In this document: positions 1-64,000 of the stretch, in pieces | Numbering within the stretch: position 1 is the first letter of the stretch | How the letters are laid out: each line of letters starts with the position of its first letter | Source: Persicimonas caeni | GTDB taxonomy: Bacteria > Myxococcota_A > Bradymonadia > Bradymonadales > Bradymonadaceae | Direction: 5' to 3' | NCBI RefSeq assembly: GCF_006517175.1 | Contig: NZ_CP041186.1 | Location: 7,653,074-7,717,073, forward strand | DNA length: 64,000 nt | Translations under genes and position numbers: made by a program | The notes under the pieces: generated by a model | What the model was told of the DNA's origin: nothing | Database searches by the model: none | What the model saw: the letters and a program-made list of their open reading frames with translations, nothing else

Positions 1-425
1 GCGTCATCTCGGTCGCCGCCCTCACGTTCAACGTGATGTTCATCATGGCAGGCCTGGCTTCGCTGGGCGCTACGCTCACGCTGCCCGGTATCGCCGGCAT
101 CATCTTGACCGTCGGTATGGCGGTCGACGCCAACGTCATTATCTACGAGCGTATCCGCGAGGAAGTGCGCGCCGGCCGCTCGGCCTTCGAGGCGGTCAAC
201 TCGGGCTTCGACAAGGCGCTGTCGGCGGTCATGGACGCCAACATCACCACCGGCATCGCCGCGCTCGTGCTCATGCAGTACGGCACCGGCCCCGTGAAAG
301 GCTTTGCCGTTACCCTGCTCATCGGAATCGTCAGCACCATCTTCACGGCAGTCTTCATTGCCCGACTGCTCTTCGACACCTGGGGCGCCGGAAGCTCCAA
401 GAATGCTGACAGTGTCAGCATCTAA
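1..425 (+). CDS. secD: Protein translocase subunit SecD, C-terminal part (5' end outside window)
   Basis: SecD works with SecF in the inner membrane, where it uses the proton motive force to help pull proteins through SecYEG. Only about 140 C-terminal codons are here; the frame is open from base 3 and closes with TAA. Seen directly: the SecD signature GMAVDANVIIYERIREE, whose Asp lies in the fourth transmembrane helix of the family, then GPVKGFAVTLLIGIVST and a last hydrophobic helix. The following gene is secF, 57 bp downstream in the same direction, which is the usual order. The start and the large periplasmic domain lie upstream of the window. Confidence 0.95.
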   Translation, partial: VISVAALTFNVMFIMAGLASLGATLTLPGIAGIILTVGMAVDANVIIYERIREEVRAGRSAFEAVNSGFDKALSAVMDANITTGIAALVLMQYGTGPVKGFAVTLLIGIVSTIFTAVFIARLLFDTWGAGSSKNADSVSI

Positions 426-482
426 GCGTGCGGTTGTGCAATCAGACTGACTGAAGACGAAAGCTTTCGAGGAAACAATAAG

Positions 483-1661
483 ATGTTCGAACTGATTAAA
501 TCAGACACTCGCTTCGAGCTGGTCGGCAAGCAGACCAAGTTCCTGGCGTTCTCCGGCCTGCTCCTGCTAGCGAGCATCCTGGCGGTGGTCTTCATCGGGC
601 CGACCTACGGCATCGACTTCAAGGGCGGCAGTGACATCATCCTGCAGTTCGAGAAGGATGTCGAAGCCGACAACGTGCGCAAGGCCGCCGATCAGGTCCT
701 CCCCGATGTCGTGGTCCAGCGCTACGGCTCCGAAGAGGAGAACCGCTTCCTCGTCCAGACCCGCGCCGTGTCGGTCATGGACGAGAAAAAGGCCGAGAAG
801 GTCGAAAAGAACCTGCAGGGCCTGGGTGACGTCAAAAAATGGGAATGGTCCATCGAGCAGCCCAACCGCGCCGAGGTGACCTTCGCGAGCCAAGTTGACC
901 CGTCCAAGATCAAGTCGACCGTCGAGAAGGCCGACCTGCAGCATGTCGAGGTCAAGCCCATCGGCATGGACGGCATCCACCGCTACGAGATTCGCTTTGA
1001 AGACCTGCAGCGCTACGTGGTCGAGTCGTTCGCCAAAAACTTCGGCGACGCCTTCAACCCGACGACCGGCCTCGAGCGTATGGAGACCGTCGGCGCTCGC
1101 GTCGGTGAGCAGTTCCGAAACGCCGGTATCCTGTCGATTCTGGTCGCCCTGCTCTTCATCCTGATCTACATCGCCTTCCGCTTCGACGTTCGCTACGCAC
1201 CGGGCGCGGTCGCCGCGCTGGGCCACGACGTCATCATCGCGGTCGGCTTCTTCACGGTCGCCGGCATCGAAGTCTCGCTGCCCATTATCGCCGCGCTGCT
1301 GACCATCGTCGGCTACAGCCTCAACGACACCATCGTCGTGTTCGACCGTATCCGCGAGAACTTCGAGTCGTCGACCAGCGAGGGGACCGAGGAGCTGGTC
1401 AACCGCAGCCTCAACGAGACGCTCAGCCGCACGATCATCACCAGTCTGACGACCCTTCTGGCGGTCGTGGCCATCGCCGTGCTGGGTGGCGGTCTCATCC
1501 GAGACTTCGCCATCGCCCTTATCGTCGGCGTGGTCATCGGTACCTACAGCTCGGTCTTCGTCGCTTCGCCCATCATGATTCGCATGGACAACTTCCTGCG
1601 AGCGCGTCGCGAAGCAGACGAGATTCTGGAGACCCAGAAGAGCAAGACGCCCGTGGCCTGA
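483..1661 (+). CDS. secF: Protein translocase subunit SecF
   Basis: Partner of SecD in the proton-driven export complex. The 392-residue protein has an N-terminal membrane helix (about 20-40), the family motif GIDFKGGSD (43-51), a periplasmic domain, and five further C-terminal helices containing the SecF signature SLNDTIVVFDRIREN. It is somewhat longer than the E. coli protein (about 320), mainly in the periplasmic part. The ATG at 483 is preceded by GAGGAA at 469-474, eight bases away, which fixes the start. It follows secD by 57 bp and is closed by a strong hairpin terminator at 1699-1732, so secDF ends the transcript here. Stop is TGA. Confidence 0.97.
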   Translation: MFELIKSDTRFELVGKQTKFLAFSGLLLLASILAVVFIGPTYGIDFKGGSDIILQFEKDVEADNVRKAADQVLPDVVVQRYGSEEENRFLVQTRAVSVMDEKKAEKVEKNLQGLGDVKKWEWSIEQPNRAEVTFASQVDPSKIKSTVEKADLQHVEVKPIGMDGIHRYEIRFEDLQRYVVESFAKNFGDAFNPTTGLERMETVGARVGEQFRNAGILSILVALLFILIYIAFRFDVRYAPGAVAALGHDVIIAVGFFTVAGIEVSLPIIAALLTIVGYSLNDTIVVFDRIRENFESSTSEGTEELVNRSLNETLSRTIITSLTTLLAVVAIAVLGGGLIRDFAIALIVGVVIGTYSSVFVASPIMIRMDNFLRARREADEILETQKSKTPVA

Positions 1662-1698
1662 CGTAAGCCACCGCGCAGTCTCGAAGGCGCAAGCCCGC

Positions 1699-1732
1699 AA
1701 AGGCGGTCCTTTTCACAAGGACCGCCTTTTTT
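1699..1732 (+). terminator. Rho-independent terminator after secF
   Basis: Perfect 13-bp stem AAAGGCGGTCCTT (1699-1711) and AAGGACCGCCTTT (1717-1729) with a 5-base loop, ending in a run of T (1727-1732). It lies 37 bp after the secF stop and before recJ, so it separates the two transcripts. The A-rich left side would also allow some function on the minus strand, but no minus-strand gene ends here. Confidence 0.9.
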
Positions 1733-1856
1733 GCGTCCAAGACCCACGACCTCGCCGCCAGGCGCCACGCCTCCCGCCATTGCCTTTTACCGAACGGTAC
1801 ACTAGTGTTTTTCTTCGTAATCGACGAAATGTGAATGGCTACAAGCTGTTTGGTGG

Positions 1857-3632
1857 TTGATCTTGAATTCCGGGCTTCCCAGAAATCCACGGGAGTGGGT
1901 GCTCAAACGCTGCTCGTCCGAGCAGTGTGTGCGGCTGAGCCGGGAGTTCGAACTCCATCCGCTGACAGCGCGTCTGTTGGTCCAGCGCGGCATCTATGAG
2001 CCGCAGGCGGCCCACGACTTCCTCAACCCCACGCTGAGCCAGATGATCGACCCCTTCACCATGAAGGGGATGAAGCGCGCGGTGCGCGAGATGCTCGTCG
2101 CGCTCGACGGCGGTGAGCGCATCGTCATTCACGGCGATTACGACGTCGACGGGGTGTGCAGCGTGTCGGTGCTCTACACGTTTTTGCGCGCCCTGGGCGC
2201 CAACGTGGGCTACTACGTGCCGCTTCGCGACCAGGACGGCTACGGGCTCAACGCGCAGACGGTGCGCCGGCTCGCCGCCGAGGGCTGCGACCTGCTCGTG
2301 ACGACCGATTGCGGCGTGTCGAACGTCGAAGAGATCAAGCTCGCCCGCGACCTGGGCCTGCGCGTGGTCGTCATCGACCACCACAGCGTCCCGGAGGTGC
2401 TCCCGCCGGCCAACGCCATCCTCAACCCGCTCCAAATAGACTGCGACTACGCCTTCAAGGAACTCGCGGCGGTGGGCGTTGTCTTTAATTTCGTGGTCGC
2501 GCTTCGCAAGGAGCTTCGAAGCCGCGGGGTGTTTCGCCACGTGCCCGAGCCCGATGTGCGCGACCTACTCGACCTGGTCGCGCTCGGCACCATCGCCGAC
2601 GTCGTGCCGCTGGTGGGCCAGAACCGCCTGTATGTCCATCACGGCCTCGACATCCTCGCCCAGCGCAAGCGCGCGGGCGTCTCAGCGCTCCTAGAGCGCG
2701 TCTCGCGGCCCGAGAGCGGTGTGAACACCCAGACGGTCAGCTTCGGGCTCGCGCCGCGTCTCAACGCCGCTGGGCGCCTCGGCGACGCGTCCATTTGCGT
2801 GGAGCTTTTGACCACGCGCAGCTACCGCAAGGCGCTCGAGCTGGCCAAAAGGCTCGAGGCGCTCAACGGCGACCGGCAGGAGCTCGAGCGCGGCATCCTC
2901 GGGTCCGCCCTGCCCCAGGCGCAGTCGCAGGTCGACGCGCTGCGGAAGATTCTGGTGGTGGCCGGTGTTGATTGGCCGCGGGGTGTGCTCGGCATCGTGG
3001 CCAGCCGCCTCATGGATCGCTTCCACCGACCGACCATCATGGTCGGCATCGAGGACGGCGAAGCCAAAGGCAGCGCGCGAAGCATCGAGGGTGTCGATAT
3101 TCTGAGCATCCTCGACGAGTCCGCCGAACTGTTGAGCACCTACGGCGGCCACACCTCGGCGGCGGGCTTATCGTTCGTGGCCGAGAACCTTGAGGAGCTT
3201 CGCGACAGCCTCAACGAGGCCGCCGACCGGCTCCTCGACGCCGAGCCGCTGCCCAAGCCGAGCGTGCGCCTCGACGGTGAAGTCGAGCTTGGAAGCCTCG
3301 ACGATCGGTTCGTGCGCGACCTCAAGCGCCTCGAGCCTTTTGGCACCGGCAACCGCGAGCCCATCTTTTTGGCGCCGCAGAGTCAGGCGTCGCGAGTGCG
3401 CGTGGTCGGGACCAATCACCTGCGCGCACGCTTTCGCGACGGCACCGGTGCCCTCGACGGCATCGGCTTTTCGCTGGCCGGGCTCGAGCCGTTGTTGAGC
3501 GACTCGGTCGCCATCGCCTTCTCGCCTCGTTACTCGGTCTTTCGCGGCCGGGGACGGCTCGAGATGCACATCAAAGACATTCGAAGCGCCTCGGAGACCA
3601 TTCCGGACCGCATCGAGCAAATTGAGCACTGA
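1857..3632 (+). CDS. recJ: Single-stranded-DNA-specific 5'-3' exonuclease RecJ
   Basis: RecJ degrades single-stranded DNA 5' to 3' in RecFOR recombination, mismatch repair and base excision repair. The DHH-phosphoesterase core is clear: IHGDYDVDG (residues 91-99), TTDCGVSN (149-156), VVIDHHSVPE (171-180), and the DHHA1 motif TYGGHTSAAG near 427-437. The Asp and His residues that bind Mn2+ are all present. A C-terminal OB-like region follows, and the 591-residue length fits the family. The start is uncertain: the frame opens with TTG at 1857, but a GTG at 1899 (residue 15, 'WVLKR', where many RecJ proteins begin) is equally possible. No strong Shine-Dalgarno sequence supports either. An 8-bp gap to the next gene suggests cotranscription. 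Confidence 0.95.
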   Translation: MILNSGLPRNPREWVLKRCSSEQCVRLSREFELHPLTARLLVQRGIYEPQAAHDFLNPTLSQMIDPFTMKGMKRAVREMLVALDGGERIVIHGDYDVDGVCSVSVLYTFLRALGANVGYYVPLRDQDGYGLNAQTVRRLAAEGCDLLVTTDCGVSNVEEIKLARDLGLRVVVIDHHSVPEVLPPANAILNPLQIDCDYAFKELAAVGVVFNFVVALRKELRSRGVFRHVPEPDVRDLLDLVALGTIADVVPLVGQNRLYVHHGLDILAQRKRAGVSALLERVSRPESGVNTQTVSFGLAPRLNAAGRLGDASICVELLTTRSYRKALELAKRLEALNGDRQELERGILGSALPQAQSQVDALRKILVVAGVDWPRGVLGIVASRLMDRFHRPTIMVGIEDGEAKGSARSIEGVDILSILDESAELLSTYGGHTSAAGLSFVAENLEELRDSLNEAADRLLDAEPLPKPSVRLDGEVELGSLDDRFVRDLKRLEPFGTGNREPIFLAPQSQASRVRVVGTNHLRARFRDGTGALDGIGFSLAGLEPLLSDSVAIAFSPRYSVFRGRGRLEMHIKDIRSASETIPDRIEQIEH

Positions 3633-3639
3633 GTAGCAC

Positions 3640-3879
3640 ATGGCTAGACGCCGACGCCGCATCCCACGCAAGAAGAACAGCCGCTGGCTCATCCTCGCCC
3701 AGGTCCTCACCCTGGTCGGTGTGCTGGTGTTCATCCTCCTCTTCCGCGACCTCATCGCCAACGGAGCCGGAGAGGCGTTCGGGTCGTTCGGGCCGACGGA
3801 CGTCAAGGTCGAGAAGCCCGTCGAGACGGAGAAGCCTGCCGAGCAGGCTGCGCCTACGAAGGGCGCCCAGCCAGATTGA
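3640..3879 (+). CDS. Small single-pass membrane protein, unknown function
   Basis: A 79-residue protein that starts 7 bp after the recJ stop, so it is probably cotranscribed with recJ. It has a strongly basic N-terminus (MARRRRRIPRKK), one hydrophobic helix at about 17-37, and a Pro/Glu/Lys-rich tail. The positive-inside rule predicts a cytoplasmic N-terminus with the tail outside the membrane. I do not recognise the family. It is the first of three neighbouring genes that encode an N-terminal helix followed by a low-complexity tail, so the three may act together at the envelope; that is inference from context only. Confidence 0.6.
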   Translation: MARRRRRIPRKKNSRWLILAQVLTLVGVLVFILLFRDLIANGAGEAFGSFGPTDVKVEKPVETEKPAEQAAPTKGAQPD

Positions 3880-3994
3880 CACGCCCCACCTAAACCTCTG
3901 ATGACACTGAAGTTTTCGTGTCCATCTTTTCTCTGCAACGCGTCGGTGCGCCCGGCGCGTGGCGATTCGCTACGCAGTGGAGCAGGAGGACGCG

Positions 3995-4885
3995 ATGCCC
4001 AAATCCCTCTCGACCGGGCTGACGCTTTTGATGTTGGCCGGCGTCGCGCTGGCGGGGCTGGCAGGTTGGAATCTGCTCGCCCAACAGAGCGCGCAGACAC
4101 AAACCGCCCAAAATCAGGCGGGCCAGAATCAGGCGGACCAGCAGGATGGCGCCGACGAGCCGTTCAACGTTCGGATTCACGGAAATGAGACGTTTATCGA
4201 CGGCCAGCGGGTAGGTGCGGAGTCCGGCCAGCAGCAGACACAGCAGCAGACACAGCAGCCCCCACAGAACCAGCAGACCCAGCAGACCCAGCAGAACCAG
4301 CAGCAGGCGGTCGGCGGCGGCCCTGTCGACGCGCAGCCGCCGCAAAATGGGCAGCAACAAACGCAACAAACGCAACAAACTCAACAAGCACCACAGCCCC
4401 CACAAACCGGCCCCCAACAGCAGACCGACGGCCAGATGCTCTCGCCCGACCAAGTCCAGGGTGAGTTTCAGCAAGACCAACTCCAGCAACAACTCGAGCA
4501 GCGCGCCGCCGAGCTCGACGGGCGCGAGCAGGCGCTCAATGAGCGCGAGCAGGCCCTCGACGAACGCGAGGCGAGCCTCGACGAGCGCGAGACCGAGCTC
4601 GAGCAGTGGCAGGCGGACCTGGAGGCCTGGGAGGCCGAGCTGGAGGACGAGACCGCCGCGCTCGAGCAGCAGACGGGGGCCGCGCAGCAGCCGTCCGGTC
4701 CTCCGAGCCTGGGCATCATCGACACCTCCCAGGGCACCGTGCAGCAGTACGAGTACGACGTGCCGTCGGGGACGGTGATCGAGGAGCGTCCGGCGCTCGA
4801 GCGCCCGGCGCCGCGAGAGCCTACCCCGCCGATGAGACCGGGAGAAGAAGACGCGCCATACTGGATCTTCTACGGCTACTACTGA
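3995..4885 (+). CDS. Membrane-anchored Gln-rich coiled-coil protein, unknown function
   Basis: A 296-residue protein with an N-terminal hydrophobic segment (about 7-30, signal peptide or anchor), a long Gln/Thr-rich low-complexity stretch (about 35-150), a highly regular charged coiled coil built on REQALDEREASLDERE-type heptads (about 165-220), and a C-terminal part ending in aromatic residues (YGYY). The ATG at 3995 is chosen over an upstream ATG at 3959 because AGGAGGA lies directly before it (3984-3990) and because the hydrophobic segment then becomes N-terminal. The coding DNA carries long CAG/CAA runs that may be unstable. No family recognised. The next gene starts 13 bp downstream and has the same anchor-plus-disordered-tail design. 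Confidence 0.75.
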   Translation: MPKSLSTGLTLLMLAGVALAGLAGWNLLAQQSAQTQTAQNQAGQNQADQQDGADEPFNVRIHGNETFIDGQRVGAESGQQQTQQQTQQPPQNQQTQQTQQNQQQAVGGGPVDAQPPQNGQQQTQQTQQTQQAPQPPQTGPQQQTDGQMLSPDQVQGEFQQDQLQQQLEQRAAELDGREQALNEREQALDEREASLDERETELEQWQADLEAWEAELEDETAALEQQTGAAQQPSGPPSLGIIDTSQGTVQQYEYDVPSGTVIEERPALERPAPREPTPPMRPGEEDAPYWIFYGYY

Positions 4886-4898
4886 TTGAGGGGGAACA

Positions 4899-5720
4899 AT
4901 GAGAGATTTCCTGACCTCGACAACGGGCGTGATGGCCGCCGTCTTGCTGGTACTGGTGGCGGTGGGGATCTGGGCCATCTTCGCCGAGGATGACCCCGAG
5001 CAGGCGCAGCGCTACGACGACGCCACCCAGGTCGAAGAGCCGCGCGCAGTGGGCGGTGGGCCGATCGAAGGCGACGAGTCGCAGACCGACGGCGAGGAGC
5101 CCGACACCGAGCCCGACACCGAGCCGGACGAGCTCGATGAGCCCGATCTGGAAACGCCAGAAGCCGACCGAGAGCCATCGACTGAGGAGCCCGACGAGTA
5201 CGACCCCCAGATCGACCCCCAACAGCCTATGTCCGAGCCGCAGCCGCCTGGTCCACCGCCCGACGAAGTCCCGGAAGGCGCCGATGCAGATCAGGAGGCC
5301 GCCTTTCGCGCCGACACGGCCCCCGAGGCCGAGGTCATCGCCGTCGAGCCCGCCGATAGTCCATCTCCTCGCGAGGGAGGCGGCCCGCTCGACGACGAGC
5401 AAACCGGCGACGAGCAGACCGCCGACGAGAACGACGAAGATGCTCGAGCCATCGAGGAGGAGCAAACAGAAGAGCCGCCCGAAGAGGATCAAGGAGGCAC
5501 GGAGCATCTCGACGAGGGACGCACCACCGAGCCCACCCAACCCCAACAGGTCGAGGACCTGATGGAGCAGCTCCAGCGCGAGGAGAGCGGCGGCCAAGTC
5601 GACCCTGACCGACGAGCCCCGATTCCACCGCCGTCCGAGTCACCCAGCGCCGACGAGCCGATGATCGACCGCCCCAGCCTGCGCTCGGCGCCGAGACCGT
5701 CTCGGCCCGGTGAGGAGTGA
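4899..5720 (+). CDS. Membrane-anchored acidic, disordered protein, unknown function
   Basis: A 273-residue protein with one N-terminal helix (about 10-28) and then some 240 residues rich in Glu, Asp and Pro with no hydrophobic core, so probably disordered and strongly negative. GGGGG lies just before the ATG. It follows the Gln-rich coiled-coil gene by 13 bp and is likely in the same transcript. The orientation is probably N-terminus inside, acidic tail in the periplasm. No family recognised. The strict three-base periodicity and the tidy spacing argue for a real gene despite the low complexity. Confidence 0.7.
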   Translation: MRDFLTSTTGVMAAVLLVLVAVGIWAIFAEDDPEQAQRYDDATQVEEPRAVGGGPIEGDESQTDGEEPDTEPDTEPDELDEPDLETPEADREPSTEEPDEYDPQIDPQQPMSEPQPPGPPPDEVPEGADADQEAAFRADTAPEAEVIAVEPADSPSPREGGGPLDDEQTGDEQTADENDEDARAIEEEQTEEPPEEDQGGTEHLDEGRTTEPTQPQQVEDLMEQLQREESGGQVDPDRRAPIPPPSESPSADEPMIDRPSLRSAPRPSRPGEE

Positions 5721-5818
5721 GCTCCCTTCAAGCTTTACGTGAGGATCTGGCACCCCGCGCGGAGCAGGAGCAAGTCAAAGCACTCGCACCGAAAGACGAA
5801 AGCCCTCCGTTTTTGCAT

Positions 5819-7282
5819 TTAGTTTCGGCACGAGCGCCTCCGCGTCGCCCCGAACAGCACAATCACCAGTATCCAGCCCGCCCCGATCGGGGCTCCGGCC
5901 GTGCTGCTGCATCCGCCCTGCCCTGCACTCGATTTGGCTGTGTCAACACCGGCGTCCATCTCATCTCCGGCGTCCGATTCTCCGGCGTCGCTCGCGCCGG
6001 TATCCGAGCTCTCGGGCGCTTTGCACTCCCCATACAAGCAGTCATCGCTCGCACAGTCCGCGTCGACTCTGCACGCCGAGCCGTCCTCGCCGGGCATGGC
6101 GATCGTCTGAATGTACAGTGGCGTACGGGTGTCGCGATCCCTGTCCCGGATGACGAAGCTCACGTAAAAGCCGCCTTCGGGACGAATCGCGTAGCTTTGG
6201 ACGGCGTGAGTTTGGCCGTCGAGCACAGGCTGGAGCGGATCGCTTTCGATCCAGCGCCACTGTTGGTCGAGGCGCACGATCCCGGTCGAGGTCACCTCGG
6301 GCGCCACGGTGAACTCGACGCGCATCGCCCTATGGCCGCCCTGCTCGATGGGGGGCTGAAGATCGACGATATCGGGATCGTCGTACGACACCAGAATCTC
6401 GGTCGCGCCCGTCTCGTCGACGGCGGCGAGCCGCCAGATATCGGCGTCGCGCTACACGAGCTCCCGCCATACCGCCACGATTCGCTCGCCGGTGCCGTCC
6501 AGCTCGAGGTCTTCAACCAGCCCCGTCGATTCGTCCTCGTCGGTCTGATGCTCGAAGGTCGTCGCTTCGAACGCATCGGTGTCCATCGTCGGCCGAAATG
6601 CTGTAAATTGCGGCTGAGCAAATTGATCGTTTTCGTCCAGGTGCGCCAGCACGCAGTAGTCGTCGGTGCACGCCAAGCCCTTGATCTGCCCGTCGATGTC
6701 CTCGAGCACGTACTCGTGCGTCTGCACTCCCGAGGGGCCGGCGTAGGCGACGACGACGCGGGGCGGGTCGAACTCGTTGAGCTGCCTCGCCGTCACATGC
6801 AGCGTTCGCCAGCGCGCTGCGTCTACGAAAATTTCGACGAAGCGATTATTCAGCCCGCTCAACATCGGCGTCACGCTCAGCCGGTCGCCGCAACGCTGCA
6901 GCTCGACGGTCGTGAGATCGTAGACGGTCCACCCTATTGGCACCGGCGCAGTCGCCTCGTCGCAATGGGAGTTCATCGCCTGCAACGCGACGTCGTCGAG
7001 CTCGACGGTGGACCCCTCGACCGGAGCGCCGGCAGGGGTCAGCGCCGCGGCAAAGAGGCCTACAGAGTCGTTCGCCACCTTGTCCCAAACGACGATTGGC
7101 CCATCCTCGGTGCGATACAGCTTGCTACACCGCATGTTGGCGGGATTGACCTCGTGAGCCTCACCGACGCGCAACGCCGGCTCGGCGGTCGCGGTCGCAG
7201 TGGGGAGTGTCCAGACCAGCAGGCTCACCACAGCGAACGCGGCGAGGCGGCAGGTGCGAATATGATTGGGCGTCGGGATCAT
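5819..7282 (-). pseudogene. MYXO-CTERM surface protein interrupted by an in-frame TAG
   Basis: One minus-strand frame of 488 codons broken only by TAG at 6452-6454 (codon 277). It encodes a signal peptide (MIPTPNHIRTCRLAAFAVVS), a body ending in a CRVDADCASDDCLYGEC motif, an Asp/Ala/Ser linker, and a MYXO-CTERM-like tail (GGCSS, hydrophobic helix, RRRSCRN). Both halves match the intact paralogue at 8539-11223: LRVGEAHEV against LRAGQAFEV near the N-terminus, CTDDYCVLA against CTDTYCVVA before the stop, and TGIVRLDQQWR against TGVVRLDSRWQ after it. The frame is preserved through the stop. Relative to the paralogue about 400 internal residues are missing. Most likely a recent nonsense mutant; a sequencing error or amber readthrough cannot be excluded. 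Product function unknown, expected at the cell surface. Confidence 0.78.
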
Positions 7283-7386
7283 CGGGCCCTCATTGCTTCG
7301 GAGAGAGTCACGGGGCCGAGGATAAGGAAGCAAAAGGCGAAGCGCCACTCATGCATCTCTACCGCGTGGCTGCCGATGACACAGGA

Positions 7387-7554
7387 CAGCTGTCGACGCT
7401 CGGGGGCGGCGCCGTCCGGCGCTCGAGCCGACCGAAGCATTTTGGCGGCGGAGCGCTCGGCCTGTCGAGGCGATTCGACCACCTTGCAGCCGGAAGCTTC
7501 CGGCCTTCGCGACAGTTGGAGCATTTTTTTGGCGGAGGCGCCCGGCGACCGATT
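7387..7554. repeat. Four tandem copies of a 42-bp repeat
   Basis: Units at 7387-7428, 7429-7470, 7471-7512 and 7513-7554 keep an exact 42-bp period but differ in sequence. They line up best as 14-codon blocks: in the plus frame each reads roughly R-x-x-H-F-G-G-G-A-x-x-x-S-R (RPKHFGGGALGLSR is the clearest). Both strands are open here, so the repeat could be the remnant of a repetitive protein or a non-coding array. It occupies the 457-bp gap between the broken MYXO-CTERM gene and the DUF4142 lipoprotein, where I see no convincing gene. Confidence 0.8.
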
Positions 7555-7560
7555 ACCGGC

Positions 7561-7612
7561 TCCGTGACCGGGACCGTGACCGTGACCGTGTCCGGCTCCG
7601 TGACCGCGACTG
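7561..7612. repeat. Degenerate hexanucleotide repeat (GTGACC type)
   Basis: About eight imperfect copies of a GTGACC/GTGTCC hexamer, directly after the 42-bp repeats. As both periods are multiples of three, length changes would keep any overlapping frame open. It lies 130 bp upstream of the DUF4142 lipoprotein start. Confidence 0.7.
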
Positions 7613-7739
7613 GAAAACGCGACCGTAAACGCCTGCCCCAGTTCGCCTTTCTCCTGCTCGAACACACATTTGCAGAGGTGCCGGCGCCCATTCACCGCGC
7701 CGGCTTCTGTAATCTCCATTTTTGAAGGGGGAGGCAAAC

Positions 7740-8447
7740 ATGAAGAAGCGACGCATTGTACAACTTCTCGCGCTCGTGTTGACCGTGGCCATGGGCACCT
7801 TTGGCTGCGCGACCGGCGGCGAGGAGACAGAGACGACGATGGAGCCGTCGGAGCCGACCGCCCAGCAGATGCAGGCGATGGACTCCGGCCAGATTCTCTA
7901 TGTGCTCCAGACCGTTAACGACGCCGAGATTTCGCAGGCGCGCATGGCGATGAGGCGCTCACAGAACCCGGAGATCCAGACGACCGCCGAGATGATCATC
8001 GCGGATCACCAGGCGCTCAATCAGCGCATCCAGGACGTGGCCGAGCAGACCGATGCTCAGATGTCGGAGAGCCAGCTGAGCCGCGACATCTCGAACAAGG
8101 TGTCGCAGGTCGAGCAGCGCCTCGAGGGGCTGTCGGGCGAGGAGTTCGACCGCGAGTTTATGCGGTCGCAGGTCGAGCTGCACGATATCGCGCTGTCGAC
8201 GGCGCAGAACGAGTTGATGCCGGCGGCGCAGGACGCCCAGGTCCAGCAGGTGCTCTCCGATGCGTCGACCCGCTTCGAGCAACATCTGACGCTGGCTCGC
8301 CAGGGCTACCAGCAGATGCAAGACGAGGCGATTGGCGGTGGTCCCGAGGAGGACCAAGAGAAGATGGATCGTGACGAGATCGAGCAGGACGAGATCGACG
8401 AAGACGAGATGGACAAGGAGAAGATGGACGACGATCAGTGGCAGTGA
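7740..8447 (+). CDS. DUF4142 domain lipoprotein
   Basis: A 235-residue lipoprotein. The N-terminus is MKKRRIVQLLALVLTVAMG followed by TFGC, a lipobox with Cys23. Residues about 50-190 match the DUF4142 pattern: ferritin-like helices with QMQAMDSGQILYVLQTVND, AEMIIADHQALNQRIQDV and a C-terminal FEQHLTLARQGYQQM helix. The family is common in outer-layer proteins of Proteobacteria and its biochemical role is not settled. A 40-residue tail rich in Asp, Glu, Lys and Met is extra. The ATG at 7740 is chosen because AGGGGGAGG precedes it; an ATG 18 bp upstream is ignored because it would add residues before the signal peptide. The gene stands alone between repeats. Confidence 0.88.
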   Translation: MKKRRIVQLLALVLTVAMGTFGCATGGEETETTMEPSEPTAQQMQAMDSGQILYVLQTVNDAEISQARMAMRRSQNPEIQTTAEMIIADHQALNQRIQDVAEQTDAQMSESQLSRDISNKVSQVEQRLEGLSGEEFDREFMRSQVELHDIALSTAQNELMPAAQDAQVQQVLSDASTRFEQHLTLARQGYQQMQDEAIGGGPEEDQEKMDRDEIEQDEIDEDEMDKEKMDDDQWQ

Positions 8448-8459
8448 CCGGGATTCGGC

Positions 8460-8530
8460 GCGAGGGCATCCATGGCTTCAATACGAGGGCAAGATGCCCC
8501 TCACCGATTCGACGAGGGCCAAATGCCCTC
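8460..8530. repeat. Two to three units of the GAGGGC...GCCC(T)C palindrome
   Basis: GAGGGCAAGATGCCCCTC (8485-8502) and GAGGGCCAAATGCCCTC (8514-8530), with a partial unit GCGAGGGCATC near 8460. They belong to the same family as the seven-unit array at 11309-11512. They lie between the DUF4142 gene and the 3' end of the MYXO-CTERM gene, so the family brackets that gene on both sides. Confidence 0.75.
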
Positions 8531-8538
8531 GCGCCGAC

Positions 8539-11223
8539 TCATTTCGCACCAATGTGCAATGAGTAGCGTCTTCGCAGCGCGAACGCGGCCAGCACGCCCA
8601 AGAGTGTGACGGGCGCGCCTGGCCCCGGGTCTGGCTGGGAGTGTCGGCACATGCATCCGCTGGATGTCATCACGCCCCGCCCTCGCCTCTCTTCGACCCT
8701 GGCGTCGTTAGCGTCACCTCCGGCCGTATCGAGCGGATTGCCGACATCCGGGTTGCCGAATCCGGGGCGGCCGGGACCGGCGTCGACGGCGCGCGGCGAT
8801 TGGCACACGCCGTTGGCGCAGCTCCGTGAAGCGCAGTCGACGTCCAATCTGCACACCTCGCCCGCCTCACCCGGCAAGCCGATTGCCTGGACGTACAGCG
8901 GCGCTCTCGTCCGCTGCGGCGATGCCGCCACGCCCGAGTATGCAACGAAAAAGCCGCCCTGATCTCGGATGGCGAATGCGTCGACCGGTCGTTGGCTGCC
9001 GTCGACCACTGGTGCGAGGGGGGCATCGTCGAGCAGTTGCCAGCGAGAGTCGAGGCGTACCACCCCGGTTACGTTTGAGGTGGCTCCAACACGCAAAGTG
9101 GCGAGCATGGCCCGACGTCCGTGGGCCTGCTTGGGCACCCCGAGGCGTGCGATGGTGTCGGCGTCGTAGGTAGTCAGGGTCTGGAAGTCGCCGTCTTCGG
9201 TGACTGTCCCCAACCGCCACAGACCGCCGTCGGGCGCGTCGCTCGACTCGCGCCACATCGTGGTAACACCCTCCTCGGTCACGCCCAGTTCGAACGCGTC
9301 GATGGAGTCGGCTTCGACCATGTGTCGCGCGAGATGTTCGCGAAAGGTCCACGGGTGCGATGGAGGTGAAAATGCGTCCGACAGCATAAACGTCGAAAAC
9401 TGCACCACCGATTGGACGTTGTGTCGCCCCTGTTGCCCATGTTGAGCGACGACACAGTAGGTGTCGGTACAGGCGATTCGAACGTCGGGGTCGTAGACGT
9501 CGTCGACGACGGCGCGCCTCACTTGGTCACCATCCCTCAAAGCGAACACGAGAATGACGGTGTCGGTGCTGTGAGGGGCAAGATAAGCTGCGACGCCCAC
9601 ATGCTCGGAGCGTGCGACGTCGAAGAATCGCAGCTCTCCCTCGACTCGGTCGACGACCTCGAGCGTGCGTGCCTGGAGGCCTGCGACGCAGTCGTAGAAG
9701 TGGACGACGTCGAGACGCCGCTCGCTCTTGCGACTCCACGCCACATAGGTCTCGTTGTCGCGATCACACTCGACCCTATCCTCACCTGAAGCCTCGTCTG
9801 GAAATCCGAGGCCATCTCGGACAACCGGCGCGCCTGTTGCCGACAGCGTGGTCCCGAACGCGGCGGCGTAAGCAGGGTGGTTGGCCTCCGCCCATGTCAA
9901 AAGCGGGGCATCGCCCAGTTCAAAAAAGGCGACCTGCCGGATGGTGTTTGGCATGTACGTGTAGATTGGCAGTTCGTCGAGCATTTCGCCCGTAGAAGCC
10001 AAGTGGGCGTCCCTAGCGAACAAGTTGTCCCTTTGTACGCTGCGCAGCCCGGCGCCATCGTGGTCGATCGCGTCGACGGCATGGTAGCCGTGGTTAGTGA
10101 GCTCGAGCGTGTGAGACACGCCCAAGGTGTCGTCGGCGGCGAGCCTGCGAAAGCGACCATCGAGCGCGATGTCAGCCTGCAAGGGACTCGCCCGTGTGCG
10201 GCCGGTGACTACCACCAGAAAGCTGTCGCCGTGTGCCAGCAGACGCACGCGCCCCATAAAGGAGCCGTAGTCGTAAAAGATATCTGCAGCAGCTTCGAAG
10301 GAGAACGCCTCGAGCGGCGAGTGCGACCACTGGCCATCGGCTTCGACCGCGCCGACGAATACCTTATGGTGGCCGTCGCCGGTCTCTTCGGCCCACCCCA
10401 ATCGGCACGATCCGTTGGCCGAGCATGCCTGAGAGATGCCCGTCCAAGTGGGCGACATCGCAGGGAGCGGCGTCGGCGTCGACGCAAAGCTCTTGGTCAG
10501 CGGGTCGCCTCGAAGATGGACGTACCCATCATCGGCCTCGCCGAGGACGACGACTTGGCTGCCGTCGAAGTCGACGGCGTGCAGGTGCAGCGCCTGCTGA
10601 CTCGTCAAAACATCAGCGACTTCGCTTTCGGGCGCCCCGGCGTCGTCGATCCAGCGCGCTCGCACGATGCGCCCCGCCACTCCGCTGTACTCCCAGACCA
10701 CCACGTAGCCCGCGCCCGCCTTCGAGACGAGTGGCTTCGAGCAGGCGGTCGAGGGACCAACGCCGTCTACAGCGAAAACCTCAGTGGGCGTACCTTGTGC
10801 CGCCCCATCGTCCACGGAAATCTCTTGGGACCAGACGGAGCCGTTTTCGTCGCACCAGGCCACGACGAACTGGTCCTCGACGAGGCTGACGGAAGCGACC
10901 GGGTCGCGCGGATCGGGGAGGTTGCCCAGAAAACTCGGCTCGACCACTTGTTCAGCGGGGTTGCGGCGGAGCACGCCATAGTGCAACTCGTCCGGATAGC
11001 CGCTGGAGATGACCGCGCAGGTGCCGTCGTCGGCGCAAGCCATATCGAGCGAAAGCGCAGGACGGAGGAAAGGTATGGACTTCGCCTCGCCCACCTCGAA
11101 CGCTTGCCCAGCCCGCAGCGGTGGGCGGGCCTGAGCCGGCGGGCAGAACACATGGGCGCTCACCGCACAGATCGCTGCGGTGAGCAGCATGGTGAACTGT
11201 TGATTGGCTCGGGTACGAAGCAC
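8539..11223 (-). CDS. Large secreted MYXO-CTERM protein of unknown function
   Basis: An 894-residue protein with a signal peptide (LLTAAICAVSAHVFCPPAQA), a long beta-rich body with WRESS, TWAEANHP and GVVRLDSRW type segments, a CRLDVDCASRSCANGVC motif, a Gly/Asp/Pro linker and a MYXO-CTERM-like tail (SSGCMC, hydrophobic helix, RRRYS). Such tails direct proteins to the cell surface in myxobacteria. The start is taken as GTG at 11223: GGGGGG precedes it and it gives the signal peptide a basic n-region (VLRTRANQQ); ATG at 11190 is the alternative. The open frame continues further upstream only because the 30-bp repeat array has no stop in that frame. Paralogue of the broken gene at 5819-7282. 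The body may be a beta-propeller, which I cannot verify by eye. Confidence 0.85.
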   Translation of the reverse strand: MLRTRANQQFTMLLTAAICAVSAHVFCPPAQARPPLRAGQAFEVGEAKSIPFLRPALSLDMACADDGTCAVISSGYPDELHYGVLRRNPAEQVVEPSFLGNLPDPRDPVASVSLVEDQFVVAWCDENGSVWSQEISVDDGAAQGTPTEVFAVDGVGPSTACSKPLVSKAGAGYVVVWEYSGVAGRIVRARWIDDAGAPESEVADVLTSQQALHLHAVDFDGSQVVVLGEADDGYVHLRGDPLTKSFASTPTPLPAMSPTWTGISQACSANGSCRLGWAEETGDGHHKVFVGAVEADGQWSHSPLEAFSFEAAADIFYDYGSFMGRVRLLAHGDSFLVVVTGRTRASPLQADIALDGRFRRLAADDTLGVSHTLELTNHGYHAVDAIDHDGAGLRSVQRDNLFARDAHLASTGEMLDELPIYTYMPNTIRQVAFFELGDAPLLTWAEANHPAYAAAFGTTLSATGAPVVRDGLGFPDEASGEDRVECDRDNETYVAWSRKSERRLDVVHFYDCVAGLQARTLEVVDRVEGELRFFDVARSEHVGVAAYLAPHSTDTVILVFALRDGDQVRRAVVDDVYDPDVRIACTDTYCVVAQHGQQGRHNVQSVVQFSTFMLSDAFSPPSHPWTFREHLARHMVEADSIDAFELGVTEEGVTTMWRESSDAPDGGLWRLGTVTEDGDFQTLTTYDADTIARLGVPKQAHGRRAMLATLRVGATSNVTGVVRLDSRWQLLDDAPLAPVVDGSQRPVDAFAIRDQGGFFVAYSGVAASPQRTRAPLYVQAIGLPGEAGEVCRLDVDCASRSCANGVCQSPRAVDAGPGRPGFGNPDVGNPLDTAGGDANDARVEERRGRGVMTSSGCMCRHSQPDPGPGAPVTLLGVLAAFALRRRYSLHIGAK

Positions 11224-11308
11224 GGGCGCCCCCCAGGGATGAGCGAGAAATTCTTCCCGGGGATTGTGCCCGAAATAGGTGGTCTGCACAAATGGGGAGG
11301 TCGGTAAC

Positions 11309-11512
11309 GAGGGCAAGATGCCCCCGCACCGAGTCGACGAGGGCAAGATGCCCCCGCACCGAGTCGACGAGGGCAAGATGCCCACGCACCGAGTCGACGA
11401 GGGCAAGATGCCCACGCACCGAGTCGATGAGGGCAAGATGCCCACGCACCGAGTCGATGGGGGCAAATGCCCTCGCACCGAGTCGATGGGGGCAAATGCC
11501 CTCGCGCCTAGT
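11309..11512. repeat. Array of seven 30-bp palindromic repeats
   Basis: Units start at 11309, 11339, 11369, 11399, 11429, 11459 and 11488. The first five are 30 bp and nearly identical, the last two 29 bp or shorter. Each holds a small palindrome, GGGCAAGATGCCC or GGGCAAATGCCC, followed by the spacer CGCACCGAGTCGA(C/T). There are no unique spacers, so this is not a CRISPR. It fills the gap between the uvrA stop (11515) and the next minus-strand gene, where it could fold into serial hairpins in the uvrA mRNA. Confidence 0.95.
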
Positions 11513-11514
11513 GT

Positions 11515-14334
11515 TTATGCACTGGCGAGCAACTCGGCGAGGTATTTGCCGGTGTAGCTCCCCTCGCATTGGGCGACCTCGGCGGGCGTGCCTTCGGCGA
11601 CGAGCTTGCCGCCCGCCGGGCCGGCGCCCGGGCCCAGGTCGACCACGTGGTCGCACTGGGCGATGAAGTCGATATTGTGCTCGATGACGACGACGGTGTG
11701 GCCGTGGTCGACGAGTTGGTGCATCGCGTCGACGAGGGTCTCGACGTCGAGCATATGCAGGCCGACGGTGGGCTCGTCGAAGATGAAGAGCACCGGCTTG
11801 GTGTCGCCGCGCTTGCGGCCGTCGGCGATATAGGTCGCCAGCTTGAGGCGCTGGGCTTCGCCGCCCGACAGGGTCGCCGTCGTCTGGCCCAGGCGAAGGT
11901 AGCCCAAGCCCACGTCGATGAGCGGCTGGAGCTTTCGCACCAGCGGCTCGCGCTTGTGGAAGAACTCGATGGCCTCGTCGACGGTCATCTCGAAGACGTC
12001 GGCGATATTCTTGCCCCCGTATTCGACGTCGAGCACCCGCCGGCCGTAGCGCTGGCCGTCGCACTCCTCGCAGGTGACCTCGATGTCGGCCATGAAGTGC
12101 ATCTCGACGGTGATCGTGCCCGTTCCCTGACACTTCTCGCAGCGCCCACCCGGAGTGTTGAAGCTGAAGTCGCCGATCGACAGGCCGCTGACCTTCGCCT
12201 GGCGAGTGCCCGCGTAGATCTTGCGGACGTCGTCGAAGGCGCCGGTGTAGCTGAGCGCGTTCGAGCGGTTCGAGCGGCCCACGGCCGACTGGTCCATCAG
12301 CACGACGTCGTCGAAGATATCGAGGCCCTCGAGCGCGCCCACGGCGCCGGCTTCGACGCCGCCGCGGCCCTGCAGAGCTTTCCAGCCGTTATACAGAATG
12401 TCTTCGCACAGGGTCGACTTGCCCGAGCCGCTCACGCCGGTGACGACCGACAGGCGCTCGTAGGGGAGTTCGACGGTCAGGTCGTCGAGGTTGTGCTCGC
12501 GGGCGCCGACGATGCGCACGTGGCCGCTCGGCTTGGCGGTCTTGGGGTCGATCTGGACGCCGCGGCGACGCGCCAAGGTGCTGCTGGTGAGCGTCTCCTG
12601 GGCGTGGAACTCCTCGATGGGGCCGGCGAACATGATCTCGCCGCCCTGCTCTCCTCCGCGCGGGCCGATTTCGATAACGTAGTCGGCGCCCTCGATGACC
12701 TCGGGGTCGTGCTCGACGACGACGACTGTGTTGCCCAAGTCGCGGAGCTCGTAGAGCACCTCCATGAGGTTGTCGGTGTCGCGGGCGTGCATGCCTGCAG
12801 TCGGCTCGTCGAGGACGTACAGCGTGTCGGTGAGCGCGCGGCCGAGGCTCGTGGTCAGGTGGATGCGCTGCATCTCACCGCCCGAAAGCGTGCGTGACTG
12901 GCGGTCGAGCGACAGATACCCGCAGCCGATGGTGTCGAGGTAGTTGAGCCGATGGCGAATTTCCTCGATGAGCGTGGCCACGCGGGCGTACAGCTCCGGC
13001 GGAAGCTCCAGCTCGTCGAAGTACTCGCGGGCGACCTCGATGCGCATCTGCCAGATGTCGCTGATCGCCTTGCCGTGCACGGTGACGTTGCGCGCGCTCT
13101 GGTTGAGCCGGCTCCCCTTGCACTCCGGGCAGCGGTCGTAGCCGCGGTAGCGCGCCAAGAAGATGCGCACGTGCGTCTTGTACTGCTTGCTCTTGAGACT
13201 GTCGAAGAAGCCGCGAACGCCCTTCCAGCGCTTGCGGCCCACCTTGCCGCCCTCCTTGATGAAGTCCTGGTCCTCTTCGGGCAGCTTGAAGAACGGCACG
13301 TCGATGGGCGTGCCCCGCTCTTTGCACAGCTCGAGCAGCTTGCGGCGGTGTTTTTTGTATTTGGGCGTCTCGAAGCAGGCGATGGCGCCCTCGTCGAGGC
13401 TCAGGCCGGGGTTGGGGATGACCTTCTTGAAGTCGATGCCCATCACCTTGCCGAATCCCGAGCACTCGTCGCAGGCGCCGAGCGAGCTATTGAAGCTAAA
13501 GAGCGCCGGCTGCGGCTCGATGAAGTCGGTGCCGCACGAGTTGCAGCGAAACGCGCGGTCGAAGACGACCGGAGCCCGGTCGAGGTCGTCGTAGAAGTAG
13601 ACCTCGATGCGCCCCTTGCCCAGCCCGAAGCCCGCCTCGACGGCCTCCGAGATGCGCATGCCCTCGCCCTCGCGCACCTTGATGCGGTCGATGACCACCG
13701 GGAAGGCGTCGCGGTCGAGCAGCGACTCGATGTCGGTCTCGGTGATGTCGATCGTCTCGCCGTCGATAAACAGGCGCCGGTAGCCCTCTTGGACGAGGTG
13801 CTTGAGCACGGCGTGGCGGTGCTCTTCCTGAGGCGCCTCGGACTCGGCGACGATGATGAGGCGCGTGCCCTCTTCGAACGACTCGATCTCGGAGACGACG
13901 CCCGGCACCGTGTCGCGAACCACCGCGATATTGCACTTGGGGCAAGTCGTCTCGCCGATGTGGGTGTAGAGAAGCTGCAGGTGGTCGTCGACCTCGGTGA
14001 TCGTACCGACCGTCGAGCGAGCGTTGGAGACCTCGTTCTTCTGGCGAAGCGCCAGCGCCGGCTGGATATTCTTGACCGACTCGACCGGCGGTCGCTCCAT
14101 GCGCTGCAAAAACTGGCGCGCGTAGGTCGACAGCGACTCGGTGTAGCGGCGCTGCCCCTCGGCGTACAACGTGTCGAAGGCGAGGCTCGACTTGCCCGAG
14201 CCGCTCACCCCGTTGATGACGGTGAGCTTGCCGTGCGGGATGTCGCAGTCGATGCCCTTGAGGTTGTGAGTGCGCACCCCGCGCAGGCTGACGGTCTCGG
14301 CTTTGGGCGGGTACTTCTTAGCGGCTTGAGTCAT
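11515..14334 (-). CDS. uvrA: Excinuclease ABC subunit UvrA
   Basis: UvrA is the ATPase that finds bulky DNA lesions and loads UvrB in nucleotide excision repair. The 939 residues carry two ABC ATPase units: Walker A GVSGSGKSS (42-50) and GVSGSGKST (about 630), two LSGGE signatures, and two zinc fingers (CNSCG with CDECSG; CEKCQGTG with CEECDG). The segment GGRCEKCQGTGTITVEMHF is typical of the family. The region after the first Walker A (ALALRQKNEVSNARSTVGT) differs from the E. coli form but keeps the NARSTVGT core. Length fits the family. The ATG is 7 bp after the stop of a TPR lipoprotein gene, so the two are probably cotranscribed. Stop is TAA, followed by the palindrome array. Confidence 0.96.
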   Translation of the reverse strand: MTQAAKKYPPKAETVSLRGVRTHNLKGIDCDIPHGKLTVINGVSGSGKSSLAFDTLYAEGQRRYTESLSTYARQFLQRMERPPVESVKNIQPALALRQKNEVSNARSTVGTITEVDDHLQLLYTHIGETTCPKCNIAVVRDTVPGVVSEIESFEEGTRLIIVAESEAPQEEHRHAVLKHLVQEGYRRLFIDGETIDITETDIESLLDRDAFPVVIDRIKVREGEGMRISEAVEAGFGLGKGRIEVYFYDDLDRAPVVFDRAFRCNSCGTDFIEPQPALFSFNSSLGACDECSGFGKVMGIDFKKVIPNPGLSLDEGAIACFETPKYKKHRRKLLELCKERGTPIDVPFFKLPEEDQDFIKEGGKVGRKRWKGVRGFFDSLKSKQYKTHVRIFLARYRGYDRCPECKGSRLNQSARNVTVHGKAISDIWQMRIEVAREYFDELELPPELYARVATLIEEIRHRLNYLDTIGCGYLSLDRQSRTLSGGEMQRIHLTTSLGRALTDTLYVLDEPTAGMHARDTDNLMEVLYELRDLGNTVVVVEHDPEVIEGADYVIEIGPRGGEQGGEIMFAGPIEEFHAQETLTSSTLARRRGVQIDPKTAKPSGHVRIVGAREHNLDDLTVELPYERLSVVTGVSGSGKSTLCEDILYNGWKALQGRGGVEAGAVGALEGLDIFDDVVLMDQSAVGRSNRSNALSYTGAFDDVRKIYAGTRQAKVSGLSIGDFSFNTPGGRCEKCQGTGTITVEMHFMADIEVTCEECDGQRYGRRVLDVEYGGKNIADVFEMTVDEAIEFFHKREPLVRKLQPLIDVGLGYLRLGQTTATLSGGEAQRLKLATYIADGRKRGDTKPVLFIFDEPTVGLHMLDVETLVDAMHQLVDHGHTVVVIEHNIDFIAQCDHVVDLGPGAGPAGGKLVAEGTPAEVAQCEGSYTGKYLAELLASA

Positions 14335-14341
14335 ACTTCGT

Positions 14342-17300
14342 TCAATCGGCCAGCGGTGGGAACTTCTTGGTAAACGCGGCGATCTCCGACTTCAATTCGC
14401 GGTCGGAGGCGGCGTCGCGCGCCTGGGTGAGCAGGTTGGCGGCTTGCCACCAGCGCCCAGCGACTACTTCATTTTGGGCTCGAAGGAAATCGATTCGAGC
14501 GCGTTCATCGTCCGACAGGTCGCGCGTCTCGGAGAGCGCGCGCCGGGCGAAGAGCGAGGCTTCGACCGGCTGGAGCTGACGGACCATAGCTTCGAGTCTC
14601 AAACGGATGAGCGTGCCCGGTGATTCCTGTCCCTGCTCGAAGAAAACGGTGCTGTGATCGTCGACGTAGGCGTTCGCCTCGGCGATGCGTCCGACCGACA
14701 GAAGGTAGTCGGCGTAAGCGGCCACTTCGGCGGGCTTTTGGGACTTATCAGCGCTCGCTTTGAGCCGCTCGGCGCGTCGGTCCTCGTAGGTCTTGTCTGG
14801 TTTGGCGAGCGACACGATGAACTCGAGGCGGTCAGCTTCGGCCTCGGTGAGCTTGTCGTCGAACTTCGCCTGGAGCGAGGCGGCCTTCTGGGCGCGCTCC
14901 GCGGCGCCGAGCGATTCGTCGGTCAGCGTGACCAAGAGTGAGGCAAAGGCGCCCGAGACATCGGCCGGATTGGCGGCCTGGCACGTCTCCAGGTCTTTGG
15001 TGGCCTGCTCGGTCTTGCCGGCGAAGAGCCGCGCGCGTCCGGTGATGCAGGGAGCCTGCTCGCGCGGGGCGAGCGACAAGCCGGCGTCGTGGACGCGGTC
15101 GGCGATGTCGAGCGCGCGGGAGGCGTCGCCTGCGTCGACGAAGTACTCGACCGCCGCGCGGTGGGCGCGCGTGGCCGCTTGCGGAGCGGTGAAACCGCCG
15201 AGTTCTTCGAGCGCGGCTGCGAGGTCCGTTTCGTAGGTGGAGCGGTTCTGCGCGTCGCGGGTCAATCCGGCACGGTAGGCCAGCGTCTGAGCGCGCGTGG
15301 CCAGCACCTCGGGAGTTTTCGACTCGCTGCTCAGCGCGAGCGCGATGTCGAAGGCTTTGCGGGCGGCGTCGAGCTTGCCGAGGCGCACACCGAGCTCGCC
15401 GTGCAGTGTGTGCAGGCGGGTAAGCGAGGGCATCAGCTCGGACGAGGTCCGCTTCTCCGGGCTGAGCGAGGTGTAGATGTTGAGGCCGGTGACGATCGCC
15501 GGCTCGGCAGCCTCGGTCGCCTGGCGGTCCATATCGAGTTCGGCGGCGAGCAACAACAGCTCGAGGCGCTCGGGCGTCTCGGCCTTGTTGGCGGTCGCCA
15601 GCGCGTTCGAGCGGTGCAGACCGGCGTCGGAGGTGCGTCCGAGGCGGTATTCGGCGTCGCTCTGGTAGATGAGCACGCGGGCCTCGAGGGCGTCGGAGCC
15701 GGGACCGGCGCGCGAGACGACCTTGCGGCCGTCGCGAGCCAACTGGAGCACTTCGTTGGGCTGGTCGGCGACCCGGTAAGTTTCGAGCAGGAAAAAGAGC
15801 AGCTCGCGCTCGCGGTCGTATTGCTTCTCGGCGCGGGCCGACGCCATCGCCTTTTCGCCGAGGCGACCGGCGATCTGAGTCATGCCGCGAGTGCGCTGCT
15901 CGAGCGCCAACTCGTGGAGCCGCGCGGCTGCAGTTGCGGGGTCGAGGCCTTTGTCGAGCAGCGCCATCGCCTTGGCGAGCGACGCGTCGTCAGGCCTGTC
16001 GCCCGCGCCAGGCGCCGGGCGCGTGGCCAGCGCGTACTGGAACATGTGAATCTTCGCCGCCAGAACGGCCGAGGTCTGCTCGAGCTGCTCGTCGAGGCTG
16101 TCGGCGAGCTGGGCTGCGGTCGACTGTGCGAGGGTCAGGTTGCCACTCTGCAAGGCCTTGTATCCCTGCTCGAGCCACGCCTGCAGCGTCTCCGGGTCAC
16201 CGGCGACGTTGGCCACGGCTTGCTCGCAGGCACCCGCGACATCTTCGCTGGCTGCGACCTTCGCGAGCCCCTGCCCGCAAAGCGCAGCCATCGCGCGTTG
16301 GGTGCGGCGCTCGGCGACGGCGTCGACTACGTCGTCACGAGTCTGCATCAGGGTTTTGGCGACTTCGAGCATCTCCTCCTGGCCGTCGACGCCGGTCAGC
16401 GTCACGAGCGCCGAGGCGGCGAGCGCCTGGGCCTCGAGGTCCCCGAGTTCACGCGCCTGGGCCAGTCCGTTCTTGAGTTCGCCGGAGATATCGTGCTTCT
16501 CGCCGACATGGTGTCGGGCGATGGCCTGCACGATGGAAGCGCGGTTGAGGCCGACCGGCTCGTCGAATTTCTTCATGCGCGCGACGGCATAGCCGGCCAT
16601 CTCGATCGCCTCTTTGGGGCGATTGGCCTCCAGCAGGAACTGCGCCAACTTGATTTCGGCGAGCGCCGAGAAGTACGGCGCGCCGCCGTGATAGTAGCGG
16701 CTGCGGGCGAGCTTGACGTTTTTGACGGCGCCATCGGGGGAGCCGGCCTCGAACAAGTAGCCGGCGAGTTGCATCTCCGCGTCGGCGCGACGCAGGGCGT
16801 CCTCGACGAGCGCGTAATCTTCAATGGCGCTGCGGGCGAAGTCGATGGAGTCGGTCACTTCGCCGTCGAGCGCGGCGAGGCGCGCCATGAGGAGCTTGGC
16901 GCGCGCCATGCCCGTGCGCTTGGCCGGGGGAGGCCAATCGCGAAACGAGCTCGACGAGCGCATCGCGTAGGTGCCGGCCTGGCCGAGGTCGCCTTCGAGA
17001 GCGTGGGCGCGTGCGAGGTAGAGAACGCGGTCGGCGCCCATGCCGTCGGCGGTCTCCAGGAGCGCCAGGCGCGACCACTGGGCGAGACCGGCGGCCGCGG
17101 GGAGCTCGGCGAGGCGAAGCGGCGTGGCGTCGGCGTTCTTTGCAGCCGACAACACGTCGGGCTGGAGCCAATACGCCGCGGCGAGCGCCCTGCCCTCGCG
17201 CAGCGCCTCGAACCCGCGGGCGATGTCGACGAACTTGGTCTCGTCGCGCACGTGGAACGGAATCTCGGCGGCTGCCGCGACCAAGCGAGCCTCGTCGCCC

Positions 17301-18121
17301 AGGCGCGCTGCGTCCGGGCCGACGTTGGAGACGAAGGTCTCCGAGCCGACGTCGAAGAAGAGTACGTCCGCGCCGACCTGGCGGCCGACGGGCAACGTGA
17401 TGTATTCGGAGATGGTTTTGTTGGAAAACTCGACGGGCTTTTGGTTCGACAGCGTCAGGCCGTCTTCGCCCTCGGGGAGTTCGCGCGCAGTCGGCGCGAG
17501 GCTGACGACGCGCACCTTCTCGGGTTTGTCGACCCCGTCGGGGATGAGCAGGTACGGCCCCTTGTCGAGTTTGCCGTCGGAGGCGCTGGCCGTGCCGGCG
17601 TCGATGTCGACGACGCCCTTGGCCCAGCGATAAAACGGCGCGGCCTTCTCGGGCGCCTCGACGGGCATGGCTACGGCCGTGATAGGACCTTCGGGCTTCG
17701 GCCCGATCCACTCGACGGGCGCGTCGCCGCCTTCCCAGATGCCGATCGCGTCCGAAGACTGCACGCCTTCGAGCGTGTCGGTGAAGTCGGGCTTGGCGCC
17801 TGCCTCGACCGCCTCGGCGAACCAGCTCGACTCGACCGGCGTGAGCGGGAGCAACTGCGCGGCGCGCTCACCCCGGGCGACGGCGTAGAAAAGCTCGGTC
17901 TGCCCGTCGTGGGTGATCGTCACGAAGTTGGTGATGGGCTGGTTCTGCTCGGTGAGCGCAAACCAGTAGCCGCGCGGGCTGTAGCCCAGCGCGGCGTCGG
18001 GAGTCTCGAAGAGCCTCGCGTCGACGCCGGCTTCCGGCGTGGTGCCGGTGCGGCAAGCGGGGGCTGCGGCGAGCAAGGATGCGAGGATGAGGATGAGGCA
18101 AAGGCGTCCATTAACATTCAT
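14342..18121 (-). CDS. Giant TPR-repeat lipoprotein, unknown function
   Basis: A 1259-residue protein. The lipobox AAPAC gives Cys23 after the signal sequence MNVNGRLCLILILASLLAA, so it is expected to be membrane-anchored on the periplasmic or outer side. The first 350 residues are globular without a family I recognise; from about 370 on it is an alpha-helical Ala/Leu/Arg-rich array typical of tetratricopeptide repeats, probably a scaffold. The ATG at 18121 is chosen because GAGGAGAG precedes it; an upstream in-frame start would put a hydrophilic stretch before the signal peptide. It is followed after 7 bp by uvrA, an unusual pairing for an envelope protein and a DNA repair enzyme. Confidence 0.88.
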   Translation of the reverse strand: MNVNGRLCLILILASLLAAAPACRTGTTPEAGVDARLFETPDAALGYSPRGYWFALTEQNQPITNFVTITHDGQTELFYAVARGERAAQLLPLTPVESSWFAEAVEAGAKPDFTDTLEGVQSSDAIGIWEGGDAPVEWIGPKPEGPITAVAMPVEAPEKAAPFYRWAKGVVDIDAGTASASDGKLDKGPYLLIPDGVDKPEKVRVVSLAPTARELPEGEDGLTLSNQKPVEFSNKTISEYITLPVGRQVGADVLFFDVGSETFVSNVGPDAARLGDEARLVAAAAEIPFHVRDETKFVDIARGFEALREGRALAAAYWLQPDVLSAAKNADATPLRLAELPAAAGLAQWSRLALLETADGMGADRVLYLARAHALEGDLGQAGTYAMRSSSSFRDWPPPAKRTGMARAKLLMARLAALDGEVTDSIDFARSAIEDYALVEDALRRADAEMQLAGYLFEAGSPDGAVKNVKLARSRYYHGGAPYFSALAEIKLAQFLLEANRPKEAIEMAGYAVARMKKFDEPVGLNRASIVQAIARHHVGEKHDISGELKNGLAQARELGDLEAQALAASALVTLTGVDGQEEMLEVAKTLMQTRDDVVDAVAERRTQRAMAALCGQGLAKVAASEDVAGACEQAVANVAGDPETLQAWLEQGYKALQSGNLTLAQSTAAQLADSLDEQLEQTSAVLAAKIHMFQYALATRPAPGAGDRPDDASLAKAMALLDKGLDPATAAARLHELALEQRTRGMTQIAGRLGEKAMASARAEKQYDRERELLFFLLETYRVADQPNEVLQLARDGRKVVSRAGPGSDALEARVLIYQSDAEYRLGRTSDAGLHRSNALATANKAETPERLELLLLAAELDMDRQATEAAEPAIVTGLNIYTSLSPEKRTSSELMPSLTRLHTLHGELGVRLGKLDAARKAFDIALALSSESKTPEVLATRAQTLAYRAGLTRDAQNRSTYETDLAAALEELGGFTAPQAATRAHRAAVEYFVDAGDASRALDIADRVHDAGLSLAPREQAPCITGRARLFAGKTEQATKDLETCQAANPADVSGAFASLLVTLTDESLGAAERAQKAASLQAKFDDKLTEAEADRLEFIVSLAKPDKTYEDRRAERLKASADKSQKPAEVAAYADYLLSVGRIAEANAYVDDHSTVFFEQGQESPGTLIRLRLEAMVRQLQPVEASLFARRALSETRDLSDDERARIDFLRAQNEVVAGRWWQAANLLTQARDAASDRELKSEIAAFTKKFPPLAD

Positions 18122-18154
18122 TGGTGCTCTCCTCTTGCGGCTCTTGTGATCGAT

Positions 18155-18240
18155 GTGGCGGCCCCTCCGGCGGCTCTCGCTTCGCTCTGCCGCCACCTCC
18201 CCTCGGCTAACTACGGCCGTGGGGAGGAGCCGCTCGCCTG
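18155..18240. repeat. Dispersed GC-rich inverted-repeat element, copy 1
   Basis: The block starting GTGGCGGCCCCTCCGGCGG and containing GCCGCCACCTCCCC and GGGGAGGAGCCG is nearly the same as 50237-50344. Internal complementarity allows a long hairpin. It lies between oppF and the TPR lipoprotein gene. The right terminal repeat seen in copy 2 is missing here. Confidence 0.65.
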
Positions 18241-18244
18241 TTTG

Positions 18245-19390
18245 TCATTCCCCGCCACTCGAGAGCGGAGAGGACTTCGTGGGGTCGACGTTCTCACGCC
18301 GCTCGGGCTCGTCAATCAGGTGACACGCGACGAAGTGGCCGTCCTCGGCCTCCTGGAAGACCGGCTTTTCCTTTTTGCACCGGTCGAAGGCGTAGGGGCA
18401 GCGCGTGTGGAAGACGCAGCCCGACGGCGGGTTGAGCGGGCTGGGGACGTCGCCTTGCAGGACGATGCGCTCGCGGGTCTCCTCGACCTCCGGGTCGGGA
18501 ATCGGGACCGCCGAGATGAGCGCCTCGGTGTAGGGGTGCAGCGGGTTTTCGTAGAGCTCTTCGCCGTCGCAAAGCTCGGCCATATTGCCCAGATACATCA
18601 CCGCGATGCGGTCGGAGATATGACGCACGGCGGCCAGGTCGTGGGCGATGAACAGGTACGTCAGACCGAACTCGTCTTGGAGTTCGTCCATCAGGTTCAT
18701 GATCTGGGCCTGGATGGACACGTCGAGCGCGCTGATGGGCTCGTCGGCGACGATGAATTTCGGCTTGCTCGCCAGGGCGCGGGCGATGCCGATGCGCTGG
18801 CGCTGACCGCCGGAAAACTCGTGCGGGTAGCGGCGCACAAAGCGCGGGTCGAGGCCGACGATGTCCATCAGCTCCTGGACCTCGCGCTGGATATCCTTGC
18901 CGCTGGCCAGTTTGTGGACCTTCATCGGCTCGGCGATGATGTCGCCGACGGTCATACGCGGGTTGAGCGAGGCGTACGGGTCCTGAAAGATCATCTGCAG
19001 GTCGCGACGCAGCCGGTGCAGCTCCTTGGGCGGAAGCTTTGTGAGGTCGCAGCCCTCGAAGACGACTGCGCCGTCTGTGGGCTCGTAGAGCTGGATGACG
19101 GCGCGGCCGGTGGTCGACTTGCCGCAGCCTGACTCACCGACGAGTCCGAGGGTCTCGCCCTCGTAGATGTCGAAGGTGAGCCCGTCGACCGCCTTGACCC
19201 GGTTGACCTCTTTTCGGAAGAGCGCTCCCTTGTAGACCGGGAAGTGCATCTTGAGGTTTTCGATCTTGACGAGAACTTTGTTCTCGTTCGCGGGGTCTTG
19301 GGGTTTCGGGGTTTTGGGGTCTCGGGTCGTGGAGTTGTCTTCCGATGCCACGTCCGTCTTCTCTTTTGGGTCGGCTACTGCTTCAGACAT
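18245..19390 (-). CDS. oppF: Oligopeptide ABC transporter ATP-binding protein OppF
   Basis: Second ATPase of the oligopeptide importer, on the cytoplasmic side. 381 residues: a charged N-terminal extension of about 35 residues (Thr/Pro/Lys-rich), then the ABC domain with Walker [11 protein letters not shown]-loop [13 protein letters not shown], signature [15 protein letters not shown], and Walker [14 protein letters not shown]. The C-terminal oligopeptide-family domain ends with the cysteine motif [15 protein letters not shown], which binds a 4Fe-4S cluster in some homologues. The ATG at 19390 overlaps the oppD stop by 8 bp and has AGGAGG in front, so translation is likely coupled. It is the last gene of the opp operon. 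Confidence 0.95.
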
Positions 19391-20534
19391 CGTCGCCTCC
19401 TGCTGCATCGGCCGCGGTCGTGTCGATGGTCTCGCCGGCGCGAACTTTCTGTTCGATCTCGTGGACGCGCTCCGACGACGACTTCGAGCCGAGCTTGGCG
19501 GCGTAGACTTCGTCGGCACGCCAGCAGAACGAGCGGTGGCCGTCGCCGAAGGTCTTGGGCTCGGGGAATTCCTTGTGACACTTGTCGATGGCCCAGGGGC
19601 AACGGTCGACGAACGGGCATCCGGGAATGTCCTTGGAGGTGTCCGGCGGGCGGCCCTCGATGGGGATCAGCTCGTCGGTGCGGCCGCGGTCGAGTCGCGG
19701 GACGCTCTTGAGCAGGCCGACGGTGTACGGGTGCGCCGGGTGGTGGAAGAGCTCGCGCGCGGGCGCCTCCTCCATCATGCGGCCGGCGTACATCACGATG
19801 ATGCGGTCGGCCATGCCGGCCACGACGCCCAGGTCGTGGGTGATGGTGACGACGCTGGTGCCGAAGTCCTTTCGCAGGCTCTTGATGAGCTCGAGGATCT
19901 GGGCCTGAATCGTCACGTCGAGCGCGGTGGTCGGCTCGTCGGCGATGAGGAGTTCGGGCTCACACAGAAGCGCCATGGCGATCATGACGCGCTGGCGCAT
20001 ACCGCCGGAGAACTGGTGCGGATACTGGTCGATACGCTCGGCGGCGCCCGGGATGCCGACCTTGTCGAGCATCTCGATGGCCTTCTGCTTGGCGGCCGCC
20101 TTGTCCATCCCCTTGTGTAGGCGAAGCGGCTCGATGAGCTGCTTCGAGATGCGCAGGAAGGGGTTGAGGCTGGTCATCGGGTCCTGCCAGATCATCGAGA
20201 TCTTGTTGCCTCGAATCTTGCGAAGCTCCTTGTCCTTCTTCTCGAGGAGGTCTTCGCCCTGGAACAGGATCTGGCCGTCGACGATCTCGCCGGGAGGCGA
20301 CGGGATCAGGCCCAGAATGGAAATCTGGGTGACCGACTTGCCCGAACCGGACTCGCCGACGATGCCCAGCGACTCGCCCTTTCGCACCGCAAAGCTGACG
20401 CCGTCGACGGCGCGCACGACGCCCTCGTCGGTCTTGAAGTGCGTCTTGAGGTTTTTGACCTCGAGGATCTTGGGGCGCTCGTCGAGCGTGGACTTCGCGG
20501 TGCTCTTTTCGTTTTTCGCGGCGGTTTCAGTCAT
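19383..20534 (-). CDS. oppD: Oligopeptide ABC transporter ATP-binding protein OppD
   Basis: First ATPase of the importer. 383 residues with Walker [11 protein letters not shown]-loop [12 protein letters not shown], signature [15 protein letters not shown], Walker [13 protein letters not shown], the switch histidine in TITHDLGVV, and the C-terminal family motif [15 protein letters not shown] followed by [16 protein letters not shown] charged tail of about 40 residues follows. ATG at 20534 lies 9 bp after the oppC stop. OppD and OppF form the nucleotide-binding heterodimer under OppB and OppC. Confidence 0.96.
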
Positions 20535-20543
20535 CGGAGAACA

Positions 20544-21917
20544 TCAATCCTTGCGAAGTTGGGGGTCGAGCGCGTCACGCAGCCCGTCACCCAGGAAGTT
20601 CAAGCTCATCAGCGTCACGGCGAGCGCACCGCCCGAGGCGATGATGACCCACGGGGCCGTCTCCATGATCTGGCGGCCTTCGCTGGCGAGCGCGCCCCAC
20701 GAGGTCAGCGGCGCCTGGATGCCCAGGCCGAGGAAGCTAAGGAAAGCCTCCTCGAGCATGACCGCCGGCACCGTCAGCGTTGTGTAGACGATAATGGGGC
20801 CGAGCGCGTTGGGGATGAGGTGGCGGAAGATAATCGCCGGCTTCGACACACCGATACAACGCGCCGCGTCGACAAATTCCTGCTCTTTGAGGCTGATGAC
20901 CTGGCCGCGCACGATGCGCGCCATGGTCAGCCATTGGATAGCGCCGAGCGCTAAGAACAGGATGAGGATATCCGAGCCGAACACCGACACGAGCAAGATG
21001 ACCAGAATCATAAACGGCAGGCCGTACATGATGTCGACGATGCGCATCATGATGTTGTCGACCTTGCCGCCCATAAAGCCGGCGGTCGCGCCCCAGGTCA
21101 CGCCGATCATCAGCGAGACCATCGTGGCCAGGAGGCCGACGGCGAGCGAGATGCGCGCGCCGAAGACCAGACGGGTGAGCAAGTCGCGGCCGAGCTGGTC
21201 GGTGCCGAGCCAGTTTTTGACCGGCGCGGGCAGGCCCTGGTACTCGGCTTTGCTGAGGGCGACATCGCCATCCTCGTCGAATTTGTTGAGGATGTCGCGC
21301 GCTTCGCTGCCGCTGACGAGGGCGACGAGCTTGCCGGCTTCCTCGTACTCGATGACGCCCTCTTCGTTGGCGTCACACTCGAAGACCGAGCGCGCCTCGA
21401 TGGGAGCCATCGACTTTTTAGCGAAGGTCCACCGCTGACAATCGGGGATAAACTCGGGCGGCGGCAGGCTCAGCGGCGCGTCTTCGTACTCGGCGTAGCT
21501 GAGCACACCGTCGTCGTTGGTGTCGATCTTGCGGAACTCGTAGCGGCGGTAGGCCGTCTCGATCTCGCGCTCGTCGATGAAGTCGTCGTCGTTGCTGTCG
21601 ACCTGCTCGAAGCTGAATTTGCCCTCGGGCGCCATCAGCGAGAAGTGCTCGGAGGGAACACTGCGCGCGCCGGGCGGCTTGGGCACCACGAACAGGTGCT
21701 GCTCGTCGATCGAAAAGTGGGTGACGTAGGCAGCAATCAGCGGCTGGAAGATGGCGCAGAAGACCATGAAGAACACCACGAGGGCGCCGGCCATGGCGGC
21801 GCGGTTCTTCTTGAGCCGCCGCCAGGCGTCCTTCCATAGGCTGGTGCCCTCGACGAGTTCCATCTCGTCGCGCTTCTGCTTCCTCTGCACCCTTTGTCCT
21901 TTCACAGGCTCACTCAT
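20544..21917 (-). CDS. oppC: Oligopeptide ABC transporter permease OppC with an EF-hand insertion
   Basis: Inner-membrane permease that forms the peptide channel with OppB. The C-terminal half is a normal OppC: GTDQLGRDLLTRLVFGARIS (239-258), several membrane helices and the ATPase-coupling loop DAARCIGVSKPAII. The protein is 457 residues instead of about 300. The extra length lies between helix 1 (about 41-64) and the permease domain, on the periplasmic side, and contains four EF-hand calcium loops: 107-118 (DSNDDDFIDERE), 132-143 (DTNDDGVLSYAE), 182-193 (DANEEGVIEYEE) and 214-225 (DEDGDVALSKAE). The acidic residues at loop positions 1, 5 and 12 are present in all four. The ATG at 21917 overlaps the oppB stop by 8 bp. 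Calcium control of uptake is inference. Confidence 0.93.
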   Translation of the reverse strand: MSEPVKGQRVQRKQKRDEMELVEGTSLWKDAWRRLKKNRAAMAGALVVFFMVFCAIFQPLIAAYVTHFSIDEQHLFVVPKPPGARSVPSEHFSLMAPEGKFSFEQVDSNDDDFIDEREIETAYRRYEFRKIDTNDDGVLSYAEYEDAPLSLPPPEFIPDCQRWTFAKKSMAPIEARSVFECDANEEGVIEYEEAGKLVALVSGSEARDILNKFDEDGDVALSKAEYQGLPAPVKNWLGTDQLGRDLLTRLVFGARISLAVGLLATMVSLMIGVTWGATAGFMGGKVDNIMMRIVDIMYGLPFMILVILLVSVFGSDILILFLALGAIQWLTMARIVRGQVISLKEQEFVDAARCIGVSKPAIIFRHLIPNALGPIIVYTTLTVPAVMLEEAFLSFLGLGIQAPLTSWGALASEGRQIMETAPWVIIASGGALAVTLMSLNFLGDGLRDALDPQLRKD

Positions 21918-22926
21918 AGTCCACCCGCGGGTCAATGACGGTGTAGAGGATGTCGACGACCATGTTCATGGTGATCAACAGCGTCGAATACAAAATGACG
22001 GTTCCCAAAACCATGTTGTAGTCACGGTTGAGCGCCGAGCGCACAAACTCTTTGCCGACGCCGGGGAGGTTGAAGATTTCCTCGACGACCACCGAGCCGG
22101 TCAAAAGGCGCGCGAACGCGGGTCCCAAGAAGCTGACCACCGGCAGGATGGCGCCTCGAAGCGAGTGGCCGAGCACGACCGTCTTCTCGCTCAGGCCCTT
22201 GGCTCGGGCGGTGCGAATGAAGTCTTTTCGGATGATCTCGAGCATGCCCCCGCGGGTCAGCCGCGCGATATAGGCGGCGTAGAACAACCCGAGGGTGATG
22301 CTGGGCAAGACGCTGTCCTGCCAGGAGTCCCAGCCGTTGGGCCGGAACCACCCCAAGTCGAGCGCGAAGAACATGATGAGCAGCGGCCCGAGCACGAAGT
22401 TCGGGATGCTCACGCCGACCATGGCCACGGTCATTGTGGTGTAGTCGGCGGGCGTGTTCTGGCGCAGTCCGGCGTACAGACCGGCGGGAACGCCGATCAG
22501 AATCGCCAAGATGAGCGCTTGAAGCCCGAGCTGGATCGTGTACGGCAGCGCCGCCGAGATCGTCTCGCCGACGCTGCGGTCGGTCTTCATGCTCTGACCC
22601 AGATCGAACCGGATCAGGTGGCCGACGTAGTTGAAATACTGCGTCTCGCCCCACTCGGAGGTCAGGATATTGACCGGGCCGATGCTGACCTGGGATTCGG
22701 GCTCCCAGAACTGGCAGCTATCGACCGGATCGAGAGGCACGCTCGTGTAGACCGGAAAGACCGGTCGGTCGAGCATATTCTCTTTGACGCAGGCGCAGGT
22801 ATTCGCCTCGCGCTCTTTCAAGCACGGGTTACTCGGCGCCATGCGCGTGATCCAGAGCGCGACGGTCACGATGATCAGCAGCACGACAATGCTGCTGACC
22901 AGGCGTTTTAAGATGTAGCGAGTCAC
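21910..22926 (-). CDS. oppB: Oligopeptide ABC transporter permease OppB
   Basis: First permease of the importer, 338 residues. It has an N-terminal helix (about 8-28), a periplasmic loop with several cysteines (NPCLKEREANTCACVKEN), the conserved segment FDLGQSMKTDRSV, then five helices with the coupling loop TARAKGLSEKTVVLGHSLRG typical of the OppB/DppB family. The start is GTG at 22926, overlapping the oppA stop by 4 bp (GTGA), so translation is coupled. The cysteine-rich loop is longer than usual for this position, so both permeases in the operon have enlarged periplasmic parts. Confidence 0.95.
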   Translation of the reverse strand: MTRYILKRLVSSIVVLLIIVTVALWITRMAPSNPCLKEREANTCACVKENMLDRPVFPVYTSVPLDPVDSCQFWEPESQVSIGPVNILTSEWGETQYFNYVGHLIRFDLGQSMKTDRSVGETISAALPYTIQLGLQALILAILIGVPAGLYAGLRQNTPADYTTMTVAMVGVSIPNFVLGPLLIMFFALDLGWFRPNGWDSWQDSVLPSITLGLFYAAYIARLTRGGMLEIIRKDFIRTARAKGLSEKTVVLGHSLRGAILPVVSFLGPAFARLLTGSVVVEEIFNLPGVGKEFVRSALNRDYNMVLGTVILYSTLLITMNMVVDILYTVIDPRVDYE

Positions 22927-24629
22927 TGCGGGAGGCTCACGTACTTGAGGAGGTGGATGTCCCGGTTATGCGGCTCGAGACCTTCGAGCTGCCGGGCGAC
23001 CAGCACGTTGTTGGTGTAGAAGTAGATCGGGATGACCGGACCTTCTTCCAAGAGAATCGTCTCGGCTTTCTGCAACAACTCCTGGCGCTTGGCCGAGTCG
23101 GCCTCGCTGCGCGCCTGGTCGAGAAGCTCGTCGTACTCGGCGTTCGACCAGCCGGTGTCGTTGTTGCCGTTGCCGGTCTCCCACATGTCCAGGAAGGTCA
23201 TCGGGTCGTTGTAGTCGCCGATCCAGCCTGCACGCGCGACCTGGTAGTCGAGGTTGTCGACGTCCTGCAGGTACATCTTCCATTCCTTGTTCACCAACTC
23301 GACGTCGATGCCCAGGTTGCTCTTCCACTGCTTCTGAATCGACTCGGCCACCAGCTTGTGGTTCTCGTCGGTGTTGTAGAGGAGCTGGATCTGGGGGAAC
23401 TTCTTGGCGTCTTTGCCGTAGCCCGCCTCTTTGAGGAGCGCCTTGGCTTTGCGCGGGTTGTACTCGGTCTTGGTGGTCGACTCGTAGCCGGCCATGTTGT
23501 TGGGCACGTAGGCGTCGGCGGCGTGGTACAGACCGTTGAGCACGTTGTCGACCAGCGTCTGACGGTCGGTGGCGAGGCTAAGCGCCTGGCGCACCTTCTT
23601 GTCGTTGAGCGGCGAGTCTTCTTTGGAGACGTTCACGCGGAAGTAGTAGGTGCCCAGCATCGGGTCACGACGGTAGTCCGGGTGAGCCACGAAGCTCGAG
23701 ATCTGGCTGACCGGAAGGCTGGTGCCGCTCCAGTGCAGTTCGCCGGCGCGGTAGGCGTTGGTGACCGCGTTGCGGTCGGTGATGATTCGCGCCTTGGCTT
23801 CGGTGATGCTGACGTTCTCTTCGTCCCAGTAGTGCTCGTTGATGCCCAGGAGCAACTCTTTTTGCGGCTCGTAGCTCTTGAGGACATAAGCGCCGTTGGT
23901 CACGATATTCTCGGGCTTGGTCCAGTCGTCACCATGCTTTTCGACGACCTTCTGAGGCGTCGGGAAGAACGTGTAGAAGGCGACCAGCTCGGGGAAGTAC
24001 GGCGTCGGGTTGTTCAACTCGACGACGAGCGTCTGGTCGTCTTTGGCCTCGAGGCCGACCTTGCTCCAGTCCGCTTCGCCCTCTTTCGACTTGTTGTACT
24101 CCTCGGCGCCTTTGATGACGTACATCATCGTGGCGTAGTCCGCCGGGAAGCCCGGGGTGAGCACGCGCTTCCACGAGTAGACGAAGTCCTGAGCGGTCAC
24201 CGGGTCGCCGTTCGACCACTTGGCATCTTCGCGAATCTTGAAGGTGTAGGTCTTGCCGTCTTCGCTGACCTCGTACGACTCGGCCACGCCCGGCTTGACC
24301 AACTTCGAGGAGTCGGTGATGCCCTCGGTGGTCGGCCCCGGTATCAGAAGTCCCTCGAAGAGCTGCATCGCCAGGCGACCCTCGGGAGCACCACTCATCT
24401 TGGCGGTGTCGAAGGTCTCCGGGTCTGCCGAGACCACGAAGGTGAACATATCGGCGTTGGCGCCGGCCTTGAACTCATCGGCTTTCTCGCCGCCGGAGCT
24501 CTTCGCCGCACCTTCGGCGTTGTTGGCCGTCTCACCGCTCTTGTCACAGCCGGTCAGCGCCACCGCGCCGACCAGCAGCGCCGCGAGCGCCAGTTGGCCC
24601 GTCTTGTTGAGGTTTGGAAGTGCAAGCAT
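22923..24629 (-). CDS. oppA: Oligopeptide-binding lipoprotein OppA (SBP_bac_5)
   Basis: Solute-binding protein that captures peptides and delivers them to OppBC. 568 residues; lipobox VALTGC with Cys28, then a Glu/Ala/Gly linker, then a family 5 extracellular binding domain: VSADPETFDTAKMSG, VAESYEVSEDGKTYTFKIRE, AKWSNGDPVTAQDFVYSWKR and PYFPELVAFYTFFPTP match the conserved peptide-binding pattern of OppA and DppA. It is the first gene of a five-gene operon in the order A-B-C-D-F, the same as in enterobacteria. A TTGACA-type promoter lies upstream at 24677-24706 and AGGAAA precedes the ATG. Confidence 0.97.
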   Translation of the reverse strand: MLALPNLNKTGQLALAALLVGAVALTGCDKSGETANNAEGAAKSSGGEKADEFKAGANADMFTFVVSADPETFDTAKMSGAPEGRLAMQLFEGLLIPGPTTEGITDSSKLVKPGVAESYEVSEDGKTYTFKIREDAKWSNGDPVTAQDFVYSWKRVLTPGFPADYATMMYVIKGAEEYNKSKEGEADWSKVGLEAKDDQTLVVELNNPTPYFPELVAFYTFFPTPQKVVEKHGDDWTKPENIVTNGAYVLKSYEPQKELLLGINEHYWDEENVSITEAKARIITDRNAVTNAYRAGELHWSGTSLPVSQISSFVAHPDYRRDPMLGTYYFRVNVSKEDSPLNDKKVRQALSLATDRQTLVDNVLNGLYHAADAYVPNNMAGYESTTKTEYNPRKAKALLKEAGYGKDAKKFPQIQLLYNTDENHKLVAESIQKQWKSNLGIDVELVNKEWKMYLQDVDNLDYQVARAGWIGDYNDPMTFLDMWETGNGNNDTGWSNAEYDELLDQARSEADSAKRQELLQKAETILLEEGPVIPIYFYTNNVLVARQLEGLEPHNRDIHLLKYVSLPQ

Positions 24630-24676
24630 GGTTATTTCCTACGGTTTCGTCAAAAGCCGCTGAATTAGCGGTCCCC

Positions 24677-24706
24677 CTTGTAGCTAGAAAGCGGGCGCAG
24701 TGTCAA
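24677..24706 (-). promoter_or_regulatory. Predicted sigma-70 promoter of the opp operon
   Basis: On the minus strand TTGACA (24701-24706) and TACAAG (24677-24682) are separated by 18 bp, about 50 bp before the oppA ATG. The -35 box is perfect and the -10 box matches 4 of 6 positions. It is placed correctly for an operon that otherwise has no other start region in the 213-bp gap. Confidence 0.5.
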
Positions 24707-24842
24707 TGTCGCGGGTTACGGTGACGGTCTCGGCTCAGGTTCGCGCAATGATTGAGCTGCGGTTCTTTTTCGCAGTTCGGCGAGGCAGCCGCCCCAGTGG
24801 GTGATTCATGATGCCACCGTGTTTGAAGGTGTTATTAGATGA

Positions 24843-26924
24843 TTAGCGACTCGTTCCTTGCTCTCTGAGGGCTTCAAGACGCTGGAGTTCAGCTTGATCG
24901 GCGGTGATGACCCATATCTTGCGCTTCTGAGCGGCTCGCTTTTCGGCATTGACCTTCTGGCTTCGGATCCAGTTGTAGAGTGACGCTCGCGGCATCTGGA
25001 GTCTTTCGGCCAGTTGGTCGGTCGTCCACTCATCCTCGGCTAAATTGAGGAGGTCGGTCGGCTTGCTCGACTGTGCGCGCTTCAGCCCGAGGTTGTAGCG
25101 CAATGATGTGAGCGCTGCCCGCGTAAATGGGCGGGCTTCGGCGGTTCGATACCCCTGCTCGTTTAGCCGCTCACTTATCTGGGCATCGCTTTTGCCGGCT
25201 TCGAAAAGCCGGCTGATCCTATCGACAAGCTCGTCGTAGTAGCTCAATTGCTTCCAGCTCTGCACCGGCCGTTGCACGATGGCCGCTGTGCGGTCACCTC
25301 CGGCCCAGTGGACCTCGACGCGGAGTCGCTCGGTTTCGCCTTCGACCTGCGCGTGAATTTCGTCGACGATCGCGCGCACGATTTCTTGGCGCTCTTTGGG
25401 GAGCGTCTCCTCGGCATGCCACAGGGCCGGCAGATCTTGGGCCAGACGGCGTATTTCTTCGGCTTGTTCGCCAGGAAGCGGCGTCTGCCACTCGGCTTTT
25501 TGGCGGGCGTAGTCGCGTCGGATTCGTTCTTCTTCCTCCAGCGCCTCTTGCCAGCGATCTTCGAGGGTCTGGGCCACCAGACGGTTTCTCGGGTCGACCG
25601 CGTCATACTGCTCGAATGCTCGTTGGGCGCGATAGCGCGCCCGCTCGAGCTTTTGCTCCCACAGCTCTCTTAGCTTTTCTCTTTCCTTCTCGGCCTCCTC
25701 GATAACCCTCAAACTCATTTCGATGGCTGCTGGCTCCAGAGCCTGCAACACAAGCGTTTCGATCAGCTCGTCGAGCGACATCCCACTGAAGGAGCGACAG
25801 CCATCTTTGGCCTTCGTCTTGTAGTTTTCGCATTCGTAGCGCCACGTTTGTGGGTCTTTATAGTGCAGGCTCATCCGCCAGCCGCACCCGCCACAAAGGA
25901 CCAGTCCTCCCAGCAGCGCTTGGCCATTTTGCGCATATCCCTTCACGGCCGGTTTGTTGTCCTCGAGTTGTTCCACGTTTCTCTCGTAGGTCTTCCAGTC
26001 GATGTAGGCGGGGTGATTGGCTTTGAGCAACACGAGCCACTGCCCCTGGTCGACTCGGACCCGGCCTGGCTCGCCTCGACTCCCGAACCCGGCGTTCGAG
26101 GGCCGCTGGCGCCGCCCGTAGACATAGGCCCCCGCATAAATCGGGTGCCGCAAAAGGTTGCTCACCGCCGAGTTCGTCGCCTTGTGCCACTCAAGCGGGC
26201 CCAGGTGGGCCAGATGCCCGAAGCTGTCGCGACGATGCGGAAGCTTGATGTCGTGCGCCTCGAGATATCGACACACACCACCGATGGTGCGCCGCCTCTC
26301 GAACACCTCGAAGATCAGTTCGATGACCCGGCGCACCTGGGCGTCGGGGTCTTTGATGATCTCCTCGTCGACACTCCATACGTAACCACGCGGCACATCA
26401 AAGACGAGCTCGCCCCGCTTGGCCTTGGCCAGCTTGCCGTCCTCGAGTCGCTGCTTCATGATGTGAAGCTCTGTCTCCGACATCGTCGCTTTGACTCCCA
26501 ATAGCATGCGGTCATTGGGGTCGCAGGGCTCGTAGACCACGTCATTTTCGGCAATAAGCGTATCGTACTGGGCACACAGTTCCAGGAGACGATACCAGTC
26601 CAGGCAGCACCGGGCGTAGCGAGACAACTCCAGGGCCAGAATCAGCCCGACATGCCCACAACGCACCTCCTGCATGAGTTTCTGGAGACCTTGCCTTCCC
26701 TTGATGCTTGCTCCGCTTGTGCCCAGATCGTCGTCGATGGTCAAAATCTGATCATCGCTCCATCCCCACCGACGAGCGCGTTTGGCGAGCGCATACTGTC
26801 GACGCGTCGACTCTTGATGCTCCTCGAGCTGCTGGAGAGTTGATTGCCGTACATAGACCACCACCAGCTGGTTGACATGTCGCTCGGTGATCTTGGGTGG
26901 GCGCAGAATCGCGGACTCCGTCAT
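24843..26924 (-). CDS. Large serine recombinase (resolvase/recombinase family)
   Basis: Site-specific DNA recombinase of 693 residues, the kind that moves integrative elements. Resolvase domain with the nucleophile Ser28 in VVVYVRQSTL and the conserved ELSRYAR segment; recombinase domain (about 190-290, HPIYAGAYVYGRRQ); zinc ribbon CGGCGWRMSLHY with CENYKTKAKDGC; long coiled coil (about 390-510); and a C-terminal extension with helix-turn-helix character (WTTDQLAERLQMPRASLYNW). GGAGGT precedes the ATG. It stands alone in a minus-strand block with an inverted repeat upstream. The element's ends are not evident, so I do not call a mobile element boundary. The C-terminal DNA-binding extension is unusual for large serine integrases. 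Confidence 0.94.
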   Translation of the reverse strand: MTESAILRPPKITERHVNQLVVVYVRQSTLQQLEEHQESTRRQYALAKRARRWGWSDDQILTIDDDLGTSGASIKGRQGLQKLMQEVRCGHVGLILALELSRYARCCLDWYRLLELCAQYDTLIAENDVVYEPCDPNDRMLLGVKATMSETELHIMKQRLEDGKLAKAKRGELVFDVPRGYVWSVDEEIIKDPDAQVRRVIELIFEVFERRRTIGGVCRYLEAHDIKLPHRRDSFGHLAHLGPLEWHKATNSAVSNLLRHPIYAGAYVYGRRQRPSNAGFGSRGEPGRVRVDQGQWLVLLKANHPAYIDWKTYERNVEQLEDNKPAVKGYAQNGQALLGGLVLCGGCGWRMSLHYKDPQTWRYECENYKTKAKDGCRSFSGMSLDELIETLVLQALEPAAIEMSLRVIEEAEKEREKLRELWEQKLERARYRAQRAFEQYDAVDPRNRLVAQTLEDRWQEALEEEERIRRDYARQKAEWQTPLPGEQAEEIRRLAQDLPALWHAEETLPKERQEIVRAIVDEIHAQVEGETERLRVEVHWAGGDRTAAIVQRPVQSWKQLSYYDELVDRISRLFEAGKSDAQISERLNEQGYRTAEARPFTRAALTSLRYNLGLKRAQSSKPTDLLNLAEDEWTTDQLAERLQMPRASLYNWIRSQKVNAEKRAAQKRKIWVITADQAELQRLEALREQGTSR

Positions 26925-27057
26925 TTCGACCTCCGTGTCGATTTGTCGAAGTCATCTGCCGCCTGGCTATCGCCCGAAGCTGGTCGACCAGTACAGCCTT
27001 GCGTCTGTCCGTCAGCCTTTTCCAGATACTCCTCGGCGCCTTCGGCTGCTTGTGCAT
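26752..27057 (-). CDS. Possible small protein upstream of the recombinase
   Basis: A 101-residue frame starting at ATG 27057 with GGAGG correctly placed in front. Its first 50 residues (MHKQPKAPRSIWKRLTDRRK, then AVLVDQLRAIARRQ) look like the short Trp/Arg-rich helical proteins sometimes encoded next to recombinases. It overlaps the recombinase start by about 170 bp, which is a concern. A competing frame at 26921-27172 starts with GTG and ends in an ATGA overlap with the recombinase ATG. At most one is likely to be real, and a frameshift joining the two cannot be excluded. Confidence 0.35.
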   Translation of the reverse strand: MHKQPKAPRSIWKRLTDRRKAVLVDQLRAIARRQMTSTNRHGGRNDGVRDSAPTQDHRATCQPAGGGLCTAINSPAARGASRVDASTVCARQTRSSVGMER

Positions 27058-27163
27058 GATGCCTCCGTGCCAGTTGAACGAGTTTCTGAAGTGCTTGCCG
27101 TCCAAGTTTGGCAGGAGATGGCCGCTTTGATAACAGCCGATCGTAAGTGGTCTTACCAAGTAC

Positions 27164-27193
27164 CCGTCCCACCGGGCTTGTCCCGGTGGACGG
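27164..27193. repeat. Inverted repeat upstream of the recombinase region
   Basis: CCGTCCCACCGGG (27164-27176) and CCCGGTGGACGG (27182-27193) pair as 12 bp with one bulged C around a 5-base loop. No T run follows on either strand. It lies between the recombinase block and the 3' end of the next minus-strand gene; it could be a recombination-site arm or a weak terminator. Confidence 0.6.
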
Positions 27194-27335
27194 AAAGCCT
27201 GAAAGCTAGATGCGCGCCCACCCACCTCCATGGCGCGCAGCGCGCCGAGTCGACGGCCGGCTCCGGTCACGGGAACGACCCACCGATCTAGATTTCGTAT
27301 CATCTGAGCCAAGAAAGAGTGGCGGCGCCAGCTAT

Positions 27336-28022
27336 TCAGTCGGTGGGTCTGACGCGTTGGAGCAATTCTCCGAGCAGCGCGATAGCCATGGCGGCAATGC
27401 CAAAGACGACCAGTTGGGTGAGCGCAATGAGTGGCAGATAGGCACGCAATTCTCGGGAGCCATCATTCACCTGAGCGGAAAACTTCGAGCCCTGCATGAA
27501 GTCAGGTAGCGGCGCAACATGTACGGAGGCCTCGTAGTGCTCGAGCCAGTCGAGATCCGTGCGGCTTTTCGAGAAACACCACACTGCACTACACGTCCCC
27601 TCGAAACACCGCGTTTCGCACTCCAGATTCGCGCTTTGATATTCAGGGTCGCCGTACTCGTCCCGGCCAATCCAACGCGAGTCTGGTAAGACCGACCACT
27701 GATGCGACGTGGGCCCGTCGACGCTTCGGATTCTTACGGTTACTGGCGGAACGGGAGCACTTTCGACCTGTTCTCGGCTCCATCCACCTGCCTCTGGGGC
27801 ATCAATGACGACAAAAAGGACGTATGCGTCGTGACTAAGGGCGATGAAATCATCCGCGAAATCGACACCCCTCTCAGCATCATCGACCACTGTTGACACC
27901 TCGAGGGCGTCAATGAGTGACGGAGTGATGGTCAAGCCCCACCCCGCCATCAAAACGGCTGTAATGAAGGCGGCCCGTTTGAGAACCGGCATCTTCGTGA
28001 AGCGCTCGAGTAGCTTTCTCAT
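27336..28022 (-). CDS. Two-helix membrane protein with a cysteine-containing outside domain
   Basis: A 228-residue protein. One hydrophobic helix near the N-terminus (about 15-37) and one near the C-terminus (about 196-218) frame a domain of about 160 residues, probably periplasmic, with a cysteine cluster (CETRCFEGTCSAVWC) that could form two disulfides. No family recognised. The ATG at 28022 is the first in frame; no strong Shine-Dalgarno sequence is visible. The base composition is slightly lower in GC than the neighbours. No operon partner: the recombinase block lies downstream and the next gene is divergent. Confidence 0.72.
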   Translation of the reverse strand: MRKLLERFTKMPVLKRAAFITAVLMAGWGLTITPSLIDALEVSTVVDDAERGVDFADDFIALSHDAYVLFVVIDAPEAGGWSREQVESAPVPPVTVRIRSVDGPTSHQWSVLPDSRWIGRDEYGDPEYQSANLECETRCFEGTCSAVWCFSKSRTDLDWLEHYEASVHVAPLPDFMQGSKFSAQVNDGSRELRAYLPLIALTQLVVFGIAAMAIALLGELLQRVRPTD

Positions 28023-28221
28023 CGGAGTAGCTCTGTCATCGAAATGGCGTGCGGCCGTTCTCCCCTGACTCTAGAAGAGTGTGAGCGAATCGTAACTCAC
28101 TTTGGTTGGCGGCCGAAGTGCACGTCAAGAAACCGGTGTTTCTCGATTGTGATGCGATTGCGCCTTGTGTAAGGATCGGCGCCTAAACACAGATACCCCA
28201 GCTTGCTTTAGTAGCAGTCGG

Positions 28222-30975
28222 ATGGATGTCATGGAGAAGTGTGCAGCGGTCAGGCCTTCAGCGAGTGGTTTAGTGCGGCGTTTTCGTTCCCTAGTGGCGC
28301 TCTCGGCGTTCGTAGCGGCGGCCAGTTGGACCGTCGATGCATCGGCCTCGTGCACGACGATCGAGGATTTCGAGAGTGGGTGGCCGAACTCGCCGTGGAC
28401 TGTCTACGACCTTCCCGGTACGCGCACGACCACCTACAGCCGGAGCGGATCATACGGCGTTCAGAACCCGGACTGGGTCTATCGCACGGACGTGACGATC
28501 GGGCAGCAGGCCGGCGAGCGATTGGGGTTGTGGTTTCACGGGTCGACGGCGAGCAGCGGTCGGGTTTATCTGGGCTTCGACGCTGACGGGTCGGGCGCCA
28601 AGACCTTCATCGCCTCGCTCAACACCACTGATATCCGGTTTCAGGACAACGCCGGCTACAACCACACCCAGCTCAATCAGACGAGCCAGACCTTCAACTC
28701 GCAGTGGTACTACTTGGAGGTGGAGTTCAACGGTGGCGGAAGTGTCACCGGCCGGCTGTACGACTCCGACGGCACCACCCTCATCAATAGCTTGACGCAG
28801 AGTTTCAGCGGCTCGGTCGTCGGCGGCGTGGTCTTGCGCGCGTTCGACGACAACGTCATCGACGACGTGATTCACTGCACGCCCAACGATGCCCCGACCG
28901 CCTCCAACGACAGCTACGGCGTCGACGAGGACGGTCTGCTCGACGTGTCGCCCAGCGGCGTGTTGGCCAACGATACTGATCCGGACGGCGATGCGTTGAC
29001 GGCGAGCGTGGTCAGCGGGCCGTCGAACGGCACGCTCAATCTGAGCGCGAACGGCGGGTTCACCTACGAGCCCGCCCCGAACTTTCACGGGAGCGACAGC
29101 TTTACGTACCGAGCGAGCGACGGAGACGGCGGCAGCGATACGGCGACGGTGAATATCAGCGTCGGCTCGGTCAATGACGCGCCCGTTTTCACGTCGACTC
29201 CGGTGACGAGCGCGACCGAAGATCAGCCGTATAGCTACCTGGTGACGGCGACCGACGTCGATACGGGCGACAGCCTGACGATTTCGTTGGCGACTCGGCC
29301 CTCGTGGCTTGGATTGTCACTCGGGAGCGGCGGGTCGGCGACTCTGTCGGGCACGCCGAGCAACGCCGACGTGGGCCCTCACTCGGTGGAGGTCGTCGTT
29401 CGAGACGGAAACGGCGGGAGCGACACTCAGACCTTCACGATCGACGTCCAGAACGTCAACGACGCGCCCTACTTCGTCGATCCGACGCCGCAAGACGGAG
29501 CGACGTTGAGCGTGGTCGAGGGCGATACGCTCTCGTTTACGCTGGCCGGCGCGGACGACGACGGCGATACGCTCACCTACGGTGTCGACTCCGTGCCGAC
29601 CGGCGCGAGCTTCGACGCTTCGACGGGCGCGTTCAGTTGGACGCCGACCTGGTAGGATGCCGGGGCGTATCCGTGGACGCTTCGCGTGAGCGACGGGCAA
29701 CTCGAGGAGACGCGCGCGATCACCGCACAGGTCACCTTCATCGACGCGGACGCCGACGAATTGCCCGATACGTGGGAGAACCAGAACGGCCTCGACCCGA
29801 CCACGCCCGACTCCGATGGCGACACGATTGCGGACGTCGACGAGGTCGGTGACCTGAGCGATCCTGCAGACACCGACGGCGACGGCACGCTCGACGCGCT
29901 CGATGACGACAGCGACGGCGACGGGCTGCTCGACAGTGAGGAATCCGGCGACGACGACCTGGCTACCCTGCCCGTCGACACCGACGCGGACGAAATCCAA
30001 GACTACCGCGACGCCGACAGCGACGACGACGGCGTCGACGATGCCGACGACAATTGCCCGGTCACGGTCAACGCCGCGCAGGAGGATACCGACGGCGACG
30101 GCGCGGGCGACGCGTGTGACGACGACGCCGACAACGACGGATTGAACGACGCCGACGAGCCGGGCCTCGGCCTCGACCCGACGCTCGCCGATAGCGACGG
30201 CGACGGCATCGACGACGGCACCGAGGTCGGCGACGACGTCAATAACCCGCTCGACTCCGATGGCGACTCGACCATCGACGCCCTCGACGAGGATAGCGAC
30301 GACGACGGCGTCCTCGACGCCGACGAGCATGGCATGGGCGACGACGGCGGCGAGCCGGTCGACACCGACTCGGACGGCAAAGCCGACTTCCGCGACACCG
30401 ACAGCGACGACGACACCGTCGAAGACGGCGCGGACAACTGCCGTCTCGTGGCCAACACGGATCAGGCCGACGCCGACGGCAACGGCGTGGGCGACGCGTG
30501 CGACGGCGATTCAGACGGCGACGGTGTTGGCAACGGCCAGGATAACTGCCCGGCGGTCGCCAACGCCGACCAGGCTGACCTCGACGGGGATGCGACCGGC
30601 GACGCATGCGACGGCGACGTCGACGGTGACGGCGTCGACAATGACGCCGACAATTGCATGCTCACCGACAACGCCGACCAAGCCGACCTCGACGCCGATA
30701 GCTTGGGCGACGCGTGTGACGACGACACCGACGGCGACGGCGTCGCCAACGGCGAGGACAACTGCCCCACGGTCGAAAACCCCGAGCAATCCGACCCCGA
30801 TGCCGACGGCAAAGGTCGGGCGTGCGACGACGTCGAGGAGGGCTTGGAGGGCGGACAGGTCGCCGAAGCCGGATGCGGCTGCTCGTCGACTGGCCTGCCG
30901 GCCAACGGGGCGAGCGCCCTAGTCTTTTTGTTCGGGGTCGTCGCGTTGCGGCTGCGTCGGCGTCGGCGTCGCTAA
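28222..30975 (+). pseudogene. Cadherin-like / TSP3-repeat MYXO-CTERM protein interrupted by TAG
   Basis: One frame of 918 codons, broken only by TAG at 29653-29655 (codon 478). Before it: signal peptide (ALSAFVAAASWTVDASA), a jelly-roll-like domain starting CTTIEDFESG, a cadherin-like domain (NDAPTASNDSYGVDEDG to YRASDGDGGSDTATVNIS), and two Ig-like/putative-Ig domains with FSWTPTW at the break. After it the same fold resumes with DAGAYPWTLRVSDGQ, then about 25 DxDxDG calcium loops of the thrombospondin type 3 kind with NCP-type cysteines, and a MYXO-CTERM tail (GCGCSST, hydrophobic helix, Arg run). The continuity of the fold shows this is one gene. Probably a large calcium-stabilised surface adhesin. 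Could be a nonsense mutant, a sequencing error or readthrough. Start chosen at ATG 28222; ATG 28231 is possible. Confidence 0.8.
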
Positions 30976-32825
30976 TTGCGAAACCAGCGCAGCCGGTCAC
31001 AACTTTGCTGTTCGCCCAATTTGCATGCCTTCTCGTGCACGCGCTGAGCGGCCTCTATGTCCTGCGGGCCGCCTTCGTCACGCTCGTAGGAAAGCCCCAG
31101 GTTGTAGCAGCCTTCGGCGTGGTCGCCGTTGCATGCCTTCTTGAAGAGCTCGCGCGCTCTCTTGGGGGCTTTGGCGCCGCCCCAGCCTTGGTTCTGCATT
31201 TGGCCTTCGTAATCGCAGGCGACGAAGTTTCCCGCACTACAGGCCTTCTGGAATAGCGACCGGGCGCGCGAAAGATCGGCAGTGACTCCCCATCCATGCA
31301 CGTACAGCATGCCCAGGTTGTGACACGCCTTTGCCTGTTTGTTTTCGCATGCCCTTTCGAATAATTCGCGGGCGCGATCGAAGTCTTGGTTTACGCCCTT
31401 GGCGAAGACGTATTTCGAACCGGCCTCGAAGCACGCTCGAGCGACGTTCTCGGCGCACGCACGCTCGAACAGTTCCCGGGCGCGTGTGACATCACGCTCC
31501 ACACCATGTCCCTCCAGGTGCATCCTTCCCAAGAGAAAGCAACCCATCCCACTGCCGCCGTCACAGGCGCGCTCGAAGTAGGGTCGGGCTTGTTTGGGAT
31601 CGGGCTCACCGTCCGCATCGACGCCAGCGAGGGACCCGAGGTTCAAGCATGCTCCCTCATGCTGTTCGTCACATGCCTTCTTGTAGAGCGAACGGGCGCG
31701 TTCGACATCTTTCGTCACACCGCGCCCCTGATGATAAAGCGCCCCGGCGCGGAAGCAGGCGCGGACGGTACCGGCATCGCAGGCCTTCAGGAACAACGGA
31801 AGCGCCTTCTTGGGGGTTTCTTCGCCGTTCATCCCTTTGTCGTAAATGTGACCCGCGTTGTGACACGCCTCAATCAAATCGCCATCGCACGCTTTCTCGA
31901 AAAACGGCACCGCGCGTGCGTGGTCTGCTTCGCCGAGCTTTCCAAGCGCGTAGAGGTTGCCTGCATTGTAACAGCTGTCAGGAATGCCTTCCGTGCAAGC
32001 CCTTGCGAACAACTTTGCGGCGCGTTCGGGGGCCTGGGGGACGCCGTGACCGTGAATATATGTCAGGGCCAGACTGTGGCACCCTCGAGCGACTCCCTCG
32101 TCACACACACGTTCGAACAAGGTGTGTGCGCGAGCGCCGTCATACTCGACGCCAGCGCCCTCTACGTAGGTCATTCCCAAGTTGTGGCAACCCAGCATAT
32201 CACCACCGTCGCAAGCCTCCTTGTAGAGCTCGTGGGCGCGTTCGTGGTCTCGGTCGCCGCCCTCGCCCATGTAGTGCATCACACCAAGCCAAAAGCAGCT
32301 ATTCATGTTGCCGCCGTCACACCCGTCTTCGAATAGTGAGCGGGCACGCTCGTTATCTGCACGCCCGCGCTCTCCCCGATGGTAGAGTTGCGCTGCATTG
32401 CGGCAACTCAGTGCACGCCCTCGCTCACAGAGATCTTCGAAGATTTCGAGCGCGCGCTCGGTATCTCGCGGCACGTCGGTTCCTTCGGCGTACATGCTGG
32501 CCAAGTTGTGACAGGCCTCGGTCTCGCCAGCATCACAGGCCTTGTTGTAGAGCGAGACAGCACGTTCGGGGACCCTTTTTACGCCCAGGCCGGCTGCGTA
32601 GCTGTAGGCGAGGAAATAGCAGCCGCGAGCGCTTCCTCCCTCGCAGGCCTCACGGAGCAGTGGTGCTGCCTTATCGTAAGCCTCGTCATTGAAGAGCTGC
32701 TTGCCTCGCTCGAAGTGCTGCTGGGCGGCGGAGCTTCCTGGCTCTGCAACACGAGCAGTCGCGCAGGCGGACACCAAAAAAGAGGCGCCCAGGGCGAGGA
32801 CGAGCAGTTGATTGTCCAATTTCAT
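30972..32825 (-). CDS. Sel1-repeat lipoprotein with fifteen cysteine-rich repeats
   Basis: A 617-residue lipoprotein: signal sequence MKLDNQLLVLALGASF, lipobox VSAC (Cys21), then about fifteen 36-residue Sel1-like repeats and a terminal partial one. Each repeat follows RA-x-x-LF-x-x-AC-x-x-G-x-x-x-x-C-x-x-LG-x-x-Y-x-x-G and carries two cysteines, as in the Helicobacter Hcp family, where each pair forms a disulfide inside a helical hairpin. Sel1 arrays usually act as protein-protein scaffolds. ATG 32825 is chosen for the signal peptide; the frame is open further upstream. Its TAG stop overlaps the TAA of the convergent MYXO-CTERM gene by two bases, and a relic MYXO-CTERM tail lies upstream at 32959-33027. 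Confidence 0.93.
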   Translation of the reverse strand: MKLDNQLLVLALGASFLVSACATARVAEPGSSAAQQHFERGKQLFNDEAYDKAAPLLREACEGGSARGCYFLAYSYAAGLGVKRVPERAVSLYNKACDAGETEACHNLASMYAEGTDVPRDTERALEIFEDLCERGRALSCRNAAQLYHRGERGRADNERARSLFEDGCDGGNMNSCFWLGVMHYMGEGGDRDHERAHELYKEACDGGDMLGCHNLGMTYVEGAGVEYDGARAHTLFERVCDEGVARGCHSLALTYIHGHGVPQAPERAAKLFARACTEGIPDSCYNAGNLYALGKLGEADHARAVPFFEKACDGDLIEACHNAGHIYDKGMNGEETPKKALPLFLKACDAGTVRACFRAGALYHQGRGVTKDVERARSLYKKACDEQHEGACLNLGSLAGVDADGEPDPKQARPYFERACDGGSGMGCFLLGRMHLEGHGVERDVTRARELFERACAENVARACFEAGSKYVFAKGVNQDFDRARELFERACENKQAKACHNLGMLYVHGWGVTADLSRARSLFQKACSAGNFVACDYEGQMQNQGWGGAKAPKRARELFKKACNGDHAEGCYNLGLSYERDEGGPQDIEAAQRVHEKACKLGEQQSCDRLRWFRN

Positions 32826-32958
32826 ACAGGATTCGGGCAGAAGTGATTGTTGGGGTGACAAAAGTGTTAATTGTCGAAAGCTGAGTTCACAAGCGGCGAA
32901 GAGGAACGTGGGCGAAACTGAGTGCCGAGAGAAATAGCGCACATTCGATGCGAGGAGA

Positions 32959-33027
32959 GCCAACGGGGCGAGCGCCCTGCTCTTTGTGGTCGGTTTAGTG
33001 GCGGTGCGCCTGCGACACCGCGAATAG
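32959..33027 (+). pseudogene. Relic 3' end of a second MYXO-CTERM gene
   Basis: Reads ANGASALLFVVGLVAVRLRH in frame before a TAG stop, matching the tail ANGASALVFLFGVVALRLRR at 30901-30975. The first 20 bases (GCCAACGGGGCGAGCGCCCT) are identical in the two. Nothing similar continues further upstream, so only the last 23 codons remain. It sits in the 347-bp gap between the divergent Sel1 and M16 peptidase genes, which otherwise shows no gene. Confidence 0.7.
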
Positions 33028-33172
33028 TTCCCCGCCTTGCCTTGTTGCTTTTGCGACTCACCGCCGCATGTTGGTGGCACCCTGCTCTTGTGCTATGCAT
33101 CCAACAACAAAGCAGTACATTGCAGGCATGAATAATACTTCTTATGTGGACTCCTCTCTTGCGGAGAATCTC

Positions 33173-34693
33173 ATGACGCCGAATACCCTTCGCCTCGCCG
33201 ATGGGCGCGCAGCCGTGCGTCGCATCATCGCGGCGCTCGTCGTGGCGCTTGTCGCTGCGTCGACCTTGGTCGCCGTGCCCAACGGCGCCGAGGCCAAAGA
33301 GCCGCGCGACCTGATCAAGACCAAGACTCTCGACAACGGGCTGGAAGTAATCGTGCTTCCCGACCCGTCGCTGCCGATCGTGACCATCGAAATGGCGGTC
33401 AAAAACGGCGCGTTCACCGAGCCGCCCAAGTACAATGGCTTGAGCCACCTGTACGAGCACATGTTCTTCAAGGGCAACGCCGTCATCCCCAACCAAGAGG
33501 CCTACCTCGAGCGCATGCGCGAGCTGGGAATCGTGTTCAACGGGACCACGAGCACCGAGCGGGTGAACTACTTCTTTACCCTCCCCAAGGACAACTTCGA
33601 GGAGGGCATGGAGTTCATGTACAACGCCATCACCTCGCCGAAGTTCGACGAAGAGGAGTTCGAAAAAGAGAAGAAGGTCGTCATCGGCGAGGTCGACCGC
33701 AACGAGTCGAACCCCTACTACTGGTTCGGCCAGGCGATCGAAGAGAAGCTCTGGTACGCCCACCCGAGTCGCAAAGACCCGCTGGGTGACCGAAAGAGCG
33801 TGCTCGGCGCGACCGTCGACCAGATGAACACCATGCAGGAGCGCTACTACGTGCCGAATAACTCGGCGCTGCTCATCGCCGGCGACGTCGAGCCCGAAAA
33901 GGCGTTCGAGATCGCCAAAGAGATGTACGGCGAATGGGAGAAAGGCCCCGATCCCTTCGAGAAGTGGCCGGTGCCCGAGCATCCCGAGCTCAAAGAAAAG
34001 AGCTACCTGACCGTCGAGCGCGACGTGAAGGTGCCCTACGTGCAGTTTAGCTGGCACGGGCCAAGCGTGACCGAAGACCCGAAGGCGACGTATGCCGCCG
34101 ACGTGCTGAGCTTCATCTTGAGCCAGCCTACCAGTCGCTTCCAGAAGCGCCTGGTCGAGTCGGGCCTGACCCTTGGCGCGGGAATCAGCTACTACACCCA
34201 AGCGCGCACCGGCCCCATCAACGTCAACGCGCAGGTCGCCCCGCAGAACCTCAAAAAGGCGATTCGCGCGGTGCTCGAGGAGATTCACCGCCTCGAAGAC
34301 CCCGACTACTACACCGACGAGCAGCTCGAGTCGGCCAAGACGATCCTCGCCGTCCAAGATACCTACGACCGCGAGAAGACGAGCTCGTTCGCACATACCG
34401 TCAGCTTCTGGTGGGCGACCGCCGGGCTCGACTACTACTTGGACTACGTCGAGAACCTCAAAGCCGTGACCCGCGCGGATATCGCTCGCTACGTCAAAGA
34501 GTATATCGGCGACGATCCGTACGTGATGGGCGTGCTCCTGTCGAAAGAACAAAAGGAGCAGCTCGGGCTGACCGACGAGAAGCTGGCCGAGATGGTCAAA
34601 GAGATCGAGAAGGAGCTCGAGGCCGAGCGCGCCGGCGAGAAGTCGAAGGATAAAGCGAACGTTGAAGACAGCGGGGAAGCCAATGAAAGCTAA
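33173..34693 (+). CDS. Secreted M16 zinc metallopeptidase, catalytic subunit
   Basis: A 506-residue insulinase/processing-peptidase-like protein. Signal peptide with hydrophobic stretch IIAALVVALVAASTLVAV and cleavage near NGAEA; M16 domain with the inverted zinc motif HLYEH (92-96) and the downstream glutamate in GEVDRNESNPYYW, so it should be active. The second M16 lobe lies at about 210-400, with SQPTSRFQKRLVESGLTLG. The C-terminus is charged (Lys/Glu). ATG 33173 is chosen because GGAG precedes it and it gives a normal signal peptide. The next gene overlaps by 11 bp and encodes a non-catalytic M16 partner. Together they resemble periplasmic heterodimeric M16B peptidases. Likely substrates are peptides or small proteins in the envelope. 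Confidence 0.94.
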   Translation: MTPNTLRLADGRAAVRRIIAALVVALVAASTLVAVPNGAEAKEPRDLIKTKTLDNGLEVIVLPDPSLPIVTIEMAVKNGAFTEPPKYNGLSHLYEHMFFKGNAVIPNQEAYLERMRELGIVFNGTTSTERVNYFFTLPKDNFEEGMEFMYNAITSPKFDEEEFEKEKKVVIGEVDRNESNPYYWFGQAIEEKLWYAHPSRKDPLGDRKSVLGATVDQMNTMQERYYVPNNSALLIAGDVEPEKAFEIAKEMYGEWEKGPDPFEKWPVPEHPELKEKSYLTVERDVKVPYVQFSWHGPSVTEDPKATYAADVLSFILSQPTSRFQKRLVESGLTLGAGISYYTQARTGPINVNAQVAPQNLKKAIRAVLEEIHRLEDPDYYTDEQLESAKTILAVQDTYDREKTSSFAHTVSFWWATAGLDYYLDYVENLKAVTRADIARYVKEYIGDDPYVMGVLLSKEQKEQLGLTDEKLAEMVKEIEKELEAERAGEKSKDKANVEDSGEANES

Positions 34694-36173
34694 AACGATT
34701 TTTGCACTGCTATTCTCCGGTGCCCTCGCCGTCTCGGCGGGCTGCACCGGTGGCGACACCAAGCCTGACGAAAAGCAAACCGAAGAGAAGGTCCAGAAAG
34801 GCGACCAGGCCGACCAGAAGGTCGACGAGCGCGGCATCCCCGAGCTCGCACCGCTGCAGATGGCCGACAAGGACGCCGAAATCAAAAAGCTCGGCGAGGT
34901 CAACGGCACCACCGCCTATAAGGTGGGCGACGTGACCGTGCTGCACAAAGAGACACCGGCCAACTCGGTCGTCGCTGCCCGAGTCTACATCTCGGGCGGC
35001 GCGACGCACCTGACCGAGAAGACCTCGGGCATCGAGCGCCTCGCGCTCAACACCGCGGTGAGCGGCGGCACCGAGTCGCACCCCAAGGACGAGTTCAACG
35101 CCCTGCTCGACTCGATGGGCAGCAGTGTGGCCGCGTTCAGCGACCGTGACTTCTCGGGCTACACGATGAAGTCGGTCGTCGATAATTTCGACAAGACCTG
35201 GGAGCTTATGCTCGAGTCGATGCTCGAGCCGAAGCTCCCGCAGGAGGAGCTCGAGCTGCAGCGCCAGCGGCATCTGGCCGATATTCGCAGCCTGAACGAG
35301 AACCCCGACCGGCTCGTGGGCCACGTGGCCACGAAGCTCCTGTTCGAGGGGCACCCGTACCACACGCTGCAACTGGGCACCGAGGAGAACGTCGAGGCGT
35401 TCACGCAGAAGCAAACCGCTGCCTATCAGCGCGCCATGCTCCGCCCGGAGAAGATGACCGTCGTGGTCGTCGGCAACGTCTCCGACGAGAAGATCCTCAG
35501 CCAGGTGCAAAAGCTCGCCAAGATTCAGCCCCAGGCGAGCCTGCCCGACCAGCAGCTCACGCCCTACAACGTCGAGAAGGCGAAGCTGAAGGTCGAGGAG
35601 AAGGATATCCCGACGAACTACATCTTCGGGCTCTTCCCCGCCCCCTCGCCGGGTGACGAGGACTACGAGGCGATGCTGGTGGCCGTCGAGTACCTGCGCG
35701 ACCGGCTCTTCGAGGAGGTTCGCACCAAGCGCAACCTCACCTACGCCGTCTCCTCGGGGCTGTCCGACCGACGCGTCAACTACGGGTACCTATACGTGAC
35801 CGCGGTCGACCCGGCCAAAACGATGCCAGTCATCTTCTCGGAGGTCCAAAAGCTCAAGGACGGCGAGTTGACCGACGAGCAGCTCGAGCAGTCGCGAAAC
35901 GTCTTCATCACCGAGCATTATATGGGATTGGAGACCAACGGCAGCCAGGCGTCGCTCCTGGCTCGCTCCGAGCTCATCGCGGGCGACTGGAAGGAGCACG
36001 CCGACGCCATCGAGCGTTTTCAGGCGGTCTCGCCCGAGGACGTGCAGCGTGTGGCCGAGAAGTACATGAAGAACTATCAGTTCGGCATCGTCGGCAAGAA
36101 GTCGCAGATCGACGAGGGGCTGTTCCTGAATGGAACGCCCACGCAAGCTGAACCCACGGCCGAAAAGGAGTGA
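34683..36173 (+). CDS. M16 family lipoprotein, non-catalytic partner
   Basis: A 496-residue lipoprotein with lipobox SAGC (Cys21), a Lys/Glu-rich linker and an M16 domain starting near residue 80. Where the zinc motif should be it reads THLTEKTSGIERLALNT, with no HxxEH, so it cannot bind zinc in the usual way. The second lobe is well kept (LPDQQLTPYN; RDRLFEEVRTKRNLTYAVSS), including the Arg/Tyr segment RNLTYAV that completes the partner's active site in M16B dimers. The ATG overlaps the catalytic subunit by 11 bp with GGGGA in front. The lipid anchor would hold the pair at a membrane. It ends exactly where the convergent glycosyltransferase gene ends (TGATTA, no gap). Confidence 0.92.
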   Translation: MKAKTIFALLFSGALAVSAGCTGGDTKPDEKQTEEKVQKGDQADQKVDERGIPELAPLQMADKDAEIKKLGEVNGTTAYKVGDVTVLHKETPANSVVAARVYISGGATHLTEKTSGIERLALNTAVSGGTESHPKDEFNALLDSMGSSVAAFSDRDFSGYTMKSVVDNFDKTWELMLESMLEPKLPQEELELQRQRHLADIRSLNENPDRLVGHVATKLLFEGHPYHTLQLGTEENVEAFTQKQTAAYQRAMLRPEKMTVVVVGNVSDEKILSQVQKLAKIQPQASLPDQQLTPYNVEKAKLKVEEKDIPTNYIFGLFPAPSPGDEDYEAMLVAVEYLRDRLFEEVRTKRNLTYAVSSGLSDRRVNYGYLYVTAVDPAKTMPVIFSEVQKLKDGELTDEQLEQSRNVFITEHYMGLETNGSQASLLARSELIAGDWKEHADAIERFQAVSPEDVQRVAEKYMKNYQFGIVGKKSQIDEGLFLNGTPTQAEPTAEKE

Positions 36174-37379
36174 TTAAAGCTTATCGTCGATTAGCGACAT
36201 GATCTTCGCGATTCGCGCTGGCCAGGAGTGCTCTTCTGCCAGCGCGATTCGCGTTTCTTGGCCCTGCTCGCCCAGCTCGAGCGCCTCTTCACATTTCTGG
36301 ACGAATTCGTCGGCGGTCTCGGCGACGAGCACCGCGTCGTAGAATTCGGCGAGTGCGGGCAGGTTTGAGATGACCGTGGGAGTGCCGGTGGCCAAGAACT
36401 CGAAGAACTTGATCGGAAAGACCGACCGCGTCGCCTCGTTGATGCGGTACGGGATGACCGCCACGTCGAAGCGCTTGAGGTATGACGGCAAGACTTCGTA
36501 GTCGCGAAGGCCCAACAGGTGGACGTTCGCCGTGTTCTTGAGCGTGGTGACATCGGTCGACGGGTCGGCGCGACCGATAGGCCCGACGACCACGATATTC
36601 CACTCCGGGTGGCGCTCAGCAGCGCGCACGAGCCACTCGGCGTCGAGCTTGTAGTCGCTCACGGCGCCCACGAATCCGATGACCGGCCCCTCCAGATCCT
36701 CGATATCGTCGGCGACCGGCGTCGACGGCTCGAGCGCCGTCTTGAAGTGCTCGGCGTCGCCCACGTTGTGCACGAGGTGGGTATCGTCAGGGTTAAAGGG
36801 TGACTTTAAGTCATAGAGCTCCTGGCTCGTCGTAAAGACCAAGTCGGCCTTCTCGCACAGCTCGCGCTCACGGTCGCGAATCCAGTCTTCGTGGCCCTTG
36901 TAGGTGGGAAATGCCTCGTAGTTGTCGACGCAATCGTAGACCAAAAGCTTCTTGGGGAGCCTGTCGACCGCCCTGGCGTATCCCGGGTGATAGACCCACA
37001 CGATGGGATCGGTGATGCCCTCACGCTTCATGAATCGCTTTAAGAAAAGCGTCTTCAGATCGAAGCTCGCGAAGTCGCGAATCGGGTTGCCGTGAGGAAA
37101 GATCCCCGCCCAAATCGGGTTATAGGAGTCGGCGACGTGCAGGCCGCCCTCGCGGTGCTGGACCCCGTCGACGAGCATGCGCAGGGGGCGCAGCAAGTCG
37201 GAGGGTTTTTGGCGCAGCCGACGAAAGGCATATAGCGGCAGCGGCTTGAGCCCGTAGTCGACGTGGATGACCCGGTGCTTCTTCGCCAGCCGGCTCATGA
37301 TGTGCTGCTTATTGGTCCACATCCCGTCGTCCCAGCTCTGGGAAGACAGGCAGATGATGTCGTGGGTCGTGTCGGGCAT
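36174..37379 (-). CDS. Glycosyltransferase, GT-B fold (GT1/GT4-like)
   Basis: A 401-residue cytoplasmic glycosyltransferase. N-terminal Rossmann half starting DIICLSSQSWDDGMWTNKQH, with YHPGYARAVDRLPKKLLVYD and the conserved CVDNYEAF segment of this subfamily; C-terminal nucleotide-sugar half with VIGFVGAVSDYKLD, NVHLLGLRDYEVLPSYLKRF and SVFPIKFFEFLATGTPTV, which carries the family's C-terminal acidic contact to the sugar nucleotide. The closest known type is the TuaH/WcaI-like teichuronic or exopolysaccharide transferase; the exact sugar is unknown. It is divergent from the flippase gene and belongs to the glycan block. Confidence 0.9.
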   Translation of the reverse strand: MPDTTHDIICLSSQSWDDGMWTNKQHIMSRLAKKHRVIHVDYGLKPLPLYAFRRLRQKPSDLLRPLRMLVDGVQHREGGLHVADSYNPIWAGIFPHGNPIRDFASFDLKTLFLKRFMKREGITDPIVWVYHPGYARAVDRLPKKLLVYDCVDNYEAFPTYKGHEDWIRDRERELCEKADLVFTTSQELYDLKSPFNPDDTHLVHNVGDAEHFKTALEPSTPVADDIEDLEGPVIGFVGAVSDYKLDAEWLVRAAERHPEWNIVVVGPIGRADPSTDVTTLKNTANVHLLGLRDYEVLPSYLKRFDVAVIPYRINEATRSVFPIKFFEFLATGTPTVISNLPALAEFYDAVLVAETADEFVQKCEEALELGEQGQETRIALAEEHSWPARIAKIMSLIDDKL

Positions 37380-37533
37380 GAAGTACTACTCGAGGTTAGA
37401 GCCAGTCTCGGCGTCGGACTCTGGCACGAGTCAGCGCCGCTTGCAAATCACTCGTGCAGCATAGAAAGTGCTCGCTCGTTCCTGCCGCGCGCAGGCCGTT
37501 GTAGTTGCAGTACCCGATTCCGAAGCACGCTTC

Positions 37534-39045
37534 ATGTCTCTCATCGACAAAACCATCCGGGGGATCGCCTGGAGCACCGCCGGCAAGATCTTTGCCCAGG
37601 TGTTCGGTTTTGTGCTGTCGATCGTGTTGGCGCGCCTGCTCGTCCCCGAGGACTACGGTCTGTGGGGGATGATCGTCGTCATCGTCAACTTCATCACCCT
37701 CTTTGGTGAACTTGGCTTTGGCGCGGCGCTCATCCAGCGCAAGGAAATCGACGAGCGCCACCTCTCCTCGGTCTTCTGGCTCAACGTCGTCGTCGGCGTC
37801 GTCCTGGCCGCCCTGCTCGCGCTGAGCGCGCCAGCTATCGCCGAGTTCTACGAGCAACCCCTGCTCGTCGACCTGACCCGCATCGTCGCGCTCAACTTCT
37901 TGGTCGCGCCGCTCAACATGGTCCAGCGCGCCATCTTCAACCGCGAGATGTGGTTCAAGCAGCTCGCCGTGGTCGATTCGGTCAAGGTCGTCATCGCCGG
38001 CTGCGTCGCCGTGGGCATGGCGCTGACCGGCTGGGGCGTGTGGAGTCTGGTCGGCCAATCGGTCACCATCACCGTCGTGAGCGCCATCGCGTTGTGGTTC
38101 GCCTCCGATTGGCGGCCGAGCTTCACGTTCGACCGCCACGCGCTGGGCGACCTGCTCGGCTTCAGCGCCAACCTGTTCGGCTTCAAGACCATCAACTACT
38201 GGGCGCGCCAGGTCGACGACGTCCTCATCGGCAAAGTAATGGGCGCCTCGGCGCTCGGCGTCTACACCCTGGCCTACTCGACGATGATGGTGCCTCTCAA
38301 AGAGGTCACCCACGTGTTGAGCGGCGTGATGTTCCCGGCGTTGTCCAAGATTCAAGACGACCCCGCCCGGGTCAAAGGGATCTATTTGCGCGCGATTTCA
38401 ATGATCGCGCTTATCACCTTCCCGATGATGCTCCTGCTGTGGGCGAGCGCCGACGTGTTCATCCTGACCGTCTACGGCGAGAAATGGGCGGGCGCGATCA
38501 GCATCCTCGAGATCTACTGCTTCGTGGGCCTCTACCAGTCGATCGGCACCTCGGTGGGCTGGCTCTACAAGTCGCAGGGCCGCACCGACCTGATGTTCAA
38601 GTACGGGTTGGTGGCCAGCATTCTGATCATCGTGAGCATCCTCATCGGCGTGTATATCGGCACCGTCGAGGCGGTCGCGATTTCGTACGCCATCATGACC
38701 GGCGGCGTGCTCATCTATCCGCAGTTCATGATCCCCGGAAAGCTCGTCGGGATGCGCTTTCGCGAGGTGATCGGCGCCGTGGCCAGCATCTTCGGCTGTG
38801 CGGCGCTCGCCGCGGCCGCCATCTGGGGGCTGGGCACGCAGCTCCCCGAGACGTGGCCCGCCTGGGCGCAGTTTGTCACGCAGGCCGTCTCGGGTATCCT
38901 GCTCTATCTCGGGATCATCCATACCCTGAAGATCGCGGCGTACGTCGAGCTTCGCGACTTCATCCGTGAGCAGTTGGCCAAAAAGCGTGGCAAAACAGAC
39001 GACATCGATAGGGGCGACGCCGATAAGGACGAGGGGGCGCAGTAG
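37534..39045 (+). CDS. Lipopolysaccharide/exopolysaccharide flippase, MOP superfamily (WzxC-like)
   Basis: A 503-residue membrane protein with about 12-14 helices. The N-terminus GIAWSTAGKIFAQVFGFVLS, RLLVPEDYGLWGM and FGELGFGAALIQRKEI is the hallmark of the Polysacc_synt / WzxC group of MOP flippases, which turn undecaprenyl-linked sugar units across the inner membrane. VGKVMGASALGVYTLAYS-type central sequence is also present (ALGVYTLAYSTMM). A short charged tail follows. ATG 37534 starts it at the normal position; the frame is open further up. Its TAG stop is directly followed by the ATG of the sulfatase-like gene (TAGATG), so the two are translationally linked. Confidence 0.93.
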   Translation: MSLIDKTIRGIAWSTAGKIFAQVFGFVLSIVLARLLVPEDYGLWGMIVVIVNFITLFGELGFGAALIQRKEIDERHLSSVFWLNVVVGVVLAALLALSAPAIAEFYEQPLLVDLTRIVALNFLVAPLNMVQRAIFNREMWFKQLAVVDSVKVVIAGCVAVGMALTGWGVWSLVGQSVTITVVSAIALWFASDWRPSFTFDRHALGDLLGFSANLFGFKTINYWARQVDDVLIGKVMGASALGVYTLAYSTMMVPLKEVTHVLSGVMFPALSKIQDDPARVKGIYLRAISMIALITFPMMLLLWASADVFILTVYGEKWAGAISILEIYCFVGLYQSIGTSVGWLYKSQGRTDLMFKYGLVASILIIVSILIGVYIGTVEAVAISYAIMTGGVLIYPQFMIPGKLVGMRFREVIGAVASIFGCAALAAAAIWGLGTQLPETWPAWAQFVTQAVSGILLYLGIIHTLKIAAYVELRDFIREQLAKKRGKTDDIDRGDADKDEGAQ

Positions 39046-41112
39046 ATGAGCTCCGACGCCAAATCGAGCCGTACGCTCTCGTCGGCGGTGATGCCCCTGG
39101 CGGTCGCAGGCGCGGCGGCTGGGCTTTTTCTGGGCGGCGTCGACGCGGCGTGGTCGATTGTGTCGGGCTTCGCGGCCACCCTCGACGGGCCGGGGCTAGC
39201 CGGGCTCGTGGGCGTCTCCGCGCTGCTCTCCGGCGGGCTCGGCGGCTGGCTCGGGGCGCTGCTCGGCCTGCTCGCCTGGGGCCTTTCGAAAGCCCGCGCG
39301 CTGCAGCCCGCCGAGAGTGGCCTGCTGTCGACGAAGAATATCCTGGGTGCGTGCCTCACCGCCGGTTTGGTCGTCGCCGCCCTGCTCTTTCGGATGGACG
39401 CGGTCTTTCCGTATCTGTCGATTCCGCCGCTGGCCGTGGCCGGGGTGCTCGCGCCCTTTTTATTCGTCCATCGCACGGCCGCCGTGGCCCGCTGGGTCGT
39501 CTGGGGCGTACTTGTCGTCGCCATGGGCGCACTCGCCGAGGTCGGCGTCTACGAGTTCTCGCGCCACGGCTCGGGCTCCGGCGCGCGCCTGCACGGCCTC
39601 GTGGTGCTCGGCTACTGGGCGGTGGCCACCCTGGGCGTGTACGCGCTCATCCGCAAAAAGCTCGCCAGCACATCACTCACCTCGCCCACGATGCTCGCAG
39701 CCGTGCTCGCCATGGCGCTCGTGGCGACCGTGATGGTCCCGTGGGCGCTGGCGACGCGCGGCTGGCATAGCCTCAAGACGGTCGCCTACCTTCGCACGGC
39801 GGTCACGTATCGAGCTTTGAGCGCCCTGCCCCATTTCGAGCCCCTCTCGCGCGACGCGACCGCCAAACAGCTCGCAAACCTCGCCTCCAAATTCGAATGC
39901 GCGACGGATACACCCACGCAGCCTCCGGTGGCGCGCGCAGCCTTCGAAGGGCCCGAGCCCGTACGCGGGGTCGTGGTGGTCGTCGTCGACACCTTTCGCA
40001 TCGATCGCTTCGGCTCCTGGCGCGACGGTACGCCCCTGACGCCGAACCTCGACGCGTTTCGAAAGACGGCGCACACGTTCAACGCGGCTTACGCCTCGAC
40101 GCCAAAGACCTGGCACTCGGTCGGCGCGCTGCTCACGGGGACTGCGCCGGGCCTCCAGAACGCACCGCTCGAGAGCATTCACGAGCGCATGATCGTCGAC
40201 GACCTGCACGCCGCCGGAGTGCACACCGCCGCGGTGCCCACGCACCGCTATATGCGCCATCTCGTGGCCGACTTCGAGCAGATGTCGCTCGACGCCTACG
40301 GCGACAACAAGCCCGAGCACGAACCTGCCGCCGAGCAGACGACGCGCGCAGGTCTCGCCCTGTTGGACGATATCGCCCAACGGGACGACGACACCGGCAA
40401 GGAGCAGCGCTTCTTCACGCTCGTGCACTATTACGGCCCGCACGCCCCCTACGAGCTCAACGAACACTTTAAGTTCGGCGACGACATGCAGGCCCGCTAC
40501 GACGCCGAGATCGCCAACACGGACCATTGGGTCGGCGAGCTTCTGGCCGGCGTCGACGAGCGCTTCGGCGAGGACGTGGCGGTGTTGGTGCTGTCCGACC
40601 ACGGCGAGGAGTTCTGGGATCACGGCTACCGCTACCACTCGCTGCGGCTCTACGACGAGTCGACGCGCGTGCTGATGATGCTGCGCGCGCCGGGAGTCAG
40701 CCCCGGCGCCCCGCTGCGCCGCCTGGTCAGCACGGCCGACGTGGCGCCGACGCTGCTCGAGCTATTGGACGTGCCGGGCGACGTGGAGTCGATGGAGGGC
40801 CGCTCGCTGCTCGACAACACCGACGAGCCGCCCGTCTTTTTGATGAGCGCGCGCAAGAACAGCGTCGGGCTCGTCGACGGCGCCGCCAAGCTCATCGTCA
40901 ATCGCCCGGCGGGGATTCTGGAGCTGTACGACCTTTACGCCGATCCGAGCGAACAGAAGAATATCGCCGATCGCCGCCCCGAGGCGGTCCACGCCATGTA
41001 TTGCAAGTTGAGCGCGATGATGCGCGAGAAGGGCGAGCCGATCGACGCGCCGCCCTTCTCCATCCCCGAGCCGATCAAACGGGCCCACGAAATCCGTGGC
41101 GCCACAAAATAG
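39046..41112 (+). CDS. Membrane-bound sulfatase-like enzyme (alkaline phosphatase superfamily)
   Basis: A 688-residue protein with about seven hydrophobic helices in the first 250 residues and then a sulfatase domain. Metal-binding segments: GVVVVVVDTFRIDRFGSW and LVLSDHGEEFWDHG. At the usual nucleophile site the sequence is ASTPKTWHSVGALLTG, with Ser-Thr-Pro-Lys-Thr instead of Cys-x-Pro-Ser-Arg. A Ser at this place can be matured to formylglycine by anaerobic-type enzymes, or the Thr/Ser may act directly as in phosphoethanolamine and phosphoglycerol transferases. So it could remove sulfate or transfer a phosphate group to a surface sugar. Starts immediately after the flippase stop; a sulfotransferase follows 32 bp on. 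Confidence 0.88.
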   Translation: MSSDAKSSRTLSSAVMPLAVAGAAAGLFLGGVDAAWSIVSGFAATLDGPGLAGLVGVSALLSGGLGGWLGALLGLLAWGLSKARALQPAESGLLSTKNILGACLTAGLVVAALLFRMDAVFPYLSIPPLAVAGVLAPFLFVHRTAAVARWVVWGVLVVAMGALAEVGVYEFSRHGSGSGARLHGLVVLGYWAVATLGVYALIRKKLASTSLTSPTMLAAVLAMALVATVMVPWALATRGWHSLKTVAYLRTAVTYRALSALPHFEPLSRDATAKQLANLASKFECATDTPTQPPVARAAFEGPEPVRGVVVVVVDTFRIDRFGSWRDGTPLTPNLDAFRKTAHTFNAAYASTPKTWHSVGALLTGTAPGLQNAPLESIHERMIVDDLHAAGVHTAAVPTHRYMRHLVADFEQMSLDAYGDNKPEHEPAAEQTTRAGLALLDDIAQRDDDTGKEQRFFTLVHYYGPHAPYELNEHFKFGDDMQARYDAEIANTDHWVGELLAGVDERFGEDVAVLVLSDHGEEFWDHGYRYHSLRLYDESTRVLMMLRAPGVSPGAPLRRLVSTADVAPTLLELLDVPGDVESMEGRSLLDNTDEPPVFLMSARKNSVGLVDGAAKLIVNRPAGILELYDLYADPSEQKNIADRRPEAVHAMYCKLSAMMREKGEPIDAPPFSIPEPIKRAHEIRGATK

Positions 41113-41144
41113 CTTTGACCCCCATCAACCCTGCGCAACGCCAT

Positions 41145-41957
41145 ATGCCCACCAAGACTGATCTGCAAGCCACCGTCGCCAACGTCGGCTCCTTCATTCG
41201 CCAGTCGGTCACCCGGCCGGTCGAGGACCGGATCTTCTTCGTCCACCTGCCCAAGTGCGGCGGCAAGTCGATCGACAAGGCCATCCGTCGGGTGGTGCGC
41301 GCGGTGCCGGGCCGCCGCCGCGGGCGCATCGTGTCGCTCGACGAGCCGGCGACCACCAGGGCCGCCGACGCCATGGGCGTATCGGTTTGGGACGTGCGCG
41401 ACCACCTTCAGGCCTTCTACCTGAGTCAAGACGACGTGCATTACCTGAGGGGTCACTTCCAGGTGCGCGAAGACCTCATGGAACGCTACGCCGGTGAGTT
41501 CGCCTTCGTCACGGTGATGCGCGAGCCGGTAAAGCGCTGGATCTCGCACTACTTCTTCAACCGCTACAAGAAGGACGACCACTTTCGTATCGAGATAGGG
41601 CTCGAGGAGTTTGTGGAGACGGAGCGCGCCCGTGACCTGGGGCAGATGTACCTGCGCTATTTCAGCGGCACCGGACAGGTGGAGGGGTCGGTGGGCGAAG
41701 ACAAGGACGTCCGCGACCGCGCGCGACGCAATTTGGAGCGATTCGAGCTCGTCGGGTTCCTCGGTGAACTCGATGATTTCCGCGCGAAGTTCGAGAAGCG
41801 ATTCGGAGCCGACCTCACTACCTTTAAACGCAACAAGAACCCCGCGCCGAAGGCTGCGCTTCGCGAGGAACTCACCCCGGAGCTGCGCGCGCGCATCGAA
41901 GAGCTCTGCGAGCCCGACATCGAGCTGTACGAGCATGCTCGCGCTCGGTACGCCTGA
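41145..41957 (+). CDS. Sulfotransferase family 2-like protein
   Basis: A 270-residue sulfotransferase. FVHLPKCGGKSIDKAI (33-48) is the 5'-phosphosulfate loop that binds PAPS, and VMREPVKRWISHYFFNRY (about 124-141) is the 3'-phosphate-binding loop with its Arg and Ser. The fold type is that of heparan-sulfate and carbohydrate sulfotransferases, so the acceptor is probably a sugar. ATG 41145 is chosen because the conserved domain starts just behind it; the frame extends upstream only as an overlap with the sulfatase gene. The genes flippase, sulfatase-like and sulfotransferase lie in a row, which suggests a sulfated surface glycan. No aps or PAPS synthesis gene is in the window. Confidence 0.9.
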   Translation: MPTKTDLQATVANVGSFIRQSVTRPVEDRIFFVHLPKCGGKSIDKAIRRVVRAVPGRRRGRIVSLDEPATTRAADAMGVSVWDVRDHLQAFYLSQDDVHYLRGHFQVREDLMERYAGEFAFVTVMREPVKRWISHYFFNRYKKDDHFRIEIGLEEFVETERARDLGQMYLRYFSGTGQVEGSVGEDKDVRDRARRNLERFELVGFLGELDDFRAKFEKRFGADLTTFKRNKNPAPKAALREELTPELRARIEELCEPDIELYEHARARYA

Positions 41958-42089
41958 GCACGGCTCTGGAATCTGCTCCGGCCCCTTTGGAAATCTCCCT
42001 GGCATGCGTGGAACGCGTTCCACACCCTCCCAAGAGCGTTCCGAAAACGCCCGAGACTCTTCCCTCGTTGTCCAACGATGAATCCAAGA

Positions 42090-42189
42090 GCGCCGGGGCT
42101 ATTGCGAGAACGCCGGGGCGCGTCGGCGCACGCCGGGGCACCTACGCGTACGCTGGGGAGATTACGCGCGAGCCGGAGAGATTACGCGG
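42090..42189. repeat. Five tandem copies of a degenerate 20-bp repeat
   Basis: Units start at 42090, 42110, 42130, 42150 and 42170 with the pattern ACGCCGGGGCnnnTACGCG; the last two share GAGATTACGCG. The array lies between the convergent 3' ends of the sulfotransferase and the GT4 gene and runs into the last codons of the latter. Confidence 0.7.
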
Positions 42190-43411
42190 AGGAGATCGCC
42201 TCTTCGTAAAGAGCCAAAAGCGCTCGATTGAGCTTCTGCAGGTCGTACCGCCCCTCGACGAGCGCACGCGCTCGCCGGGACATCTTCCGCCAGTCCTGCT
42301 CGCGTTCGATGAGCTTGGCGAGGGCGTCGGCCAGCGCGGTGGCGTCGCGCGACGTGCAGACGTAGCCCGTCTCGCCGTGGATCATGCCCTCGGAAATCCC
42401 GCCGATATCGGTCACGACCACCGGAAGCCCGGTCGCGTGGGCCTCCTGGACGACCACGCCCTGCGTCTCCTCGTCGCCGCGGGCGGTGCGCACGCTCGGC
42501 AACACGAAGATATCGGAGTCGGCGTACAGCTCGCGGACCTCATCGTGCGTCTTCGGCCCGAGAAGCTCGACGCGCCCGCCCAGGTCGAGTTCGTCAATGA
42601 GGGCCTGCAGCTCGGCCTCGAGCTCGCCGCCGCCCGCGATGCGGTAGACGACGTCGAAGCCTCGGTCGACGAGTTCCCGTACCGCCCGAATCGCGTACGA
42701 GAGCCCCTTTGCGGGCACCAGACGCGCCACCGAGACCAGACGCACCGGCTCGCCGGGTTCGTGGGTCGGCTCGCGATACTCGAAACTGCTCAGGTCGACG
42801 CCCATCGGCAGCACGCGGATGCGCTCGGCGGGGCAGCCGAGCTCGATGAGCCGCCTCTTCAGGAACTGCGAGTTGACGGTAAAGAGGTCGCCCCACCGAA
42901 ACATGCTGCGGTAGCTGTCGGCCCCCTGCTGTCTGGGATAGACGTTGGCGCCGTAGCCGTGGAAGGTCGTGATCACCTTCGTGTCGTAACCCAGGCGACG
43001 AAGCGCCGAGGCGTAGCGGCCGTAGTCGCCGAAATGACAGTGGATCACGTCGAAGGGGCCGGCGTCGATGAGTTGCGGCAAAAAATAGCCGGGCAGCGGC
43101 GAGATCTCGAGCCGGCTCGCTCCGCACTTGTTGAGCGCGCGCAGGGTGTCGAACTGGGCTCGGCGGCTGTGCCCGCGCAGGTGGGCGAGCATGCGGCGCC
43201 ACCGCCCCAGCCCCGCCGGGGGGATTTCGGGGCGGTAGTGGGTCTTCGCGCCCAGATCGTAGTGTTGAAAAGCCCGGTGCATGACGGTATCAACGACCGG
43301 CGAGGCGAAGATCTCGACGTCGGCGCCCAGGTCGATCAACCCGGTGATCTGCTGGAGGATGAACGTCTGGGAGAGCTGAGGGAACTTCCCTGTTACAAAA
43401 GCAATGCGCAT
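42182..43411 (-). CDS. Glycosyltransferase family 4, exopolysaccharide type
   Basis: A 409-residue GT-B enzyme. N-terminal half MRIAFVTGKFPQLSQTFILQ is typical of the WcaL/colanic-acid group; the C-terminal half has VRLVSVARLVPAKGL, the donor-binding segment with Glu-x7-Glu in GDEETQGVVVQEAHATGLPVV, and GRVELLGPKTHDEVRELY. It should add a sugar from a nucleotide donor to a lipid-linked intermediate in the cytoplasm. ATG 43411 is chosen because it gives the standard N-terminus. The GT2 gene is divergent, with starts only 48 bp apart, so both probably share a control region. Confidence 0.93.
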   Translation of the reverse strand: MRIAFVTGKFPQLSQTFILQQITGLIDLGADVEIFASPVVDTVMHRAFQHYDLGAKTHYRPEIPPAGLGRWRRMLAHLRGHSRRAQFDTLRALNKCGASRLEISPLPGYFLPQLIDAGPFDVIHCHFGDYGRYASALRRLGYDTKVITTFHGYGANVYPRQQGADSYRSMFRWGDLFTVNSQFLKRRLIELGCPAERIRVLPMGVDLSSFEYREPTHEPGEPVRLVSVARLVPAKGLSYAIRAVRELVDRGFDVVYRIAGGGELEAELQALIDELDLGGRVELLGPKTHDEVRELYADSDIFVLPSVRTARGDEETQGVVVQEAHATGLPVVVTDIGGISEGMIHGETGYVCTSRDATALADALAKLIEREQDWRKMSRRARALVEGRYDLQKLNRALLALYEEAISSA

Positions 43412-43459
43412 AGTCTCGCTGCTGTCTGAGAGCACGTGCGTCCCGTCACTTCGTACACC

Positions 43460-44371
43460 ATGACACAAGCCCTACCAAGCGTCTCGGTCATAATCCCGGT
43501 CTACGATGACTACAAGCGCCTCGAACGGTGCCTGTACGCCCTCGAAGGCCAGACCTATCCGAACGACCGCTACGAAATCATCGTCGTCGACAACGGCACG
43601 CCCGAAGAGCGCGTGCCGGACATCGAGGAGACGTTCTCGAACGTTCGCGCCATCCGCGAGGAGACGCCCGGCTCGTACGCCGCGCGAAACGCGGGCATCG
43701 CCGCGGCCACCGGGGACGTCTTCGCCTTCACCGACGCCGATTGCCTGCCCGCATGGGACTGGCTCGAGCGTGGAGTCGAAGCGCTGGAGCGCGACCCCGA
43801 GATTGGACTCGTGGGCGGTCAGATCCTGCTCTTCGCCAACAACGAAGACGAGATGACGCTCGCCGAGACTTGGGAGATGCTCGACGGGTTCCCGCAGGAA
43901 AAATACGTCGAGGAGTATAATTTCGGAGCCACGGCCAACGTCTTTACCCGCCGCGAGGTGGTCGAGGACGTGGGCCCCTTCAACCTCGAGTTTTACTCGG
44001 GTGGTGACCGCGAGTGGGGCGAGCGCGTCGCCGCCGATGGATGGAAAGTGGTTTACGCCGCCGGCGTGCGCGTGCGACACCCGGCGCGACGCACCTTGGG
44101 CGCGTTGCTAAGAAAGACCCTTCGCACGACGCGTGGAGACTTTCAGCGACAGCAACAGCACGGCAACTGGTCGCCTTTTCGGCGCGCGACGCGCTTCGCA
44201 GAAGCCTGCTTTCGACTGGCCACGCCAGTTCCGCGTGCCGCTTGGATACTAGCGACCGCGTCGGGGAGTCCGGCGACGCGCGGCCGCTATGCGCTCGTCC
44301 ATACCCTAGTAATGGCGACCAAGGAGTGGGAACTCATCAAACTATTGTGTCGCAACCATCCGGACGGCTGA
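43460..44371 (+). CDS. Glycosyltransferase family 2
   Basis: A 303-residue GT-A enzyme. SVSVIIPVYDDYKRLERCL and YEIIVVDNGT form the nucleotide-binding part; AFTDADCLP holds the DxD metal site; GGDREWGERVAADGWKVVYA is the acceptor-side region with the catalytic acidic residues (ED-like). The C-terminal 70 residues are basic and partly hydrophobic, possibly a membrane-association segment. Divergent from the GT4 gene. Its likely job is one of the transfer steps in the same surface glycan. The 566 bp that follow hold two minus-strand terminators and only a doubtful small frame (44415-44831). Confidence 0.93.
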   Translation: MTQALPSVSVIIPVYDDYKRLERCLYALEGQTYPNDRYEIIVVDNGTPEERVPDIEETFSNVRAIREETPGSYAARNAGIAAATGDVFAFTDADCLPAWDWLERGVEALERDPEIGLVGGQILLFANNEDEMTLAETWEMLDGFPQEKYVEEYNFGATANVFTRREVVEDVGPFNLEFYSGGDREWGERVAADGWKVVYAAGVRVRHPARRTLGALLRKTLRTTRGDFQRQQQHGNWSPFRRATRFAEACFRLATPVPRAAWILATASGSPATRGRYALVHTLVMATKEWELIKLLCRNHPDG

Positions 44372-44414
44372 GTTGCGGCGCCTCGGTCTTTCTCTTCCAT
44401 CGTAAGCGCTCTTG

Positions 44415-44831
44415 TCATCCGTGGCGATGCATTCTCTTCGGTCCCTTGCCTACGAAACCGGTAGATTGCAGACGTTCACTGCAATCGCGATAGAATCGAA
44501 AAGCCTCCGTCGGGCAAAGCCGACGGAGGCTCGCGAACAGTAGCTCGCCCGAAGTCACTCCACCAAGGTCTAGCGTAGTGGAGACAGCCGGGATCTGGCT
44601 GTCCCTCAAATAGCCTGCTCGAAATACTAGCTCAGGACACCAAACACGGTGGGCGGAAACACACACTGTGACGTTGTAGCATGAATCTGAGCACGAGTGG
44701 GTCATTGCGATTCGGTACGCGAGGTAATCGAGGCGGTCGAACGCGTCGGGCGTGGGCCGGTCCCAGTCGAGTTCTGCGGGGATGATTTTTTCCGCAGACC
44801 TGCCTGCCAACAGTGTTCCGAGAAAGGCCAT
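44415..44831 (-). CDS. Doubtful small protein between two terminators
   Basis: A 138-residue frame starting MAFLGTLLAGRSAEK. It is the only sizeable minus-strand frame between the peptidase terminator and the hairpin at 44499-44531, but the hairpin lies inside the frame, there is no clear Shine-Dalgarno sequence, and no family is recognised. The 566-bp region 44372-44937 may simply be non-coding, or hold a small RNA ending at the 44499 terminator. Confidence 0.2.
   Translation of the reverse strand: MAFLGTLLAGRSAEKIIPAELDWDRPTPDAFDRLDYLAYRIAMTHSCSDSCYNVTVCVSAHRVWCPELVFRAGYLRDSQIPAVSTTLDLGGVTSGELLFASLRRLCPTEAFRFYRDCSERLQSTGFVGKGPKRMHRHG
44499..44531 (-). terminator. Rho-independent terminator, minus strand
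   Basis: Stem GCCTCCGTCGG (44503-44513) with CCGACGGAGGC (44520-44530), loop of 6, followed on the minus strand by TTTT (44499-44502). Nothing clearly annotated ends here, which suggests a short minus-strand transcript from the region 44540-44860. Confidence 0.72.
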
Positions 44832-44860
44832 GCTAACTTCGACAGCCTTACATTTGTGCA

Positions 44861-44907
44861 ATGAAGAAGAGCCCTGCTCCCCTTCTCTGGACGAAAGGAG
44901 CAGGGCT
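44861..44907 (-). terminator. Rho-independent terminator of the trypsin-like lipoprotein gene
   Basis: Stem AGCCCTGCTCC (44870-44880) with GGAGCAGGGCT (44897-44907), followed on the minus strand by the T-rich TCTTCTTCAT. It lies 31 bp after the stop of the peptidase gene. Confidence 0.75.
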
Positions 44908-44937
44908 GTTGGCAAGCGGAAAGCTACCCGTTCAGGT

Positions 44938-46518
44938 TCAGATCTCCTTGCACTTTACGCCGAACCCGTCCGTAACATAGCCGGCGCGAATTCGAATCCC
45001 CTGAACAGCATCGCCACTGGGGCAAGATGAATAACCCCAAGTTCCATCAATAGTGCCCATTGCGGCCCCAGGTACAGCGCTAACTGAGCGGGTCCACGTC
45101 CCCACCGTGTCTCCAGGCGCCGTACATACAATCGCACTCACATTGCCAATTCGATTGTTGGCTTCATCAGCGTAGATATGCGTAATGTAGCTTCCGGGCT
45201 TGCAGTGCAACTCTTCGTTGTCGGGAAAGCGCTGCACATACCGGTTGTAGTAGTATTCGTGAATTGACATTGACGTCCAGTAGTCTCCTCCGACTCTGAC
45301 GACGTAATCCTCGGTCCTGATCTTGGTGAACGTCAATGTGTCGTCATAGGGGCCACAGATAATTCCAAAATTACCCGTATCGTTCCACCCAGACGTGCGC
45401 CCGATGATTCCTACAGCCGCAAAGTCTGGAGGACAGGAGAGGTTGTAGTAGTTTCCGCCACTGCCTCCCAGCCAGGCTCCATAGTACCAAGAGCTATCAT
45501 AAGGCAGGGAATCTGGTCGGTTCCCGTTGGTATGGCCGCGGTAGTCCTTGATGCGTGAGGGGAAATACGAGCCAACGTTGGTATTCCACGTGTGGCCGAT
45601 GTTAACTCCGTGCACCTTTTGATTCCAGCGACTGAATACTGCCCCGCCAGATGAGCCTCCGAGTGTATCGGCATTATGCTCGAAGGTTCCTTGGTGCCCA
45701 TTCCACCAGCCATTATCCTTGTCGGTCGTCATGCCGGATGACCAAAGGACCTTGTCCGTTGTGTCCCATGAGGTCTCATTGACCGATAGTACGGCTAGAT
45801 CCTCAGAGTTCTCGAAGTAGTCGTAGGTGACCCGACTATGCCCCCAGATTGCCGCCGGCGGAACACTTACCGAATAGTTCCACTGGTCGGTAGCCGCTTC
45901 GCTGTCGCAGCGCAGCATCAGGATGTCGCGATCTCCATGTTGACTAGTATTGAAGCTCTCGTACGATCGGCAGTCGAATGCATCATCCCAACCGCCGATC
46001 GGGGCAGTCAGGCCGAGTTGTTTGGTGCGCCGGTCTAGGAAATTCGGAGGGTAATCGCCTGGGGCAAACTGGACCGAATACTGTGTCGAGTTGGACCTAG
46101 AATCCCAACAATGATCGGCAGTTGCTGCGTAATTGTCGGCGACCAAGAATCCTGTACATCCCCCCAAATCGAAGACGCTACGAGCGGAATGCTCGATTCT
46201 CGGCAACCCTGTATCCGTAGGGTCCTCCATATCCACAGCCCACCAGTCCTCGCTTCCAATTATTATCCCCGACTCTCGTTCCTGATACTCCTCACGTGCA
46301 GGCCCGGGTCGCTGTTCTTCAGATGCCGAGTTGCTGGCTCGCTGCGCGGGGGCTGGCTTGGCCTGCGCGTCCTGTAGGCTTGGGTCGCCGGCTTCGCCTT
46401 GGCCTGAGTCAACGGCTTCGCCGCAAGCGGCCGAGCCGAGCGTCAGAAGCAGCGCCCCGGCAATCAACGTGCTGCTCGAGGCTCGGGTCAAGATTCGGCG
46501 TCGGATAAACTGTTGCAT
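44938..46518 (-). CDS. Trypsin-like serine peptidase lipoprotein
   Basis: A 526-residue lipoprotein. Lipobox GSAAC with Cys32, a Gln/Ala/Glu-rich linker (35-80), then a chymotrypsin-fold domain with the full triad: His136 in AATADHCW, Asp198 in GDRDILML, Ser290 in GGSSGGAVF. The region from about 345 on is an extra C-terminal domain with paired cysteines (NLSCPPDFA to ICGPYD; ELHCKPGSYITHIYADE; YSSCPSGDAVQGIRIRAGY) that repeats a CP-type motif three times, perhaps a binding module. The GC content is lower than that of neighbouring genes, and the ISKra4-like element lies next to it, so transfer is possible. Likely role: extracellular protein digestion, fitting a predatory or scavenging life. 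Confidence 0.92.
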   Translation of the reverse strand: MQQFIRRRILTRASSSTLIAGALLLTLGSAACGEAVDSGQGEAGDPSLQDAQAKPAPAQRASNSASEEQRPGPAREEYQERESGIIIGSEDWWAVDMEDPTDTGLPRIEHSARSVFDLGGCTGFLVADNYAATADHCWDSRSNSTQYSVQFAPGDYPPNFLDRRTKQLGLTAPIGGWDDAFDCRSYESFNTSQHGDRDILMLRCDSEAATDQWNYSVSVPPAAIWGHSRVTYDYFENSEDLAVLSVNETSWDTTDKVLWSSGMTTDKDNGWWNGHQGTFEHNADTLGGSSGGAVFSRWNQKVHGVNIGHTWNTNVGSYFPSRIKDYRGHTNGNRPDSLPYDSSWYYGAWLGGSGGNYYNLSCPPDFAAVGIIGRTSGWNDTGNFGIICGPYDDTLTFTKIRTEDYVVRVGGDYWTSMSIHEYYYNRYVQRFPDNEELHCKPGSYITHIYADEANNRIGNVSAIVCTAPGDTVGTWTRSVSAVPGAAMGTIDGTWGYSSCPSGDAVQGIRIRAGYVTDGFGVKCKEI

Positions 46519-46858
46519 TTTGGTGCTCCATCAAGAGAAAACTTCCATCTCGACGAACGCCCTGCCTGGCTCTGCTCTGTCCGACAATGCATGACGTTGT
46601 CGTGCGTTTTTAGACAGAGGGATCCCGTGAGCGCTTGGCCTACGCCCGAAACCAGGCCAGACAGAGAGCACTCTTTGGCCCTGATTGAGGGTTTTAGGCT
46701 CCTTGCGCTCCGATGCAAACCGGATGGCAACGCCCCCACAGGGTGTCGTCATTTGTAGTCCAAGCTTGCAGGCTGGCAGCGAGAAGTCAAGGCTCTTCTG
46801 AAAGCAGGGTATAATCGGAGACCATCGGTAGAAGGGATATTTTCTTGAGCAAGAAAAA

Positions 46859-46935
46859 ATGGCAGCATCTCCTTGCCGAATTCACGAAACTCAAGAGCGG
46901 TGTTACCAGCACGCGCTCTAAGGAGATGCTGCCAT
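46859..46935 (+). promoter_or_regulatory. Perfect 16-bp inverted repeat covering the transposase ribosome site and start
   Basis: ATGGCAGCATCTCCTT (46859-46874) and AAGGAGATGCTGCCAT (46920-46935) are exact inverse complements, 45 bases apart. The right arm contains AAGGAG, the Shine-Dalgarno sequence, and the first two bases of the ATG at 46934. A transcript that includes both arms would hide the ribosome site in a stable stem. Confidence 0.9.
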
Positions 46936-48271
46936 GGACGGACAATATCGAGAGGCGATCGCAGAGGCCAGCGCTATTTTGGCAGGCGCCATGTTGGAGG
47001 ACTCAGACACACTCATTGCGCAAGGAAGAAAGCTGGTTCTGAAGGTCAAGAGGGTGTTGTGGCCGCTCGGATGCGTGTTGGTTCGCACGCTGCTTCGACA
47101 ATTGAAGGCCAAGCTTATCAAGGAGGCGAAGCAAAGAGGTTTGACCGTCGAGAGGCGCCGAGAAGTTTGTTTCAAGATTTTGTTTGGCCCCATTCCCGTC
47201 GAGTCGGTCTATATGTACGACCGCGACAGCAACGAAGGCTATCGGCCTCTCAAGGAGCACTTTGGCGTGGTCGGACGCGGCTACAGCGACGGCGTCGAAC
47301 GAGCGCTCACCGAGTTTGGCATCGAGAAGTCTTTCGGACGAGCAGCCGCGCAATTTGAAGAGCATTACGGCTGGGAAGTTGGGCGCACCAGGGTGCTCAG
47401 ATTGACCGAGAAGCTCGGTGAGCGTGCCGAGGTGTACCTTCAACAACGGTGTAAGCAAGGCGAAACACGCTATTTGAGCCCCGATGCGACCGCAAACAAG
47501 GCAGCCACGATGGTCACCAGCCTTGACGGCTGCATGATTCGAACCGGGAAGATGATGACCGCCAAACAAGCCGCCCAGCAGGCCGAGGAAGAAGCCGTTG
47601 CTCGGTATAATGCTTCTCTCGAGCCTGACAAAGTCGTGCGTACCGAGGCCTGGAAGGAAGTGCGAACCGGTCTGGCGCGAAAACCCGGCCAAGTCGAGCC
47701 GACCTACGTGTGTCGGCGGGGAAGCTACGACGAGGGCTGTCGACAACTCTTTGGAGCTGCGGGCTTGGAGGGGCTGGGTTATGACACGAAGGCGCTCGGC
47801 TTGATCGACGGGGCAAATGGGCTCAAAGAAGCCATGGAGATGTCGTTTGCTGACCTCCAGGTCATCCTCGAGCCCAGCCACCTGCGCCACCACTTCTGGG
47901 AGACCAGCAAAGCGATGGGACAAACCGAAGAAGTCGGCGAGCAGTGGATTGACGACCATTTCGAGTAGATCGCTCATAGTCACGGGCTTAAAGTCGTGGC
48001 CGAACTACAGTCTGAGAGCGACCGGCGCTCGACCGACGGACCGACCCCAGCCAGCGAGCGAGTCGACCGGCTCGTCGAGTACCTTCGCCGCTTCATCAAC
48101 TGCGTGCACTACAAAGAGTACCGCAAGAAAGAGTGGCCCATCGGCTCGGGCGAAGCAGAGGCCGCACACCGCTACATCCCGCAGGAGAGACTCAAGATCT
48201 CCGGCGCATGCTGGCGCGAAGAAACGCTCAATCCGATGCTCGCGCTACGAGTCGCCCGCGCCAACGGATGA
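46934..48271 (+). pseudogene. ISKra4-like transposase interrupted by an in-frame TAG
   Basis: One frame of 446 codons broken only by TAG at 47966-47968 (codon 345). DDE-type features: Asp in RYLSPDATANKAATMVTS, Asp in LGLIDGANGLKEAMEM, and after the stop the C-terminal acidic site in KKEWPIGSGEAEAAHRY followed by PQERLKISGACW, the typical ISKra4 ending. The third catalytic residue lies beyond the TAG, so the truncated product should be inactive unless the stop is read through. The ATG is 8 bases after AAGGAG. Family assignment rests on the GSGxxE pattern and length; other DDE families with WPIGSG are possible. Confidence 0.82.
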
Positions 48272-48488
48272 TGGGACGACTTCTGGCAATCTGAACACGC
48301 GGCTCGTGCCGCTTAACCGATCACCATGGAGCACACCCCTGAAAGCAGCGCTCGTCGACAGAATCGAAGAGACACTCCCACGATCCTTTTGACGTACTCT
48401 CTTCACCTGCGTATGAGTCTTCATCTGCGCATGAATTTGTGCAGCACGGTCACAAGGCGAATCTCACGCAGCCAATTTGGAGCCCCTC

Positions 48489-49469
48489 ATGAGCAGCATC
48501 CTCGTCACCGGCGGAGCCGGATATATCGGAAGCCACGTCGCCCACGAGCTGGTCGACGACGGCCGCCAAGTGGTCATCCTCGACAACCTGTCGACGGGCG
48601 TGCGTGAGAATATGCCCGACGAGGCCACCTTCGTGCACGGCGACGTGGGCGACTACGAGCTCGTGGTGCGGCTTCTGGCCGAGCACGACGTCGCCGCGGT
48701 GATGCATTTCGCCGGCAATATCGTGGTGCCCGAGTCGGTGGAGAACCCGCTCAAGTACTATCGGAACAACACGGCGGCCACGCGAGAGCTCCTGTCGGCG
48801 TGTGTGGCGACCGGTGTGGGGCAATTCGTCTTCTCGAGCACGGCGGCCGTCTATGGGATGCCGAGCGCCGAGGAGCTCCCGGTCACCGAAGAGACGCCCA
48901 CGGCGCCCATCAACCCTTACGGTGCCTCGAAGCTGATGACCGAGTGGATGCTGCGCGACGTCGACCACGCCCACGACTTTCGCTACGTGGCGCTTCGCTA
49001 CTTCAACGTCGCCGGCGCCGACCCGAAAGGTCGCACCGGCCAGTCGACCCCGCAGGCGACGCACCTTATCAAGGTCTGCTCGCAGACCGCTCTGGGCATG
49101 CGCGACGAGCTGTCGATCTTCGGCACCGACTACGAGACGCGCGATGGCACCTGCATCCGCGACTACATTCACGTCACCGATCTGGCGCGGGTGCATATCC
49201 TCGCGCTGGAGGCGCTGGAGCGTGGTGAAGAAAGTCGCGTCTTGAATTGCGGCTACGGTCACGGCTATACGGTTCGGGAGGTTATCGACGCGGTCAAGCG
49301 CGTCAGCGAGGTCGACTTCGACGTGGTCGAGGCCCCTCGCCGCGCCGGAGACCCGCCCGAGCTCATCGCCGACTCGACGAAGCTGCGCGAGCAGTTCGGC
49401 TGGCAGCCCGCTCACGACGACCTCGACGAAATTGTTCGAACTGCTCTGGAGTGGGAAGAACAGACCTGA
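48489..49469 (+). CDS. galE: UDP-glucose 4-epimerase
   Basis: Interconverts UDP-glucose and UDP-galactose with NAD. 326 residues: Rossmann motif VTGGAGYIGSH (6-16), Ser in FSSTAAVYG, catalytic Tyr-x3-Lys in NPYGASK (about 143-147), ALRYFNVAGADP and the GalE-specific CIRDYIHVTDLA. ATG 48489 is chosen because GGAG lies 7 bases upstream. It lies downstream of the transposase remnant and could serve the glycan locus. The upstream 217 bp hold a short direct duplication (TCTTCACCTGCGTATGAG and TCTTCATCTGCGCATGAA near 48400-48435) but no clear promoter. Confidence 0.97.
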   Translation: MSSILVTGGAGYIGSHVAHELVDDGRQVVILDNLSTGVRENMPDEATFVHGDVGDYELVVRLLAEHDVAAVMHFAGNIVVPESVENPLKYYRNNTAATRELLSACVATGVGQFVFSSTAAVYGMPSAEELPVTEETPTAPINPYGASKLMTEWMLRDVDHAHDFRYVALRYFNVAGADPKGRTGQSTPQATHLIKVCSQTALGMRDELSIFGTDYETRDGTCIRDYIHVTDLARVHILALEALERGEESRVLNCGYGHGYTVREVIDAVKRVSEVDFDVVEAPRRAGDPPELIADSTKLREQFGWQPAHDDLDEIVRTALEWEEQT

Positions 49470-49594
49470 GATAAACGATGTACATGCTGCATAGGACCCA
49501 GTGAGAGCCGAGAAAGGCCATGTCGGTTTTTCTCTGCCCTCTCTGCGTCCTCTGCGGTGACTTTTCCCGGTGTAATTACCTAGTAGGAAGTATC

Positions 49595-50215
49595 ATGGCA
49601 TTTCCGAGTCCCTTTTATCGTTGGCGTCCGCACCCCTGGCACGGCCTGTCGGCCGGGCCCGACATGCCCAAAGTCGTCCACGCCTACATCGAGCTCACAC
49701 CGTTCGACTCGGTGAAGTACGAGATCGACAAAGAGACGGGCTACCTGCGCGTCGACCGCCCGCAGCGCTACTCCTCGCAGCCGCCTGCGCTGTACGGGTT
49801 CATCCCGCGCACCTTCTGCGGCCCGCGCGTCGCCGACCTGTCGAGCGACCACGCCGAGCGCGCCGACCGTGACCCGCTCGACATCTGCGTGATCAGCGAG
49901 CGCGCCATCAACCGCGCCGAAGTGCTGCTCAACGCGCGCATCGTCGGCGGACTGCGCATGATCGACCAGGGCGAGGCCGACGACAAGATCGTGGGCGTGT
50001 TGGACAACGACTCGTTCTATTCGCACGTCGAGGACATCACCGACCTGCCCGAGGTGCTCGTCGAGCGTCTGCGCCACTACTTCTCGACCTACAAGACCGC
50101 TCCGGGCCAAGAGCAGGAGCGTCATATTGAGGTCGACGAGATCTACGGCGCCGAGCACGCCTACGAGGTCATCGAGGCATCGCTGAAAGATTACGGCGAT
50201 CAGTTCGGCGAGTAA
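49595..50215 (+). CDS. ppa: Inorganic pyrophosphatase, family I
   Basis: Hydrolyses pyrophosphate from biosynthetic reactions. 206 residues with the family I metal motif DRDPLDICV (91-99; Asp91, Asp93, Asp96), the KYEIDKETG segment (41-49) and [10 protein letters not shown] (67-76). It is slightly longer than the usual 175 residues because of an N-terminal extension ([13 protein letters not shown]) seen in some delta-proteobacterial members. ATG 49595 is chosen because AGGAAG precedes it and conserved sequence begins soon after. Confidence 0.95.
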
Positions 50216-50236
50216 GAGTTCGAGTTCCATTGCTTG

Positions 50237-50344
50237 GTGGCGGGGCCCCTCCGGCGGCTCTCGCTACGCTCCGCCGCCACCTCCCCCGCGCTGAACACGC
50301 CGGGGAGGAGCCGAGCGCTTTCTGCGAGTCGAAGGGGCCGCCAC
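50237..50344. repeat. Dispersed GC-rich inverted-repeat element, copy 2 (MITE-like)
   Basis: A 108-bp block with terminal inverted repeats GTGGCGGGGCCCCT (50237-50250) and AGGGGCCGCCAC (50333-50344). Its core (CCTCCGGCGGCTCTCGCT, GCCGCCACCTCCCC, GGGGAGGAGCCG) matches 18155-18240. It lies in the 205-bp gap between the pyrophosphatase and hydrolase genes; no gene is present. Confidence 0.75.
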
Positions 50345-50420
50345 AAGAAGCAAGGGATCTCAACTTTACCTCCCCTCCCCCCACAACGTACACTCCTGGA
50401 AACATCACCTTGTCTGACGG

Positions 50421-53400
50421 ATGTTTCCGGAGATTATTGTGCGTACACACCCCAGCCGCCTCATCTGGCTCTGCCTTCTGAGCACCGCCCTCCTCACCAC
50501 AAGTTGTTTTGAAGACAACAAGCCTCCCGAAGGGCTTCGACAGACCCAGAAGGCCGCCGGGCCGACGGTCGTCTTCAACCTCGACGACTGGCCGTTCCCC
50601 GACATCCCGTTCCCCAACGATTTGGCGACGGTCGCCGACGAGACGAGCCCGACGGGCAGGCGCATCAACGTGTCGATGTTGGGCGCGACCGAGGCGGAGT
50701 CGAAGGTGCGCCGCTACCTCAACCGGGCCACCGGCTTTGGCGTGTTCATGCCCTTTTCGGTGCGCTTCGACGCCCCGCTCGACCTCCAACGCATCATCGA
50801 GCGCCACCGAGAGCGCGTGCCCGACTTCAGCGACGACGTCGTCTATCTGATCAACGTCGACCCGGACAGCCCCGAGTACGGCACGGCCGAGCTCATCGAC
50901 ATGGGCCGTGGCAACTTCCCTATCACGGCGGCCGAGCCCGACGGGTACTTCCGCAACGACCCACGCTCCGAGGGCATCTCGCTGCTCGTCGAGACCTACG
51001 CCGAGGAAGACCTCGACGGCGACGGTGAGCTCGACCCCATCGAGGACACCGACGACGACGGCGTGTGGGACAAACCGAACACCCTCGACGACACCCAGAG
51101 CCCCTACGCGCCCGGAAACCTGCTCGACTTCTATGAGCGCGAGACCAACACGCTGCTCATGCGCCCGGTCTACCCGCTGGCGCCCGAGACGACCTACGCG
51201 GTGGTGCTCACCAGCGATCTCATCGGCGAAGACGGCAACCCCGTCCAGAGCCCGTTCGCCTCGATCAACCACACGCGTCAGAGCGAGGACCTCGAGCCGC
51301 TGGCCGAAATTCTGCCGCAGATTGCGCCCGATCGATTCACCAAAGACCTCGACAACGTGCAGTTTGCCTGGACGCTGACGACCGGCTCGCCGACGCGCGA
51401 GCTCGAGGCGGTGCGCGCCGGCCTGTACGGCCACGGAAGCTTGGGTTGGCTCGGCGACGATTTTCCGGCCGAGTTCAAGATGCTGCACAACCCCAGCGGT
51501 GAAGGCGACCAGAAACCGCTCACCTTCAACCTCGACCGACTCATCCCGCTGCTCGCTCCGGTCGCCTCCGAGGCGCTCGGCTCGGGCGGCGACATGAACG
51601 CGCTCGAGGACGCCATCAGCGAGATCGACTACATGGTCTCGGGAAGCTTCATCTCGCCGTATTTTCTGGCGGATAGCGACGGGCTGGCCGACGCCGGCGC
51701 CGACGCGACGCTCAAGGTGACCAACCCCGGCGACGACGACGAGACCTTCGACATCGACATCGCCGCCGGCACCGCTCGTGTGCGTCCCGGCGAGGTCACC
51801 TTCCACTGCGCGGTGCCCGCCGAGCAAGAAGGCCGCAAGCCGCCCTACCCGACGATCATTTACAGCCACGCCATCGGCTCGACGCGCCTCGAGATGATCG
51901 CGTTCGCCGGCCACATGGCCAAATTCGGCCTGGCCACCTGCACCATTGACGCGGCCGGCCACGGCCTGAGCATCCCGGCGGGCATCGGCAACACGCTCGA
52001 CCGCATCGCCCAGAACCTGAACATGCCGCTTCTGCCCGACGTCCTCCAGCACGACCGGGCCCGCGACCTCGACAACGACGGCGAGGTGGAGACCGGCGAG
52101 GATTATTTCGTCTCCGACCTGCTCCACTCGCGCGACATGATGCGCCAGACGACCATCGACCAGATGCAGCTCATTCGCATCCTGCGAAGCTTCGACGGCC
52201 AGAGCCGCTGGGAGAACACCATCGACGAAGAGGACCCTCGGATCGCCGACAAGCGCGAGTTCGTGGCCGGCTGGGACCAAAACGGCGACGGCAAAGGCGA
52301 GATTCGCGGCGACTTCAACGGCGACGGCGTCGTCGACTTCGGCGGCGATCAGCCCTACGTGGCGTGGGGAACCTCGCTCGGCGGGCTGCAGACGGGCATT
52401 TTGGCCGGCATCGAGCCGACGATTCGGGCGGCGGCCTCCAACGCCGGCGGCGGCGGGCTGGGCGACATCGCCACGCGCACCGACATCCGAAACGTGCAGG
52501 TAGGCGCCTTGCTGCCCATGTTCGGTCCGCTGCTTTCGGGCACCGCGCAGACCGACGACGAAGGCAATATCACCGGCGCGATGCGCCTCGAGTGGATTCT
52601 GCCCAGCGGCATCGACGACCGCTACGTGCCGTTCGGCACCATCGAGGGCGTCGAGAATGGCGATATGATCGTGCTGCGAAACCTGGTGCGCGAGACCCGC
52701 GAGCATATCCCCGAGGAGGAGCGCCACGCGGTCGTCCACGTGCGCAACGGACGCTTTCGCGTGGGCCTTGCCGCCGACGCCGACAGCGCGATGACCAGGC
52801 GGGCCAAGCTCGGCTTCGACCCGTCGCTCGACCTCGTCGACGATGTCATGGGCTGTCGCGAAGAAGCAGTGTGCGGCGAAGAAGAATGCGCCGACGGCAG
52901 CTACTGCGCTCCGGACGGAAGCTGCCAGCCCAGATCGGAATGCCGACCGAACTTCGACCCGTCGCAGCTCTCGGAGGAAGACGCCAAGCGCTTCGCCCGA
53001 CACGTCGCCGACAATCCGACCGAGTTTGGCGACGCGCTCGTCATCGAAATTCGCGCCGCCGACGGGACGCTCAAAAAGACCATCGACACCTTCCCCAAAG
53101 ACCTTATCTTCGAGAATATTCTGTACCCCAAAGGCGCGCCTTTGGCCGCGCTTCACCTGGGCTGGGGCTTGAAGCGCCAGACCCCGCGTTTCCGCAAGTT
53201 CATGGCCGTCTCGCAGATGTTGCTCGAGGTGGCCGATCCAGCGGTTTACGCGCAACATTACTTCGATAAGCCGCTGTCGTACCCGTACGAGCGGGGTAGC
53301 TACAAGAGCGGCTGGACGAACATGCTTGTCGTGGGCACCCTTGGGGACCAGACCGTACCGATCAACACCGGGATTTCGCTGGCTCGCGCCGCGGGCATCT

Positions 53401-53873
53401 TGGACTCGTTTATCGAGGTCGACGAGTACGGAACAACTGAGAACCAGTTTCTTGTTGAGAACTATGTCTACGAGGGCCTCTGGTGGCTCGACCGCTTCCC
53501 GGAGTACCCGAACACGCTCTTTGATCCCGATGATCTCGACCTCGGCCAGTTCATCTCGCCGCGGCAACCTGACAACACTGATCCGAACCCCGACGCAGAG
53601 CATCCCTTGCGCGCACAGATCGAGACAGACCACGGCATCAGCGCTCTTCGCCTGCCCTACCTGAACACCCACGGTGAGCACACCTTCAACGTGCCGCGCA
53701 CCGACCGCGGGTTTGGCATCGCGACGTTCATGACCAACCAGGTCGGCTGGTATCTGGCCAATTACGGCCAACAGATGTCCGACAACCCGTGCATGGAATC
53801 GCTCTTCATGGAGGAGTGTGAGTTCTTCGACGCCGAATCGTTCGCGCGTCCCGAGCTGCGCACCTCCGACTAA
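50421..53873 (+). CDS. Large alpha/beta-hydrolase lipoprotein with calcium-loop motifs
   Basis: A 1150-residue lipoprotein: signal peptide LIWLCLLSTALLTTSC with the lipobox Cys29. An N-terminal Ig-like domain region (PIYLAPETTYAVVLTSDL type: YPLAPETTYAVVLTSDLIGE) resembles the bacterial virulence-lipase N-terminal domain. The hydrolase core shows TIIYSHAIGSTRLEM, DAAGHGLSIPAG and the nucleophile elbow VAWGTSLGGLQTG (Ser near 649). Asp-rich loops (DLDGDGELDPIED; DQNGDGKGEIRGD; DFNGDGVVDFGGD) look like calcium sites. A Cys cluster (CGEEECADGSYCAPDGSC) follows near 820. The likely activity is esterase or lipase at the outer surface. Start at ATG 50421; GTG 50439 is an alternative. Confidence 0.9.
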   Translation: MFPEIIVRTHPSRLIWLCLLSTALLTTSCFEDNKPPEGLRQTQKAAGPTVVFNLDDWPFPDIPFPNDLATVADETSPTGRRINVSMLGATEAESKVRRYLNRATGFGVFMPFSVRFDAPLDLQRIIERHRERVPDFSDDVVYLINVDPDSPEYGTAELIDMGRGNFPITAAEPDGYFRNDPRSEGISLLVETYAEEDLDGDGELDPIEDTDDDGVWDKPNTLDDTQSPYAPGNLLDFYERETNTLLMRPVYPLAPETTYAVVLTSDLIGEDGNPVQSPFASINHTRQSEDLEPLAEILPQIAPDRFTKDLDNVQFAWTLTTGSPTRELEAVRAGLYGHGSLGWLGDDFPAEFKMLHNPSGEGDQKPLTFNLDRLIPLLAPVASEALGSGGDMNALEDAISEIDYMVSGSFISPYFLADSDGLADAGADATLKVTNPGDDDETFDIDIAAGTARVRPGEVTFHCAVPAEQEGRKPPYPTIIYSHAIGSTRLEMIAFAGHMAKFGLATCTIDAAGHGLSIPAGIGNTLDRIAQNLNMPLLPDVLQHDRARDLDNDGEVETGEDYFVSDLLHSRDMMRQTTIDQMQLIRILRSFDGQSRWENTIDEEDPRIADKREFVAGWDQNGDGKGEIRGDFNGDGVVDFGGDQPYVAWGTSLGGLQTGILAGIEPTIRAAASNAGGGGLGDIATRTDIRNVQVGALLPMFGPLLSGTAQTDDEGNITGAMRLEWILPSGIDDRYVPFGTIEGVENGDMIVLRNLVRETREHIPEEERHAVVHVRNGRFRVGLAADADSAMTRRAKLGFDPSLDLVDDVMGCREEAVCGEEECADGSYCAPDGSCQPRSECRPNFDPSQLSEEDAKRFARHVADNPTEFGDALVIEIRAADGTLKKTIDTFPKDLIFENILYPKGAPLAALHLGWGLKRQTPRFRKFMAVSQMLLEVADPAVYAQHYFDKPLSYPYERGSYKSGWTNMLVVGTLGDQTVPINTGISLARAAGILDSFIEVDEYGTTENQFLVENYVYEGLWWLDRFPEYPNTLFDPDDLDLGQFISPRQPDNTDPNPDAEHPLRAQIETDHGISALRLPYLNTHGEHTFNVPRTDRGFGIATFMTNQVGWYLANYGQQMSDNPCMESLFMEECEFFDAESFARPELRTSD

Positions 53874-53895
53874 GAACCACATTGAAAGACGTTAT

Positions 53896-55383
53896 ATGAG
53901 TAAGACCACCGCAGACACCCTTTACAACGCTTACGACGAACTCGACTGCACCCGGGGCATTTACTGCAACCGAACGCTCAACCTTCGCTCCATCAAGGCC
54001 ATCGGCTACGACATGGACTACACCCTGGTTCACTACAACGTGGACCAGTGGGAGGCGCGCGCCTACTCGCACGTCAAAGCTCGCCTCAAACAAGAGGGCT
54101 GGCCGGTCGATGACCTCGAGTTCAACGCCGAGCAGGTCACCCGTGGCCTAGTCATCGACAAGGAAGGCGGCAACGTCGTCAAGGCCAACCGCTTCGGCTA
54201 CATCAAGCAGGCGATGCACGGCACGAAGCCGATGGAGTACGGCAAGATGCGCGACGAGTACACGCGCACCCTCGTCGCCTTGAGCGAGCCGCGCTGGCGC
54301 TTCTTGAACACCCTCTTCTCGATCTCGGCGGCGACCATCTACTGCCAGCTCGTCGACCTGCTCGACGCCGGCCGCCTCCCCGAAATCTTGAGCTACGAGG
54401 CGCTGTACGACCGCGTCCAAAAGACGCTCGACGCCGCCCACCTCGAGGGCGTGCTCAAAGACGAGATCATGAGCGACCCGGAGCGCTACGTCGAGCCGGA
54501 CCCCGAGCTTCCCCTGGCGCTGATGGACCAGCGCGAGTCGGGCAAAAAGCTCATGCTCATCACCAACTCGGAGTGGAAATACACCCAGTTCATGATGACG
54601 TATGCCATCGAGCAATACTTGCCCGACGGGATGAGCTGGAAGGACCTCTTCGACCTGGTCATCGTCTCGGCGCGCAAGCCCGACTTCTTCGAGGGCAACA
54701 ACCCGATCTTCGAGGTCGTCAACGAGGAGGGACTGCTCGAGCCGTGCGTCGGCCCGCTCAAGCAGCACGGCATCTACCTGGGCGGAAACGCCTCGTTCAT
54801 CGAGGACTACCTGGGGGTGTCCGGCGACCAGATTCTGTACGTGGGCGACCACCTCTTCGCCGACGTCAACGTCACCAAGAGCGTGCTTCGCTGGCGCACC
54901 GCGCTGATCGTGCGCGAGTTCGAGCGCGAGCTGCGCGCCGTCCAACAGAATCGCGACGGCCAGATCAAGATCGCCGAGCTGATGGATCAGAAAAAACGCC
55001 TCGAGGACCGCTACTCGCAGCTTCGCCTCGAGCGCCAGCGCAACAAACGCGGTTACGCCCAGCAGACCGACCGCGCCCCCGAGGCGCTCAAAGAGCTGAT
55101 GGTCAAGATCCGCCAGGAGCTCGTCGAACTCGACAATCAGATCAAGCCGCTGGCCATCGAGGACGGCCAAGACTTCAACGAGTTCTGGGGCTACCTGATG
55201 CGCGCGGGCAACGACAAAAGCCACTTCACTCGCCAAGTCGAGCGCTACGCGGACATTTACACCTCACGGGTGTCCAACTTCCTGCGCTACACCCCGTTCA
55301 TGTACTTCCGCGCCCCCCGCGGCAGCCTGCCTCACGACCACGGCCTGCAACTGGGCGGCTCGGAAGGTATCCGCACCGAATAG
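53896..55383 (+). CDS. HAD-IG family 5'-nucleotidase
   Basis: A 495-residue HAD-superfamily phosphatase of the cytosolic purine 5'-nucleotidase type (IMP/GMP-specific group). Motif I is GYDMDYTLVHY with Asp39 and Asp41; motif II LMLITNSEW; motif III/IV GDQILYVGDHLFADVNVTK. The N-terminal CNRTLNLRSIKAIGYDMDY is the family hallmark, also seen in eukaryotes. The second half has a coiled stretch (DRYSQLRLERQRNKRG). ATG 53896 is chosen for the conserved N-terminus, 22 bp after the hydrolase stop. The neighbours do not explain its role, which is probably nucleotide salvage. Confidence 0.94.
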   Translation: MSKTTADTLYNAYDELDCTRGIYCNRTLNLRSIKAIGYDMDYTLVHYNVDQWEARAYSHVKARLKQEGWPVDDLEFNAEQVTRGLVIDKEGGNVVKANRFGYIKQAMHGTKPMEYGKMRDEYTRTLVALSEPRWRFLNTLFSISAATIYCQLVDLLDAGRLPEILSYEALYDRVQKTLDAAHLEGVLKDEIMSDPERYVEPDPELPLALMDQRESGKKLMLITNSEWKYTQFMMTYAIEQYLPDGMSWKDLFDLVIVSARKPDFFEGNNPIFEVVNEEGLLEPCVGPLKQHGIYLGGNASFIEDYLGVSGDQILYVGDHLFADVNVTKSVLRWRTALIVREFERELRAVQQNRDGQIKIAELMDQKKRLEDRYSQLRLERQRNKRGYAQQTDRAPEALKELMVKIRQELVELDNQIKPLAIEDGQDFNEFWGYLMRAGNDKSHFTRQVERYADIYTSRVSNFLRYTPFMYFRAPRGSLPHDHGLQLGGSEGIRTE

Positions 55384-55394
55384 CGACGCTTTCT

Positions 55395-55461
55395 TCACCA
55401 CGGGGACACTGGGGACACGGAGAAAGGCTTCTTTTGTTTTCCCCCGTGCTCCCCGTGGTGA
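55395..55461. terminator. Long hairpin between convergent genes
   Basis: TCACCACGGGGA (55395-55406) and TCCCCGTGGTGA (55450-55461) pair perfectly; the loop contains TTCTTTTGTTTT. It lies just after the 5'-nucleotidase stop and just before the SDR stop, so it can end both transcripts. The sequence type (CACCACGGGGACACnGGGGACAC) also looks like a dispersed repeat. Confidence 0.6.
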
Positions 55462-55464
55462 CAC

Positions 55465-56256
55465 CTAACCGCCAAACTTAGTAATGGCATGATGCACCAC
55501 GCCCGGCGCATGCTTGCCGAAGAACGCCGCTACTTTGCCGTGGCCGGTGAAGGTGAACTCGCGTTTGCGCTTCTCGATCGCCTTGACGATCGTCTTGGCG
55601 GCTTTTTCGGCCGACCACATGAGCTGCTGGGGGCGTTTGTCTTCCCACTCGTCGTGGAAGTTACCCTCGTTGTCGACTTGGCCGATTTCGCTGGAGACGA
55701 AGCCCGGTTGGACGAGCGTACAGCTGACCTTTTCGTCGGCGAGCTCCATCGCCAGGGTCTGGCCGATGGCGCGCACGGCGTATTTGGAGGCCGAATAGGC
55801 GCCGTTGCCCGGCTGGGTGACCGTGCCGGCGACGCTCCCCATGAGCACCACGCGCCCGTCGGTCTTGCGCAGATGCTGCAAGGAGTGGCGCGCAGTGATC
55901 GCCGCGCCGACGACGTTGACGTCGAATTGACGGCGCCAGTCGTCTGCCGACAGGTCCTCGACCTTGCCGCCCACGCCGAAGCCGGCGTTGGCGATGGACA
56001 CATCGAGCCCACCGAAGTGGTCGACGACCTTCTGGATGGCGATGATTACCTGCTCCTCGTCAGTCACATCACACTGCACCGCGAGTCCCTCGCCGCCGAG
56101 ATTCTCGACGTGGCGCACGGTCTCTTCGAGCCGCTCGACGCGGCGGCCGGAGACAGCGACCTTGGCGCCCTGACGGGCGAATTCGTGCGCCAGCGCGCGG
56201 CCGATGCCGCTGCCGCCGCCGGTGATCCAGACGACTTTGTTCGTAAATTCAGACAT
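55465..56256 (-). CDS. Short-chain dehydrogenase/reductase, SDR family
   Basis: A 263-residue classical SDR oxidoreductase. Cofactor motif TGGGSGIG (12-19), Arg-rich loop SGRRVERL suggesting NADP preference, NAG (90-92), catalytic Ser141 and Tyr154-x3-Lys158 (YSASK). The final QPGFVSSEIG segment is typical. Substrate unknown. The ATG at 56256 starts just before the cofactor motif; TAG stop. It stands alone, between a hairpin and a repeat element. Confidence 0.95.
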   Translation of the reverse strand: MSEFTNKVVWITGGGSGIGRALAHEFARQGAKVAVSGRRVERLEETVRHVENLGGEGLAVQCDVTDEEQVIIAIQKVVDHFGGLDVSIANAGFGVGGKVEDLSADDWRRQFDVNVVGAAITARHSLQHLRKTDGRVVLMGSVAGTVTQPGNGAYSASKYAVRAIGQTLAMELADEKVSCTLVQPGFVSSEIGQVDNEGNFHDEWEDKRPQQLMWSAEKAAKTIVKAIEKRKREFTFTGHGKVAAFFGKHAPGVVHHAITKFGG

Positions 56257-56293
56257 CGTTTATTTTGCTTTCATGAAAGTTTGGGTTTCCGAT

Positions 56294-56447
56294 GCCCCCC
56301 ATCCGCCCTTCGCTTCGCTACGGGCACCTTCCCCACGGGGAGAAGGGTTGCCTTCGCTCATTTGAACCACGTAGCTTCTCGCAACAGCATCCCTTCCCCT
56401 GGGGGAAGGTGGCTCGCGCGCAGTTTAGCGCGAGACGGATGGGGGGC
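56294..56447. repeat. MITE-like inverted-repeat element, second family
   Basis: A 154-bp block with terminal inverted repeats GCCCCCCATCCG (56294-56305) and CGGATGGGGGGC (56436-56447) and an inner complementary pair CACCTTCCCC with GGGGGAAGGTG. No gene is present in the 298-bp gap between the SDR and the membrane protein gene, and no promoter was recognised. Confidence 0.75.
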
Positions 56448-56554
56448 GCCAACAAGCTAGGCCTCTCTTCTCGCGGGCCATACAAACCCACCAGTTTACA
56501 TTTCAACACAACACATGTAGCAAACAGAGAACCCAAAACGAAGCATCGCAACCC

Positions 56555-57943
56555 ATGATCGACAAGCCCCAAGACCACCTCGACGCCCCATCCACGGGGC
56601 CAGTGGAGGCCCAACAAGAAGACCCATCGGACGACACATTCGAGCCGAAGGCGTATTTTTGGGGCGCTTGGCATCTCATCAAGCAAGATCTGTTCATCTT
56701 CGCCTGGAAGTTGCTCGCCGACGGCGCCCGCGCGGTCGTCTCGATCGCGACGCTGCTCGCCATCGGCGTGGTGCTCTTCGTGAGCCTCACCGGCGCGATG
56801 GCGACCAAGGCCGGGCCGATCGTCGGCTTCGAACGCTTCGTGGCCGACCTGGCGACCCCGCAATTCGTCATTGGCGCGGCCGGACTGCTCTTTTGCGCCT
56901 GGCTCATCGGGCTGACCCTCGACGTGCTCGCGCTGTCGGGCATCTGGGGCACCTTCGCCCAGGGCGCGCGCGGAAAACCGATTCGGCGCTTTCGCACCTT
57001 CTTCGCGAACCTGACCACACGCTTCCCGGCGGTCCTGAGCCTGCGCATCACCACACTCGCCGCGCAGGGCATCGTCGGGCTTCTCGGCTTGATGGTGCTC
57101 GTGGGCATCTGGGGTGCGACGACCGGCGACGGAACCTTCGCCGACTCGTCGGTGTGGGTGCGCGCGCTGTTGTGGGCGACGCCGCTCACCATAATGGCCG
57201 GCTTCGCCGCGCTCGTTCGCCTGACCATGGAGGTCGCCGCCGCCCCGCTCATCATGGAGCGACGCGCCCTCGGAGACGCCATCGCCACCGCCGCCGAGCT
57301 CGTCACGCGCCGCTTTGCTCAGGTCTACCGCCTGGTCATCGTCGCCGCCGGGCTCTTGCTCGTGCCGCTGTTCTTCTACTGGGGCGTGCTCATCTTTCAG
57401 AACCTGACGCTCGACATGCCGGAATTGGCGCCCTTGACCGGCATGTTGCGTCTTGTAGGCGAAGTCGTCCTCTTTGTGACCACCGGCGCCATCGCCGTAG
57501 CCTTCTACGGCGCCCTCTTTGTGTACTACGCAGTCGAGATGGGCATGATCGACGAGATTCCCGGCGAAAAAGAGAAGAAAGACAAGGCGGCCAATCCGTC
57601 GTTTGCTGCACGTGGCCCAGGTGCCGAGCAGCCGTGCGGACCGAGGTCTGGGCCGGTGCGCTTCGACAAGCACACGACCATCGAAGAGCTGCTGCCCGTC
57701 GAGTACCCGAATATTATGACCGTCGACGAGGTGCTCGGCACTGAACCTTCGGAGGCAGACGCCCCCTTGGAGGCAGACCTTCCAGGTCTGGAAAACGACC
57801 AGACCTCGGAGGCAGACGCCCCCTTGGAGGCAGACCTTCCAGGTCTGGAAAACGACCACGTCTCGGACGTGGCTGACGACGAGCGATTCGACGACATTTC
57901 AGGCGACGACGTATTTGACTCTACTGAAGACAAAGACACATGA
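56555..57943 (+). CDS. Polytopic membrane protein with acidic repetitive tail
   Basis: A 462-residue protein with a hydrophilic N-terminus (about 40 residues), about six membrane helices between 48 and 330 (with an AAPLIMERRALGDAIATA segment often seen in DUF-type 'glycerophosphoryl diester' membrane domains), and a 120-residue acidic tail. The tail contains an exact 57-bp duplication encoding SEADAPLEADLPGLENDQT-type units (57749-57862). No family named with confidence. It ends in a 4-bp overlap (ATGA) with the next gene, so both products are made together and may interact. Confidence 0.85.
   Translation: MIDKPQDHLDAPSTGPVEAQQEDPSDDTFEPKAYFWGAWHLIKQDLFIFAWKLLADGARAVVSIATLLAIGVVLFVSLTGAMATKAGPIVGFERFVADLATPQFVIGAAGLLFCAWLIGLTLDVLALSGIWGTFAQGARGKPIRRFRTFFANLTTRFPAVLSLRITTLAAQGIVGLLGLMVLVGIWGATTGDGTFADSSVWVRALLWATPLTIMAGFAALVRLTMEVAAAPLIMERRALGDAIATAAELVTRRFAQVYRLVIVAAGLLLVPLFFYWGVLIFQNLTLDMPELAPLTGMLRLVGEVVLFVTTGAIAVAFYGALFVYYAVEMGMIDEIPGEKEKKDKAANPSFAARGPGAEQPCGPRSGPVRFDKHTTIEELLPVEYPNIMTVDEVLGTEPSEADAPLEADLPGLENDQTSEADAPLEADLPGLENDHVSDVADDERFDDISGDDVFDSTEDKDT
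57749..57862. repeat. 57-bp direct tandem duplication inside a coding region
   Basis: Units at 57749-57805 and 57806-57862 are nearly identical (19 codons each, reading SEADAPLEADLPGLEND). A small palindrome (CCTTCCAGGTCTGGAA) lies in each. The length is a multiple of three, so the frame is kept. Confidence 0.95.
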
Positions 57944-59427
57944 CCGTGACCGAACAAGTGGATAGCTGGCGAAGTGTCATCGAGTCCCGTGGCATCGATG
58001 TCGAGGAGACCGAGGCCCCCGACGCATCGGGCGGGAGTTGGTTCCAGACCATCACGCGCTTTACGAAGCGTGGCTTCCTGCGCGTGACACTGTCGCCGGG
58101 CGACGAAGCCCTGTCGATTCACGCGCAACTCGCCGTTCCCGGCTCCGAGGACGGATACCTCGACCGATTGAAGCAGCACTTGAAGCTCGTCTCCGGTTCG
58201 GACTGGGAGATGGCCTCCGAGGAGCGCCCGTGGGTGCTCGAGGTCGACGAGTTGCCCGAAGAAAAGGTCGCCCCCGTCTTCGACGCCTTCGAGCGCGTCG
58301 CCGAGCATATCGGTCTCGCCGAGTCCGGCGAAGATCCCGCCGAGCTGGCCGACGACTTCGGGCGTGCACCGAAAGAAGCTGCAGAGGAGACCGAAAAGCC
58401 TGAGGAGAACGAAAAGGCGGACGAAGCCGAGCCTGAGACTGACGAGGAGGCTGACGAGCAGACCAAAGCGCAGCCGGCCGCGTCGGGCGGTGTGTTCGAA
58501 TCGATCGGCGGCGGTGAGTCGGCCAGCGACTCCGAGACTCGAGAAGAAGCCGAGACCTCGCCCGACACCGGCGATGCGAACCTCGGCAAGTTTCGGGTGC
58601 GCGTGGTCGATGGAACGATCCGCGCCGAACTCGAGCTCGCCGAGCAGCCGAGCGAGCGGGCCGAAAAGGAGCTCCTCTCCGCCCTCGCCCGCACACTTCG
58701 CGCACGCTTCGACATCAAGCTCCTGGCGCGATCGCTGACCGAAAAGGACGGCCAGCCGGTCGTCAAGCTCGCCCTCGAGCCCGCCTCACTGGGCGCAGCG
58801 TCCGAGGTGTCGCTGGGCGATCTGAGCCACGACCTCGGCCGCTACTTCGAGCGGCTCAAGAAGTTCAACGCCATGGGCCTGTCGCTCATCGACGTGCTCG
58901 CGCCGGGCGCCTCGCGCCCCAACGAGCCCGCGCGCCGCGAGTCGCCCTCGCCGAGCCGTCGTGAGCGCTCGGAGCGCCGGCGCTCCAAAGATGAAGGCAG
59001 AAAAGCCCAACAAGACAGAACAGCAAGGCAGGAAGAGCCGCGCGTGCGCCGCCGCGAAGACCACCGCGCCGCCGAGAGCGATTCGAGCGGCGTCGTCTTC
59101 TCGTTCGGCGCCGACGACCTCGAAGAGGCGAGCACCGACGTGGTCGCCGCCGGCGACTACACAGACCCGCGCGTCAAACGCGAGGACGCCACCACGCCCC
59201 TGGTCGACGTGGTCCTTCGCCACCCGGGCTACTCCGACAAGAGCATGCGCCAGGTCTTGAGCATCCTGCTCGACGTCGACTACTTCGAAGCCGGCAAGCT
59301 CGCCAAGCAGGCGCCTTGCGTCATTGCCTGGGGCATCAGCCAAGAGCGCGCCCAGGAGTTCAAGCGCGTCATCGAACGCGCCGGCGGCCGAGTTACCCTC
59401 GTCGAGCCCGACTCACTCAATTCGTAG
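57940..59427 (+). CDS. Hypothetical protein with a C-terminal ribosomal L7/L12-like domain
   Basis: A 495-residue cytoplasmic protein (no signal peptide). Residues 1-125 and about 205-300 look like two related alpha/beta domains (GFLRVTLSPGDEALSIHAQL; RVRVVDGTIRAELELAEQPS), joined by an acidic linker; 300-400 is a charged Arg/Glu-rich linker. The last 80 residues resemble the L7/L12 C-terminal domain: LVDVVLRHPGYSDKSMRQVL, then FEAGKLAKQAPCVIAWGISQ and RAQEFKRVIERAGGRVTLVE, with the alpha-beta pattern and Gly/Ala/Lys spots at the same spacing. In ribosomes this domain recruits elongation factors; here its partner is unknown. Overlaps the membrane protein stop by 4 bp. Its TAG stop overlaps the convergent Sel1 gene by 11 bp. 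Confidence 0.85.
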   Translation: MTVTEQVDSWRSVIESRGIDVEETEAPDASGGSWFQTITRFTKRGFLRVTLSPGDEALSIHAQLAVPGSEDGYLDRLKQHLKLVSGSDWEMASEERPWVLEVDELPEEKVAPVFDAFERVAEHIGLAESGEDPAELADDFGRAPKEAAEETEKPEENEKADEAEPETDEEADEQTKAQPAASGGVFESIGGGESASDSETREEAETSPDTGDANLGKFRVRVVDGTIRAELELAEQPSERAEKELLSALARTLRARFDIKLLARSLTEKDGQPVVKLALEPASLGAASEVSLGDLSHDLGRYFERLKKFNAMGLSLIDVLAPGASRPNEPARRESPSPSRRERSERRRSKDEGRKAQQDRTARQEEPRVRRREDHRAAESDSSGVVFSFGADDLEEASTDVVAAGDYTDPRVKREDATTPLVDVVLRHPGYSDKSMRQVLSILLDVDYFEAGKLAKQAPCVIAWGISQERAQEFKRVIERAGGRVTLVEPDSLNS

Positions 59428-62400
59428 CCGCCTTCGAGGACGCAGGGCGCTCGTAGCCGTTCGTCTCGAGATGACGGCAAGCGTCCTCGTCCCCTTTCTG
59501 GCACGCCTTCTTGTACTGCTCGATGCCGAGACTCCAGTTGTAGGCGTCGATGATTTCGCCGGCATCTTTGCATTGCTTCGCGGTCCCCAGATCGCAGGAA
59601 CTCACCAACGCGTTCCAGTAGCGCTTTCCGGTCAACAGGCCCGACGAGTCACGCCCGGTGGCCGCGTACAGCGTACACGCATCGGCGTCGCGCAACGCAC
59701 ATGCCTTGGCATACAAATCACCCGCCTTCGCGAACCGCCCCGGCTCGTAGCTGCCGAATTCGACCGCGACCGCCGCGGCCAAACACCCGACCTTGTCGCC
59801 CTTCTCGCACGCTGCTTTCGCCTCCATGTCCGGCGAGTCCGCTTCGAACTGCTCCTTCTTCGCCAGCGCGCCCAATCGGCTGCAGGCTCTCGGGTCGCCG
59901 CTCGTGCACACCTTCGTGTAGAGCAACTTGGCCGCCTCGACGTCACGCTCGACCCCAAAGCCGTGCTGCAGCGCTCTGGCCTGCATCAAACACGCGACGC
60001 CAGCCTCTTCCTCGTTCTCGCAGCGACGTTTGGCGTCCTCGTACACGTCGAACTCACCCAACTCCTTGCGGCGCAGGTAGAACATGCTCCCGAGGGCTTT
60101 CGAGCAGATACTGTCGTCATCATTCTTCTTGCAGTACGTCCGCAAGAGCCGCAGCGCCGTCCCCGCGTTGCGCTTCACGCCGTCCCCCCGAGCATACAAG
60201 GAGCCGAGCCAGATGCACTCATCGGGCCGTTCTTTGGGATGACACACCTTCTCGTAGATCTTGGCCGCTTTGGCCGGCGCAGGGTCGCCGTCGCCGCGAA
60301 GGTGATACAGCGCGAGCAGGCGGCAATCGCTGTTCTTGTTGTCCTTGCAGCTTTTGGCGAGGCCGGCTTCGGCCTTTTGAGGATTCCTGGGGAAGAGCTC
60401 GCCGCTGACTCGCTCCCGCGCAATGACCGCACAGGCGTTTTGGACACCCGCGTCGCACGCCTCGTTCAGGAACGTGCGCGCCCCCGGAAAATCGGTGTCG
60501 GTACCGCGATAGTGGGCGATCATATGTGCGGCGATATAACAGCTCCACTGGGAGTCGCCTTCGACACACGCTTTACGCTCCATCTCGATCGCGCGGTCGA
60601 GGAAGCGGTCGGCGCGCTCGAGGTTTTTGGCGACCCCCTTGCGCCCGAATCGGAAGTTCAGTGAAGCTAGCCTACACCATCGCGCTGAGCCCAGCTCGCA
60701 CACCTTGCTGAAGATCATCCCGGCCTCCCGCTCACTGCTCGCCTCCACCTCCTCCCGCCGGAGCATCAACGCAGCTTGTCCGCAGGTCGGCCCGATGTCC
60801 GCTTCGCATCCGGACTTGGCGAGCTTGTAGGCTTTGTCGATGTCCTTCGGACCTCCTATACCCTCTCGGAGCGCATGCGCGTAGTTCGCACAAACCCAGC
60901 CCTTCGAGTCGGTAAGCTCGCACGCCTTCTTCAGAACCTTCCGCGCCCGCTTCGGGTCTCGCTCGGTCCCGCGCCCGGTCAGCAAAGCGGTGCCGAGCTG
61001 ACTGCACGCCCAGGCGCTATCGCCCTCGCAACCGCGTCGCGCGAACTCCAATGCCTTCTGGCAATCCTTCTCGACGTTCTCACCTCTGCGGTACCACACG
61101 CCGATCACGGCGCAGGAAGAGCCGTAGCCCCCCTCACAGCCCATCTCATAGTATTTGACGGCCTCGACCGGCTCGGCGATGCCGTCGGGAGCCTCGTCTT
61201 CATCCTCGAGCATCTTGGCGTAGAAGTAGCACGCGGCCCCGAAGTCCTCGTGGCACGCCTTGCGAAAGTGAAAGCGCGCCTCGGAAAGATCCTTTTCGCC
61301 GCCGCTTCCCGACCGGTTCATGTGGGCGTAGTTGACGCATGCCCAGGTATTTCCGTACTCGCAGCCGATGGCGAGGACCGAACGTGCGCGCTTGTCGTGG
61401 AGGCGGCTTTCGACTTGTCGCAGCCGATAGCCGGCTTTGGCGCAGCCTTTGCCCCACCCGCGGTGGCAGGCTTCGACCCAGTATTCGATGGCGCGCGATT
61501 CGTCCGCGCCGACGCCTTCGCCCTCGTCGTACAAATCGCCCAGCGCGTAGCACGAATACTCGGCGCCCTTCGAACACGCCCTTTCGAAGTATTTGCCAGC
61601 AAGCTCGGCGCCCTTCGGGTCGTCGCTGTTGCAGTAGGTGATGGCGAGTCGTTCGCACGAGAGCGCTGAGCCCGCGCTGCACCCCTTCTCGAGGAGCGCA
61701 CGGCCGCGGTCGACCTCCGCCTCGATGGACTCGCCGACCACAAAGGCGCGCCCCGACACGTAGCAGGCATCGGCGTCGCCTCCATTGCATTTGTTCGCGT
61801 AGTCCAGCGCGCCGGCACGGTCGATGGTCTCGCTCAGGTAGAGCCAATACCGCTCACACCCGTCCACCAGCCCTCCCTGACACGCTTTCGCTGCGGTCGC
61901 GACCGCCTTCTGGGCGTCGGCTTCCACCTCGCCTCGTCCCTTGCGGTAGACCTTGGCGAGGAAATAGCAGTTCTCGGGAGACCCGAGCCGGCAGCCGAGC
62001 CGATAGGCTGCGATCTCGCGCTCGACATACCAATCGTCGGGCTCGGCAACCGTGGCCTTGGAGTGAAGGGTACGCCCGATATAGGTGCAGGCGTGTCGAA
62101 AGCCGCTCTCGCAGGCTTCGAAGTGCAAGGCGACCCAGTCCCGATACGAAATGCTCAGGTTGGTGTGCCACTTGTCGTTGTCGATCGTCTCTTCGACATG
62201 CTTGCCTACCTTTTTGCACGCGAACTTGTCGCCGAGGACGCAGGCGCGCTCTCGGAGATCATGGGCGCGCTTATCACTTTTGGGCACGCCCAACCCCTTC
62301 TCGTAGACCCTGGCGAAGTCGCGGCAGCCGGGGCCGTGTTCCAGGTCGCAGCTTCGCTTGTAGAGCCCGGCCGCCAACCTGCGCTCGTCCTTCTTCTCGG

Positions 62401-62878
62401 CGTGGTACTCGTACCAGCCGCCCAGGCGCTGGCACGCCTCGGCGACGTCCTCCCTGCACAGCTTGCGCAGCAGGCTGTAGGCGGCGTTGATTTGCTTCTG
62501 GGTCCCCTGCCCCATCGCCGTGGCCTGGCCGATGCACGCGGTCTTGTCGCCGCGGCTGCACCCGTCCTCGCCCAGATCGATGGCCAGGCTGACGTCGTGC
62601 AGCTCGGAGTCGTCGTCGATATACTCGAGGGCCGCGACCGCGCACCCCAGGTCGTCCCCGGCGTCGCAGGCGGCGTGCGCCCCCAGCGTGCGGGCGCGCA
62701 TCGCGCAATCGTCCCAGAAGCGAAGTTCGTGAGCCTCCTCGTGGTGTGGCGGGCAAAACTCGAGCCACGACTGCGCGTCGGCTTCGCGATAGGCGCCGCT
62801 GTGGCTGCACGCGCTCGCGAAGACGCAAACGGACAGCAACAACACGGGGGCGATTCGGGACATCGTCGGTCTTGGCAT
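59417..62878 (-). CDS. Very large Sel1-repeat lipoprotein
   Basis: A 1153-residue lipoprotein. Signal peptide IAPVLLLSVCVFASAC with a lipobox Cys, then about 25-30 cysteine-containing Sel1-like repeats of irregular length (RARKVLKKACELTDSKGWVC; ARRGCEGDSAWACSQLGTAL). As in the Hcp family, paired cysteines probably form intra-repeat disulfides. A scaffold or binding role at the envelope is likely, function unknown. The start is uncertain: ATG 62878 (MPRPTMSRIAP) or ATG 62863 (MSRIAP). It begins about 14 bp after the stop of the next Sel1 gene, so the two form an operon. Confidence 0.92.
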   Translation of the reverse strand: MPRPTMSRIAPVLLLSVCVFASACSHSGAYREADAQSWLEFCPPHHEEAHELRFWDDCAMRARTLGAHAACDAGDDLGCAVAALEYIDDDSELHDVSLAIDLGEDGCSRGDKTACIGQATAMGQGTQKQINAAYSLLRKLCREDVAEACQRLGGWYEYHAEKKDERRLAAGLYKRSCDLEHGPGCRDFARVYEKGLGVPKSDKRAHDLRERACVLGDKFACKKVGKHVEETIDNDKWHTNLSISYRDWVALHFEACESGFRHACTYIGRTLHSKATVAEPDDWYVEREIAAYRLGCRLGSPENCYFLAKVYRKGRGEVEADAQKAVATAAKACQGGLVDGCERYWLYLSETIDRAGALDYANKCNGGDADACYVSGRAFVVGESIEAEVDRGRALLEKGCSAGSALSCERLAITYCNSDDPKGAELAGKYFERACSKGAEYSCYALGDLYDEGEGVGADESRAIEYWVEACHRGWGKGCAKAGYRLRQVESRLHDKRARSVLAIGCEYGNTWACVNYAHMNRSGSGGEKDLSEARFHFRKACHEDFGAACYFYAKMLEDEDEAPDGIAEPVEAVKYYEMGCEGGYGSSCAVIGVWYRRGENVEKDCQKALEFARRGCEGDSAWACSQLGTALLTGRGTERDPKRARKVLKKACELTDSKGWVCANYAHALREGIGGPKDIDKAYKLAKSGCEADIGPTCGQAALMLRREEVEASSEREAGMIFSKVCELGSARWCRLASLNFRFGRKGVAKNLERADRFLDRAIEMERKACVEGDSQWSCYIAAHMIAHYRGTDTDFPGARTFLNEACDAGVQNACAVIARERVSGELFPRNPQKAEAGLAKSCKDNKNSDCRLLALYHLRGDGDPAPAKAAKIYEKVCHPKERPDECIWLGSLYARGDGVKRNAGTALRLLRTYCKKNDDDSICSKALGSMFYLRRKELGEFDVYEDAKRRCENEEEAGVACLMQARALQHGFGVERDVEAAKLLYTKVCTSGDPRACSRLGALAKKEQFEADSPDMEAKAACEKGDKVGCLAAAVAVEFGSYEPGRFAKAGDLYAKACALRDADACTLYAATGRDSSGLLTGKRYWNALVSSCDLGTAKQCKDAGEIIDAYNWSLGIEQYKKACQKGDEDACRHLETNGYERPASSKAATN

Positions 62879-62892
62879 CATCTCTCTACAAC

Positions 62893-64000
62893 TCATCGGC
62901 TCGCGTCCGCAGACTCTTCTCCGTCCTCGGCAGGACACGACGCTTCGTGCCCCTCCATGCACGCCTTCTGGCGCAGCATCTTCGCCTTGCCGGCGTCCTT
63001 TTTGACGCCCTTGCCCACCTCGTGCAGGCGGGCGAGCTCCGCGCAGGCTTCGGCGTGGCCGGCGAGGCAGCCCATCTCGAAGTGGTCGGCGGCCTCGATG
63101 GGGCTCGCTTCGTTGGCGGGGTCCTCGCCTTCGGCCAGATCCCCGTCGCCCTCGCCGCTCTCGTACATCTTGGCGAGCTCGAAGCAGGCCAGTCCGTGGT
63201 CGTTGGCGCACGAGCGCGCCAGCAGGTCGCGAGCGTATTCGTCGTTTTCCTCGCCGCCCTTGCCGTCTTTCATCAAAATGCCGTAGCGAGTGCAGGCACC
63301 GACGATGCGCCAGGAGCAGCCGTCGTCGTAGTAGCTGCGCGCCTTCTCGTAGTCGCGGTCGACGCCGAGACCTGCCTCGTGGCGCAGGCCGGCGAACACG
63401 CACGCCTCGCCCTCGTCACGCTCGCACGCCAACTCGGCGTTGGACAACGCGAACTCGACGTTCTCTTCGACGCCTTCACCGTTGGCGTAGGCCATCGCCA
63501 GCGCATAGCACGCGTAGCCGGTACCGCCCTCGCAGGCCTTCGTGTAGTATTTGGCGGCCTCGGCGGCGTTCGAGCGCGTGCCCCACCCTTCGGCGTAGTA
63601 CTTGCCGGCGACCTCGCAGGCCGGGAAGTAGTCGAGCTCACAGCCCTTCTCGAGCAGCCCGAGCGCACGTGATCCGTCGCGGGTGAAGTTGACGTCGTAG
63701 TTGTAGGCCCGCCCGGCCAAGTAGCACGCCTCGCCGTCGCCGCTGTCGCATTTGGCGGCCCACTCGGCAGCTTCGGGCTCGTCCCACAGGCGGTAGCGAT
63801 AGTCGCGGTATTGCTTGCAGCCCAACTCGTAGCCGCCGTCGCACGACTTCTTGGCGAGTCGGACGGCCTCCTTGGTGTTCGCGTCGATGGTCCCGGCGCC
63901 CTCGCGTACGAGGATTGCGAGGCCCCAGCAAGCGGGCAGCGCGCCGCGTTTGCACCCCTCGCGGTAGAAGTTGGCGGCGCGGTCGTAGTTGAGGGTGATG
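62893..64000 (-). CDS. Sel1-repeat protein, C-terminal part (5' end outside window)
   Basis: The frame is open from the window edge to TGA at 62893, at least 368 codons. It consists of Sel1-like repeats with two cysteines each (for example CKRGALPACWGLAILVREG; ACEGGTGYACYALAMAYANG; CLAGHAEACAELARLHEVG), ending in a Glu/Asp/Ser tail. An apparent start at 63825 (TTG) is only internal, because repeats continue upstream in frame. It directly precedes the larger Sel1 lipoprotein gene and is cotranscribed with it. Confidence 0.92.
   Translation of the reverse strand, partial: ITLNYDRAANFYREGCKRGALPACWGLAILVREGAGTIDANTKEAVRLAKKSCDGGYELGCKQYRDYRYRLWDEPEAAEWAAKCDSGDGEACYLAGRAYNYDVNFTRDGSRALGLLEKGCELDYFPACEVAGKYYAEGWGTRSNAAEAAKYYTKACEGGTGYACYALAMAYANGEGVEENVEFALSNAELACERDEGEACVFAGLRHEAGLGVDRDYEKARSYYDDGCSWRIVGACTRYGILMKDGKGGEENDEYARDLLARSCANDHGLACFELAKMYESGEGDGDLAEGEDPANEASPIEAADHFEMGCLAGHAEACAELARLHEVGKGVKKDAGKAKMLRQKACMEGHEASCPAEDGEESADASR

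Follow-up and report, generated by a model that had tools for sequence, protein, structure and literature searches.

The tandem palindromes beside uvrA of Persicimonas caeni are very probably repetitive extragenic palindromic (REP) units of a REPIN that was dispersed through the genome by the transposase RAYT-A and subsequently amplified in place as head-to-tail arrays. The window, i.e. the whole stretch of DNA that was analysed, comprises 64,000 nucleotides (positions 7,653,074 to 7,717,073 of contig NZ_CP041186.1), and its features are listed in Table 1 together with those found elsewhere in the genome.

Arrays on either side of one gene

Tandem Repeats Finder detected an array at 11307-11512 with a period of 30, 6.9 copies, 96% matches and a score of 321. 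The original prediction described this array as seven units with a strict 30-bp spacing. This description applies to five exact GGGCAAGATGCCC units, which start at 11311, 11341, 11371, 11401 and 11431 with a constant 30-bp step, whereas the two units proximal to uvrA are variants (GGGGCAAATGCCC) that are spaced by 29 bp, have lost one loop base and extend up to 11508. On the minus strand the unit reads GGTG-CGNGGGCA-TCT-TGCCCTCG, after which comes a spacer that is TCGACTC in the case of the uvrA array. Further units had been noticed near 8460-8530, and the segment 8452-8540 does contain two, an exact one at 8487-8499 and a variant at 8516-8528, as well as an inverted partner. This partner, which is 18 nt long and 94% complementary to 8523-8540, is probably the leftover of a head-to-head dimer. 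When up to two mismatches were allowed, 15 matches were observed in the window, whereas 100 shuffles gave 2.0 on average and never more than 7. NCBIfam was searched with both genes that adjoin the 8452-8540 site, and neither matched. The window also contains a tandem repeat at 30392-30806 (108-bp period, 3.8 copies), which is probably the coding region of a repeat protein.

Table 1. Features of the REP system in the window and elsewhere in the P. caeni genome
Feature	Position	Strand	Remarks
Seven right-hand REP units, head-to-tail	11307..11512	-	GGTG tag on minus strand, same strand as uvrA
Five exact units of the uvrA array	11308-11330, 11338-11360, 11368-11390, 11398-11420, 11428-11450		Spacer TCGACTC
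Two right-hand REP units, 29 bp apart	8484..8535	-	Between 3' ends of convergent genes
Degenerate inverted partner GGCGCGAGGGCAT	8452..8469	+	Complementarity to 8523-8540
uvrA	11515..14334	-	NCBIfam UvrA, E 6.4e-303; stop codon 3 bases from array
Gene between both REP sites (MYXO-CTERM gene of the original prediction)	8539..11229	-	Start codon inferred
Convergent gene beside the 8452-8540 site	7722..8447	+
GGAG-tagged REP GGAGGCAGACCTTCCAGGTCTGG, two copies in a 57-bp tandem repeat	57769..57848	+	Apparently within predicted gene 56555-57943
RAYT-A, 248 aa	genome 5453046-5453789, outside window		Flanked by inverted hairpins
Leader examples	L205, about 1970-2020; L356, L390, L393

Copy number and anatomy of the REPIN

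The exact GGGCAAGATGCCC 13-mer is present in 426 copies in the 8,047,206-bp contig, 250 on the plus and 176 on the minus strand, while the reversed control gave 0. A genome-wide search of the unit had been proposed, and its result excludes the case in which units occur nowhere else. The 13-mer was found in only 0-4 copies each in 56 relatives, none of the same genus, and none of 11 stretches around single copies in these relatives contained an array.

Around single copies in the P. caeni genome we observed a complete element of ~55 bp, TTCGGTGCGAGTGCTTCCAGCTCTCGC-NNN-CGAGGGCAAGATGCCCNCGCACCGAA, of which the window palindrome is the right half. The layout is GGTG-(hairpin, loop TCC)-NNN-(hairpin, loop TCT)-CACC, such that two unlike hairpins point towards one another and the outer foot of either is GGTG or GGAG. 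Genome-wide there are 68 exact copies of the left core. Closer counts were obtained from a sample of 2.064 Mb (roughly one quarter of the genome), which contained 126 right REPs with up to four mismatches (reversed control 1), 48 left REPs (control 0) and 38 left-right dimers with a start-to-start offset of 27 bases; only this offset was counted, and a few other dimers have an offset of 25. Clusters were allowed to include units with up to five mismatches (four for one motif), and single units with five were dropped. The foot tag of 72 right units was GGTG in 48 and GGAG in 9, and the loop was TCT in 67. All stem positions except one had the standard pair in 57-70 of these units, and the third pair from the foot was non-Watson-Crick in 50; choosing the units by consensus similarity favours such uniformity, although in the right unit the search motif did not cover the unpaired position. 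In 30 left units, chosen in the same manner, the loop was TCC in 25 and the fifth pair was T-T in 22. The accessible text of PMC8266576 describes loop and stem irregularities as recognition features in some groups.

These short, dispersed, high-copy palindromes are REPs, and the dimers, each consisting of two inverted REPs with outer tags and a short linker, are REPINs. The foot is a GNNG tetranucleotide in the correct place, yet it is not GTRG. The canonical tag is GTAG/GTGG, whereas here it is GGTG/GGAG. GTAG-type REPs and REP clusters are dealt with in PMC3733652, in the accessible text of which neither 'myxo' nor 'deltaproteo' appears.

A RAYT gene between inverted REPs

A Pfam search identified 26 Y1_Tnp genes of several unrelated types in the genome. 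Four exact cores are present at the RAYT-A locus (L205) and none at the loci of the other 25 genes, each taken as a whole. Upstream of RAYT-A lie five REPs that share an orientation, four of them close matches and the fifth a variant; downstream, one exact and one degenerate REP point the opposite way. A search for a REP-associated transposase, which had been suggested along with the REP analogy, yielded one RAYT gene that has inverted REPs of the family native to this genome on both sides.

RAYT-A matched the NCBIfam model REP_Tyr_transpos at 4.5e-18 with 65.5 bits, which falls short of the curated cut-off (80); as this model is an equivalog, the score counts against the exact subfamily and not against the wider group. 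The match to Pfam Y1_Tnp (30.9 bits) was above cut-off. A profile built from RAYT-A and nine homologues gave E. coli TnpA-REP (4er8) as the top match in the PDB (4.7e-7), while RAYT-A alone as the query retrieved no transposase from the PDB. The HUH residues H125 and H127, as well as W165, are invariant. RAYT-A has NHAH in place of the NHVH of most relatives, and YIWHNA in place of their Y..NP, so that its activity is not assured. From its position, the NCBIfam and Pfam matches, the invariant HUH and Trp residues and the top PDB profile match, we conclude that RAYT-A is a RAYT and that, together with the flanking REPs, it constitutes a RAYT-REP 'REPtron'. The arrangement is like that of the REPIN-RAYT systems and REPtrons described in the accessible text of PMC2817692, with a single RAYT gene between inverted REPs. 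In contrast, the experimentally studied RAYTs in the accessible texts of PMC2817692 and PMC8266576 are gammaproteobacterial, and the RAYT-REP link here is positional only. By motif alone, RAYT-A (NHAH / WQ / YIWHNA) can be likened to TnpA-Y1 subclass 2.4 (Bertels group 4), for which the accessible text of PMC6006769 gives NH[IFV]H, WQ and YIxNNP, long canonical REPs and an occurrence in various phyla.

A protein search revealed two further RAYT-A homologues in the genome. The flanks of the third RAYT homologue (4723051, 40%) do not contain GGGCAAGATGCCC. The RAYTs are single-copy; a separate Y1_Tnp type is multicopy, mostly 320-325 aa long, and has ACGGTGTCAGACACCGT hairpin flanks (L186, L189, L192-L201, others).

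We propose that the ~55-bp REPIN is a non-autonomous mobile element that would be dispersed by the single-copy HUH enzyme RAYT-A, which would cut and copy it as folded single-stranded DNA. Insertions would persist where they are least harmful, i.e. behind genes. After insertion the REPIN, or the right REP alone, would be multiplied by slippage or template switching at the hairpin, and the array spacer would be whatever local DNA was captured.

Genomic placement

Genes were called with a home-made codon-usage caller. Although ~85% of the 2.064-Mb sample is coding, 37 of 39 strong family-A clusters were extragenic. These counts omit 11 weak family-A clusters that had no unit with three or fewer mismatches; nine of them were inside genes, as chance matches would give. 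Convergent genes flanked 15 of the 37 extragenic clusters, co-directional genes 19 and divergent genes 3, compared with shares of 17.5%, 54% and 28.5% of intergenic bases, respectively (convergent excess, p 8.5e-4; divergent deficit, p 0.0025). For co-directional clusters the median distance was 64 bp to the stop codon of the gene upstream and 218 bp to the start of the gene downstream. Siting of REPs near gene 3' ends, as here, is described in the accessible text of PMC3733652. The dispersed high-copy tagged palindromes, the head-to-head dimers, the extragenic 3'-end sites and the RAYT gene flanked by the same hairpins all bear out the analogy with REP/BIME elements that was drawn from the window. 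A special role of the flanking arrays for the enclosed MYXO-CTERM gene had also been suggested. This suggestion is not supported: such clusters occur throughout the genome, with 39 strong family-A ones in the 2.064-Mb sample, and their sites follow gene 3' ends, so that the pair of arrays around the MYXO-CTERM-type gene represents two ordinary placements.

The adjacency of the clusters to gene 3' ends and their position between convergent genes would also be expected if the hairpins were kept chiefly as RNA devices, either terminators or stabilisers of the 3' ends of upstream mRNAs, with their number tuned by selection. The array downstream of uvrA folded as RNA with -131.9 kcal/mol and a z of -9.55 that is inflated by the repeats. 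However, a terminator needs no fixed dimer geometry, matched RAYT or tag conservation, a T-run and a terminator-like site are both absent between 8400 and 11700, and tolerated insertion sites explain the placement equally well. We therefore regard a chiefly RNA-level function as possible but rather unlikely. It is nonetheless compatible with dispersal by RAYT-A and amplification in place, and the array hairpins may plausibly affect mRNA ends.

No replication-strand bias is claimed, as 27 of 42 left-REP clusters fit one rule relative to dnaA and 15 do not (p 0.09). The dnaA gene (C-terminal domain) is at 3303453-3303656; the contig start is thus apparently not the origin, and the GC skew of sampled tiles agrees.

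Growth of the arrays

Spacer identity was 0.91 within arrays (116 pairs) and 0.24 between arrays (704 pairs), the latter being about the level of unrelated DNA. Because spacers are alike within arrays and unlike between them, units were spread first and multiplied locally afterwards. The units thus have a common descent and the spacers do not, every array having grown in situ; the simplest cause would be slippage during replication, or a switch of template, at a hairpin. Seven arrays with at least three right REPs in the sample had periods of 28, 28, 29, 30, 31, 31 and 36, whereas REPIN arrays had periods of 54, 62, 69 or 74. A search of 73 clusters for empty sites and target duplications found none; one spanning match that was considered as an empty site turned out to be a degenerate repeat alignment.

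Tandem REP clusters are a feature of E. coli BIME-2 as well as of this genome, and gyrase binding by BIME-2 is reported in the accessible text of PMC2817692. Arrays that structure the chromosome in the same way, by binding gyrase or a nucleoid protein, are nevertheless improbable here. BIME-2 repeats a BIME with alternating REPs, according to the same text, whereas many of the present arrays repeat one REP directly, head-to-tail; alternating REP orientation was seen in REPIN arrays (periods 54-74) and not in right-REP arrays (28-36).

A 1.7-kb IS with a 514-aa ORF, found in the genome 1002150 and 4043865 regions, has a right REP close to the left of its two ends, and the degenerate end by the 1002150 copy has the variant hairpin GGAG-CCAGGGCATCTTGCCCTGG. 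Part of the REP spread is hitch-hiking on this IS. Carriage of the unit by one IS, and the outer inverted repeat TTCGGTGCG/CGCACCGAA, might be taken to mean that the element is a MITE spread by a DDE transposase via its terminal inverted repeats. We consider this very improbable, since the unit is internal to the IS, the IS ends differ (CTGGAGTTTCGCC), no target duplication was noticed and the hairpins flank an HUH transposase gene. Regular spacing within the window is the one feature that would fit a duplication confined to this locus, a CRISPR-like array or integron attC sites, and these have next to no probability given the 426 dispersed copies, the 91% likeness of spacers within arrays where CRISPR spacers are unlike, and an Rfam search of 8000-12000 of the window with zero matches.

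A second family with a GGAG tag

A paralogue of RAYT-A with 62% identity has one in-frame TAG stop and is situated inside GGAG-tagged arrays, namely GGAGGCAGCGCTTCGAGCGCTG (30-bp period, 11 units upstream) and GGAGGCAGACCATCTTGGTCTGG. The GGAG family comprises 111 copies genome-wide (exact pattern). Tandem arrays border the RAYT genes themselves, and the two RAYTs are thus associated with the two tags, GGTG and GGAG. In the window, a perfect 57-bp tandem repeat at 57746-57858 includes a GGAG-tagged REP within a predicted gene; as the repeat length is a multiple of three, this REP has apparently turned into coding sequence. The relative G008 has a RAYT relative with stops and, along one side of it, eight hairpins at a 44-bp period.

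The same 13-mer and triloops in other phyla

The 13-mer was found in pairs, 10-40 bases apart, in at least 120 stretches (80 loci among the matches listed, from which the P. caeni genome was perhaps left out), which belong to cyanobacteria, planctomycetes, verrucomicrobia, Chloroflexi, Fimbriimonadia, Poribacteria and others. Inspected by eye, the foreign loci typically show units repeated in tandem, with spacers of local sequence and a right edge that reads CCAC, CTAC or CTCC, equivalent to GTGG, GTAG or GGAG feet. For 35 of these loci, 33 genomes having GGGCAAGATGCCC pairs were searched, and a RAYT-A homologue was identified at E 1e-5 in 20 of them. No homologue was detected at this threshold in the other 13, in which either another transposase serves or the homologue was missed.

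Around 41 RAYT homologues, located out of 42 loci (the two of P. caeni included), 104 of 124 triloop hairpins had a TCT or TCC loop on one strand, and 15 of the remaining 20 were TCG loops of the pseudogene. The corresponding control values were 2 of 79 in REP-free windows of the P. caeni genome and 27 of 70 in array-free windows of other genomes, which are REP-rich. Leaving aside the two P. caeni loci, a TCY hairpin was present at 15 of 23 loci with E < 1e-20 (on both sides at 11) and at 21 of 39 loci with any E (both sides at 16). A TCY/RGA hairpin within 600 bases was missing at 8 of the 23, some of which are truncated at a contig end or carry loops of four bases, and at 18 of the 39. Our reading of these data is that this RAYT clade may recognise GC-rich stems that bear a tag and a TCY triloop, although the loci without such a hairpin and the 13 genomes without a detected homologue count against it; such common recognition would explain why a few cores, including GGGCATCTTGCCC, recur in unrelated bacteria.

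A promoter-like leader shared by the transposase genes

All 26 Y1/HUH transposase genes carry a leader, composed of ACGCAAC, 13-14 bases and TGCCGAAAACC, about 40-60 bases before the start codon; 24 match the slightly relaxed pattern ACGCAAC-N6..20-TG[C/T]CGA[A/T]AACC and two nearly do. The strict leader occurs 64 times genome-wide (reversed control 0). In all 50 of these sites that were examined the gap was 13 or 14 bases, even though the pattern allowed more; 17 of the 50 head a dispersed noncoding repeat, 10 precede Y1 genes and 23 precede other reading frames. The dispersed repeat is some 500 bases long, starts with the leader (TTTTTGCCGAAAACCGTAATGAGGGGTGG) and has no clear ORF (L351, L357, L362-L364, L366, others). 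The 23 other reading frames include DprA, double-zinc-ribbon ComF/GntX-type, YraN, DUF559, 23S-IVP and SctV (export) genes, the families of which were confirmed, and one more gene each of the DUF559 and IVP types that was recognised by eye. G008 has two exact leader sites, before a Y1-type gene and a SctR/FliP-like gene (by eye), and a search of three other relatives found none.

The -10-like part of the leader, GCCGAAAA, presumably resembles the sigma-28/FliA consensus, and one protein of the genome (gene 3128843-3129487) scored above the FliA_WhiG cut-off. We advance the hypothesis that the genes behind the leader would form a competence-linked regulon. REP mobilisation might, with considerable doubt on our part, be wired into a DNA-uptake programme; the elements would then be cut and copied during the handling of single-stranded DNA in uptake, perhaps from prey. 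No title among the matches listed in a literature search on the leader addresses a shared leader.

Implications

This kind of element, a REP/REPIN with a RAYT, is known, and we found no earlier report of it in this predatory lineage. Literature searches found no paper containing GGGCAAGATGCCC and none joining Bradymonadales with 'repetitive extragenic palindromic', and no title among the matches listed for the core hairpin strings concerns REPs. The present member of this kind has a non-standard tag and well-developed head-to-tail arrays.

If the shared promoter is real, it would tell at which times expression of these domesticated transposases is turned on. To the known REP/RAYT systems P. 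caeni adds one in which a single genome has two transposase-tag pairs, GGTG and GGAG, that can be told apart. One simple rule, namely a GC-rich stem that bears a tag and is closed by a TCY triloop, unites the hairpins beside homologous RAYTs in several phyla, and the many arrays with their locus-specific spacers constitute a natural record of the multiplication of repeats in place.

Follow-up and report, generated by a model that had tools for sequence, protein, structure and literature searches.

Within the window, the 64,000-nt stretch of Persicimonas caeni DNA analysed here, an ISKra4-type insertion sequence (IS) of 1532 bp was found on the forward strand at 46807-48338. This span was assigned because the element has terminal repeats and is flanked by an exact 9-bp target-site duplication, CTGAAAGCA, with its left copy at 46798-46806 and its right copy at 48339-48347. 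The left end reads GGGTATAATCGG and agrees with GGGTGTGTAAAG, the left end defined for a relative from its two identical copies in genome G755, and the right end in reverse complement reads GGGTGTGCTCC..GTGATCGG (GGGTGTG..GTGATCGG). Both ends carry GGGTRTR and, together with the short duplication, they have the form expected of ISKra4-type elements. Members of the IS200/IS605 family, by comparison, possess an HUH tyrosine transposase and have neither terminal inverted repeats nor target duplications, which separates them from the element in the window with its ISKra4-type transposase, terminal repeats and 9-bp duplication. In the left terminal repeat, TATAAT (46810-46815) could be a chance -10 sequence; it was rejected as the native promoter, lying within the terminal repeat where relatives have GTGTGAT, and appears peculiar to the window copy.

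The transposase frame, delimited by its profile match and by the intact relative L005, occupies 46934-48316 on the forward strand with its original stop codon TAA at 48314-48316. It is interrupted by the in-frame stops TAG (47966-47968) and TGA (48269-48271), and the frame is open at the place of this TGA in L005, whose intact transposase of 479 aa shares 63-64% identity with that of the window. The ISKra4 profile NF033572 was the best match for both transposase pieces of the window, which the TAG separates (69.4 and 70.4 bits), and the intact L005 protein scored 161.3 bits with this profile versus 42.1 bits with that of ISLre2; against the curated cut-off of 205, L005 falls under, and L043 (206), L131 (219.5) and ISSri1 (357.7) fall over. 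Judged by these profile matches, the transposase is a member or a near relative of the ISKra4 family (p-MULT4), and the window copy is a decayed member, a pseudogene that has no intact transposase. One further 5′ fragment, L002, sharing 82% identity, is present in the same genome. As the copy is a pseudogene, the function of its features must be read from its relatives.

At the transposase start, two 16-nt arms on the forward strand, ATGGCAGCATCTCCTT (46859-46874) and AAGGAGATGCTGCCAT (46920-46935), are 100% complementary and enclose a loop of 45 nt (46875-46919). The right arm contains the Shine-Dalgarno (SD) sequence AAGGAG (46920-46925) together with the A and T of the ATG start codon (46934-46936), and the left arm would be the anti-SD strand, a role consistent with its complementarity, the predicted fold and the arms of 17 relatives. 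The coordinates thus bear out the earlier note, which had described the arms as exact complements and placed AAGGAG and the beginning of the ATG in the right one. Folding of the RNA 46850-46960, which that note had proposed, gave the 16-bp stem, with a minimum free energy (MFE) of -43.2 kcal/mol versus -25.2 ± 3.1 kcal/mol for shuffled sequences (z = -5.9; 0/200 shuffles as good) and with 16/16 arm pairs present in both the MFE and centroid folds. The same stem was predicted when the RNA begins at the left end of the IS, and an inner hairpin in the loop (46894-46919) is stacked on the right arm in the predicted fold. With loops of 3-100 nt allowed, no second perfect 16-bp repeat occurs in the 64-kb window, and the chance expectation for such a repeat, from first-order Markov shuffles, is 0.017 per 64 kb. 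A search for known RNA families in Rfam returned no match up to E = 1. Elsewhere in the window, the only other long non-palindromic inverted repeat of such spacing lies at 8452-8540 (18 nt, 94% complementary, loop of 53 nt). A 7-bp match was also seen between TCTTGAG (46843-46849), upstream of the left arm, and CTCAAGA (46891-46897) in the loop; by eye, this extra pairing is 4-6 bp or missing in relatives, and it was set aside as probably a chance match.

A hairpin at the transposase start was found in ISKra4-type elements of Bradymonadales, Poribacteria and other phyla, and in those of cyanobacteria and Streptomyces. The bearers include L002, L005, L006, L008, L009, L010 and L018, as well as L043 (Poribacteria), L054 and L060, nine related Poribacteria elements, and L144, L163, L062, L074 and L078 (a set including L131-L158). 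It is also present at the annotated starts of ISSri1, two further Streptomyces elements and two Nostoc/Nodularia elements. Viral contigs yielded a single fragment only. One rule was applied to all open reading frames (ORFs) alike, namely an SD-bearing start codon and a duplex between an upstream stretch and the start region, compared with shuffled upstream sequence. Where several SD-bearing starts were possible, the one with the strongest hairpin was taken, for controls as well; on this basis, a start hairpin at p ≤ 0.02 was obtained for 21/44 transposase ORFs versus 3/80 control ORFs in the same loci. No hairpin was found in ISCasp2, ISCasp3, ISOni1, ISOni2, one Nostoc carneum element and several of the 44 tested transposases. 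Because ISCasp2, ISCasp3, ISOni1 and ISOni2 have no such repeat, the hairpin, as far as sequence comparison goes, is widespread but not universal in ISKra4-type elements. Relatives without the repeat had been named beforehand as evidence against sequestration; these four are such relatives.

Some of the relatives carry annotations or frames that deserve comment. L218 and L219, from Nostoc and Nodularia plasmids, are named ISLre2 by NCBI and have the hairpin; L218 scored 116 bits with the ISKra4 profile versus 31 bits with that of ISLre2, and on this basis the label looks wrong, or the two elements may be intermediates. In L023 (1495-1560; G006:C866), a one-base shift in an A-run separates the frame of the hairpin ATG from that of the remaining transposase, which may reflect decay, an assembly error or slippage.

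Comparison with other ISKra4 copies, also proposed in the earlier note, showed that the arms co-vary. Among 17 distinct arm pairs, aligned by anchoring at TGG:CCA, 90% of the pairs are standard, and at 8/13 pair positions both partners have changed. The covariation score is 0.425 versus 0.169 ± 0.022 for shuffles (0/500) and at most 0.195 with the partner slid, figures that are inflated by kinship, as relatives within one clade are not independent. Own arms pair at 11.8/13 positions versus 9.75 for foreign arms, with 0/20,000 permutations as good, and in the window clade alone the values are 112 for own and 99.3 for swapped arms (0/20,000 permutations). Furthermore, L054 has a GTG start and, in its left arm, ACGGC, not ATGGC, a matching change which indicates that the pairing tracks even the start codon. 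The low score with a slid partner and the two-sided changes make selection on the pairing appear real, and these alignments argue for a pairing kept by selection acting on single-stranded nucleic acid.

These data bear on two alternatives. The repeat could act as DNA and not as an RNA structure, by binding a protein or by contributing to the end that the transposase binds, and its position 50-130 bp inside the left end, close to the terminal repeat, would fit such a role. We consider this highly improbable: the letters of the arms vary between elements while complementarity is maintained, the loop ranges from 18 to 58 nt, and the right arm follows the SD and the start codon, the GTG start included. 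Alternatively, translation of a small ORF from or through the left-arm ATG could open the hairpin. Such a frame has 20 codons in the window and 28 codons in L002, but only 5-14 codons in L005, L018, L006, L009 and L008, and it is absent in L043, L054, L158, L162, L141, L060 and others. With length, frame and presence varying among relatives, a leader peptide starting at the left-arm ATG or at TTG 46845 was rejected as a candidate and is already disfavoured to the point of being very unlikely. We also dismissed a conserved peptide, W-Q, read across the left arm, since it arises only from the paired DNA and is lost in L054.

The left arm has a second property that may explain how the element's own mRNA escapes the hairpin. 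In the 17 aligned left arms, GG, A5 and T9 are invariant and T1 is nearly so, a G replacing it in a single arm; these conserved bases fit the pattern TGn-yAnnnT that is critical to an extended -10. In the window, the left arm contains the candidate extended -10 TGG-CAGCAT. Among sigma70-like promoters, TTGnnn-17-TATnnT scores best in the nine Poribacteria elements; its -10 lies in the left arm, and a start is predicted just 3′ of it. In the Streptomyces group, the best promoter consists of GTGACC or TTGAGG separated by 16 bp from TAGATT or TAGAGT; these hexamers bracket the left arm, and transcription would again begin in the loop. Of 30 elements, which were chosen for having the hairpin, 22 have a best sigma70-like site from which transcription would begin in the loop, versus 9.4 expected from shuffles. 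Outside the window clade this holds for 19/20 elements versus 5.9 expected, in at least two registers, and within the window clade for 3/10 versus 3.5 expected, which is chance level. A strict scan of 46700-47000 returned no sigma70 promoter, and sigma70-like scoring gave two weak candidates on the forward strand, TTTTCT-17-CAGCAT (46840-46868), at chance level in the window clade, and the alternative TTGAGC-17-TCTCCT (46845-46873).

These promoter-like sites also bear on a constitutive form of sequestration as in IS200, in which, with the promoter 5′ of the left arm, all transcripts would hold the hairpin and translation would always be low, with escape by rare breathing, by an RNA or protein helper, or by a ribosome coming from upstream. 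The chance-level loop promoter in the window clade, the empty strict scan and the inner hairpin stacked on the right arm are all in its favour, and such working is described for IS200 (PMC12594629; PMC3196728). Against it stand the loop starts in 19/20 elements of the other clades and the retention in the left arms of the bases critical for an extended -10. We regard it as unlikely on the whole, though clearly more plausible than either a leader peptide or a DNA-level element, and it may apply in the window clade because the loop promoter there is at chance.

Predicted opening energies are consistent with a start in the loop. In the elements chosen for having the hairpin, the median predicted cost of opening the SD-ATG region is 17.5 kcal/mol for read-through RNA versus 6.1 kcal/mol for loop-start RNA, with 27/27 in the same direction; for the window, the predicted costs are 21.5 and 8.3 kcal/mol, respectively. 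From these energies and the promoter-like sequences, the own mRNA of the window element would start near 46875, and RNA from this position folds no better than shuffled sequences (z = 0.5). A start inside the loop had previously been put forward as evidence against sequestration; this is the wrong way round, since an IS10-like system needs a loop start. Such a start supports the IS10-like model because only outside transcripts then hold the left arm.

Together, our data suggest, with a probability of roughly 0.7, that the repeat serves as a fold-back lock on translation of ISKra4-type transposase mRNA, with the own mRNA starting in the loop. A transcript entering from outside through the left end would carry both arms, the 16-bp stem is predicted to hide the SD and the start codon, and translation of the read-through mRNA would be blocked. 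The own mRNA most likely begins 3′ of the left arm, in the loop, as promoter-like sequences of relatives suggest, because the DNA of the left arm is overlapped or straddled by the own promoter; lacking the left arm, it would be translatable. Transposase would then be made from the element's own weak promoter and not from neighbouring genes, and the benefit would be protection. The fold persists in many distant relatives despite changes in its sequence, and for this reason the hairpin is probably a real safety catch against accidental switch-on by neighbouring genes. The sequestration of the ribosome site, as claimed in the earlier note, is accordingly supported by folding, by recurrence in ISKra4-type elements and by strong covariation. 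Its likeness to IS10 fits most other clades, with their promoter-like sites starting in the loop, and is less certain for the window clade, where the loop promoter is at chance. The window copy, now a pseudogene, is probably a fossil that formerly worked in this way.

We further consider it an even bet that the same short DNA is put to dual use across the family, being part of a promoter or its spacer in the DNA and the anti-SD strand in read-through RNA, such that own mRNA would be free and foreign mRNA locked, with at least two promoter/arm registers among clades. Termination of antisense transcripts that exit the element might be a further function of the hairpin, because, in the antisense direction, TTTTTTC follows the arm and many relatives, though not all, have an A-rich stretch 5′ to the left arm; in the window, a terminator scan placed this terminator-like short stem and TTTTTTC at 46853-46878 on the reverse strand, directed out of the left end of the IS.

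The ISKra4 group corresponds to p-MULT4 of the prokaryotic Mutator-like transposases, for which the parts consulted of the defining study report insertion upstream of sigma-A promoters and, in ISMich2, -1 frameshifting (Guerillot et al. 2014, PMC3942029). The same parts contain no mention of a start-codon hairpin. The earlier note knew of no such case for ISKra4-like elements, and our search of the open literature, with subscription papers and ISfinder/TnPedia outside its scope, likewise found no prior report for the family and no paper with both ISKra4 and Shine-Dalgarno. If the lock is real, covarying fold-back locks in a Mutator-like family over several phyla would point to a general strategy, and they would provide a simple search rule, a start-codon inverted repeat whose outer arm bears a promoter. 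The hypothesis can be tested directly in elements that are already named and sequenced, ISSri1 of Streptomyces rimosus among them.

Protection of transposons from accidental activation is best known in a few enteric elements. In IS10 (Tn10) and IS50 (Tn5), fold-back of the RNA protects the transposase start from outside transcripts. The ISKra4-type elements share with these an inverted repeat that has its outer arm close to the terminus and its inner arm across the ribosome site, and their own mRNA would likewise be free of the outer arm. They differ in their transposase, which is Mutator-like and not of the IS4 type, in an outer arm that is overlapped or straddled by the promoter, and in arms that covary over many elements. 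In IS200, a stem-loop in the 5′ UTR of the own mRNA hides the ribosome site (PMC12594629; PMC3196728). The ISKra4-type hairpin similarly occludes the SD, whereas IS200 has a tyrosine transposase and its stem on the own mRNA, and the promoter-like signals of most ISKra4-type clades would leave the outer arm out of the own mRNA. In ISPpu9 of the IS110 family, a 5′ UTR structure of the own mRNA limits translation of tnp, and an antisense small RNA opens the fold (PMC8450116). Limited transposase translation through a 5′ UTR structure is predicted for ISKra4-type elements as well; unlike in them, the fold of ISPpu9 sits on the own mRNA and is opened by a small RNA. The hairpin is real and conserved, and it probably represents a known regulatory principle in a family for which we found no report of it, the probable twist being an outer arm that doubles as promoter.
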